DNA of 38,884 bases, taken from assembly GCA_002843035.1 (NCBI GenBank), contig PHEV01000010.1, positions 1 through 38,884 of the forward strand, written 5' to 3'. This DNA comes from Actinobacteria bacterium HGW-Actinobacteria-5 (GTDB taxonomy: Bacteria; Actinomycetota; Actinomycetes; Propionibacteriales; Propionibacteriaceae). The translations under genes were made by a program, and so were the position numbers. This document shows positions 1 through 38,884 of this stretch, in pieces (position 1 is the first letter of the stretch; the number at the start of each line of letters is the position of its first letter). The notes beneath the pieces were generated by a model that saw only the letters and a list, made by a program, of their open reading frames with translations, made no database searches and was not told the origin of the DNA.

Positions 1-336
1 TCGTCCACCTCGCCGCCGCCGCGCGGAACATGGGGCTCTCTGTGGGCCTGCACACGAACGGCATCTTTCCCCGGGTGCTCGAAGACCTGATCGGTCGGCA
101 CCTGGTGGAGATGATCGCGCTCGATATCAAGACAACGTGGGAGCGCTACGACGAACTCCTGGAACTTACTGCCGCCGATGCGGTGAAGCAGTCGCTCGCC
201 GTCTGCAAGCGGGCGAAGGCCGACGGCAGCCTTGGGACCTGCCAGGCTGTGGTCACTCTCTTCCGGGGCCGCGAGGATGATCTCCCGTCGATCGCGGAGG
301 CTACCCAGGGGCTGGACCTCGTGCTCCAGCAGGGGG
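1..336 (+). CDS. Radical SAM protein, internal/C-terminal fragment (foreign to the locus)
   Basis: An open plus-strand frame enters from the window edge (first full codon at 3). It reads like the second half of a radical SAM activase of the anaerobic ribonucleotide reductase activating type (NrdG2-like). Visible features are a [10 protein letters not shown] segment, an [15 protein letters not shown] segment and a closing GLDLVLQQG, which resembles the end of the TIM-barrel half. The CxxxCxxC iron-sulfur motif would lie left of the window. Similarity stops near 330-345, where the opposite strand becomes the 5' end of infB. A radical SAM gene ending inside infB is not a known arrangement, so this is probably a fragment joined by misassembly. 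The exact family assignment is less sure than the radical SAM call. Confidence 0.55.
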
Positions 337-538
337 TTGCCGCGGGCTTCGCTGGAGCCGGCTGGGCCGGCGCGGATGTGGACGCAGCCGCCTTTTCCTT
401 CAGGCGACGGACGACCGGCGCCTCGATCGTCGACGAGGCGGACCGGACGAATTCCCCCATGTCGTTGAGGGTCTGCAGAAGTTCCTTGCTTTCGAGTCCG
501 AGCTCCTTGGCGAGCTCGTAGACGCGGACCTTGGCCAC
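335..538 (-). CDS. infB: Translation initiation factor IF-2, N-terminal fragment
   Basis: GTG start at 538, preceded by AAGGAG about 5 nt upstream. The first ~55 residues form the conserved IF-2 N-terminal helical domain ([20 protein letters not shown], then [22 protein letters not shown]). About a dozen Ala/Pro-rich residues follow, the usual beginning of the actinobacterial IF-2 linker. The frame then turns into unrelated sequence near 335. IF-2 is a GTPase that loads initiator tRNA on the ribosome and is essential, normally 900 or more residues in actinomycetes. Only ~68 codons are present, so the gene is cut by the junction. Order rimP-nusA-ylxR-infB is the standard one, which supports the identification. 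Confidence 0.9.
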
Positions 539-551
539 TACTCTCCTTCAG

Positions 552-573
552 GTCCGCGCGGGCGCGTGGACCA
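552..573 (-). other. Stem-loop just upstream of infB
   Basis: On the minus strand a 9-bp stem with one mismatch and a 4-nt loop (GGTCC outer arm, GGACC closing arm) sits just ahead of the infB Shine-Dalgarno sequence. It could modulate initiation, but no family is recognised. The rest of 539-701 has no gene. Confidence 0.35.
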
Positions 574-647
574 GCTAGTTCTGTTCAGTGCTCATTGCGA
601 TGTACTCATCGAGTGGTCATGAGCGTTAGCCCACTTTCTGGTTGTGC

Positions 648-662
648 TCGCCACTGTGGCGA
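648..662. repeat. 15-bp inverted repeat in the infB upstream region
   Basis: TCGCCAC-T-GTGGCGA is a perfect 7-1-7 inverted repeat between ylxR and infB, about 110 bp before the infB start. A one-base loop favours a protein-binding site over an RNA hairpin. No regulator is recognised. Confidence 0.35.
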
Positions 663-701
663 ACGCGCGGGGACAAGCTTATCCCTGTGCGGTGGATTCA
701 C

Positions 702-1016
702 CTAAGTGAGGCCCTCCGCTGCGAGCAGCGTTGCGACCTGCTCTCCGTCCACCACCCTGCGCAACGCCCGACCGACCGCCCGCCGCTTCACCACCGCCGC
801 ACCGCACCCGGGATGGAGGTAGCAGCCGCGTCCGGGAAGCACCTGGCGCCGGTCGACCCTGACCGCACCGGCGGCCGTGTCCCAGACCAGCCGGACCAGG
901 TCCGGTTTGGCAGCGGGACGCCGGCAGCCGATGCAGGTACGCACGGGGATCACGGCCAGGAAGTCTATTCGCGCCGGTCGATCCACAGCGAACGCCGAGC
1001 CGGGGGTGAGTGCCAC
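702..1016 (-). CDS. ylxR: YlxR family RNA-binding protein
   Basis: A 104-residue protein (DUF448) carrying the family signature PVRTCIGCR, a basic second half and GRGCYLHPGC. YlxR is a small nucleic-acid-binding protein encoded between nusA and infB in most Gram-positive bacteria, thought to act in RNA metabolism or regulation. The upstream GTG at 1016 gives a 30-residue extension before the signature. A second GTG at 953 would start two codons before PVRTCIGC and give a more typical family start. Neither has a clear ribosome binding site. Unusually, the gene is cut off from nusA by a plus-strand gene (1120-1635) and a hairpin, so it probably has its own promoter. Confidence 0.88.
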   Translation of the reverse strand: MALTPGSAFAVDRPARIDFLAVIPVRTCIGCRRPAAKPDLVRLVWDTAAGAVRVDRRQVLPGRGCYLHPGCGAAVVKRRAVGRALRRVVDGEQVATLLAAEGLT

Positions 1017-1119
1017 CGGGTCGCAGCCCCGAACTCACAGCCAACCCACAGACCGGGCCGACCGCGAGCACAGCCGGGTCCGGTCTCGTAGCGTGCGCAG
1101 GACTACGGACAGGAGCGGA

Positions 1120-1635
1120 ATGAGCACCAGGACCACCATCGCGATCGGCGTCGGCGCGGGCATCCTCGCGATCGGCGCCGCGGTCGGCGTGGGCGCGCTC
1201 GCGGCGAACCTCGCGGGCGGACAGGACACCCAGCAGCAGGCCGGCTACGGCCAGGGTGGCCCTGGCGGCGACAGGGACGGCACCAGGCAGGGCCGGGGCG
1301 GTGTGGACACCACCCAGCTCGCCAGCGAGCTCGCCAGCAGGCTCGGGGTCGACCAGGCGAAGGTGGAGACGGCACTGAAGGAGGTCATGGCGGCCAGTCG
1401 CGCCTCCGGGCCGGCTTCGGGCCAGCCGAGCGGCGCGCCCACCGGCCAACCGAGCGGAAACCCCGCCGGCAGCCAGAACGGCCGCGGCGGCCAGTTCCTG
1501 CAGACCCTCGCGCAGGGTCTGGCCGACAAGCTCGGGCTCGACGAGGCGAAGGTGCTCGCCGCGCTCCAGGAGGTGTGGCAGGACCAGGGCGGCCCCGGCG
1601 GCGGGTGGGCGTCCGGGCAGCCGACCCAGAAGTAG
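1120..1635 (+). CDS. Exported/membrane-anchored protein with two helical repeats
   Basis: 171 residues. The ATG is preceded by AGGAG with a 4-nt gap. Residues ~5-33 are a Gly/Ala/Val-rich hydrophobic segment, either an uncleaved signal anchor or a signal peptide. After a Gly/Gln-rich linker there are two copies of a ~25-residue motif, LASRLGVDQAKVETALKEV and LADKLGLDEAKVLAALQEV, separated by a Ser/Gly/Pro/Gln-rich spacer. The repeat resembles helical modules seen in other actinobacterial secreted proteins of unknown function, and no enzyme motif is visible. It lies on the opposite strand between nusA and ylxR and converges with nusA onto a shared hairpin. Function unknown. Confidence 0.8.
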   Translation: MSTRTTIAIGVGAGILAIGAAVGVGALAANLAGGQDTQQQAGYGQGGPGGDRDGTRQGRGGVDTTQLASELASRLGVDQAKVETALKEVMAASRASGPASGQPSGAPTGQPSGNPAGSQNGRGGQFLQTLAQGLADKLGLDEAKVLAALQEVWQDQGGPGGGWASGQPTQK

Positions 1636-1684
1636 ATTCCCTGCCCGGGCACCCTGCGTGGCGGGATCCCCGCACGCCCTGGCG

Positions 1685-1722
1685 CCGACGAAGGTCCCCG
1701 GCCGGGCCGGGGACGGCGTCGG
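1685..1722. terminator. Bidirectional hairpin between nusA and the exported-protein gene
   Basis: A 9-bp GC stem with a CGG loop (1694-1714) is extended by an outer CCGACG/CGTCGG pair (1685-1690 with 1717-1722). It begins one base beyond the nusA stop codon and lies 50 bp after the stop of the convergent gene. No T-run follows in either direction, as is common for high-GC actinobacterial terminators. Confidence 0.6.
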
Positions 1723-1723
1723 A

Positions 1724-2695
1724 CTACTGCTCGGCGGTGTCGGAGCGGATGTCGATCCGCCAGCCGGTGAGCCGGGCGGCGAGCCGGGCGTTCTGACCCT
1801 CACGGCCGATCGCCAGCGAGAGCTGGTAGTCCGGCACGATCACCCTGGCCGCGCGGGCGGTGGCGTCGGTCACGGTGACTGATGCCACCTTGGCCGGACT
1901 CAGCGCCTGCGCAACGAACACCTTCGGGTCGTCGGAGTAGTCGATGATGTCGATCTTCTCCTCGTTCAGCTCGTGCATCACCGCACGCACCCGCTGGCCC
2001 ATCGGACCGATACAGGCCCCCTTCGCCGACACGTCCGGGTTGTGGCTGACCACCGCGATCTTCGAACGGTGCCCGGCCTCGCGGGCGATCGCCTTGATCT
2101 CGACGATGCCGTGCTCGATCTCCGGCACCTCCATCCGGAACAGCTTCATGACGAGGTTGGGGTGGGTGCGCGAGACCACGACCTGCGGACCGTGCAGCTC
2201 ACGGCGGACGCTGACCACGTACACCCGCAGCCGCTTGCCGTGGCTGTACTCCTCGCCGGGAACCTGCTCGGCCTGCGGCATGATCGCCTCGATGCTGCCC
2301 AGGTCGACCCGCACCGTTCGGGAGTCGCGGTCCTGCTGCACCACGCCCAGCACGATGTCACCCTCGACGCCGGCGAAGTGGCCGTACTTCTGCTCGTCCT
2401 CTGCTTCGCGGAGACGCTGGAAGATCACCTGCCGGGCGGTCGCCGCAGCCACGCGTCCGAACCCCTCCGGAGTGTGGTCGTACTCGCCGATCTTCTCCCC
2501 GGCCTCGTCCAGCTCCGGGGCGTAGACACTCACCTTCCCGGTACGCCGGTCGACATCGACGCGGGCTCCGGGAACCGCTCCGGGGGTCTTCTCGTAGGCG
2601 TTGAGCAGTGCCTCGGACAGTGCGTCGAGCAGCACGTCCATGCTGATTTCCTTGTCACGCTCCAGTTGCTTGAGCGCGCTCATATCGACGTCCAC
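1724..2695 (-). CDS. nusA: Transcription termination/antitermination factor NusA
   Basis: 323 residues, the usual length for actinobacterial NusA, which lacks the C-terminal acidic repeats of the enterobacterial protein. The order is N-terminal RNAP-binding domain (~1-110), S1 domain (~115-185), then two KH domains, with [26 protein letters not shown] and the terminal [18 protein letters not shown] segment visible in part. It binds RNA polymerase and nascent RNA, modulating pausing and termination. The GTG at 2695 lies one base after the rimP stop with GGAG 4 nt upstream. An internal ATG four codons later is possible but badly spaced. It forms one operon with rimP. A strong hairpin follows the stop. 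Confidence 0.96.
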
Positions 2696-2696
2696 G

Positions 2697-3188
2697 TCAC
2701 TCCTCCGCTTCTTCTTCGTCCTCGCCGGCGACCGGACGGTTCAACTCCACCTGCACCAGCGCCCGCTTCACCCCATCCAGCGGGATCCTCTGCGCGGTGC
2801 CGTCCACGTCCACATCGACCACATCATCGACCACGCCCAGCACCCGGCCGGTGAGCGTGCTCTCTGCGAGCGTGAACTCGACCAGGCGCCCGGTGTTGCG
2901 CCGGAAGTGCTTCGCTTCGGTGAGCGGGCGGCTCACGCCGCGGGAAGACACCTCCAGCGTGTACGGCCGACCCTTCGTGATGTCCGCCGCGTCCAGCACG
3001 CCGGAGAGTTCACGGGTGGCCTCCGCGATCTGGTCCAGCGACGGGCCGTGCCCGTCGGGGCCGTCGCCGTCGAGGAAGATCCGCACCACCGACCGCTTGC
3101 CCGCCGCCATCACCTCGAGCCGGTCGACCTCGAGCCGGTGGGCCGCGGCCACCGGAGCGACCAGGGCCTCCAGGTCGGTGGTGTTCAT
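2697..3188 (-). CDS. rimP: Ribosome maturation factor RimP
   Basis: 163 residues with the two RimP domains: an N-terminal alpha/beta domain ([18 protein letters not shown], then [11 protein letters not shown] at the junction) and a C-terminal SH3-like barrel ([21 protein letters not shown]). RimP assists 30S subunit maturation. ATG start with GAGGA 8-9 nt upstream. The acidic tail (GEDEEEAEE) encodes a purine-rich stretch that doubles as the nusA ribosome binding site, so translation of the two genes is coupled. The 119 bp separating it from proS holds no gene. Confidence 0.95.
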
Positions 3189-3307
3189 GGCCAGTCCTCG
3201 ATCCGGTTGTGGGGATGCTGTTGTGTGCTGCGCGGGCGTTTGCCCGAGTCTACCCGGAATGCCCCGAAGAGCCCCGGGACGGCGACGCGCGCCGGGCCGA
3301 CCGTCTC

Positions 3308-5092
3308 CTACCGGCCGGCCACGGCGACGAGGTAGTCGACGGCGTTCGCCAGTGGTACCCCGGTGCGCTCACCGCTGGCCCGGTCGCGCACCTCGACGAG
3401 GCCTTCGGCGAGGCCGCGACCCACCACGACCGAGGTCGGCATGCCCATGATTTCCGCGTCGGTGAACTTCACCCCGGGGCTGGCCTTGCGGTCGTCCAGC
3501 AGGACGCGGACGCCGCGGGCGTCCAGCTCCTCGGCGAGCTTCGTGGCAGCGTCGAGGATCTCCTCGCCCTTGCCGGTGGCCAGCACCTGGACGTCGAACG
3601 GCGCCAGGGCGCGGGGCCAGGCCAGGCCGCGGTCGTCACAGGTCGCCTCGGCCACGGCCGCCACCGCACGGGACACGCCCACGCCGTAGGAGCCCATGGT
3701 CACCGTGACCAGCTTGCCGTTCTCGTCCAGCACCTTCAGGCCGAGCGCGTCGGCGTACTTGCGGCCGAGCTGGAAGATGTGACCCATCTCGATGCCGCGG
3801 GCCAGGCTGAGCGGCCCGGAGCCGTCGGGGGCGGGGTCGCCGTCGCGAACCTCGGCCACGTCGAGGACGCCGTCGCTGGTGAAGTCACGCCCGCAGACCA
3901 CGTCGACGGCGTGGGTGTCCACGACGTTGGCGCCGGTGATCCACGCCGTCCCCTGTACCACCCTCGGATCGGTCAGGTAGCGCACCTTCAGCGGCCCCTC
4001 GACGCCCAGGTAGGACCGGGCCGGCCCGCCGTCGAGCGCAGCGGGACCGATGTAACCCCTGACCAGGCCAGGATTGGCGGCGAAGTCCTCCTCGGTGACC
4101 GGGGTGGCCTCGGCGGGCGCGAGCGCCGCCTCGAGCCGCTTCGGATCGACCTCGCGGTCGCCGGGCAGCCCGACGACCAGCAGTTCGGACCTGCCGTCCG
4201 GCTGGACGAGCGTGAAGACGACGTTCTTCAGCGTGTCCGCCGCCGTCCAGGCACGGTCGGGGCGAGGGAACTGCGCGTTCGCGATGTCGACCAGCTCAAC
4301 GATCGTTCCCGTGTTCGGGGTGTCCACGGTCCGGGCAGGGCCGATCCCGGACGCGTCCTGCGCGGGCGGAGCAGAGATCTGGACGGCCTCCACGTTGGCG
4401 GCGTACCCGGCGGGCGAGCGGACGAAGGTGTCCTCCCCGGTCGGCGAGACAGCCAGGAACTCCTCCGAGGCCGAGCCCCCCATTGCTCCGGACATCGCCT
4501 TCACGATCACGTATTCCAGGCCGAGCCGGTCGAAAATCCTGATGTAGGCCTGCCGGTGCGCCTGATAGGACGCCTCCAGCCCCGCGTCGTCCACGTCGAA
4601 GGAGTAGGAGTCCTTCATCACGAACTCGCGACCGCGGAGCAGGCCGGCGCGGGGCCGGGCCTCGTCGCGGTACTTGGTCTGGATCTGGTACAGCGACAGC
4701 GGCAGGTCCTTGTACGAGGAGTACAGGTCCTTCACCAGCAGGGTGAACATCTCCTCGTGGGTGGGCCCCAACAGGTAGTCGGCGCCCTTCCGGTCGGAGA
4801 GCCGGAACAGGGTGGCGCCGTACTCGGTCCAGCGGTTGGTCGCCTCGTAGGGCTCACGCGGGAGCAGCGCGGGGAACCGCACCTCCTGCGCGCCGATCGC
4901 GTCCATCTCCTCGCGCACGATCTGCTCCACCTGCTGCAGCACGCGCAGGCCCAGCGGTAGCCAGGAGTAGATGCCGGGGGCGGCACGGCGGATGTAGCCG
5001 GCGCGGACCAGCCAGCGGTGGCTGGGCACCTCGGCGTCGGCGGGGTCCTCGCGCAGGGTGCGGACGAACAGCTGGGAAAGGCGGGTGATCAC
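3308..5092 (-). CDS. proS: Prolyl-tRNA synthetase (bacterial type, with editing domain)
   Basis: 594 residues, full length for the bacterial-type class II enzyme that charges tRNA-Pro. Motif 1 lies in the [20 protein letters not shown] region, motif 2 around [20 protein letters not shown], and motif 3 in [16 protein letters not shown]. Between motifs 2 and 3 is the inserted INS editing domain (~220-400) that deacylates mischarged Ala-tRNA-Pro. A C-terminal anticodon-binding domain (DVQVLATGK onward) ends the protein. The GTG start at 5092 has no ribosome binding site, but a TAATAT box sits exactly 6 nt before it, so a leaderless message is likely. A free-standing YbaK deacylase gene lies 0.9 kb away and would edit Cys-tRNA-Pro, which INS cannot. 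Confidence 0.97.
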
Positions 5093-5098
5093 CGGGCG

Positions 5099-5104
5099 AT
5101 ATTA
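5099..5104 (-). promoter_or_regulatory. -10 box of a probable leaderless proS promoter
   Basis: TAATAT on the minus strand is separated by 6 nt from the proS GTG, placing the transcript start at the start codon. No clear -35 element was seen. Confidence 0.6.
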
Positions 5105-5134
5105 CCGACTCGGGTAGCCGTGCTCATCCCGGGC

Positions 5135-5884
5135 TCACGCGTGGCGCCAGTAGCCCTTCGTGATCACGGCCTCCGGCGGCAGCGCCCAGTGCTCGAGCAG
5201 CAGCGTCCGTGCGATCGGGACGACGGCGGACTCCGCGGCGACGAAGCCGAGCACGGAGCCCTCCGGACGGTCGCTCTCGCCCAGCGCGGCCAGGGTGTCG
5301 GCGAGGCTGTCGGCACCCCGGACCAGGACGGTCACGTGGGTGCCGGCGTCCGAGGGAAGCGGGACGAGTTCGTTCTCGGGGGCGACCTCGACGATCACCC
5401 GGGCAGGGGTGCCGGGGCGCCGGGAACGCAGGAACCGGGTGATCGCGGGGATGGCGGTCTCGTCGCCGGCCAGGAACCAGGCGTCCGGGTCGCCGGTGAT
5501 CGCGTTGCTGCGCCGGGGCCCGGCCACGGCGACGCGCGAACCTGCCGGTGCCGTCGCCGCCCATTCGGAGCCCGGCCCGTCCCCGTGCACGACGAGGTCG
5601 AACTCGACCCAGCCGGCCACCGGGTCGGCGTTCAGGGGCGTGTACTCCCGGCTCGGCAACTCCCGCCACTCCTCCGGCGTCGCGGGCAGCGGGCCGTCCG
5701 CGGGGGCGAAGAAGAGCCGGACGTGGTCGTCGGCGCCCGGCGCGTGGAAGCCCCTCAGCCGGTCCCCTTCGAGGCGCACCCGCACGTAGCCTCGGGTGAG
5801 CCACTCCCTGGAGACGAGCTCCGCGGGTCGCAGGGCGGTGTCCAGGGGCACGGTCTCGAAGGCCGCGGGAGTGGTCAGGGTCAT
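5135..5884 (-). CDS. Siderophore-interacting protein / ferric-chelate reductase
   Basis: 249 residues of the SIP (ViuB-like) flavoprotein family, which reduces ferric siderophores in the cytoplasm to free Fe(II). An N-terminal FAD-binding barrel (~15-125) includes the SREYTPL motif (the R-x-Y-[ST] flavin contact). An NAD(P)H-binding domain follows, with WFLAGDETAIPAI, and the C-terminal TKGYWRHA is typical. ATG start with AAGGA upstream. A DtxR/IdeR-like iron box lies 33 bp before the start, so expression should rise under iron limitation. It stands alone, without adjacent transporter genes, and is divergent from ybaK. Confidence 0.92.
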   Translation of the reverse strand: MTLTTPAAFETVPLDTALRPAELVSREWLTRGYVRVRLEGDRLRGFHAPGADDHVRLFFAPADGPLPATPEEWRELPSREYTPLNADPVAGWVEFDLVVHGDGPGSEWAATAPAGSRVAVAGPRRSNAITGDPDAWFLAGDETAIPAITRFLRSRRPGTPARVIVEVAPENELVPLPSDAGTHVTVLVRGADSLADTLAALGESDRPEGSVLGFVAAESAVVPIARTLLLEHWALPPEAVITKGYWRHA

Positions 5885-5916
5885 GGGGGTCCTTCGCTGG
5901 CGGAGTCGGGTGCTAT

Positions 5917-5940
5917 TTAGGTTAGCTTCGCCTTACCAAA
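5917..5940. promoter_or_regulatory. IdeR/DtxR-like iron box
   Basis: On the minus strand TTTGGTAAGGCGAAGCTAA (19 nt) matches the consensus TWAGGTWAGSCTWACCTWA at about 16 positions. A second, weaker overlapping site begins with TTAGGTTAG on the plus strand and is offset by 5 bp. Overlapping sites fit the two-dimer binding of DtxR-family repressors. It lies just upstream of the siderophore-interacting protein gene. Confidence 0.75.
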
Positions 5941-6008
5941 ATCCACCAGCCGGTCTCGCGGTGCCGGGCAGCCCCGTCCGACCGCGCGGGGGCTGGCAGG
6001 ATGACCGC

Positions 6009-6488
6009 GTGACCGAGACCCCGATCCCCGACGGCGCCCGGAGGGTCGCCGCGAAGCTGGCCGAACTGGGCCACCCGCACGACGTCGTGATGCTGCCGGT
6101 GACTGGCCGCACCGCCGCCGATGCCGCTACCGCGCTCGGCGTGGAACTGGGCCAGATCGCGAAGAGCATCGTGTTCCGCCGCAGGTCCGACGACAAGGCC
6201 GTTCTGGTGGTCACCTCCGGTGACTTGCGGGTGGACGAGAAGAAGGTGTCCGCGCTCGTCGGCGCACTCGGACGGGCGGACGCCGACTTCGTCAAGGCGT
6301 CCACGGGCTTCTCGATCGGCGGCGTCTCCCCGGTGGCACACAGGACCCCGCCGGTGATCGTCGTCGACCGGGAACTGTTCCGCTTCGGGCAGGTCTGGGC
6401 CGCGGCCGGCCATCCGCATGCGGTCTTCCCGCTCTCCCCCGACGAACTCGTCGCGCTCACCGGCGCCCCGGTCGAGGACGTCACCTGA
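6009..6488 (+). CDS. ybaK: YbaK/EbsC family aminoacyl-tRNA deacylase
   Basis: 159 residues, a single YbaK/aaRS-associated editing domain. Family features are ALGVELGQIAKSIVFR with the conserved lysine, VTSGDLRVDEKKVSALVG, and GFSIGGVSPVAHRTPPVIVVD. Characterised members hydrolyse Cys-tRNA-Pro made by mistake by prolyl-tRNA synthetase. GTG chosen as start: the homologous region begins right after it, and a CAGGAT box lies 6 nt upstream, matching the spacing of other probable leaderless genes here. Its closeness to proS fits a role in proofreading proline codons. Confidence 0.9.
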   Translation: MTETPIPDGARRVAAKLAELGHPHDVVMLPVTGRTAADAATALGVELGQIAKSIVFRRRSDDKAVLVVTSGDLRVDEKKVSALVGALGRADADFVKASTGFSIGGVSPVAHRTPPVIVVDRELFRFGQVWAAAGHPHAVFPLSPDELVALTGAPVEDVT

Positions 6489-6516
6489 GCGATCCGACAG
6501 GGTTCGGCACAACGGC

Positions 6517-7344
6517 CTAGAACAGGACCGTGGCGAACTCCCCCACCTGGTCGAATCCGACGCGCTCGTAGCAGCGGATCGCCCTGGTGTTGAAGTCATT
6601 CACGTAGAGGCACGCGGTCGGGTAGTCGGCCAGGACGTACTCGGTGACGCCGGCGACCGCCGCCTCGGACAACCCCCGGCCGCGCAGGGACGGGTCGAGC
6701 CAGACACCCTGGATCTGCGCCACCGGCCCGCTGCATGCGCCGATGTCGCTCTTGAAGACCACCCTGCCGTCCTGGACGATGCCGAAGGCGCGCCCCGCGT
6801 CGACCAGCCAGCGACAGTAGGCACGGTAGCTGCCGTCTCCGCCCACCAGCGGATCGGCGCCCACCTCCTCGGTGTACATCGCGACGGAAGCCGCGAAGTA
6901 GGACTCGAAGTCGGCCGGGGTGATCGGACGCACCCGGGTGTCGGCCGCGATCCTTGGCCCCTCGGTGATCGCCATCACGGGCTGGCGCGGACGCACCTCC
7001 CGCGTACGGCTGTACGCCTTGCCCCACCGCTCCCCCAGCGCCCGCCAGAACGGCAGCGTGAACCAGGACGGCCCCACGATCGACTGGAAGGTGCGGTACC
7101 GGCCGGCCGCCTCGACGAAGGCCGGCAGCGGCTCGGCGTCCGTCACCACCGGGACGAGGTTCGCTCCCACGTGCAGCAGTGCGGCGACATCGTCGCCCGG
7201 CCAGCCCCAGATCATGCCCGGCGAGCCGGGGTTGAGCACGCCAGCATCCAGGCGGGAGCCGACGAAGACGTTCGCGACCGGGTCCGCAGCGACCAGCCGC
7301 CGGGCCGTGGCGGCGTCCCAGCTGGTCAGGATCCGGGCGGACAC
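6517..7344 (-). CDS. GNAT acetyltransferase with DUF4081 N-terminal domain
   Basis: 275 residues. The first ~120 residues match the DUF4081 domain (PVANVFVGSRLD, then the GPSWFTLPFW region). Residues ~135-275 form a GNAT domain whose acetyl-CoA loop reads QIQGVWLDPSLRGRGLSEAA, followed by CLYVNDFNTRAIRCYERVGF. This DUF4081-GNAT protein is the usual gene after ispG in actinomycetes, but its substrate is not known. GTG start 3 bp after the ispG stop, so it is almost certainly cotranscribed. No recognisable Shine-Dalgarno sequence, suggesting translational coupling. Confidence 0.9.
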   Translation of the reverse strand: MSARILTSWDAATARRLVAADPVANVFVGSRLDAGVLNPGSPGMIWGWPGDDVAALLHVGANLVPVVTDAEPLPAFVEAAGRYRTFQSIVGPSWFTLPFWRALGERWGKAYSRTREVRPRQPVMAITEGPRIAADTRVRPITPADFESYFAASVAMYTEEVGADPLVGGDGSYRAYCRWLVDAGRAFGIVQDGRVVFKSDIGACSGPVAQIQGVWLDPSLRGRGLSEAAVAGVTEYVLADYPTACLYVNDFNTRAIRCYERVGFDQVGEFATVLF

Positions 7345-7347
7345 GGG

Positions 7348-8496
7348 CTAGCCCACGGAGACTTCGACAGGGCCGGATTCGCCCACCGGCAGCTCGGCCG
7401 CGAGCCGGTTGGCCTCCTCGATCAGGGTCGCGACGATCTCGGACTCCGGGACCGTCTTGATCACCTCGCCCCTCACGAAGATCTGGCCCTTCCCATTCCC
7501 GGACGCCACCCCGAGGTCGGCCTCGCGCGCCTCGCCCGGCCCGTTCACCACGCACCCCATCACGGCGACCCGCAGCGGCACCTCCATGCCCTGCAGTCCT
7601 TCGGTGACCTCGTCGGCGAGCTTGTAGACATCCACCTGGGCGCGTCCGCACGACGGGCAGGACACGATCTCCAGGTGCCGCGGACGCAGGTTCAGCGACT
7701 CCAGGATCTTGATCCCGACCTTCACCTCCTCGGCCGGCGGTGCGGACAGCGAGACCCGGATCGTGTCGCCGATGCCCTGCGCCAGCAGCGCACCGAAGGC
7801 GACCGAGGACTTGATCGTGCCCTGGAACGCGGGCCCTGCCTCGGTGACGCCGAGGTGCAGCGGGTAGTCGCAGGCCTCGCTGAGCTGCTCGTAGGCGCGC
7901 ACCATCACCACCGGGTCGTGGTGCTTGACCGAGATCTTGAATTCGCGGAAGTCGTGCTCCTCGAACAGGCTCGCCTCCCACAGCGCGGACTCGACCAGCG
8001 CCTCCGCCGTGGGCGCGCCGTACTTGGTGAGCAGCCGCTTGTCCAGCGAGCCGGCGTTCACGCCGATCCGGATCGACACCCCGGCATCGGTGGCGGCCTG
8101 GGCGATCTGCTTGATCTGGTCGTCGAAGGCACGGATGTTGCCCGGGTTCACCCGGACGGCCGCGCAGCCGGCGTCGATCGCGGCGAACACGTACTTCGGC
8201 TGGAAGTGGATGTCGGCGATCACCGGGATCTGGCTCTTCTTCGCGATGATGTGCAACACATCCGCGTCGTCCTGGCTGGGCACGGCCACGCGCACGATGT
8301 CACAGCCGGTCGCGGTGAGTTCGGCGATCTGCTGCAGCGTCCCGTTGATGTCGGTGGTCTTGGTGGTGGTCATCGATTGCACCGAGATCGGCGCGCCACC
8401 GCCGACCAGCACCTTGCCGACCCGGATCTGCCGAGTGGGTCGGCGCGGGGCGAGCACGGGCGGAGGGGTTGCGGGCATCCCGAGATTGACGGTCAT
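7348..8496 (-). CDS. ispG: 4-hydroxy-3-methylbut-2-enyl-diphosphate synthase (IspG/GcpE)
   Basis: 382 residues, the two-domain bacterial form. IspG converts MEcPP to HMBPP in the MEP isoprenoid pathway using a [4Fe-4S] cluster. The N-terminal TIM barrel shows [12 protein letters not shown] and RVNPGNI. The C-terminal domain has the cluster cysteines in [12 protein letters not shown] and [12 protein letters not shown], with the glutamate ligand of the last motif. ATG start with GAGGA upstream. It belongs to the actinobacterial dxr-rip1-ispG-GNAT set, but here a plus-strand META gene separates it from rip1, so it must have its own promoter. Confidence 0.97.
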
Positions 8497-8648
8497 CCAT
8501 TCCTCGATCTGTCGGTGTCGGTGCCCGGGGGCACCATGCGCAGACAGCCTACCCAGCGGGCAGCCGCGGGAGCGGATGCGGTGCGGATCATGCGCAGAAC
8601 TCCGGCCTCCGGGCAGGATGGACGCACAGCACAGCCCAGGGGGAACCG

Positions 8649-9851
8649 ATGTCGCAGCGCACCGACCGGGACGCGGAGTTCACCGCGTTCCTGGCCGCCG
8701 ACTCCGCGAGTCTGGCCCGCGTGGCGTTGCGCCTCACCGGCGACCCGGAGGCTGCTGCCGACCTGCTGCAGTCCGTGCTGGTGAAGACCTACCTCGCCTG
8801 GCCGCGGGTGGGCCCGGACCGAGCGCTGGCGCACGCCCGCGCAGCCATGGGCGCCCCCAGCGGCGGCGAGGAGCCCGACAGCGGGGATGTGGACGTCCCG
8901 CTGGACCCTGACCACGTCCTCGCCGAGGGCCACAACGCGCTCCGGGGCCGCCGGATGGGCTGGACGGTGGCGGGCCTGGCCGCGCTCGCCGTCGTCGCGT
9001 CCATCCTCACCCCGATCCTGATCGCCGCGACCGTGCCCCCGGCCCCCGGAGCATCCCCTGCCACGTCGCCCACGGCCCAGGCCACCCCTTCGGTGCGGCC
9101 GAGTCCGGTGCCGGAGCTCCTCGGAACCGTGTGGCAGGTGGCCGGCTTCGATGGCGTCGCGTTCGGCCCGTCCCGGACCATGACCGCGCGGTTCGACGGT
9201 GGCGTCGTCTCCGGGTTCTCCGGGTGCAACACCTTCCGCGGCAGCTACTCCCTCGACGGGAGCACGCTCGCGGTCGAGTCGGTCGCCTCGACCGCGAAGA
9301 GCTGCCCCGGCGCGGCAGGGAGGGAGGAGAGGGCGTTCCTGAAGGCCCTGGCGCGGGTCCGCGGCTACGAGGCCGGCCTGAACGGGCCTGTCCTGGTCGG
9401 CGAGGACGGGTCGCCGGTGGTGGCGCTGGTCCCGCTCACCCCGGACGCGACGACCTGGCGGCTGGTTGACCTGGCCGGGACGGAGCAGGTCGGCGCAGGC
9501 ATCACCTTCACGGTCACCGGCGACCAGCTGAGCGGCGACTCCGGCTGCGGCGAATACGCCGCCGACCTCACCCGCGAAGGGAACGCCTGGACGGTGTCGA
9601 ACCTCGCCCTCTCCACCACCGTCCGCTGCCCGGAGGCGGCGAACCGGCGCGCCACCCACTACCTCGCCGCGCTCGGCCAGGTGACCAAAGCCGAACTGGA
9701 CCCCTTCCGGCTCACCCTGACCGGCCCCGACGCCAAGCTGTCGTTCGCCCCTGCCGCCGGCTGCCACCACGACCTGGCTGACGCCACCGGCGCGATCCGC
9801 CGCCGGCTGAGCTCGCCGGCACCGGGCGTCAGAAGATCTGCACCGGGCTGA
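8649..9851 (+). CDS. ECF-sigma-like N-terminus fused to a membrane helix and two META domains
   Basis: 400 residues. ATG start with AGGGGG upstream. Residues ~10-55 resemble region 2.1-2.2 of SigE-family ECF sigma factors ([10 protein letters not shown], then [20 protein letters not shown] and LAWPRV). The promoter-recognition part of region 2 and all of region 4 are missing. Residues ~60-103 are a charged linker ending GRRMGW. One helix spans ~104-129, with the arginines predicting an N-inside topology. A Pro/Ser/Thr-rich stalk (~130-155) leads to two META (HslJ-like) domains at ~157-262 and ~269-368, each with a likely disulfide pair (C193/C219 and C300/C327). It overlaps the convergent rip1 gene by 23 bp. 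It could be a collapsed sigma/anti-sigma pair; function unknown. Confidence 0.85.
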
Positions 9852-11118
9852 TGATGTCGGCCAGGATCAGCGCGACCCCGCTGAGCAGGAGCAGCCCGCC
9901 GACCGCGTAGGCCACCGGCAACAGCCGGGCGGTGTCGAAGAAGCCGGGGTCGCGGCGTCCGAACAGCGTCGCCAGCCTCCGCTTGGCGCCCTCGTAAAGG
10001 GCCCCGGCGATGTGGCCGCCGTCCAGCGGCGGCAGCGGGATGAAGTTGAACAGCGCCAGGAACAGGTTGACCGATGCCAGCAGCGACACGAATGTCGCGA
10101 TCTTGTCCGGCCAGCTCACCTCACCGGAGGCGACGACCTGCCCGGCGACCGTGCTCGCGCCCACGATGCTGATCGGGTCGTAGGGACTGCGCGGCTGGCC
10201 GGTGACCATATCGGCAACCACGTTCCAGACCCTCGCCGGGAACTGCACGAGCGCGACGGCGCTCTGCGCGGTCATCGTCCACATGTCAGAGAGCACGTCG
10301 ATGGGGCCGCCCCGGACCAGCGCGCGGTCGGGGCTGACGCCCAGCCAGCCCGCCTGCACCCGGGTGCCGGGGTCCAGGGTGCCGGGCACCGAGCTCACCA
10401 CGGTGTGCACGGGGGTGAGGTTGACGGTCTGTCCGTTCCGCTCGACCGTGATCCGCGCCTCGCCGCCCAGGTTGGCCCGGATCAGGCCGCTGAGCTGGCT
10501 GTAGGAGCTGACCGGGGTGCCGTTGAAGCTCACGATGCGGTCCCCGACCTGCAGCCCGGCCTGGGCTGCCGGGGACTTCGGGTCCGAAGCGGAGCACTCG
10601 GTACGCGACGCGTCGGTGATGATGCACTGCTGGACGTAGGCGATCGTGGTCTGGGGACGCACGACGCCGTAGCCGGCGGTCACACCGAGGAGCAGGAAGA
10701 AGGCGATCAGCAGGTTCATCATCGGGCCGCCGGCCATCACGATCAGCTTCTGCCAGGTCTTCTTCTGGTAGAACAACCGCTGGTTCGCCACGTCATCGGG
10801 AGTGATGTCCTCCCACTCCGCGTCGCGCGCGGCGTCGGCGAAGTCGGCCAGCCGGGTGCGCCGCCGCCTGCCGTCCGGACGCGGCGGGTACATGCCGAGC
10901 AACTGGACGAACCCGCCGAGGGGGAAGCCCTTGATGCCGTACTCGGTGTCGCCGCGCCGGGTCGACCACAGGGTGGGCCCGAAGCCCACGAAGTAGCGGG
11001 GCACCCGGACACCGAACAGCTTGGCCGGCACCATGTGGCCGATCTCGTGCAGCGCAACCGAGACCATGATCAGCGTGAAGAACGCGATCCCGAAGGCGAT
11101 CACGGTGAGGGTTTCCAT
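9829..11118 (-). CDS. rip1: Site-2 (M50) intramembrane metalloprotease, Rip1/RseP family
   Basis: 429 residues. The zinc motif HEIGH (H24-H28) sits in the first membrane helix. A second conserved motif, NFIPLPPLDGGH, supplies the third ligand near the C-terminus. Between them is a PDZ domain (~185-260, GLQVGDRIVSFNGTPV). These proteases cut single-pass membrane substrates; the mycobacterial relative Rip1 processes several anti-sigma factors. The ATG follows the dxr stop with no gap, and the GGAG in the dxr end serves as ribosome binding site. Its 3' end overlaps the sigma-like/META gene, which encodes a single-pass N-in protein, the topology expected of a substrate. Confidence 0.95.
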   Translation of the reverse strand: METLTVIAFGIAFFTLIMVSVALHEIGHMVPAKLFGVRVPRYFVGFGPTLWSTRRGDTEYGIKGFPLGGFVQLLGMYPPRPDGRRRRTRLADFADAARDAEWEDITPDDVANQRLFYQKKTWQKLIVMAGGPMMNLLIAFFLLLGVTAGYGVVRPQTTIAYVQQCIITDASRTECSASDPKSPAAQAGLQVGDRIVSFNGTPVSSYSQLSGLIRANLGGEARITVERNGQTVNLTPVHTVVSSVPGTLDPGTRVQAGWLGVSPDRALVRGGPIDVLSDMWTMTAQSAVALVQFPARVWNVVADMVTGQPRSPYDPISIVGASTVAGQVVASGEVSWPDKIATFVSLLASVNLFLALFNFIPLPPLDGGHIAGALYEGAKRRLATLFGRRDPGFFDTARLLPVAYAVGGLLLLSGVALILADIISPVQIF

Positions 11119-12273
11119 TCAGTGCTCCTGGTCGATCCGGCTCGTCGCCGCAGCGCGGGCCCAGGCATCGGCGGCCAGCACCGTCGCCACACTGAGCGAT
11201 CCGGTGACCGGCCGGGCGAGATGGGCGTCCACCACGTCGGCTACCACCTCAACGATGCCAGCAAAGTCCAACTTCCCGGCACAGAAGGCGTCCACGCAGA
11301 CCTCGTTCGCCGCGTTGTACACCGCGGGGGCGAGGTCGTCGGCCTTCCCGCAGCGCCGGGCGAGTTCGACGGCGGGGAAGGCCTCGTCGTCGAGCGGCTC
11401 GAAGGTCCAGGTGGCAGGGCTCCCCCAGTCGCAGGGCAGGGCCGCGTCCTGCACTCGTTCGGGCCAGGCCAGCGCAAGCGCGATCGGCAGCCGCATGTCC
11501 GGCGGTGAGCACTGCGCGATCGTGGAGCCGTCCCAGAACTCCACCATCGAGTGCACCACCGACTGCGGGTGCACCACCACCTGGATCGCATCCAGGTCGA
11601 CGTCATAGAGCAGACCGGCCTCGAGCAGTTCGAGGCCCTTGTTCACCAGCGTGGCCGAGTTGATCGTGATCACCCTGCCCATGTGCCAGGTCGGGTGGGC
11701 CATCGCCTGCTCCGGCGTGACCCCCCGCAGCTGCTCGCGGGTGCGGCCGCGGAACGGACCCCCGGACGCGGTGAGGATCAGTCGGCGCACCTCCTCGGCC
11801 CGGCCGGCGCGAAGCGCCTGCGCGAAGGCGGAGTGCTCGGAGTCGACGGCGATGATCTGGCCGGGCGCCGCCGCCTCAGTGACCAGCCGGCCGCCGATCA
11901 CCAGCGACTCCTTGTTGGCGAGGGCGAGGCTGGTACCCACCCCGAGCGCCGCGAGCGTCGGCTCCAGCCCCGCGGCGCCGGTGATGCCGTTCAGCACCAC
12001 ATCGCACTCCAGTGCGGCCAGGCGCGTCGCCGCGTCCGGGCCCGCCCACACCTCGACACCGGGCAACTGGTCCGCGACCCGGTCGGCCGCCGCAGCATCG
12101 CCGACCGCGACCACAGCCGGACGCAACGCCCGGGCCTGCTCGCCGAGCCGCTCCACCGACGAGCCCCCCGCGGCCAATCCGACGACAGCGAAGCGTTCCG
12201 GTCGGGCCGACACCACGTCGATCGCCTGGGATCCGATCGATCCGGTGCTGCCGAGGATCACGACTTCACGCAT
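11119..12273 (-). CDS. dxr: 1-deoxy-D-xylulose 5-phosphate reductoisomerase
   Basis: 384 residues, full length. Dxr makes MEP from DXP with NADPH, the first committed step of the MEP pathway. The N-terminal Rossmann fold shows GSTGSIGSQAIDVV, followed by ALANKESLVIGG. The metal and substrate residues are in VDSEHSAF and TASGGPFRGR, and HPTWHMGRVITINSATLVNKGLE is visible in part in the flexible loop region. ATG start with GGAAAGGG about 8 nt upstream. It is the first gene of the dxr-rip1 operon and divergent from the mannosidase gene. A perfect 15-bp palindrome lies in the 90-bp divergent region. Confidence 0.97.
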   Translation of the reverse strand: MREVVILGSTGSIGSQAIDVVSARPERFAVVGLAAGGSSVERLGEQARALRPAVVAVGDAAAADRVADQLPGVEVWAGPDAATRLAALECDVVLNGITGAAGLEPTLAALGVGTSLALANKESLVIGGRLVTEAAAPGQIIAVDSEHSAFAQALRAGRAEEVRRLILTASGGPFRGRTREQLRGVTPEQAMAHPTWHMGRVITINSATLVNKGLELLEAGLLYDVDLDAIQVVVHPQSVVHSMVEFWDGSTIAQCSPPDMRLPIALALAWPERVQDAALPCDWGSPATWTFEPLDDEAFPAVELARRCGKADDLAPAVYNAANEVCVDAFCAGKLDFAGIVEVVADVVDAHLARPVTGSLSVATVLAADAWARAAATSRIDQEH

Positions 12274-12309
12274 GGGGCCCTTTCCGCCGTCCTGCCTACC
12301 GTTGCAGCT

Positions 12310-12324
12310 TATCCGCGGCGGATA
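12310..12324. promoter_or_regulatory. Perfect 15-bp palindrome, candidate operator
   Basis: TATCCGC-G-GCGGATA is a perfect 7-1-7 palindrome in the dxr/mannosidase divergent region. Its right end overlaps TAGTGT (12323-12328), a possible -10 box for the mannosidase operon. This position fits a repressor operator. The regulator is not identifiable from sequence. Confidence 0.5.
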
Positions 12325-12363
12325 GTGTGCTGTCGTTCAGCCGCCACGCGCAGGAGCAGCCCG

Positions 12364-15300
12364 ATGCACGACGACCGTGTCCTCCTTGAACGACGCCTCG
12401 ACCGTTTCGTGCGGGAGCGTCTGCAACCCGCGCTGTACGCACCCGGGCACCCGGTCACGGTCGAGCGCTGGGACGCCCCCGGCGAGCCCGTGTCGATCTA
12501 CCGAGCGGTCGTCCAGGAGTTCGAACCCGCGCACCCCGGCGACGCGTGGGGGGCGCCGTGGTCCACCACCTGGTTCAGGCTCACCGGTGAGGTTCCGGAC
12601 GCGCTCGGCCAGGCTCCCGGCACCGAACCCGAGCTGGTCGTCGACCTGGGCTTCACCGCCGACCAGCCGGGCTTCCAGGCCGAAGGTCTGGCCTGGCGGG
12701 CGGACGCGACGCAGGTGAAGGCGATCTCACCGCGCAACCACTACGTGAAGCTGTCCCGGCTCGGTACGGCGCTGGTCGGGGACCGGTTCACCCTCTATGT
12801 CGAGGCCGCGGGCAATCCGAACATCCTGCAGCTGCAGGACCTGCGTCCCGCCCTCAACGGAGACCCGGCCACGGCCAGCCGGGAGCCGCTGTACCGGCTG
12901 GGCGAAGTGGTGCTGGCCGAGCGTCGCACCGAAGTGGCCGAACTGCTCGCCGACGTCGCCGCGCTGGTCGGGCTGATGCACGAGCTGCCTCTGGACGCAC
13001 CCCGGCGCCATCAGCTGTTGCGCGCGCTGGACGCGATGGTCGAGACGGTGGATCCCGACGACGTGCCCGGCACCGCTGCGGCCGGACGGGCGGTACTCGC
13101 GCCGGCGCTGGCTGCGCCTGCGGTCGCGTCCGCACACACGCTCGTGGCGACCGGCCACGCACACATCGACTCGGCCTGGCTGTGGCCGGTGCGGGAGACG
13201 ATCCGCAAGTGCGCGCGCACGTTCAGCTCAGTGGCGGCACTGGCAGAGGACGACCCCGCCTTCGTGTTCGCCTGCTCGCAGGCCCAGCAACTGGCCTGGA
13301 TCAAGGACGGCTATCCCGACCTGTTCGCGCGGCTGCAGGCACTCGCTGCGCGCGGCCAGTTCGTTCTGGTCGGCGGCATGTGGGTGGAGGCCGACACGAA
13401 CATGCCGGGCTCGGAGGCGATGGCCCGCCAGTTCGTGCAGGGCACGCGGTTCTTCGCCGAGGAGTTCGGGACCGACTGCGAGGAGGTCTGGCTGCCGGAC
13501 ACGTTCGGCTACTCCGCCGGGCTGCCCGGGGTGTGCGTCGCGGCAGGGATGAAGTGGTTCCTCACCCAGAAGATCTCCTGGAACCAGACCAACAAGATGC
13601 CGCACCACACGTTCTGGTGGGAGGGCATCGACGGCTCCCGGATCTTCACCCACTTCCCGCCGGTGGACACCTACAACGCCGAGGTCTCCCCCGCCGAACT
13701 CGCCCACGCGGTCCGGAACTTCTCCGACCACGGCCGGGCATCGGTCTCGCTGCTGCCGTTCGGCTACGGCGACGGGGGCGGCGGGCCGACCCGCGAGATG
13801 CTGGCGTCCGCCCACCGCGCGGCCGACCTGGAGGGCTCGCCGAAGGTCGTCCTGGGCAGTCCGCGGGACTTCTTCGCCCGAGCGCAGGCCGAGTACCCGG
13901 ACGCACCCGTGTGGCTGGGCGAGATGTACCTCGAACTCCATCGCGGGACGCTCACCACCCAGGCCAACACCAAGCGCGGCAACCGCCGCAGCGAGCACCT
14001 GCTGCGTGAGGCGGAGTTGTGGGCGAGCAAGGCAGCGGTCCGGGTCGGGTTCCCGTACCCGGCCGAGCGCCTGCAGCAGTGCTGGCGCACCGTGCTGCTG
14101 CAGCAGTTCCACGACATCCTGCCCGGCAGTTCGATCGCCTGGGTCTACGCCGACGCGGAACGGCACTACGCCGACCTCGCAGAGGAGCTCGAGGAGCTGA
14201 TCGCCGACGCCCTCACCGCGCTCACCGGCACCGGCGAGGTCCTCCTGGTCGCCAACGCGGCCCCGCACGCCCGCGCCGGCGTCCCCGCACTCGGCGTGAA
14301 CTCCTCGACCACCACCCCGCAAGCTGCAGTCGAAGAGCACCCCGACGGCACCTTCACCCTCGCCAACGAGCACCTCCGGGCCGTGGTGGACGCCACCGGC
14401 GAACTGGTCTCCCTGGTCGACACCGCCACCGGGCGGGAGGCGATCGCCCCGGATCGCCCGGGGAACCGTCTGGAGCTGTTCCACGACGTTCCCAACCAGT
14501 GGGACGCCTGGGATATCGACGAGTTCTACCGCCGCGGTGCCGTGCCCACCGAGCCCGGCACCGCCGCCCTGGACGAACGGGACGGGGAGCCGGTCATCAC
14601 CATCCACAAGCAGGTTGGCGACTCAACGGTCACCCAACAGATCAGCCTGCCCCCAGGCTCACCCGCACTCGTGATCCACACCGAGGTCGACTGGCAGGAA
14701 CGGCAGAAGCTGCTCAAGCTCGGCTTCGGCCTCGATGTCCGCGCCGACACTTCCGCAGCGGAGACCCACTTCGGCCACTATCGGCGTCCGACCCACACCA
14801 ACACCAGCTGGGAAGCCGCCCGGTTCGAGTTCTGCGCGCACCGCTGGCTGCTCGTCGACGAACCCGGCTACGGGGTTGCCATCGCCAACGACGCCACCTA
14901 CGGCCACGAGGTCACCCGCGACGTCCGCGCCGACGGCGGCACCACCACCACGGTCCGGCTCTCGCTGCTGCGCTCGCCCATCTACCCCGACCCCGAAGCC
15001 GACCGCGGCCGGCACGAGTTCACCGTCGCCGTCCGACCGAACGCAGGCGCCCCGGAGGCCGTCGAACTCGGCTACCGGACCAACCTGCCGCAGCGCCTCG
15101 TCCGCGGGGAGAACCCGGTCCAGCCAATGATCACCGTCGACACCCCCGGCATCGTCGTCGAGGCGGTCAAGCTCGCCGAGGACGGCTCCGGCGACGTGGT
15201 GGTGCGGCTCTACGAAGCCCACGGACGCCGCACCTCCGGCGTGGTCACGCCAGGCTTCGACGCCGCCTCCGTCGTCGCCACCGACCTGCGTGAACGCACC

Positions 15301-15441
15301 GTCGACACACCGGGCGTGACCCTCGACCCGACCAGCATCCGGCTCGCCCTGCGCCCGTTCCAGATCGTCACGCTGCGCTTCGCCCGCACCCCGACCGCCG
15401 ATCCGGCGGAAGCCCTAGCCGCGGAGGCCGATCCGTCATGA
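12364..15441 (+). CDS. GH38 alpha-mannosidase
   Basis: 1025 residues, typical of the large bacterial/vacuolar-type class II alpha-mannosidases. An N-terminal beta-rich domain (~1-250) precedes the catalytic domain. That domain has the zinc-binding HxD in HAHIDSAW (H267, D269) and the nucleophile aspartate in WLPDTFGYSA (D379). A helical bundle follows (LQQFHDILPGSSIAWVY) and then the C-terminal all-beta domains. The enzyme hydrolyses alpha-mannosides. No signal peptide is seen, so it is probably cytoplasmic and acts on imported or recycled mannose oligosaccharides. ATG start with AGGAG upstream. It is coupled by an ATGA overlap to the next gene. Its insertion here splits dxr from the rlmN-cdsA group. 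Confidence 0.95.
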   Translation: MHDDRVLLERRLDRFVRERLQPALYAPGHPVTVERWDAPGEPVSIYRAVVQEFEPAHPGDAWGAPWSTTWFRLTGEVPDALGQAPGTEPELVVDLGFTADQPGFQAEGLAWRADATQVKAISPRNHYVKLSRLGTALVGDRFTLYVEAAGNPNILQLQDLRPALNGDPATASREPLYRLGEVVLAERRTEVAELLADVAALVGLMHELPLDAPRRHQLLRALDAMVETVDPDDVPGTAAAGRAVLAPALAAPAVASAHTLVATGHAHIDSAWLWPVRETIRKCARTFSSVAALAEDDPAFVFACSQAQQLAWIKDGYPDLFARLQALAARGQFVLVGGMWVEADTNMPGSEAMARQFVQGTRFFAEEFGTDCEEVWLPDTFGYSAGLPGVCVAAGMKWFLTQKISWNQTNKMPHHTFWWEGIDGSRIFTHFPPVDTYNAEVSPAELAHAVRNFSDHGRASVSLLPFGYGDGGGGPTREMLASAHRAADLEGSPKVVLGSPRDFFARAQAEYPDAPVWLGEMYLELHRGTLTTQANTKRGNRRSEHLLREAELWASKAAVRVGFPYPAERLQQCWRTVLLQQFHDILPGSSIAWVYADAERHYADLAEELEELIADALTALTGTGEVLLVANAAPHARAGVPALGVNSSTTTPQAAVEEHPDGTFTLANEHLRAVVDATGELVSLVDTATGREAIAPDRPGNRLELFHDVPNQWDAWDIDEFYRRGAVPTEPGTAALDERDGEPVITIHKQVGDSTVTQQISLPPGSPALVIHTEVDWQERQKLLKLGFGLDVRADTSAAETHFGHYRRPTHTNTSWEAARFEFCAHRWLLVDEPGYGVAIANDATYGHEVTRDVRADGGTTTTVRLSLLRSPIYPDPEADRGRHEFTVAVRPNAGAPEAVELGYRTNLPQRLVRGENPVQPMITVDTPGIVVEAVKLAEDGSGDVVVRLYEAHGRRTSGVVTPGFDAASVVATDLRERTVDTPGVTLDPTSIRLALRPFQIVTLRFARTPTADPAEALAAEADPS

Positions 15442-15821
15442 ATGAGGAGCGGAACGTCTTCGGCGAGCCGCTCGAGCCGTGCGGCGACGACCCGGTCACG
15501 GGCTTCTACCGGGACGGCAGCTGCACCTGCGGCCCTGCCGCCGCGCAACACCTGGTCTGCGTGCTGGCGACCCGGAAGTTCCTGGCGCACCAGCGCTCCC
15601 TCGGCAACGACCTGACCATCCCCGGACCGGGCTTCCCTGGCCTGAGCCCCGGCGACCGCTGGTGTGTGGTCGCGCAACGCTGGGCACAGTCCTACGCGGC
15701 CGGAGTGGCGCCGCCGGTGGTGCTGGCGTCCACGAACCTGCACGCGCTCGACGTGGTGCCGTTCGAGATCCTCGCCGAGTTCGCGGCGGACGTCCCCGAC
15801 GACCCGGGTTCGCTGGCATGA
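15438..15821 (+). CDS. DUF2237 family protein
   Basis: 127 residues matching the small DUF2237 family: NVFGEPLEPCGDDPVTGFYRDG at the N-terminus (shown in part by NVFGEPLEPC and TGFYRDGSC), then CVLATRKFLAHQRSLGNDL and PGDRWCVVAQRW. Function unknown. The family is widespread and cysteine-containing. Start and stop overlap both neighbours by ATGA (15438-15441 and 15818-15821), so mannosidase, DUF2237 and the LOG-like gene form one translationally coupled unit. Confidence 0.88.
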   Translation: MNEERNVFGEPLEPCGDDPVTGFYRDGSCTCGPAAAQHLVCVLATRKFLAHQRSLGNDLTIPGPGFPGLSPGDRWCVVAQRWAQSYAAGVAPPVVLASTNLHALDVVPFEILAEFAADVPDDPGSLA

Positions 15822-16912
15822 CCGCGCCGGCGCCGGACGGCGGGATCGAGATCGAATCGCTCGACCAGCTCGACGAACGGCTCGCGTCCGGCAAGGGCCT
15901 GGCCGAGTGCTCCCTGCAGTCGCTGGACCTGACCGGGCACGGCGAGGCTCTGCTGGCCGCGGACGTGACCCGTGCGATGTTCCTGGGCTGTGATTTCGGC
16001 CCCGGTGTGGAGCACGCGCTGGAACGGCGGGGCGCCCTGGTCTTCCCCACGCTGCCCGATCTGCCGTTCAACCCCTACCGCTCGGGGCTCTACACCGCCG
16101 ACGAGTTGTACGCCGGCCTGGAGTCCGGCTACCGCTACACCCTGGACGCGCGGAACTACCGGTGGTGGAAGTACGTGGGACGGCATCGCAGCCTGACCAG
16201 CGAGCTCGCCATGACGCTGCACGACCACGCGATCTCCGAGGCGCTGGACGACGTCGGCCTGCAGGGCGCGGTCGGGGTGATGGGCGGCCACCAGCTCGTA
16301 CGTGGGGCGGAAGGGTACACCGGGGCGGCGCGGCTGGGGCGGGCACTGGCCGCGTCCGGTCGCACGGTGATCACCGGCGGCGGCCCGGGCGCGATGGAGG
16401 CGGTGAACCTCGGCGCAGCCCTGGTCGGGACGGAGGCCGAGCTCGATGCGGCGCTGGCCCTGCTCGCCGAGCGTCCGCGGTTCGCAGAGGACATCGCATC
16501 CTGGGTGGGCGCCGGCATGGCCGTCCGGGATCGCTGGGAGCTCGGCGGGCGCAGCTACGGCATCCCGACCTGGCTGTACGGGCACGAACCGCCGAACGTG
16601 TTCAGCGCGGGGATCGCGAAGCTGTTCTCGAACGCGATCCGCGAGGACGTCCTGCTGCGGCACGCCTCCGGCGGCCTGGTCTGCCTGCCGGGCGCGGCAG
16701 GCACGGTGCAGGAGGTCTTCCAGGCGGTCACGCCGCGGTTCTACGCCGCGCCCGACGAGCCGATCCCGCCGCTGGTGCTGGTCGGGATCGACTACTGGAC
16801 GCGGGTGCAGCCGGCCTGGCCGCTGCTCACCGCCCTCGCGGACGCCCGTCCGATGGCCACGGCGATCCACCTGGTCGAGACCGCGGCCGAGGTGCCGGCA
16901 CTGCTCGGCTGA
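15818..16912 (+). CDS. LOG/lysine-decarboxylase-like Rossmann protein
   Basis: 364 residues. The central and C-terminal part (~125-364) is a nucleotide-binding Rossmann fold of the LOG (cytokinin-activating phosphoribohydrolase-like) superfamily: VGVMGGHQL, then VITGGGPGAMEAVNLGA, and near residue 291 LPGAAGTVQEVF in place of the usual PGGxGTxxE. The ~120-residue N-terminal region is not part of the LOG fold. Typical LOG enzymes are ~190 residues, so this is a long variant. The PGG-to-PGA change falls in the phosphate-binding and catalytic motif, so substrate or activity may differ. Last gene of the mannosidase operon. Confidence 0.8.
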   Translation: MTAPAPDGGIEIESLDQLDERLASGKGLAECSLQSLDLTGHGEALLAADVTRAMFLGCDFGPGVEHALERRGALVFPTLPDLPFNPYRSGLYTADELYAGLESGYRYTLDARNYRWWKYVGRHRSLTSELAMTLHDHAISEALDDVGLQGAVGVMGGHQLVRGAEGYTGAARLGRALAASGRTVITGGGPGAMEAVNLGAALVGTEAELDAALALLAERPRFAEDIASWVGAGMAVRDRWELGGRSYGIPTWLYGHEPPNVFSAGIAKLFSNAIREDVLLRHASGGLVCLPGAAGTVQEVFQAVTPRFYAAPDEPIPPLVLVGIDYWTRVQPAWPLLTALADARPMATAIHLVETAAEVPALLG

Positions 16913-16984
16913 ACGAGCCGCGCGCCACCCTCACCGCGTCCGCTGAGGAGCGGGCGAGGAGCCAGCCGGCGCCACGAGCGCCCT

Positions 16985-17428
16985 TCAGCCCGCCGCGCGC
17001 CTGATCAGCTCGATCAGCTTCCTCTCCTCTGCCGGCCCGATGGTCGTCAGCGCATAGGAGGTCGGCCACATCGCGCCGTCGTCGAGCTGTGCGCCATCGT
17101 TGAAGCCGAGCGTGGAGTAGCGCGCCTTGAACTTCGAGGCCGGCTGGAAGAAGACGATCGCCCTGCCGTCCCGGTTGTAGGCGGGCATTCCGTACCAGGT
17201 CTTGGGCGCCAGCTCGGGTGCGTGCTCGCGCACCAGCGCGTGCACCTTCTCGGCGAGAACCCTGTCGTCGCCGGTCAGCTCGGCGATCTTGGCGACCAGG
17301 TCGGCCTCATCCTGGGCGGCCTTGTCCGCTGTGCCCTTCCGCTTCTTCTCCGCCTTCAACTCGGCGGCGTACTCTTTCATCGCCGCCCGCTCCTCTGCGC
17401 TGAAGCTGACCTTCTCGTCCGTGGCCAT
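16985..17428 (-). CDS. DUF1801 (YdhG-like) family protein
   Basis: 147 residues. The first ~65 are charged and helical (MKEYAAELKAEKKRKG). The C-terminal DUF1801 domain shows KTWYGMPAYNRDGRAIVFF and FKARYSTLGF. The fold is related to iron-chaperone/frataxin-like YdhG proteins, but the biological role is not settled. The ATG at 17428 is chosen because GAGAGGAA lies just upstream; the frame is open further but without homology. It converges on the LOG-like gene, and the 72 bp between them show nothing. Confidence 0.85.
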   Translation of the reverse strand: MATDEKVSFSAEERAAMKEYAAELKAEKKRKGTADKAAQDEADLVAKIAELTGDDRVLAEKVHALVREHAPELAPKTWYGMPAYNRDGRAIVFFQPASKFKARYSTLGFNDGAQLDDGAMWPTSYALTTIGPAEERKLIELIRRAAG

Positions 17429-17530
17429 GTTGTTCCTCTCGTCCGTTGTCCGGCAGCCAGTCTGCTCTGACAACCTCGGGCTCCGCTTCTCCATTCCTGC
17501 CCGATGAGAGTGACAGTGGCGGGTGCTTGG

Positions 17531-17546
17531 ATGGACACATGTTCGA
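17531..17546 (+). promoter_or_regulatory. Degenerate LexA (SOS) box over a start codon
   Basis: ATGGACACATGTTCGA matches the actinobacterial SOS consensus TCGAAC-N4-GTTCGA perfectly in its right half and in three of six left-half positions. The ATG of the downstream DUF222 remnant lies inside the site. Related 13E12/HNH-repeat genes in mycobacteria include LexA-controlled members. Confidence 0.5.
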
Positions 17547-17720
17547 ATACGTCGAGGTGGCCGGGCTGGACGCCGGCGCTGCCCTGGCTGTACTCGAGCG
17601 GGCGCGGGCGGCCAGGCGTCGAGCCGAGGTGCAGGAGGCGCTGGCGATGCTGCAGGTCGTGCGGACGTACCGGCACCAGATCCCCACCGACAAGGTGCAG
17701 CTGGCTGGCGAGGGCACCGG
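17539..17720 (+). pseudogene. Remnant of a DUF222/HNH endonuclease (13E12-type) gene
   Basis: The frame from ATG 17539 starts MFEYVEVAGLDAGAALAVLE, continues ARAARRRAEVQEALAML and ends recognisably at QLAGEGTG. This looks like the N-terminus of the DUF222/HNH endonuclease proteins abundant in Propionibacteriaceae, normally 400 or more residues with a C-terminal HNH motif. After about 60 codons similarity is lost and the frame runs antisense into rlmN, with no HNH motif. Only a 5' stub remains, probably left by deletion or recombination between copies. 17721-17787 shows nothing recognisable. Confidence 0.55.
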
Positions 17721-17787
17721 GCTGGCCCCACGCTGCGGCCCTCAGCGGCCAGGTCGGCCGCCCCAGCCCGCGGGCCGGGAAAGCCCC

Positions 17788-19020
17788 TTACGCGCCCTGC
17801 GCGGCCAGCTGGCCGCAGGCGCCGTCGATCTCGCGGCCACGGGTGTCCCGGACGGTGACGGGCACTCCCCGCGCCTCCAGCCGGTGCACGAACGCGGCTT
17901 CGTCCTTGCGGCGCGACGCTGTCCACTTCGAGCCGGGCGTGGGGTTCAGCGGGATCAGGTTCACATGCACCCACCCGTAGCCGTCGGTGCGGGAGTCGGC
18001 CGAGGCTCCGGCCGTGGCCAGCACGTCCGCCAGCGCGTCCGCCCGCCACGCCTGGTCGTTCACGTCGCGGATCAGGGCGTACTCGATCGACACCCGGCGT
18101 CCGGTCGCCTCGAAGTAGCCGCGCGCCGCTGCGACCACCTGGGTCACATTCAGGCGGGTATTGATCGGGCACAGTTCGTCGCGCAATTCGTCGTCGGGCG
18201 CGTGCAGGCTCACCGCGAGAGTCACCGGCAGGCCCTCGGCGGCCAGTCGCCGGATCTGTGGCACCAGACCCACCGTTGACACGGTCACCCCGCGCGCGGA
18301 GATGCCTAGCCCTTCGGGGGCGGGCGCGATCATCGTGCGCACCGCTCGCAGCACCGCAGGGTAGTTGGCCATCGGCTCGCCCATGCCCATGAACACGACG
18401 TTGTTGACCCGGCCCGGCCCGCCGGGAAGCTCGCCGTCGCGCAGGCGCCGCGCCGCGTCCATCACCTGGGCGAGGATCTCTGCCGTGCTGAGGTTGCGCC
18501 GCAACCCACCCTGTCCGGTGGCGCAGAACGGGCAGGCCATGCCACACCCGGCCTGGGAGGAGATGCAGACGGTGGCCCGCTCCCTCCCCGAGCCGCTCGC
18601 GGCCACCCCCGGCACGCCGTAGCGCATCAGGACGCTCTCCACCAGCGACCCGTCGTGCAGCCGCCACAGGGTCTTCACGGTCGTGCCCGCGTCCGCGCGC
18701 TGGTCGCGCACCCGCTCCAGCAGCGATGGCACGAACCGATCCGCGAGCACCGCCCGCTCTGCCTTCGGGATGTCCGTCCACGTCTCCGGATCGGACTCCA
18801 GCCGGTCGAAGAGGTGCCGGGTGAGCTGCCCGGCCCGGAACCGGGGCAGGCCCAGTTCCGCGATCGCCTCGGCACGCTGCGCCGCGTCCAGGTCAGCCCA
18901 GTGTTTCGGGGGTCTGCCCCGTCGGGGTGCGCCCAGCCGAAGCGGCACCGTCCGGCCAGCCTCGGCGTGCGCGATCGACTCGGCGTAGGCCGACTCCTCC
19001 TGCGGAGTGAGCCCGCTCAC
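17788..19020 (-). CDS. rlmN: Dual-specificity RNA methyltransferase RlmN (radical SAM)
   Basis: 410 residues. RlmN methylates C2 of A2503 in 23S rRNA and A37 in some tRNAs. The radical SAM cluster motif is CGMACPFC, the SAM-binding GE motif is [11 protein letters not shown], and the methyl-carrying cysteine is in the C-terminal DGACGQL. The GTG start at 19020 overlaps the cdsA stop (GTGA), giving translational coupling. The frame is open further upstream inside cdsA but has no homology there. The N-terminal ~50 residues are more charged than usual. Last gene of the pyrH-frr-cdsA-rlmN operon. Confidence 0.95.
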
Positions 19021-19892
19021 CAGTTGATCCCTGCCAGAACGAACACAAGCCAGGCCGCCGGGGCGGCCACCAGTGTCGAATCGAGCCGATCCATCACGCC
19101 GCCGTGCCCCGGCAGGATCGAACTCATGTCCTTGATCCCCACATCGCGCTTGATCAGCGACTCGATCAGGTCGCCCGCCGTACCGGCGAACACCACGACC
19201 ACCGCGAGGATCAGGCCGAACCACCACGCCTGGTGCAGCACCCACACGCTCAGCCCGATCCCGAAGGCGCTGGCCAGCACGACCGACCCGGCCATGCCCT
19301 CCCAGGTCTTCTTCGGGCTGATGTTCGGTGCCATCGGGTGCTTCCCGATACTCGCCCCCGCCGCGTAGCCGCCGACGTCACTTGCGACGATGCACACGAA
19401 CACCGCGACCGTCTTCGCGACCCCGTGCTGCTCGGCGAGGATCAGGCCAACGAAGGACGCCAGCAGCGGGATGTAGCCGATGATGAAGACGCTGGCAGCG
19501 CTGTCCCGCACGTAGTTCTCGGCGCCGCCGAACATCCGCCAGACCAGTACGAGCAGTACGGTGCCGCCGATCGTCCCGAGCAGCACGATGTGCCAAGGCA
19601 GCCGGGTCACCGGTTGCAGCACCGCGGCCGCGTACGAGCCGCCGATGATGAAGATGTTGCCGAGCACGACCGGGACCACGGCGGACGTCATCCCCACCCG
19701 CTTCAGCGCCCCGTGCACCTCGTAGGCTCCGAGGCTGGTCAGCAGCACCAGGAGCACGATGAACCCGACCGGCCACCAGGTCAGGGTGATCACCACGTAG
19801 ATGAACAGGGCGAGGCCCACCCCGATGGCTGCAGGCAGGTCTCTTCCGGCCCGCGACGTGCGCGGGGACGGCTGCTGGTCGCTGTCGGCCAA
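19017..19892 (-). CDS. cdsA: Phosphatidate cytidylyltransferase
   Basis: 291 residues, an integral membrane enzyme with about eight helices that makes CDP-diacylglycerol from phosphatidate and CTP. The diagnostic C-terminal signature is split between [29 protein letters not shown] (positions ~170-198, containing the SPKKTWEG core) and [16 protein letters not shown] followed by [14 protein letters not shown] short hydrophilic N-terminus (~1-20) is predicted cytosolic. The start lies one base after the frr stop, and the 3' end overlaps rlmN by 4 bp. The position after frr is standard for actinomycetes. Confidence 0.96.
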
Positions 19893-19893
19893 C

Positions 19894-20451
19894 TCAGACC
19901 TCCAGGAGTTCGGCTTCCTTGGCCTTCAACAACTCATCGACGAGCTCGACGTACTTCTTGGTGACGGCGTCCAGCTGCTTGTCGGCGGAGCGGGCGTCGT
20001 CCTCGCTGACCTCCTTGTCCTTGACCAGCTTGTTCACCGCCTCGATCGAGTGACGGCGGACGTTACGGACGGCGACCCTCGCCTCCTCTGCCTTGTGCCG
20101 GGTGACCTTGATGTACTCCTTGCGCCGCTCTTCGGTGAGCTGCGGCATGACCAGGCGGATCACGTTGCCATCGTTGGCAGGATTCACGCCCAGATCGGAG
20201 TCGCGGATGGCCTTCTCGATCCCGTGCATCGCTCCGCGGTCGAACGGGCTGATCAGCACCGTACGGGCCTCCGGCACCTGGAAGGTCGCCAGTTGCTGCA
20301 GCGGCGTCGGCGCGCCGTAGTAGTCCACCATCAGCTTGCTGAACATCGCCGGGTGGGCGCGTCCGGTGCGGATGGCGGCGAACTCCTCGCGAGCATGGTC
20401 GACGGCAGCCGTCATCTTGTGCTCGGCGTCCTTGATGATCTCCGGGATCAC
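19894..20451 (-). CDS. frr: Ribosome recycling factor
   Basis: 185 residues, exactly the usual RRF length when started at the GTG at 20451 (VIPEIIKDAEHKM), which has GGGAGG 6 nt upstream. The frame is open 10 codons further, but the extension is not conserved. RRF with EF-G splits post-termination ribosomes. Signature regions are REEFAAIRTGRAHPAMF, FDRGAMHGIEKAI with NPANDGNVIRL, and LTEERRKEYIK, then the coiled-coil ending. 36 bp downstream of pyrH and cotranscribed. Confidence 0.97.
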   Translation of the reverse strand: MIPEIIKDAEHKMTAAVDHAREEFAAIRTGRAHPAMFSKLMVDYYGAPTPLQQLATFQVPEARTVLISPFDRGAMHGIEKAIRDSDLGVNPANDGNVIRLVMPQLTEERRKEYIKVTRHKAEEARVAVRNVRRHSIEAVNKLVKDKEVSEDDARSADKQLDAVTKKYVELVDELLKAKEAELLEV

Positions 20452-20487
20452 GTCGTCCCTCCCCTTCTCGTTCCCCTGCACCCCGGT

Positions 20488-21201
20488 CTAGGCGTGCAGC
20501 GTGGTTCCGATCTTCTCACCTGCGACTACCCGGGCGATGTTTCCCCGCACACCGAGGTCGAAGAACACCATCGGCAGCTGGTAGTCGCGGGCCAGGCTGA
20601 CCGCGGTCGCGTCAGCCACCTTGAGGTCGCGGGCGAGGAAGTCATCGTAGGTGAGGTCTTCGAACTTCTTCGCGTCCGGGTTGGTCCGCGGGTCGGAGTC
20701 GTAGACCCCGTCCGTACCCTGCTTCGCCATCAGCAGCACCTCGGCGTGGGTCTCCAGGGCGCGCTGGGCGGAGACCGTGTCGGTGGAGAAGAACGGCATC
20801 CCGGAGCCGGCGCCGAAGATCACCACCCGACCCTTCTCCATGTGCCGGATCGCCCGCAGCGGGACGTACGGCTCGGCCACCTGGCCCATCGCGATGGCGG
20901 TCTGCACGCGGCTCGCGGCGCCGGCCTTCTCCAGGAAGTCCTGCAGGGCGAGGCTGTTCATCACCGTGCCGAGCATGCCCATGTAGTCCGCCCGGGCACG
21001 GTCCATGCCGCGCGTCTGCAACTCGGCGCCGCGGAAGAAGTTCCCGCCACCGGTCACGATCGCGACCTGGACGCCGGTCGCCACCACCTCGGCGATCTCC
21101 CCGGCGATGCCGGCGATCACGTCCGGGTCGACGCCCAGCTTGCCGCCGCCGAAGGCCTCACCGGAGAGCTTGAGCAGAACACGGCGGTACGGGCTGGTCA
21201 T
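20488..21201 (-). CDS. pyrH: UMP kinase
   Basis: 237 residues of the amino-acid-kinase fold: [12 protein letters not shown] for ATP binding, [13 protein letters not shown] for UMP phosphate binding, [13 protein letters not shown], and [14 protein letters not shown]. It phosphorylates UMP to UDP and is regulated by GTP/UTP in many bacteria. ATG start with GAGGAGAAG upstream. It is first in the pyrH-frr-cdsA-rlmN operon and separated from tsf by a strong terminator hairpin, so a promoter should lie in 21202-21270. Confidence 0.97.
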
Positions 21202-21274
21202 GGCTTCTCCTCGTGGCAGGCGGATTCAGCTGTCGTCGGCGGGGGTGCGTGCCCCACCTTAGTGGCAAAAGCCG

Positions 21275-21307
21275 GAGCGGCCGTCCAGCAGTGCTGGACG
21301 GCCGCTC
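21275..21307 (-). terminator. Intrinsic terminator of the rpsB-tsf operon
   Basis: A perfect 15-bp stem with a 3-nt loop lies just past the tsf stop. On the minus strand it is followed by CGGCTTTTGCC, a short T-run. Reading the other way there is no T-run, so it most likely terminates tsf transcription before pyrH. Confidence 0.85.
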
Positions 21308-21318
21308 CCGGGTTCTGC

Positions 21319-22134
21319 TCAGGCGCCGGCTGCGAACCGGACGAAGCGCTTGACCTCGACGCCGTTGTTCTTCAGCAGCTGGCCGACGGTGAGCTTGTCG
21401 TCGGAAACGCTGGGCTGCTCGACCAGGCAGACCTCCTTGAAGAAGCCGCCCAGACGACCCTCGACGATACGCGGAATGATCTGCTCGGGCTTGCCCTCCT
21501 CGCGGGCGGTCAGCTCGGCGATCTTGCGCTCGTTGGCCAGGACGTTGTCGGGCACCTCGTCGCGGGTGACGTAGGCCGGGGACATCGCTGCGATCTGCAT
21601 CGCGATACCGCGGACGAACGTCTCCTCGCCACCGACGTACTCGACCATCACGCCGACCTGCGGAGGCAGGTCCTGGGACCGCTTGTGCAGGTAGACGGTG
21701 ACCGGGCCGTCGAAGGTGGCCGCAGCGGCCAGCTCGAGCTTCTCGCCGATCTTCGCACTGAGCTCGGCGATCGCCTCCGCCACGGTCTTGCCGGACGGCA
21801 GCGCAACGGCGCTGGCCGCCTCGACCCCGTGCGCACCGGCCGCGTCCACGGCCTTCGCGATGTCGTCGGCCAGGGCCATGAACTCGGCGTTCTTGGCCAC
21901 GAAGTCGGTCTCGGCACCCAGCTGGATGACGGTCTTGCCGGCCGAGGCCACCAGGCCGTTGCTGGCGTCGCGGTCGGAGCGGTTGGCCATCTTCGCCTGT
22001 CCGGTCACCCGGAGGATCTCGATGGCGGCGTCGAAGTCGCCGTCCGCCTCGGTGAGTGCCTTCTTGGCGTCCATCATCCCGGCGCCGGTGGCGTCGCGGA
22101 GCTTCTTGACGTCCGCGGCAGTGATCGTTGCCAT
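21319..22134 (-). CDS. tsf: Elongation factor Ts
   Basis: 271 residues. EF-Ts exchanges GDP for GTP on EF-Tu. The N-terminal UBA-like domain reads ITAADVKKLRDATGAGMMDA and KKALTEADGDFDAAIEILR. The core begins with the TDFVAKN element (LGAETDFVAKNAEF). Two core subdomains follow, ending VKRFVRFAAGA. ATG start 15 bp after rpsB, which is its operon partner, followed by a strong terminator. Confidence 0.97.
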   Translation of the reverse strand: MATITAADVKKLRDATGAGMMDAKKALTEADGDFDAAIEILRVTGQAKMANRSDRDASNGLVASAGKTVIQLGAETDFVAKNAEFMALADDIAKAVDAAGAHGVEAASAVALPSGKTVAEAIAELSAKIGEKLELAAAATFDGPVTVYLHKRSQDLPPQVGVMVEYVGGEETFVRGIAMQIAAMSPAYVTRDEVPDNVLANERKIAELTAREEGKPEQIIPRIVEGRLGGFFKEVCLVEQPSVSDDKLTVGQLLKNNGVEVKRFVRFAAGA

Positions 22135-22149
22135 GTTCTCGCTGGTTCC

Positions 22150-23250
22150 TTACTTGGTCTTCTTGGCGGGCTTCTCAGGAGTGGCGGGTGTCGCCTCGGC
22201 GGCAACCTCGGCTGCAGCCTCGGTGGCGGAGGCTGCCTTCACCTCGGGCTCTGCCGGAGCCGGCTCCGCCGCAGCAGCGTCCTCGGCGACCGGCTCGGCC
22301 GGAGCCCCCTCGACAACCGGAGCCTCCTCGACAACCGGAGCCTCCTCGACAACCGGGGCCTCCTCGACAACCGGAGCCTCCTCGGCTTCGGCAGCGACCT
22401 CCGCCACGGCGGCGTCCACCGCGTCGGCCTGCTGGTCGGCCTGCAGGTCGCTGCCCTCCAGCGCCTCGGCCTCGGACACCGGGGCTTCCGCGCCACCGCC
22501 GAGCAGGTCGCGTTCCCAGGCGGGCATCGGCTCGGCCTCTTCACCGGACACGGCGCCGGCGGAGCGGGCCAGCAGGCCCTCGGCCACGGCGTCCGCGAGC
22601 ACCCGGGTGAGCAGCGCGACCGAACGGATCGCGTCGTCGTTGCCCGGGATCGGGAAGTCGACCTGGTCAGGGTCGCAGTTGGTGTCGAGGATGCCGACGA
22701 TCGGGATCCGCAGCTTGCGGGCCTCGTCGATCGCCAGGTGCTCCTTGTTGGTGTCGACCACCCAGATGGCCTGCGGCAGCTTGTGCATGTCGCGGATGCC
22801 GCCCAGGGTCTTGGCGAGCTTGTCCTTCTTGCGCTTCTGCTGCAGCAGTTCCTTCTTGGTCAGCCCGGACGCGGCGACATCGTCGAAGTTGAGGCCCTCG
22901 AGCTCCTTCATCTTCGCGATCCGCTTGCTGATCGTGCCGAAGTTGGTCAGCATGCCGCCCAGCCAGCGCTGGTTCACATAGGGCATGCCCACGCGGGTGG
23001 CCTGCTCGGCGATGGCCTCCTGGGCCTGCTTCTTGGTGCCGATGAACAGGACCTGCCCGCCCTTGGCGACGGTGTCCTTGACGAAGGAGTACGCGGAGTC
23101 GATGTAGGACAGCGACTGCTGCAGGTCGATGATGTAGATGCCGTTGCGCTCGGTGAAGATGAACTTCTTCATCTTCGGGTTCCACCGGCGGGTCTGGTGC
23201 CCGAAGTGGACGCCACTGTCGAGCAGCTGGCGCGTGGTGACGACGGCCAT
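22150..23250 (-). CDS. rpsB: 30S ribosomal protein S2 with a long acidic repeat tail
   Basis: 366 residues, ATG start with AAGGA upstream. Residues 1-~255 are a complete S2: [49 protein letters not shown] and [20 protein letters not shown] are all present. S2 bridges the 30S head and body. Residues ~265-366 are an Ala/Glu/Val/Pro-rich tail with four EEAPVV units and a basic end (PEKPAKKTK). Such tails occur in actinomycete S2 but vary in length. A structured ~180-nt leader and a promoter with DnaA boxes lie upstream. Confidence 0.96.
22301..22384 (-). repeat. 18-bp tandem repeat inside rpsB
   Basis: About four and a half copies of an 18-bp unit (GGAGCCTCCTCGACAACC on the plus strand, with one or two changes per copy) encode the EEAPVV repeats of the S2 tail. 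The near-identity of units indicates recent slippage-type expansion. Confidence 0.9.
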
Positions 23251-23284
23251 GGCCGTTCCTTTCTGCGCGAGCCCGGGCACGCCC

Positions 23285-23398
23285 GAACCCACTTGGGTTC
23301 TCCGGACCGAGATCTTCGGTCCGCCTGATGCAGTCGCCGGTGACCCACCCATCGCTGGGACCACGGGCCCGGCCCGCCTCGCGGCGGTGGGACTGCAT
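23285..23398 (-). promoter_or_regulatory. Structured rpsB mRNA leader
   Basis: Three features stack in the leader. A 7-bp stem with a 2-nt loop lies at 23285-23300 (GAACCCA/TGGGTTC). A 7-bp stem with a 5-nt loop lies at 23304-23322 (GGACCGA/TCGGTCC). An 8-nt inverted repeat pairs 23328-23335 (ATGCAGTC) with 23391-23398 (GACTGCAT), enclosing a GC-rich middle. This is the layout expected of a ribosomal-protein autoregulatory leader binding S2. No known leader family was matched by eye. Confidence 0.5.
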
Positions 23399-23434
23399 GC
23401 GAAGTCGCCCCGGATCTGCCGGAACGCTGGGCAC

Positions 23435-23440
23435 ATTCTA
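23435..23440 (-). promoter_or_regulatory. Predicted rpsB promoter, -10 box
   Basis: TAGAAT on the minus strand, with a loose TTGGCG -35-like element about 19 bp upstream. The expected transcript start near 23428 gives a leader of ~178 nt before the rpsB ATG. Confidence 0.55.
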
Positions 23441-23479
23441 CGCAGCGTGAAGGCGGCACCGCCAAACCGGACCCACCCG

Positions 23480-23506
23480 TTGTCCACAGCCCTCGACTTG
23501 TCCACA
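23480..23506 (+). promoter_or_regulatory. Two perfect DnaA boxes
   Basis: TTGTCCACA occurs at 23480-23488 and again at 23498-23506, same orientation, 18 bp start to start, both followed by G. This is the actinobacterial DnaA-box consensus. The pair lies ~40-70 bp upstream of the rpsB -10 box and ~50 bp before the M23 gene. There is no cluster or AT-rich element as in an origin. Confidence 0.7.
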
Positions 23507-23557
23507 GCACGCACCGCGTCGTGACCACCCGACCGTCCGGTTGCCGAAGCTGTCGGC

Positions 23558-24502
23558 ATGGCGAAGATGAGGGCGTTGGCCGGGTTACTGCTGGCGGGTT
23601 GTCTGTGGGCGGTCGCAGCGGCGCCGGTGGCCACGGCCGCCGGACGGGCGGTGCTGCCCATGGCCGGCCCGGTCGTGCGCGGTTTCGACCCACCCGACCA
23701 GCCTTGGCTGTCCGGTCACAGAGGGGTTGACCTCCTCGGCGCTGTCGGCACCGAGGTTGTGGCGGCGATGGCCGGCCGGATCGTCTTTGCCGGGACGGTG
23801 GCCGGACGCGGGGTGGTGGTGGTTTCGCACGGGGCGTTGCGCACCACCTACCTCCCGGTCCGGCCACTCGTCTCGGTCGGCACGGCGGTTCAGGCCGGTG
23901 AGGTGATCGGACGCCTGGTCGCCGGCCACTCCTGCGCCGGCGGCAGCTGCCTGCACTGGGGGCTGAAGCGTGGTGCGGAGTACCTCGATCCGCTCAGCCT
24001 CCTCGACGACCCCGAAGTGCGACTGTTGCCCGCCGACGCGTCGGGGCGGGTCGCGGCGCTGATCGACTTCCGCGACGCGGCGCTCAGCGGCGGGCAGTCG
24101 GTGCCGGGCGCGCTCAGCCGGCCGGTGCCAGGGGGATTCGGCTCCCCGTTCGGACCGCGCCTGCACCCGATTCTCCACATCTGGAGGATGCACAACGGGC
24201 TCGACCTGCACGCCGCGTGCGGCGACGCCATCCACGCCGCGGCCCCCGGCCGGGTGGTCCGGGTCAGCTCCGACCCGGAGTCCGGGCACCGGCTGGAGAT
24301 CGACCACGGCACCCTCGGCGGGCACCGCCTGATCACGATCTACCTGCACGCCACCGGCTACTCGGTTCACGTCGGCCAGACCGTTCGCCGGGGCGAGGTC
24401 GTGGGCAGAGTGGGTTCGACGGGCCTCTCCACCGGGTGCCACTTGCACTTCGCGGTGAAGGTCGACGGGCATTACGTCGATCCGGAGCGGTTCCTCTCGT
24501 AG
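23558..24502 (+). CDS. Secreted tandem M23 (LytM-type) peptidase, first domain degenerate
   Basis: 314 residues with a Sec signal peptide (~1-28, ending VATAA). Domain 1 (~35-150) keeps the zinc ligands H54, D58 and H133. The two catalytic histidines are replaced: Y98-L-P100 where domain 2 has Y-L-H264, and C131-L-H where domain 2 has H295-L-H. Domain 2 (~185-314) has the full set H212, D216, H264, H295 and H297 ([17 protein letters not shown]). Predicted to cleave or, through domain 1, bind peptidoglycan stem peptides outside the cell. ATG start has only weak upstream signals. Divergent from rpsB. Confidence 0.9.
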
Positions 24503-24505
24503 GGT
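24500..24505 (+). promoter_or_regulatory. -10 box of a probable leaderless VOC-gene promoter
   Basis: TAGGGT lies 6 nt before the ATG at 24512. Its first three bases are the stop codon of the M23 gene. Confidence 0.5.
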
Positions 24506-24511
24506 GGCCGC

Positions 24512-24853
24512 ATGCAGCTCAGAGTCGGCATGGTCACCACGGACTCCCCCGATCCGCTCCCGCTCGCCGAGTGGTGGGCGGGCCTCCTCGGCGGCACGAT
24601 CACCGAGAACACCGACGGCTGGTTCGTGGTGGTGAAGGCCGCCGCGACCACGCTGGCCTTCCAGCTGGTGGACGATCCGACTCCGGGCAAGAACCGGGTT
24701 CACCTCGATCTGTTCACCGACGACCTGGCCGCGGCGGTGGTCGCTGCGCGGTCTGCCGGGGCACGGCAGGTGGCCGAACTGGAGGAGGGCGGCGTGCACT
24801 GGTTCACGTTCGCCGACCCCGAGGGCAACCTGTTCGACGTGGCGCAGGCCTGA
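24512..24853 (+). CDS. VOC/glyoxalase-like domain protein
   Basis: 113 residues, a single vicinal-oxygen-chelate fold built of two beta-alpha-beta-beta-beta halves. Visible are LRVGMVTTDSPDPLPLAEWW at the N-terminus, NRVHLDLFTDDL mid-protein and HWFTFADPEGNLFDV at the end. The H of VHLDLF and the terminal E/D region are in the usual metal-site positions, but the substrate cannot be told. Many single-domain actinobacterial members are uncharacterised or antibiotic-binding. It starts 9 bp after the M23 gene. Confidence 0.85.
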   Translation: MQLRVGMVTTDSPDPLPLAEWWAGLLGGTITENTDGWFVVVKAAATTLAFQLVDDPTPGKNRVHLDLFTDDLAAAVVAARSAGARQVAELEEGGVHWFTFADPEGNLFDVAQA

Positions 24854-24872
24854 CCAGCGGCGACGCTGTCGC

Positions 24873-25811
24873 TCAGGCCCTGGGGTGCGCCTGCTGGTAG
24901 GCGCGGCGCAGACGCTCGCCCGACACGTGGGTGTACAGCTGCGTCGTCGCCAGCGAGGAGTGCCCCAGCATCTCCTGCACCGAGCGCAGGTCTGCCCCTC
25001 CCTCGAGCAAGTGCGTGGCCATCGCGTGCCGCAGCCCATGCGGGCCGAGCTCCGGTGCGCCCGGAACCGCCGCGAGCGCACGGTGCACGATCCGGCGCAC
25101 GACGCGCGGGTCGATCCGTCCGCCGCGGTCACCGACGAACACCGCGCGCCCTGCAGCCGGGCGGGCCAGCCGCGGGCGGACGTCCAGCCACGCGGCCAGG
25201 GACCGCAGCGCCGGAGCTCCCAACGGCACCGTCCGCTGCTTCCCACCCTTGCCCAGCACCCGCAACAGGCCGCGCTGGGCGTCGAGGTCGCCGGTATCCA
25301 GCCCGGCGAGCTCGGAGACCCGGATCCCCGAGGCATACAGCACCTCCACGATCGCCAGGTCGCGGCAGCGGGCCGCCCGCTCGTCGGGAGTCTCCGCGTC
25401 ATCGACCCGGGCGGCCAGCGCGTCTAGCGCCTCCCGCGCCTGGTCGGCCTCGACCGTCGGAGGCAGCCGGCGATCGACCTTCGGTGACCGCAGGGCCTGC
25501 GCGGGGTCGGCCGGCAGCCGCCCCGTCCGCGCCGCCCAGGCGAAGAACGTCCGAGCCCCCGCCGCCCGCCGCTGCAGCGTCGCGCGATCCGCCCCGGTGG
25601 CGTACTGGTTCGCCAACCAGGTGCGCAGGTCGCCCAGTGTCACGTCCGCGGGATCGCCCTCCCCCACCCGCGCCAGGTGCCCGAACAGGTTCACCAGGTC
25701 ACCGGTGTACGCGCGCACCGTGTGCCCGGAAAGGCCGCGTTCGAGCCGGAGGTGAGCGGCGAACGCGTCCACCAGGGCCGCGGCCCGCGGCGAGAGCTCC
25801 TGGGCTTCCAC
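24873..25811 (-). CDS. xerC: Tyrosine recombinase XerC
   Basis: 312 residues. The N-terminal SAM-like core-binding domain (~10-100) has RGLSGHTVRAYTGDL. The catalytic domain carries all active residues: Arg in SGIRVSELAGL (~163), Lys in GKGGKQRTVPLG, HxxR in GPHGLRHAMATHLLEGG, His in MLGHSSLATTQ and the nucleophile Tyr in LYTHV (~292). It resolves chromosome dimers at dif together with XerD. Location between the rpsB region and the dxr cluster is usual for actinobacterial xerC and favours it over a mobile-element integrase. GTG start. Nothing suggests a nearby att site. Confidence 0.92.
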   Translation of the reverse strand: MEAQELSPRAAALVDAFAAHLRLERGLSGHTVRAYTGDLVNLFGHLARVGEGDPADVTLGDLRTWLANQYATGADRATLQRRAAGARTFFAWAARTGRLPADPAQALRSPKVDRRLPPTVEADQAREALDALAARVDDAETPDERAARCRDLAIVEVLYASGIRVSELAGLDTGDLDAQRGLLRVLGKGGKQRTVPLGAPALRSLAAWLDVRPRLARPAAGRAVFVGDRGGRIDPRVVRRIVHRALAAVPGAPELGPHGLRHAMATHLLEGGADLRSVQEMLGHSSLATTQLYTHVSGERLRRAYQQAHPRA

Positions 25812-25865
25812 GGGGCCAGCGTCCCCGCGCGGGGCGGCTGGCGCAAGCGCACCCGCCGCACGCCC

Positions 25866-25871
25866 TAAGAT
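25866..25871 (+). promoter_or_regulatory. Predicted def -10 box
   Basis: TAAGAT, 29 nt before the def ATG, with an AGGAG between them. This promoter gives a short leader with a ribosome binding site, unlike the leaderless promoters elsewhere in the window. Confidence 0.5.
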
Positions 25872-25900
25872 GTCGCACCGGAGAACAGGAGCGCTCAGGT

Positions 25901-26491
25901 ATGGGGATCGAGGAGTTGACCAGCGGCGGAACGCTGCTTCGGATCACGCGGTGGGGAGAACCTGTGATGCACGCGAAGACCCGCCCGGTGACCGACTTCA
26001 ACGACGACCTCCGCACCCTGGTCCGGAACATGTTCGCCACCATGGAGGTCGCCCGCGGGGTCGGGCTCGCCGCGACCCAGGTGGGCTCCGACCTGTCGCT
26101 GTTCATCTACGACTGCCCCGACGCCGACGAGATCAACCGCGTGGGGGCGATCTGCAACCCGGTCGTCACCCTTCCCGAGGGCGACTCCCGCAACCTGGAG
26201 TCGGCCGAGGAGGGCTGCCTGTCGCTGCCCGGCGCGTTCCAGCCGCTGGCCCGGCCCGACAAGGCCACCTGCACCGGCGTCGACCCGTGGGGCCAGCCGG
26301 TGACCGTGCACGGCACCGGCCTGCTGGCGCGCTGCCTCCAGCACGAGACCGACCACCTCAACGGGACCGTCTTCGGCGACCGGCTCTCGAACCGGCTGCG
26401 CCGGAAGCTGTACGCCCAGCACGAGGAACTCGCGCACCTCTACCCTGCTGAATGGCCCCTGGTACCGCGGAAGACCTCCGCGGGCGAGTAG
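25901..26491 (+). CDS. def: Peptide deformylase
   Basis: 196 residues. It removes the formyl group from nascent proteins. All three motifs are intact: GVGLAATQ, EGCLSLPG (metal Cys) and HETDHLNG (two metal His and the catalytic Glu). The C-terminal ~30 residues are basic and extended (NRLRRKLYAQHEEL). The ATG start follows AGGAG at a longish spacing of ~11 nt. Ends 3 bp from the convergent SpoU gene. In many actinomycetes there is a second def with fmt; this one stands alone. Confidence 0.96.
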   Translation: MGIEELTSGGTLLRITRWGEPVMHAKTRPVTDFNDDLRTLVRNMFATMEVARGVGLAATQVGSDLSLFIYDCPDADEINRVGAICNPVVTLPEGDSRNLESAEEGCLSLPGAFQPLARPDKATCTGVDPWGQPVTVHGTGLLARCLQHETDHLNGTVFGDRLSNRLRRKLYAQHEELAHLYPAEWPLVPRKTSAGE

Positions 26492-26494
26492 CCC

Positions 26495-27298
26495 TCAGGC
26501 CAGCACGTAGCCGGCGATCGCGCTGGCCGCGGCCACATTGAGCGAGTCGACCCCGGCCCGCATCGGGATCCGCACCACGGCGTCCGCGGACGCCACCCAG
26601 CTCCGGCTCAGCCCATGACCTTCGGTGCCGAGCAGAACCGCCAGCCGGTCGTCAGGACCCAGCGAGCCCGCGAACGTGGCCAGGTCCACCGCGTCGTCCC
26701 GCAGGGCGAGCGCCGCCACCCGGAACCCCGCCTCCCGCAGCAGCGGACCGATCGGGACCCCGGCGTCGAGGCGCGCCCACGGCAGGGAGAAGACCGTGCC
26801 CATCGACACCTTGATCGAGCGTCGGTACAGCGGGTCGGCGCAATGGGCGCTGACCAGCATCCCGTCCCAGCCGAGGCCCGCAGCGTTCCGGATGATCGCC
26901 CCGACGTTGGTGTGGTCGACCAGGTCCTCCAGCACCATCACCCGCCGGCCGGCGAGCACGTCCGCGACGCTGTGCCGGGCCACCCGGTACAACGAGCCCA
27001 GAGCACCGCGGTGCACGTGGAAACCGGTGACCTGCTCGGCCAGCGCCTCGCTGACCAGGTAGACCGGCACGTCCAGCGGGTCGAGCACATCGGCGAGCCC
27101 TTCCAGCCAGCGCTCGGCGAGCAGGAACGACCGCGCGGGGAACCCGGCCTCGAGCGCGCGGCGGATCACCGTACTGCCCTCGGCGATGAAGATGCCCTGC
27201 TCGGTCTCGAGCAACCGGCGCAAGCTCGCCTCCCGCAGCCCCACGTAGTCGGCCAGCCGCGGGTCGTCGGCGGTCTCGATCGGGATCACAGTGGCCAC
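26495..27298 (-). CDS. SpoU/TrmH family RNA 2'-O-methyltransferase
   Basis: 267 residues. An N-terminal substrate-binding domain (~25-110, GIFIAEGSTVIRRAL) is followed by a SPOUT knot domain with motif 1 NVGAIIRNAAGLG, motif 2 LLGTEGHGLS and motif 3 IPMRAGVDSLNVAAASAI. It transfers a methyl group from SAM to a 2'-hydroxyl in rRNA or tRNA; the target nucleotide cannot be read from sequence. GTG start with TAGAAT exactly 6 nt upstream, so probably leaderless. Divergent from the SBF-like transporter. Confidence 0.93.
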   Translation of the reverse strand: MATVIPIETADDPRLADYVGLREASLRRLLETEQGIFIAEGSTVIRRALEAGFPARSFLLAERWLEGLADVLDPLDVPVYLVSEALAEQVTGFHVHRGALGSLYRVARHSVADVLAGRRVMVLEDLVDHTNVGAIIRNAAGLGWDGMLVSAHCADPLYRRSIKVSMGTVFSLPWARLDAGVPIGPLLREAGFRVAALALRDDAVDLATFAGSLGPDDRLAVLLGTEGHGLSRSWVASADAVVRIPMRAGVDSLNVAAASAIAGYVLA

Positions 27299-27304
27299 GC
27301 CGAG

Positions 27305-27310
27305 ATTCTA
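27305..27310 (-). promoter_or_regulatory. -10 box of a probable leaderless SpoU-gene promoter
   Basis: TAGAAT on the minus strand with 6 nt to the GTG at 27298. Confidence 0.6.
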
Positions 27311-27349
27311 GGGACGCCGGCCCGGTCACTCCGGGCCGGGCCCGAGGCC

Positions 27350-27355
27350 TAGGAT
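27350..27355 (+). promoter_or_regulatory. -10 box of the SBF-like transporter gene
   Basis: TAGGAT with 8 nt to the ATG at 27364. No ribosome binding site, so probably leaderless or nearly so. Confidence 0.5.
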
Positions 27356-27363
27356 GAGCCGCG

Positions 27364-28353
27364 ATGTCCTGGCTCTCCCGTCTCCCGATCGACAAGTTCC
27401 TGCTCGCCATCATCACGGCGGCGGTGCTGGCGTCGGTCTTCCCCGCGACCGGGGTCTGGGTGGACGTGCTCGACGTGGCCACAACGATCGCGATCGGCCT
27501 GCTGTTCTTCCTCTACGGCGCTCGGCTCAGCCCCTCGGAGACCCTCGCCGGCCTGCGGCACTGGCGCCTGCACGTGACGATCCTCTCGTTCACCTACCTG
27601 CTGTTTCCGGTACTCGGCCTGGCGATCGTGGCGATCGTCGGCCCGACTGTTGGGCCCAGCCTCAGCTCAGGACTGCTCTACCTGACCCTGGTGCCGTCCA
27701 CCGTGCAGTCATCGATCGCGTTCACCTCGATCGCGAAGGGCAACGTCGCCGGTGCCGTGGTGAGTGCCTCGGCGTCCAACATCCTCAGCGTGTTCCTCAC
27801 CCCCGCCCTGGCCTGGCTGCTGATGAGCAACACCGGACGGGTGGAGTTCACCACCTCCACGATCGTCGACATCATGCTGCAGCTGTTTCTGCCGTTCGTG
27901 GCCGGCCAGCTCTCCCGGCACTGGACGGCCCGCTTCGTGAATGCGCACCCTCAGCTGAAGCTCGTCGACCGCGGTTCGATCGTCCTGGTCGTCTACTCCG
28001 CGTTCTCTGCGGGCATGCGCGAAGGCATGTGGACGCAGACCTCGTGGACCTCGCTCCTGGTCGTGCTGGGCGTCTGTGTCGTGATCCTCGCGATCATGCT
28101 CGGCCTCACCTGGTGGACGGCGCGCCGGCTCGGCTTCAACCGCCCGGACGCGATCGCGATCCAGTTCTGCGGCACGAAGAAGTCCCTTGCCAGCGGGCTG
28201 CCGATGGCGGGCGTCCTGTTCGCGGGCCAGCCGCTGGGGCTGCTGATGTTGCCGCTGGTGCTGTTCCACCAGGCGCAGCTGATGGCCTGCTCGGCCCTCG
28301 CCGGACGGTACGCCCGGCACTCAGCGGAAGCGGAGGTCGGCGAACACGGGTGA
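27364..28353 (+). CDS. Bile acid:sodium symporter-family (YfeH/SLC10A7-like) transporter
   Basis: 329 residues, about ten hydrophobic helices. Family signs are LLFFLYGARLSP in helix 2, the LVPSTVQSSIAFTSIAKGN motif and FCGTKKSLASGLPMAG near the C-terminus, matching the YfeH-type branch. These are inner-membrane sodium-coupled carriers; for this branch the substrate is unsettled, so bile acid transport should not be assumed. Its last 33 bp overlap the 3' end of the convergent EEP lipoprotein gene. Confidence 0.9.
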   Translation: MSWLSRLPIDKFLLAIITAAVLASVFPATGVWVDVLDVATTIAIGLLFFLYGARLSPSETLAGLRHWRLHVTILSFTYLLFPVLGLAIVAIVGPTVGPSLSSGLLYLTLVPSTVQSSIAFTSIAKGNVAGAVVSASASNILSVFLTPALAWLLMSNTGRVEFTTSTIVDIMLQLFLPFVAGQLSRHWTARFVNAHPQLKLVDRGSIVLVVYSAFSAGMREGMWTQTSWTSLLVVLGVCVVILAIMLGLTWWTARRLGFNRPDAIAIQFCGTKKSLASGLPMAGVLFAGQPLGLLMLPLVLFHQAQLMACSALAGRYARHSAEAEVGEHG

Positions 28354-29337
28354 GTGGTCGGACGGGACGATCCCCGTCCAGGTCGGCACCCGGAGGCCGC
28401 GAACCCGCTGCCAACCCACCCCGGGACCGGACAGCACCGCCCACGCGCGCACCGTCGTCCCCTTCGGCACCCAGACGTAGTCGATCCGCCGATCGGTGCG
28501 CCGCACGACCTTCGCGACCTCCACGCCTGCGACGCGTGCCGTCATCTGCTGCAGCGAACTCGCCCGCGGCACGTCCGAGGCGTCCTTCTCCGCGACCCGG
28601 CGCGCGTCCACGAGCCCGGCCGCAACGAGCTTGTCGAGGTGGTCGCGATACACCGGCCGGGTCTCGTCGTCGCGGGCGTTGAAGTCGCCCAGCAGCACGA
28701 GTGGCTCGTGCAGCCCCGGGTCGAGCCTTCCGAACAGGTCGACGAGCCGGTCGATCGCCAGCGAACGCGTCGCCGCGAGTTGCGGCGACTGCCACGCGTG
28801 GGCGTGCAGGTTCAGCACCAGCGCGGTGCGTCCGGACCCACGGTCGCGCACCCGGACCCAGTCGACGTAGCGGTCCAGGATCGCGCCCTGCTCGCCGGCG
28901 GTGTTCACCCGTTCGCTCCCGGACGCGGCGACCGCGAACCGGCTGGTCCGCAGCGCGATCGCGTGGTTGTCCGGCCCGGGCAGCCAGGTGTAGCCGGGCA
29001 GGTGCTGCTCGATCCAGGTCGCGGACTCCGAGCCATTGACGAACTCCTGCAGGCCGACGACGTCGGGATCGGCGAGCTCCACCTTCGCGACCATGCCGGG
29101 AGCACGCGCCATCGGGGTCAGCTCGTCCCGCGCGATCAGTGGGAACCAGTCGTCGGGAACCGGACCACCCAGCACGTTGTAGGTCATCGCCCGCAGCGAC
29201 ATCGCTGGCCCGCCGAGACGGGCGCCGGTGGGCACGGCAGGTGAGGACGGGGCGGCCGCCCCGGCCGGCGTGCAGGCGACGAGGAGAGCACAAGCCAGGA
29301 TGATCGGCCACATCCGACCCCGGCGCCGTCCCTCCAC
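28321..29337 (-). CDS. Secreted lipoprotein of the endonuclease/exonuclease/phosphatase family
   Basis: 338 residues. The N-terminus MEGRRRGRMWPIILACALL ends in the lipobox LVAC, with the lipidated cysteine at residue 22. The EEP fold follows: MTYNVLGG, then the metal glutamate in VVGLQEFVNGS, the N-acid pair in LLGDFNARDD and the closing SDHSPVFADL. EEP enzymes cut phosphodiester or phosphomonoester bonds in nucleic acids, lipids or sugars. Export points to extracellular nucleic acids or phospholipids; which one is open. GTG start with TAGCCT 6 nt upstream. Confidence 0.9.
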   Translation of the reverse strand: MEGRRRGRMWPIILACALLVACTPAGAAAPSSPAVPTGARLGGPAMSLRAMTYNVLGGPVPDDWFPLIARDELTPMARAPGMVAKVELADPDVVGLQEFVNGSESATWIEQHLPGYTWLPGPDNHAIALRTSRFAVAASGSERVNTAGEQGAILDRYVDWVRVRDRGSGRTALVLNLHAHAWQSPQLAATRSLAIDRLVDLFGRLDPGLHEPLVLLGDFNARDDETRPVYRDHLDKLVAAGLVDARRVAEKDASDVPRASSLQQMTARVAGVEVAKVVRRTDRRIDYVWVPKGTTVRAWAVLSGPGVGWQRVRGLRVPTWTGIVPSDHSPVFADLRFR

Positions 29338-29343
29338 GCTCGC

Positions 29344-29349
29344 AGGCTA
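29344..29349 (-). promoter_or_regulatory. -10 box of a probable leaderless EEP-gene promoter
   Basis: TAGCCT on the minus strand with 6 nt to the GTG at 29337. It is back to back with the TetR promoter 28 bp away. Confidence 0.5.
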
Positions 29350-29376
29350 CCTCGCTCCCGAACCCCGACCGCACCG

Positions 29377-29382
29377 TACGAT
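29377..29382 (+). promoter_or_regulatory. -10 box of a probable leaderless TetR-gene promoter
   Basis: TACGAT with 6 nt to the GTG at 29389. No ribosome binding site. Confidence 0.55.
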
Positions 29383-29388
29383 GAGCGC

Positions 29389-29979
29389 GTGAGCCGCCCC
29401 GCCAGGTACGCCAAAGGACTCGCCAAACGCGAGGAGATCCTCAACACCGCCCTCGAGGTGATCGCCCGCACCGGCTACGGCCGCACCTCGGTCCGCGAGC
29501 TGGCCTCGGCGGTGGGGCTGAGCCAGGCCGGGCTGCTGCACTACTTCGCGTCCAAGGAGGAGTTGTTCGCGGAGATCCTGCTCAAGCGCGACCGGGTCGA
29601 CCATGACCGCAGCGAGCCGGAAGCGGGCTCAGAGATCGCGGCGCTGGCCAGCATCGTGCGGCACAACGCCGAGGTTCCCGGGCTGGTGCAGCTGTACGCG
29701 CGGTTCTCGGTGGAGGCCACCGAGCCCGGACACGCCGCGCACGAGGCGTTCGTTCGCCGCTATGCCGAGATCAGGGCCCTGCTCTCGGACGAGATCACCA
29801 CCCGCCAGCAGGCCGGGACGCTCTCGCCCGAGCTGGACGCGCGCAAGGTCGCCAACCTGCTGATCGCCGTGTCCGACGGACTGCAGGCGCAGTGGCTGCT
29901 CGACCCCGACTTCGACATGGCCGACCACCTGGACTACCTGATCGACCTGCTCGGGCTCGGCCGTCCGGCCGAGGGCTGA
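29389..29979 (+). CDS. TetR family transcriptional regulator
   Basis: 196 residues. The N-terminal helix-turn-helix (~15-60) reads EEILNTALEVIARTGYGRTS and LSQAGLLHYFASKEELFAEIL. The C-terminal ligand domain has LYARFSVEATEPGHAAHE, seen in TetR regulators that often sit by sugar-hydrolase genes. Here the divergent neighbour is the EEP lipoprotein, 51 bp away, which makes that gene the first candidate target. No clear palindromic operator was found between the two. It ends 3 bp from the convergent SPFH gene. Confidence 0.93.
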   Translation: MSRPARYAKGLAKREEILNTALEVIARTGYGRTSVRELASAVGLSQAGLLHYFASKEELFAEILLKRDRVDHDRSEPEAGSEIAALASIVRHNAEVPGLVQLYARFSVEATEPGHAAHEAFVRRYAEIRALLSDEITTRQQAGTLSPELDARKVANLLIAVSDGLQAQWLLDPDFDMADHLDYLIDLLGLGRPAEG

Positions 29980-29982
29980 CCG

Positions 29983-31164
29983 CTACTGCTGCGGCTCCGG
30001 TTCGGGCTCGACCGCCGGCGCCGGGTCCTGCGCCACCGGCTCGGGACCGGATGTGATGGCGTTGCCGAGCTCGGTGGCCAGCCGCGCCGCGCGCCGTCCC
30101 TCCAGGGCCTCCGCTTCCGCGATCGCCTTCTTCACCGATTCCGCGGAGTTGGCCTCGTCGACCTTCTTCTGGGCCTCGATCTCGGCGAACACGTCCACCG
30201 GGTCGGGCGCGGAGAACTCGGTCTGCTCGTCCTCCTCGACACCCTTGATGCCGGCCGTCATCGCGTTCCCGGCCACCTGGCCGAGACCCTTCATGGCGTC
30301 GTTCAACTCGCTGGGAATGATCCACACCTTGTTCGACTCCCCGCGGGCGAGGTTCGGCAGCATCCGCATGTACTGGTAGGCCAGCAGCGACTGGGTCGGC
30401 TTGCCCGCGTGGATGGCGTTGAACGTTGTGGTGATCGCCTGCGCCTCGCCCTCCGCGCGCAGCATCGCGGCCTGCCGGTCGGCCTGGGCCCGCAGCACGG
30501 CGGACTCACGTTCGCCCTGGGCACGCAGGATGGAGGCCTCGCGGTCGCCGGAGGCGGACAGGATCATGGACTGCCGCTGGCCCTCGGCGGTCAGGATCGC
30601 AGCCCGCTTGTCACGCTCGGCCCTGGCACCCTTCTCCATCGCGTCCCGGATCGTCGCGGGCGGCTCGATCGAGCGCAGCTCGACGCGGTTCACCTTGATC
30701 CCCCACTTGCCCGTGGCCTCGTCCAGGACGGCCCGCAGCTTCTGGTTGATCTCCTCGCGGCTGGTCAGCGTCTGCTCCAGGTCCAACCCGCCGATGATGT
30801 TGCGCAGCGTGGTCATGGTCAGCTGTTCGATGGCCTGGATGTAGTTCTGGGCCTCGTAGGCGGCCCGTACCGGGTCGACCACCTGGTAGTAGATCACCGA
30901 GTCGATGTTGACCATGAGGTTGTCCTCTGTGATCACGCCCTGCGGCGGGAACGGCACGACGGCCTCACGCATGTCCATCGTGTAGCGCACGGCGTCGATC
31001 ACCGGCACCAACAGGTGCGGACCTGGCTCCAGTGTCCGGCGGAACTTGCCGAGCCGCTCCACCACCCCCACCTGCTGCTGGCGGATGACCCGCACCGCAC
31101 GCAGCAGCACGGTCACGACGACCAGCGCGATCAGGATCCAGAGGATCGCGAAGAAGTACTCCAT
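29983..31164 (-). CDS. SPFH/Band 7 (stomatin/paraslipin-like) membrane protein
   Basis: 393 residues. One N-terminal membrane helix (~3-27) precedes the Band 7 domain (QQQVGVVERLGKFRRTLEPG, then the VDPVRAAYEAQNYIQAIEQL region). A long Ala/Glu/Arg coiled coil (~190-245, AILRAQGERESAVLRAQADR) drives oligomerisation. The C-terminus is a variable acidic Pro-rich tail. Such proteins form ring-like membrane scaffolds implicated in membrane-domain organisation and protease control. It starts 22 bp after NfeD, its usual operon partner. Confidence 0.94.
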   Translation of the reverse strand: MEYFFAILWILIALVVVTVLLRAVRVIRQQQVGVVERLGKFRRTLEPGPHLLVPVIDAVRYTMDMREAVVPFPPQGVITEDNLMVNIDSVIYYQVVDPVRAAYEAQNYIQAIEQLTMTTLRNIIGGLDLEQTLTSREEINQKLRAVLDEATGKWGIKVNRVELRSIEPPATIRDAMEKGARAERDKRAAILTAEGQRQSMILSASGDREASILRAQGERESAVLRAQADRQAAMLRAEGEAQAITTTFNAIHAGKPTQSLLAYQYMRMLPNLARGESNKVWIIPSELNDAMKGLGQVAGNAMTAGIKGVEEDEQTEFSAPDPVDVFAEIEAQKKVDEANSAESVKKAIAEAEALEGRRAARLATELGNAITSGPEPVAQDPAPAVEPEPEPQQ

Positions 31165-31186
31165 AGTCTTTCCTTCCGGGTGGGAT

Positions 31187-31642
31187 TCAGGGCAGGGCCA
31201 GGTTGCGCGGGTACACGATCGCGATCGCGCCGTCGATCCGGTACACCTCGACCTCGGTGCCGGCCGGAATGGTGCCCTCCACGCTGTGGGCGGTCCACAC
31301 CTCGCCCGCGACCTTCACCTCGCCGGTACCGGACGTGATCTCGGTCAGCGCGATGCCAGGGCTCCCGACCATCTTGTCAACGCTCGAGCGGTAGCCCGGC
31401 AGCGCGCGCACCTTCCGCAACAGGGTGGGACGCGCCAGGGCGAGCATCGCCACCGCGACGACCACAGCCCCGGCGATCTGCACCCACAGCACGCCGGGGA
31501 ACGCGAGAGCGACCAGGCCGCCGGCGAGCGCGCCGGAGGCCAGCATCAGCAGGGTGAAGTCCAGGGTCATCAGTTCGGCGACGCCGAGCAGGGCGGCCAG
31601 GGACACCCACAACACCCACAGGTGTTCAGCGAGCCACTCCAT
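31187..31642 (-). CDS. NfeD family membrane protein (short form)
   Basis: 151 residues. Two or three hydrophobic helices (~5-85, with VSLAALLGVAELMTLDFTLL) are followed by a soluble OB-fold domain (~90-151, VGSPGIALTEITSGTGEVKV). It lacks the ClpP-like protease domain of long NfeD proteins. Short NfeD partners SPFH proteins in the membrane. ATG start with AGGAAGG 9 nt upstream. First gene of the NfeD-SPFH operon. Confidence 0.92.
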   Translation of the reverse strand: MEWLAEHLWVLWVSLAALLGVAELMTLDFTLLMLASGALAGGLVALAFPGVLWVQIAGAVVVAVAMLALARPTLLRKVRALPGYRSSVDKMVGSPGIALTEITSGTGEVKVAGEVWTAHSVEGTIPAGTEVEVYRIDGAIAIVYPRNLALP

Positions 31643-31719
31643 TGCGCATCACCTTCCTGCCCCCATCATGCCAAGTACCCCGAAGAGTTCCCGGTCTTCC
31701 CGCAGATCCGGTCCGCCGT

Positions 31720-32538
31720 TCAGGCCAGGCGCGCCGGCGGTGGCCGGTGCGCAGCCCGGGCTGCGGCCCGCGCCGACCAGCGCCCGTCGGTATGGCTGAT
31801 GTCGAGCAGGATGTCGAAGGTCGCGCTCAGCCGCGGGCTGGTCAGCACCTCGCCGATCGGCCCGGCCGCGACGATCCGGCCATGCTTGAGCAGCAGCGCG
31901 TGAGTGATCCCGATCGGGATCTCCTCGACGTGGTGGGTGACCAGGACGGTTGCGGGAGCGAACGGATCGGAGCAGATCTCCGACAACGTCCCGACCAGCG
32001 CCTCGCGTCCGGTCAGGTCGAGTCCCGCCGCAGGCTCGTCCAGCAGCAGCAGTTCGGGATCGGTCATCAACGCGCGGGCGATCTGAACCCGCTTGCGCTC
32101 CCCCTCGCTGAGGGTGCCGAACGTGCGGTCCGAGAGGTGGTCGACCTGCAGCTGCTGCATCAGCAGCCTGGCCCGGTCGTGGTCGAGCTCGTCGTAGGCC
32201 TCACGCCAGCGTCCCATCACGGCGTAGGCGGCCGAGACCACGACGTCGGAGACGCGTTCGGTGCGCGGGATCCGGTCGGCGAGCGCTGCGGAGGTCACCC
32301 CGATCCGGGGACGCAACTCGAAGACGTCCACCCCTCCGAGCGTCTCGCCGAGGATCGACGCCCTACCCCTGGACGGGTGCCACTGCGCGCTGAGCACCTG
32401 CAGCATGGTGGTCTTGCCGGCACCGTTGGGGCCGATCACCACCCAGCGCTCGCCCTCCTCCACCGTCCAGCTCACGTCGTTGAGCAGGGTCGCCCCGGAA
32501 CGGACGATCGAAACACCCTGCAACTCGACGACGCTCAT
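31720..32538 (-). CDS. ABC transporter ATP-binding protein (solo, ModF/YlmA-like)
   Basis: 272 residues, one ATPase domain: Walker A GPNGAGKTT, signature LSEGERKRVQIARAL, Walker B LLLLDEPAAGLDL and the switch histidine in VLVTHHVEEIP. The C-terminal ~25 residues are Arg/Ala/Pro rich. No permease or binding-protein gene is nearby. Its closest look is to stand-alone ATPases of the YlmA/ModF kind, so it may pair with a distant permease or act outside transport. ATG start without a ribosome binding site; TAAGTT lies 7 nt upstream. Confidence 0.92.
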   Translation of the reverse strand: MSVVELQGVSIVRSGATLLNDVSWTVEEGERWVVIGPNGAGKTTMLQVLSAQWHPSRGRASILGETLGGVDVFELRPRIGVTSAALADRIPRTERVSDVVVSAAYAVMGRWREAYDELDHDRARLLMQQLQVDHLSDRTFGTLSEGERKRVQIARALMTDPELLLLDEPAAGLDLTGREALVGTLSEICSDPFAPATVLVTHHVEEIPIGITHALLLKHGRIVAAGPIGEVLTSPRLSATFDILLDISHTDGRWSARAAARAAHRPPPARLA

Positions 32539-32545
32539 GCGGCCA

Positions 32546-32551
32546 AACTTA
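32546..32551 (-). promoter_or_regulatory. -10 box of a probable leaderless ABC-gene promoter
   Basis: TAAGTT on the minus strand with 7 nt to the ATG at 32538. Confidence 0.5.
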
Positions 32552-32601
32552 CCGATTCCCGCGCGCCGAACCGTCGTGTACGCGCGGGGATCCCTCCGAA
32601 G

Positions 32602-33372
32602 TCAGGCGCCGGTTGAGTGCAGGCCGCCGTCGACGTGGATCATCTCGCCGGTTGTGGCGGGGAACCAGTCGCTGAGCAGGGCGACCACCGCCTTCGCGGT
32701 CGGGTCGAGATCCCGGGGATCCCAGCCGAGTGGCGCCCGGGTTCCCCAGATCGCGTTGAACTCCTCCGAGCCCGGAATGGCCTTCTTCGCGATGGTCTCC
32801 AGCGGGCCGGCGGCCACCAGGTTGCAGCGGACGCCGTCAGGCCCGAGGTAGCGGGCGAGGTAGCGCGACGTGCTCTCCAGTGCGGCCTTCGACACGCCCA
32901 TCCAGTCGTAGGTGGGCCAGGAGACGGTCGCGTCGAAGGTCATCCCCACGATCGAGGCCTTCTCCGCGAACAGCGGCTTGCACGCCATGGCCAGGCTGAC
33001 CAGGGAGTACGCAGAGACGTGCACGGAGAAGCCGACGTCGCTGAACGGCGTCGAGAGGAACTTGCCGCCCAGGGCGGTCTCCGGGTTCGCGAAGGCGATC
33101 GAGTGCACGACGCCGTCCAGGTGGTCGAAGTGCTCGCCGAGACGGTCGGCGAGGGTCTCGAGGTGCTCGGCGTTGCTCACGTCCAGCTCCAGCAGTGGCG
33201 GCTCGGGATCGAGCCGGCGCAGCACGCGGGCGGTGAGGCTCATCGCACGGCCGAAGTTCGACACCACGACGTTGGCGCCCTCCGCCTGGGCGATCTCGAC
33301 CACGCGGTAGCCGATCGAGGTGTTCATCGTCACCCCGGCGACCAGGATGTTCTTTCCCTCCAGGATTCCCAT
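32602..33372 (-). CDS. fabI: NADH-dependent enoyl-ACP reductase (InhA-type)
   Basis: 256 residues, short-chain dehydrogenase fold. The enoyl-reductase form of the cofactor motif is VAGVTMNTSIGYRVVEIAQ. The catalytic pair is Y155 and K162 in the stretch TYDWMGVSKAALES, matching Y158/K165 of mycobacterial InhA in its FDxxxxxPxYxWMxxxK context. It catalyses the last reduction of each type II fatty-acid elongation cycle and is the class targeted by isoniazid adducts and triclosan. ATG start with GAGGGG upstream, 11 bp after fabG, the same order as mabA-inhA. Confidence 0.94.
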   Translation of the reverse strand: MGILEGKNILVAGVTMNTSIGYRVVEIAQAEGANVVVSNFGRAMSLTARVLRRLDPEPPLLELDVSNAEHLETLADRLGEHFDHLDGVVHSIAFANPETALGGKFLSTPFSDVGFSVHVSAYSLVSLAMACKPLFAEKASIVGMTFDATVSWPTYDWMGVSKAALESTSRYLARYLGPDGVRCNLVAAGPLETIAKKAIPGSEEFNAIWGTRAPLGWDPRDLDPTAKAVVALLSDWFPATTGEMIHVDGGLHSTGA

Positions 33373-33383
33373 GTCGATGCCCC

Positions 33384-34112
33384 TCAGTGGCCCATGCCGA
33401 GGCCGCCGTCGACCGGGATCACGGCGCCGGAGATGAAGCCCGCCTGCTCCGAGGCGAGGAAGGCCACCGCGGAGGCCACCTCGGCCGGCTGGCCCAGCCG
33501 CGCCGCCGGAATGGACGCCAGGTACTTCGCGATCACGTCCTCGGGCAGCACTGCGGTCATGTCAGTCTCGATGAAGCCGGGCGCGACCACGTTGGCGGTG
33601 ACGCCGCGGCTGCCCACCTCACGGGTCAGCGAGCGGGCCATGCCCACCATCGCCGCCTTGGAGGCCGAGTAGTTCACCTGGCCGGCCGATCCGTACAGGC
33701 CGACCACAGAGCCGGTGAACACGATCCGGCCCCATCTGCCCCGGATCATGCTCTTCACGGCCCGCTTCGCGACCCGGAAGGCGCCAGTGAGGTTCACGTT
33801 GATCACCGCGTCCCAGTCCGCGTCCGTCATGCGCAGGATCAGCGTGTCCTTCGTGATCCCGGCGTTCGCGACCAGGATCTCGACCGGGCCGTTCGCCTCC
33901 TCCGCGGCCTGGAACGCGGCCTCGACCTGGTCGGCGTCAGTCACGTTGCAGGTAACGCCGAGGGCGCCCTGCGGAGGCTCGCCGCCCATGTCGAAGCTGG
34001 CCACCCTGTGGCCGGCGGCCAGGAACCGTTCGACGATCGCCGCGCCGATGCCCCGGTTGCCACCGGTCACGACCACGCTGCGGGCAACTTCATTCGTTGA
34101 GGTTTCAGTCAC
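33384..34112 (-). CDS. fabG: 3-oxoacyl-ACP reductase
   Basis: 242 residues. The NADPH motif is VTGGNRGIG, NAGI follows, and the catalytic residues are N107, S135, Y148 and K152 (YSASKAAMVG). The ending FISGAVIPVDGGLGMGH is typical of the FabG1/MabA type. It reduces 3-oxoacyl-ACP in fatty-acid elongation. The GTG at 34112 is preferred over upstream in-frame starts because homology begins near it and TACCGT lies 7 nt before it, with no ribosome binding site. Operon with fabI. Confidence 0.94.
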   Translation of the reverse strand: MTETSTNEVARSVVVTGGNRGIGAAIVERFLAAGHRVASFDMGGEPPQGALGVTCNVTDADQVEAAFQAAEEANGPVEILVANAGITKDTLILRMTDADWDAVINVNLTGAFRVAKRAVKSMIRGRWGRIVFTGSVVGLYGSAGQVNYSASKAAMVGMARSLTREVGSRGVTANVVAPGFIETDMTAVLPEDVIAKYLASIPAARLGQPAEVASAVAFLASEQAGFISGAVIPVDGGLGMGH

Positions 34113-34119
34113 GGCCGCA

Positions 34120-34125
34120 ACGGTA
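34120..34125 (-). promoter_or_regulatory. -10 box of a probable leaderless fabG promoter
   Basis: TACCGT on the minus strand with 7 nt to the fabG GTG. An imperfect palindrome (34182-34198) lies ~57 bp further upstream. Confidence 0.45.
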
Positions 34126-34255
34126 GCGACAACCCTCGCGGCGCGACAGCGCCGACACGGCGGAAGTCCCCATGCCGACATTTGTAGGATCCCGACAATC
34201 TCGACCCGCCGCGGGTCGCGATGGCCCCGGGTGCGGCGGACGCGGGCCCTCGGCC

Positions 34256-34261
34256 TAGTCT
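34256..34261 (+). promoter_or_regulatory. -10 box of a probable leaderless DUF3099 promoter
   Basis: TAGTCT with 6 nt to the GTG at 34268. It would drive the DUF3099-SURF1-META-RlmA run. Confidence 0.5.
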
Positions 34262-34267
34262 TGTGGG

Positions 34268-34582
34268 GTGAGTCCGGCCAAGCTGCGCAAGCCGGCGCTG
34301 ATCACCAGCGCCCGGTTCGGCAGGACGCTGGACACCGACGCCCGCCGTGTGCGCTACCTGTGGACGATGGGCGTCCGGGTGGCCTGCTTCATCGCCGCCA
34401 CCCTGACGCCGCTGCCGTGGAACCTGTTGCTGCTCCTCGCCGCCGCCGTCCTGCCCGCCTTCGCCGTGATGCTTGCGAACGCGATCGACCAGCGCAGCCT
34501 GCCCGAGCCCGAGCAGGCCGAGACCGAGCGGCCGGCGCTGCCCGGGGCCGAGACCGTCGGCGGCACGGTGGAGGACGAATGA
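34268..34582 (+). CDS. DUF3099 small membrane protein
   Basis: 104 residues. The conserved N-terminal part (ALITSARFGRTLDTDARRVR, with the ITSA start typical of DUF3099) is followed by two hydrophobic helices (~35-70) and an acidic tail. Function unknown; the family is restricted to actinomycetes and often precedes SURF1. GTG start, probable leaderless message. Stop overlaps the SURF1 start as ATGA. Confidence 0.85.
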   Translation: MSPAKLRKPALITSARFGRTLDTDARRVRYLWTMGVRVACFIAATLTPLPWNLLLLLAAAVLPAFAVMLANAIDQRSLPEPEQAETERPALPGAETVGGTVEDE

Positions 34583-35379
34583 TGCTGCTCTCCGCGCCGA
34601 TGGGCGCCCAACCCGGTGGACGCCGACTGTGGCTGCGCTGGCTGGCGCTCGCTGTCTTCGTGGTCGCGCTGGCGATCGCGTTCGTGAACCTCGGCTTCTG
34701 GCAGCTCGCCCGGCTGGACCAGCGGCGGGCCATGAACAACTCGGTGGTCGCCCACGAGAACTCGACCCCGGTGAGCTTCGATTCAGTGTTCAACCGCACC
34801 ATCGTCGAGGCCGACCAGTGGCAGCGGGTGAGCGTGCAGGGCAGCTTCGACGCCGAGCACCAGTACCTGGTCCGGTACCGCTCGAACGGCGAGCAGTCGG
34901 GCTATGAGGTGATCACCCCCCTGCACACGACCACGGGTGCATGGGTGCTCGTCGACCGCGGCTTCGGGGTGAAGCCCAACGACGCCGACTACCCGACCAC
35001 CCTGCCTGCTCCCCCCTCCGGCCAGGTCAGCATCACCGGCTACGTCCGCCGCGACGAGCAAGGTAGCCAGGACGCGATGACACCGGTACAGCCGTCCAAC
35101 ACGATCCGGCTGGTGAACTCGGCAGCCCTGGCGGCCACCCTGCCGTACCCCCTGGTCAACGGCTTCATCTCCGTGATCGAGATCACGCCGGCGCAGCAGG
35201 GTGAGCTGGTTCCCGTGCAGCCTCCGGCGCTGACTGAGGGAAATCACTTCTCCTATGCGATTCAATGGTTCACGTTCGCCGGAATGGCCGGCGTCGGACT
35301 GGTGGTGCTGATCCGTTCGGACCTCCGCGCTGCCCGCCGTCCAGCAGCTCCGCAGTCCGGCGGGGAAGAGGAGACCTGA
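34579..35379 (+). CDS. SURF1 family cytochrome oxidase assembly protein
   Basis: 266 residues with the two-helix SURF1 topology: helix 1 at ~20-45 ending FVNLGFWQLARLDQRR, an extracytoplasmic domain (GSFDAEHQYLVRYR, then WVLVDRGFGVKPND), and helix 2 at ~230-250 with HFSYAIQWFTFAGMAGVGL. SURF1 helps insert heme into aa3-type cytochrome oxidase, so the host should respire. ATG start overlapping the DUF3099 stop. The stop overlaps the next start by one base (TGATG). Confidence 0.93.
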   Translation: MMLLSAPMGAQPGGRRLWLRWLALAVFVVALAIAFVNLGFWQLARLDQRRAMNNSVVAHENSTPVSFDSVFNRTIVEADQWQRVSVQGSFDAEHQYLVRYRSNGEQSGYEVITPLHTTTGAWVLVDRGFGVKPNDADYPTTLPAPPSGQVSITGYVRRDEQGSQDAMTPVQPSNTIRLVNSAALAATLPYPLVNGFISVIEITPAQQGELVPVQPPALTEGNHFSYAIQWFTFAGMAGVGLVVLIRSDLRAARRPAAPQSGGEEET

Positions 35380-36143
35380 TGAGCAGGATCTGGGTCGTTT
35401 CGGTGGGGCTCGTCGCCCTGCTGGCCGCCTGTGGTTCGACGACACCGGCCGGCCCGGCCGCAACCCCCGCGCCGACGCTGGCGGGGACGTCGTGGACCGT
35501 CACGGCGATCAACGGGACCGCGCCGATCAGCGGGAACGAACCCACCATGGAGTTCAGCGACACCACCGTCACCGGGTCAGCCAGCTGCAACCGCTACAAC
35601 GCCGCCTTCACCCAGGACGGGTCGAAGGTGACGATCACCCCTGGCGTCACGACCGCGATGGCGTGCGGCGCGGACGTGATGACCCAGGAGCACGCCTTCA
35701 CCGTCGCGCTCACCCAGGTGAGCGGCGCCCGCACCACCGGCGAGGGCGCCGAGCTCACCGACGGCGCCGGAACGGCCGTGCTCAGCCTGGCCAGGATCAC
35801 CGACAAGCCGCTCGAGGGCACCACCTGGACGCTGACCGGGATCATCAGCGGCGAGACGGTGGCGTCCCCGGTCGCGGAGAGCACGGTGACCCTGAAGATC
35901 GCCGACGGGCAGCTCTCCGGCAAGGCGTGCAACACCTTCCGCGGCTCCGTGACCTCCGCCGACGGCAGCTTCAAGGCCGGCCCGCTGGCGAGCACGAAGA
36001 TGGCCTGCGCCTCGACGGAGCTCAGCAAGCAGGAGACCACCGTGCTGGCCACGCTCCAGTCCGCCACCGGCTACACGATCAAGGGCAACGAGCTGACCAT
36101 CACCGCCGACGACGGCACCGGCCTGGTCTTCACCGCGAAGTAA
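35379..36143 (+). CDS. Lipoprotein with two META (HslJ-like) domains
   Basis: 254 residues. A lipoprotein signal (MSRIWVVSVGLVALLAAC) ends with the modified cysteine at 18. A Pro/Ala/Thr linker is followed by two META domains at ~33-145 and ~150-254, carrying the domain hallmarks SGSASCNRY-type (TGSASCNRYNAAF) and LSGKACNTFRGS. META domains occur in HslJ and other secreted stress proteins; the ligand is unknown. GAGGAG upstream overlaps the SURF1 end, so translation is coupled. It shares its double-META layout with the sigma-like membrane protein at 8649-9851. Confidence 0.9.
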   Translation: MSRIWVVSVGLVALLAACGSTTPAGPAATPAPTLAGTSWTVTAINGTAPISGNEPTMEFSDTTVTGSASCNRYNAAFTQDGSKVTITPGVTTAMACGADVMTQEHAFTVALTQVSGARTTGEGAELTDGAGTAVLSLARITDKPLEGTTWTLTGIISGETVASPVAESTVTLKIADGQLSGKACNTFRGSVTSADGSFKAGPLASTKMACASTELSKQETTVLATLQSATGYTIKGNELTITADDGTGLVFTAK

Positions 36144-36146
36144 CCG

Positions 36147-36974
36147 GTGGGCATCGAGGCCGGGCTCGATCTGCTGGCCTGCCCCCGCTGCGGGAGCGGG
36201 CTGGATCTGGTCGCCGCGGGCGCCGGACGCGCGCTGGCCTGCGCGTCCGGCCACTCCTTCGACGTGGCGAAGCAGGGCTACGTGAACCTGCTGGGTGGTC
36301 CCGAGCCGGGCAACGCCGACACCGCGGCGATGTTGGCCGCGCGGCAGCGCGTGCACGCGTCCGGGTTGTTCGAGCCTGTGGCAGCGGAAGTCGCGACCCA
36401 CCTCGTGGGCCGGCCCCGCGTGCTCGAGGTGGGGGCGGGCACGGCGTACTACCTGGCCCGGGCCCTCGGCGACGACGACGCGGGCGTGGGGATCGCACTG
36501 GACGTGTCGAAGGCCGCTGCCAGGGTCGCCGCCCGCGCCGACCGCAGGATCGCCGCCGTGGTCGCGGACGTCTGGTCCGCCCTGCCGGTCGCCGACCACT
36601 GCCTGGACGCCGTCCTGTGTGTCTTCGCGCCCCGCAACCTCGCCGAATTCGCCCGGGTGCTGCGTCCGGACGGACGGCTGGTGGTCGTGACGCCGAGGCC
36701 CGAGCACCTCGCCGGCCTGCGCGATCGGCACGGGCTGCTCGAGGTGCCGGCGGGCAAGGCCGACCAGCTCGCCGCCGCGGCGGCGGAGTTCTTCGAGCCG
36801 GTGGCCAACTCCGGTCTCGTCCGGGCCGCCGACGTGGACGCTGCGCTGGCCGCGGACGTGATCGCGATGGGCCCGAACGCCTTCCACCGCGTTCCCGACG
36901 ACGTCACAGCGGGCAGCATCGTCGTCGCCGTCAACATCCAGGTCTTCCGACCGCTCGCTCCCACCGCCGCCTGA
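36147..36974 (+). CDS. rlmA: 23S rRNA (guanine-N1)-methyltransferase, RlmA family
   Basis: 275 residues. An N-terminal zinc knuckle (CPRCGSGL, then CASGHSF) and the family motif VAKQGYVNLL are followed by a Rossmann methyltransferase domain with the SAM motif LEVGAGTAYYLAR and DVWSALPVAD. RlmA methylates N1 of G745 or G748 in 23S rRNA helix 35; in Gram-positives the RlmA(II) form affects tylosin sensitivity. GTG start 3 bp after the META stop. Which subtype this is was not determined. Confidence 0.9.
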   Translation: MGIEAGLDLLACPRCGSGLDLVAAGAGRALACASGHSFDVAKQGYVNLLGGPEPGNADTAAMLAARQRVHASGLFEPVAAEVATHLVGRPRVLEVGAGTAYYLARALGDDDAGVGIALDVSKAAARVAARADRRIAAVVADVWSALPVADHCLDAVLCVFAPRNLAEFARVLRPDGRLVVVTPRPEHLAGLRDRHGLLEVPAGKADQLAAAAAEFFEPVANSGLVRAADVDAALAADVIAMGPNAFHRVPDDVTAGSIVVAVNIQVFRPLAPTAA

Positions 36975-37039
36975 GCAGGTCCCCGGCCCGGGCTCGCGTC
37001 GCGGACGGCACGGAGCGCGATCGCCGGATTTCCTGCAAG

Positions 37040-38248
37040 ATGGCCCCTGTGACCACCTGGCCGAGCGCGGAAGCGGAGCGACTGCTGGCCGACCTGGTCA
37101 CCCATCTCGGCCCACAGTTCTCGCACGCCCAGGCCCTGCGCCGCGAGCTGCACCGCCACCCCGACCTGAGCGGGGCCGAACGGCCGACGGCCGAACGCCT
37201 CCGTCACGCCCTGCCGACCCTGAAGCCCCACCGCGTCGCCGACACCGGATTCCTGGTCCGGGTGGGCCCGCCGGGGCCCTCCATCGCACTGCGGGCCGAG
37301 CTCGACGGCCTGCCGGTCGCCGAGCGCACCGGGGTGGAGTGGGCCTCAGCGAACGACGCCATGCATGCCTGCGGCCACGACGTCCACATGGCGGCGCTGT
37401 GGGCGCTGCTGCAGGCCGCGCGGCACGTGGACCTGCCGGTGGGCCTGGTCGGGCTGTTCCAGCCCCGCGAGGAGATCCAGCCGTGCGGCGCCGAGGACGT
37501 GGTGACGTCCGGCCTGCTGGCCGAGCAGGAGGTGCGGGCCGTGATCGGCGGTCACGTGCAGCCCCGGGTGCCCGCAGGCGTGGTCAGCCCCGGCGTCGGA
37601 GCGGTCAACGCCGCGGCGGACCAGTTCGACATCACCGTGCACGGCCAGCCGGGTCACAGCGCCTACCCGCACGTCGCCCTCGACCCGATCCCCGCCCTGG
37701 CCGCGATCGTGCTCGGACTGCAGGAGCTGGTGGGACGCACGATCGACCCGATCCACCCCGCGGTGATCACGGTCGGGCGCATCCACGCAGGGACCGCGCC
37801 CAACATCATTCCCGAGAGCGGCTCGGTACAGGGCGTGATCCGAACCATGAACGAGGCCGACCGCACCCATCTGCATGCGGCGATCCGGAGGCTGGCCGAG
37901 CACACCGCCGCCGCGCGCGGGGCCCGCGCTGAGGTCGACATCATCGTCGGCGATCCGATGCTGAACAACGATCGGCGCCTGGTCCAGTTCGTCGACCCGC
38001 TGCTCACCCACCTCGGCCTGCCGGTCGCGCACGAGCCGTTCCGCTCCTGTGGCGCCGACGACTTCTCCCACTACTCCCGGATCGCGCCGATCCTGATGAT
38101 GTTCGTCGGCACGGGCGGCCCTGCCGGCAGCGGCCGGCATCGCGTCGGACTTCACCACCCCACGTTCCTGCCGCCGGAGGAGTCGATCCGGCAGCTCGCG
38201 CTGGCGCTGGCCGCGGGTTACGTGGGCGCGGCCCAACTCGCCCGCTGA
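37040..38248 (+). CDS. M20-family amidohydrolase
   Basis: 402 residues from ATG 37040. Alternatively GTG 37049, which has CAAGAT 7 nt upstream in the leaderless spacing. The two-domain M20D fold shows RRELHRHPDLSG, AELDGLPVAERTG and the metal site in MHACGHDVHMAAL. REEIQPCGAEDVV supplies the catalytic glutamate, and the dimerisation domain has HGQPGHSAYPHVALDPI. It hydrolyses N-acyl or amide bonds of amino-acid derivatives; relatives act on hippurate, indole acetyl conjugates or N-acetyl diaminopimelate. It converges with a GabT-like aminotransferase gene; a joint role is only a guess. Confidence 0.9.
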   Translation: MAPVTTWPSAEAERLLADLVTHLGPQFSHAQALRRELHRHPDLSGAERPTAERLRHALPTLKPHRVADTGFLVRVGPPGPSIALRAELDGLPVAERTGVEWASANDAMHACGHDVHMAALWALLQAARHVDLPVGLVGLFQPREEIQPCGAEDVVTSGLLAEQEVRAVIGGHVQPRVPAGVVSPGVGAVNAAADQFDITVHGQPGHSAYPHVALDPIPALAAIVLGLQELVGRTIDPIHPAVITVGRIHAGTAPNIIPESGSVQGVIRTMNEADRTHLHAAIRRLAEHTAAARGARAEVDIIVGDPMLNNDRRLVQFVDPLLTHLGLPVAHEPFRSCGADDFSHYSRIAPILMMFVGTGGPAGSGRHRVGLHHPTFLPPEESIRQLALALAAGYVGAAQLAR

Positions 38249-38270
38249 CGCCCCGTCCCGACGCGCCGGA

Positions 38271-38884
38271 TCAGACGGCCTCGGCGAACGCCTCGGCGAG
38301 GATGTCCATGGCCTCCTCGAGCAGGTCGTCGGAGATGACCAGCGGTGGCAGCATCCGGATCACATTGCCATAGGTGCCACAGCCCAGCATGAGCAGGCCG
38401 CGGCGGGCACAGCCGGCGAGGACAGCCTTGGTCAGCGCGGCGTCCGGGGTCTTCGAGCCGTCCGGACGCACGATCTCGACGGCCATCATCGCGCCTCGCC
38501 CCCGCACCTCCCCGATCTGGGGGTGGATGGTCGCGAGGTGGCCCAGTCGCGCCGACAGCGTCGTGCCGATCTGCCGGGCCCGTCCCGCGAGGTCCTGGGC
38601 ACGCATCATCCCGATCGCGGCCAGCGCTGCCGCGCACGAGATCGGGTTGCCCCCGAACGTGCCGCCCAGCCCGCCGACCACCGGGGCGTCCATGATCTCT
38701 GCCCTGCCGGTGAGGGCAGCCAGCGGCAGCCCGCCGCCGAGGGCCTTCGCCGTGGTGACCAGGTCGGGCACGATCCCCTCGTGTTCGCTGGCGAACCAGT
38801 CGCCGGTGCGGCAGAACCCGGTCTGCACCTCGTCGGCGATGAGCACCACGCCATGCGTGGCGCACCAGTCCGACAGCAACGTCA
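38271..38884 (-). CDS. gabT: Class III aminotransferase (4-aminobutyrate-type), C-terminal part
   Basis: About 204 codons on the minus strand; the 5' half is beyond the window edge. PLP-enzyme motifs are LIADEVQTGFCRTGDWFA (the Asp contacting the pyridine nitrogen) and DLVTTAKALGGGLPLAALTG with the Schiff-base lysine. GTFGGNPISCAAALA follows and the end is VIRMLPPLVISDDLLEEAM. The best match is 4-aminobutyrate aminotransferase, which moves an amino group from GABA to 2-oxoglutarate. Related ornithine-type enzymes cannot be fully excluded from this half. Confidence 0.85.
   Translation of the reverse strand, partial: TLLSDWCATHGVVLIADEVQTGFCRTGDWFASEHEGIVPDLVTTAKALGGGLPLAALTGRAEIMDAPVVGGLGGTFGGNPISCAAALAAIGMMRAQDLAGRARQIGTTLSARLGHLATIHPQIGEVRGRGAMMAVEIVRPDGSKTPDAALTKAVLAGCARRGLLMLGCGTYGNVIRMLPPLVISDDLLEEAMDILAEAFAEAV

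Follow-up and report, generated by a model that had tools for sequence, protein, structure and literature searches.

The open reading frame at positions 8649..9851 (forward strand) of the window, a stretch of 38,884 nucleotides from Actinobacteria bacterium HGW-Actinobacteria-5, joins the beginning of a SigE-family ECF sigma factor to a membrane helix and two META domains in a single polypeptide. We interpret this ORF as very probably the collapsed remnant of an operon in which a SigE-family ECF sigma gene was followed by a gene for a single-pass META membrane protein. As sister species keep both genes whole, the fusion seems to be what is left of a signalling system that has been lost. A sequence-only reading of the same DNA had favored an undescribed signalling protein, whose region 2.2 is released from the membrane by Rip1, with the added remark that the gene might be a collapsed pair. 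It is the remark that is borne out, as five genomes of the genus hold both genes separate and complete; the signalling proposal does not hold up, given that the sigma stub is relaxed, the sigma promoter is gone and so is the cytoplasmic helix of the partner.

Architecture of the fused reading frame

The frame runs for 400 codons (400 aa) without an internal stop and starts with an ATG that has a purine-rich stretch (AGGGGGAACCG) immediately 5' of it. Residues 1-67 (8649..8849, forward strand) form a sigma stub comprising regions 2.1-2.2 and the beginning of the next helix, and are 54-64% identical to the N-termini of the intact sigma genes found at the same locus in relatives. Within this stub residues 22-59 match the Pfam domain Sigma70_r2 (E 1.3e-5, positions 9-46 of the 71 in the profile), and residues 6-67 match the NCBIfam SigE family TIGR02983 (E 7.7e-13) over positions 3-65 of a profile of 162. 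The whole ORF scores 48.6 bits against a TIGR02983 cut-off of 141.55, because the remainder of the sigma factor is missing, and a Pfam scan returned no match to Sigma70_r4, the region 4 responsible for recognition of the -35 element. Thus, while the stub is homologous to the N-terminus of SigE-family ECF sigma factors, the ORF differs from them in lacking regions 2.3-2.4 and 4, and on both of these points the profiles agree with what the sequence-only reading had discerned. AlphaFold models residues 2-67 as a confident helical hairpin (helices 2-30, 33-49 and 51-67) with pLDDT mostly 84-92.

The remainder of the protein corresponds to the second gene. Alignment with intact partners identifies residues 81-104 (8889..8960, forward strand) as a juxtamembrane cytoplasmic segment derived from the former partner protein, with the motif V-x-V-P-x-D..VL..G...RGRR.GW. 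This is followed by a single transmembrane helix at about residues 105-128 (8961..9032, forward strand), which in the model is part of a long helix spanning residues 87-125. The RGRRMGW stretch preceding the helix predicts, by the positive-inside rule, an N-in topology, which would make the META domains extracytoplasmic. The first of these, an HslJ-like domain, occupies residues 157-254 (9117..9410, forward strand) and the second about residues 266-369 (9444..9755, forward strand), with modelled strands between 269 and 368. The Pfam META family PF03724 matches the ORF twice (E 1.1e-30; 106.3 bits versus a gathering score of 24), in agreement with the TM/META architecture read earlier from the sequence. 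Both domains are modelled as beta domains with pLDDT mostly around 90, and Foldseek searches with the model recovered E. coli HslJ (2kts, E 1.7e-4) and 2la7. On the strength of both score and fold they belong with the META/HslJ proteins, from which they differ in being membrane-tethered behind a sigma stub. The tail, residues 372-400 plus the stop (9762..9851, forward strand), lies past the point at which the relatives end; the model has largely low confidence beyond residue 370, with pLDDT below 50 for residues 371-383 and 389-396.

An antisense ORF in the same DNA was set aside, as a GC-rich codon structure predicts a long open frame. The fused ORF itself is not a chance frame because each of its halves aligns with a complete gene of its own at the same position in relatives. 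Another protein encoded in the window (35436-36140) also has two META-like domains, together with a lipoprotein-type signal (LAAC); its gene directly precedes one whose encoded start is similar to that of an RNA methyltransferase (CPRCGS...FDVAKQGYVNLL).

The intact sigma/partner locus and its chromosomal slot

A whole-genome search of relatives recovered the two halves of the protein as matches to two separate, mutually adjacent places. In G012, G017, G002 and G021 the interval between ispG and rip1 holds a complete sigma gene (164-169 codons) and, behind it, a TM-META gene (197-427 codons); G001 shows the same order beside ispG, with a contig break hiding rip1 (loci L032, L033, L034, L035 and L036, in G012, G017, G002, G021 and G001 respectively, all of the same genus). 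With 161.6 and 163.9 bits, the intact sigmas of G012 and G017 score above the TIGR02983 cut-off of 141.55, and that of G012 has Sigma70_r4. The partner gene lies directly behind the ECF sigma gene and is coupled to it, as is the case for membrane anti-sigma factors, with an overlap of 4 nucleotides in four of the five pairs. The partners carry from 1 to 3 copies of the META domain. By analogy with this arrangement, the intact TM-META protein is probably an anti-sigma factor that senses the envelope through its META domains. Searches against Pfam and NCBIfam gave no anti-sigma domain match in either the fused ORF or the G012 partner, and in the literature consulted no text connects META domains to both anti-sigma factors and ECF sigmas. 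In the same genus, a distinct locus of G015 (L040; G015:C1:3232602-3239708) packs four SigE-family sigma genes into about 7 kb. Behind each lies a gene for a single-pass membrane protein, and these proteins share the N-terminal motif LR...VL..GR..RR, so that the locus constitutes a cluster of sigma/partner pairs.

All five intact loci bear an ECF-type promoter, GGAAC-N17-CGTA, 42-50 bp upstream of the sigma gene, a motif that shuffled regions yield at 0.02-0.08% per region. A search of 11 genomes with GGAACNTT-N14-CGTA located it at the sigma/META pair in four of the five genomes that have one, the G012 copy being one base off, and detected zero sites in the searched genomes without the pair. 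As the motif is almost solely found at its own locus, its distribution points to an autoregulated sigma whose regulon is very small. The sole further exact match genome-wide (L074; G017:C213:33149-33174) has no obvious downstream target and is probably due to chance; with only the locus itself and this target-less site, a wider regulon was rejected.

The slot housing the pair is bordered on one side by the divergently transcribed ispG/gcpE (7348..8496, reverse strand; named by reading the sequence), which is 77-97% identical across the genus and, wherever the locus could be resolved, has either rip1 or the slot genes as its neighbour. On the other side is the convergent rip1/rseP gene (9829..11118, reverse strand), whose product has a PDZ domain and is a genuine M50 site-2 protease (Peptidase_M50, E 1e-43; HEIGH and LDGGH motifs), with a match to TIGR00054 (E 3e-38) that lies under the cut-off of that family. 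Among the 24 genomes of the genus, out of 30, in which the slot is resolvable, there are 5 intact pairs, 1 fusion, 2 cases of unrelated genes and 16 empty slots. The slot (L041-L062) is accordingly variable, being either empty or occupied by the sigma/META pair or other genes. Decayed pairs were ruled out in G027, which has a glycosyltransferase-like gene there, and in G015, which has MocR-like and aldo-keto-reductase-like genes (all named by reading the sequence). In a tree the fused genome falls among pair-bearing species, with G017 as its neighbour and G012 and G026 not far away. The pair falls in a clade with repeated loss, and in G026, beside G012, the slot is already empty.

Adjacency of the pair to rip1 is limited to some species of this genus; outside it, among the matches listed with both genes, SigE-like ones do not adjoin rip1. 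Nearness to rip1 is thus weak evidence of a functional link, because the slot is often empty and the adjacency is absent outside the genus, and we dismissed such a link as a general rule. In Mycobacterium tuberculosis Rip1 cleaves the anti-sigma factors RskA, RslA, RsmA and RsdA (PMC10202637). The TM-META proteins of the intact relatives resemble these in being single-pass membrane proteins, predicted to be N-in, that are paired with an ECF sigma, but show no detectable sequence relation to them and no anti-sigma Pfam match; what connects them to Rip1 is confined to the proximity of the rip1 gene on the chromosome, in part of the species of a single genus.

Deletion, lost signals and relaxed constraint

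Nucleotide and protein alignments place the deletion junction, an unassigned stretch, at residues 68-80 (8850..8888, forward strand). From the ATG codon of sigma residue 67 to the VEVP of the partner there are 39 nt in the window versus 347 in G012 and 353 in G017, a net loss of 308-314 bp (about 310 bp) as recorded in one fragmented assembly (295 contigs, 3.6% contamination). The deletion removed sigma regions 2.3 and 2.4, the linker, region 4, the gene overlap and some 16 residues from the start of the partner; it put both reading frames in register, the alignments joining sigma codon ~67 directly to partner codon ~17. The fused ORF consequently lacks about 60% of the sigma factor. The deleted N-terminal cytoplasmic part of the partner contains the FExxLR helix, which recurs across the genus in membrane proteins paired with other SigE-family sigmas. 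Two intact paralogous SigE-family sigma/partner pairs, with partners possessing this helix, are present elsewhere in the genome of the window.

Two further lesions lie outside the junction. The upstream region between the start of ispG and the fused ORF (8497..8648, forward strand) has no GGAAC-N17-CGTA site within 2 mismatches at the N17 spacing. At the other end the usual stop codon of the META gene is gone and the ORF extends 29 codons beyond it. The ORF does overlap rip1, as the sequence-only reading had noted; this 23-bp, tail-to-tail overlap is due to the loss of the META stop and not to a designed linkage.

The sigma stub has 14 replacements at columns that are identical in four relatives. 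On its branch dN is 0.22 and dN/dS 0.74 (bootstrap 95% 0.38-1.96), as against dN 0.036 and dN/dS 0.16, and dN 0.06 and dN/dS 0.28, for the same sigma stretch on the sister branches; these are three-taxon estimates from 67 codons with wide intervals. In the same branch comparison neither rip1 (0.31 versus 0.28 and 0.16) nor the cytoplasmic/TM segment (0.40 versus 0.32 and 0.22) is clearly accelerated. Judging from these substitutions, the stub is drifting at a near-neutral rate and its constraint is strongly relaxed. The GC3 of the ORF still stands at 0.925. Over 371 codons the ORF is free of stops and frameshifts, whereas neutrality over the whole branch (K about 0.3) would predict 6-8 nonsense changes (P about 0.001). 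Because the frame has stayed open despite this expectation, the META part of the fusion may still be under selection, or else the deletion may be recent on the scale of the branch.

Fate of the presumed signalling system

Based on these observations and on general ECF biology, we propose that in the intact state the META protein would hold the sigma factor at the membrane and release it upon an envelope signal, whereupon the freed sigma would transcribe from the GGAAC-N17-CGTA promoter of its own gene. A sigma factor without regions 2.3, 2.4 and 4 cannot recognise promoters. In the lineage of the window the net deletion of ~310 bp fused the sigma to its partner with loss of the first cytoplasmic helix of the latter, and the sigma promoter and the stop codon that used to end the META gene disappeared as well. 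Any protein produced would most likely be anchored in the membrane and consist of META domains behind a drifting, vestigial stub, with no sigma-type output.

Such a remnant might nonetheless have a function. It is possible, at somewhat less than an even chance, that the protein, having lost its sigma role, now serves under selection as a membrane-anchored, HslJ-like META protein of the envelope, for which the stub would supply no more than a start site and a cytoplasmic leader. The META domains are intact, with a score as good as that of the G012 partner (106 versus 101.6 bits; E 1e-30) and no stops or frameshifts, and the lack of clear acceleration in the TM segment is in keeping with such a role. 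However, META domains evolve fast everywhere, so that one genome cannot reveal constraint in the lineage; the C-terminal read-through also speaks against it, as does the lack of a recognised promoter, a scan for terminators and for promoters of the sigma-70 type alone having found none.

It is improbable that the ORF encodes a working one-protein device. In such a scheme the tethered stub (regions 2.1-2.2) would dock on the beta-prime clamp of RNA polymerase, or on a cognate partner, with cleavage by Rip1 setting it free. In favor of such a device are the recognisable region 2.2 core, the confidently folded hairpin, the open frame and the adjoining rip1. There is also a precedent in IutY (ECF243), which, along with ECF48, ECF52 and ECF53, is a natural sigma/anti-sigma fusion retaining the full sigma, and is cut by RseP (PMC8999054). 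The fused ORF resembles these proteins in uniting, in one chain, sigma sequence and a membrane-spanning partner with an extracytoplasmic domain. Nevertheless, they represent whole groups or tested systems, while we are dealing with a single case of a truncated sigma with signs of decay: in place of the complete sigma2 and sigma4 of the IutY and ECF52/53 type only regions 2.1-2.2 remain. As the known fusions keep the full sigma, the fused ORF is not of their kind, and its stub cannot read promoters. The near-neutral drift of the stub, the lost promoter and the failure of the rip1 adjacency to extend beyond the genus further oppose a working device. Moreover, the architecture, whose absence from relatives the sequence-only reading had itself named as grounds for refutation, is present in one genome only: full-length relatives of the fusion were found neither among 97 relatives nor among 392 genomes of the order, which have separate genes only, and a scan of genome contigs gave one sigma-only match.

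An assembly artefact, by which a species with an intact pair lost about 310 bp to the assembler, has a similarly small likelihood. The fragmentation and contamination of the assembly would fit this explanation, but an artefact would spare the flanks, whereas the 14 replacements at conserved sites are private to this sequence, and both promoter and stop are gone. Synteny is perfect on both sides, and a search elsewhere in the assembly gave no close orphan match for the lost sigma sequence. The three independent lesions therefore make a pure assembly artefact unlikely. Least probable, and very unlikely in itself, is a selected fusion whose tethered region 2.1-2.2 fragment competes at RNA polymerase or at the partners of paralogous SigE-family sigmas, with turnover by Rip1.

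Viewed as the remnant of an operon, the fused ORF presents an ECF sigma/membrane-partner pair in the middle of being lost: the promoter, the DNA-binding regions, the partner helix and the stop codon have gone so far, and the sensor domains remain. The intact SigE-family sigma and TM-META pair of the relatives, which is a candidate for an undescribed ECF sigma/anti-sigma system, is a more interesting object than the fusion itself.
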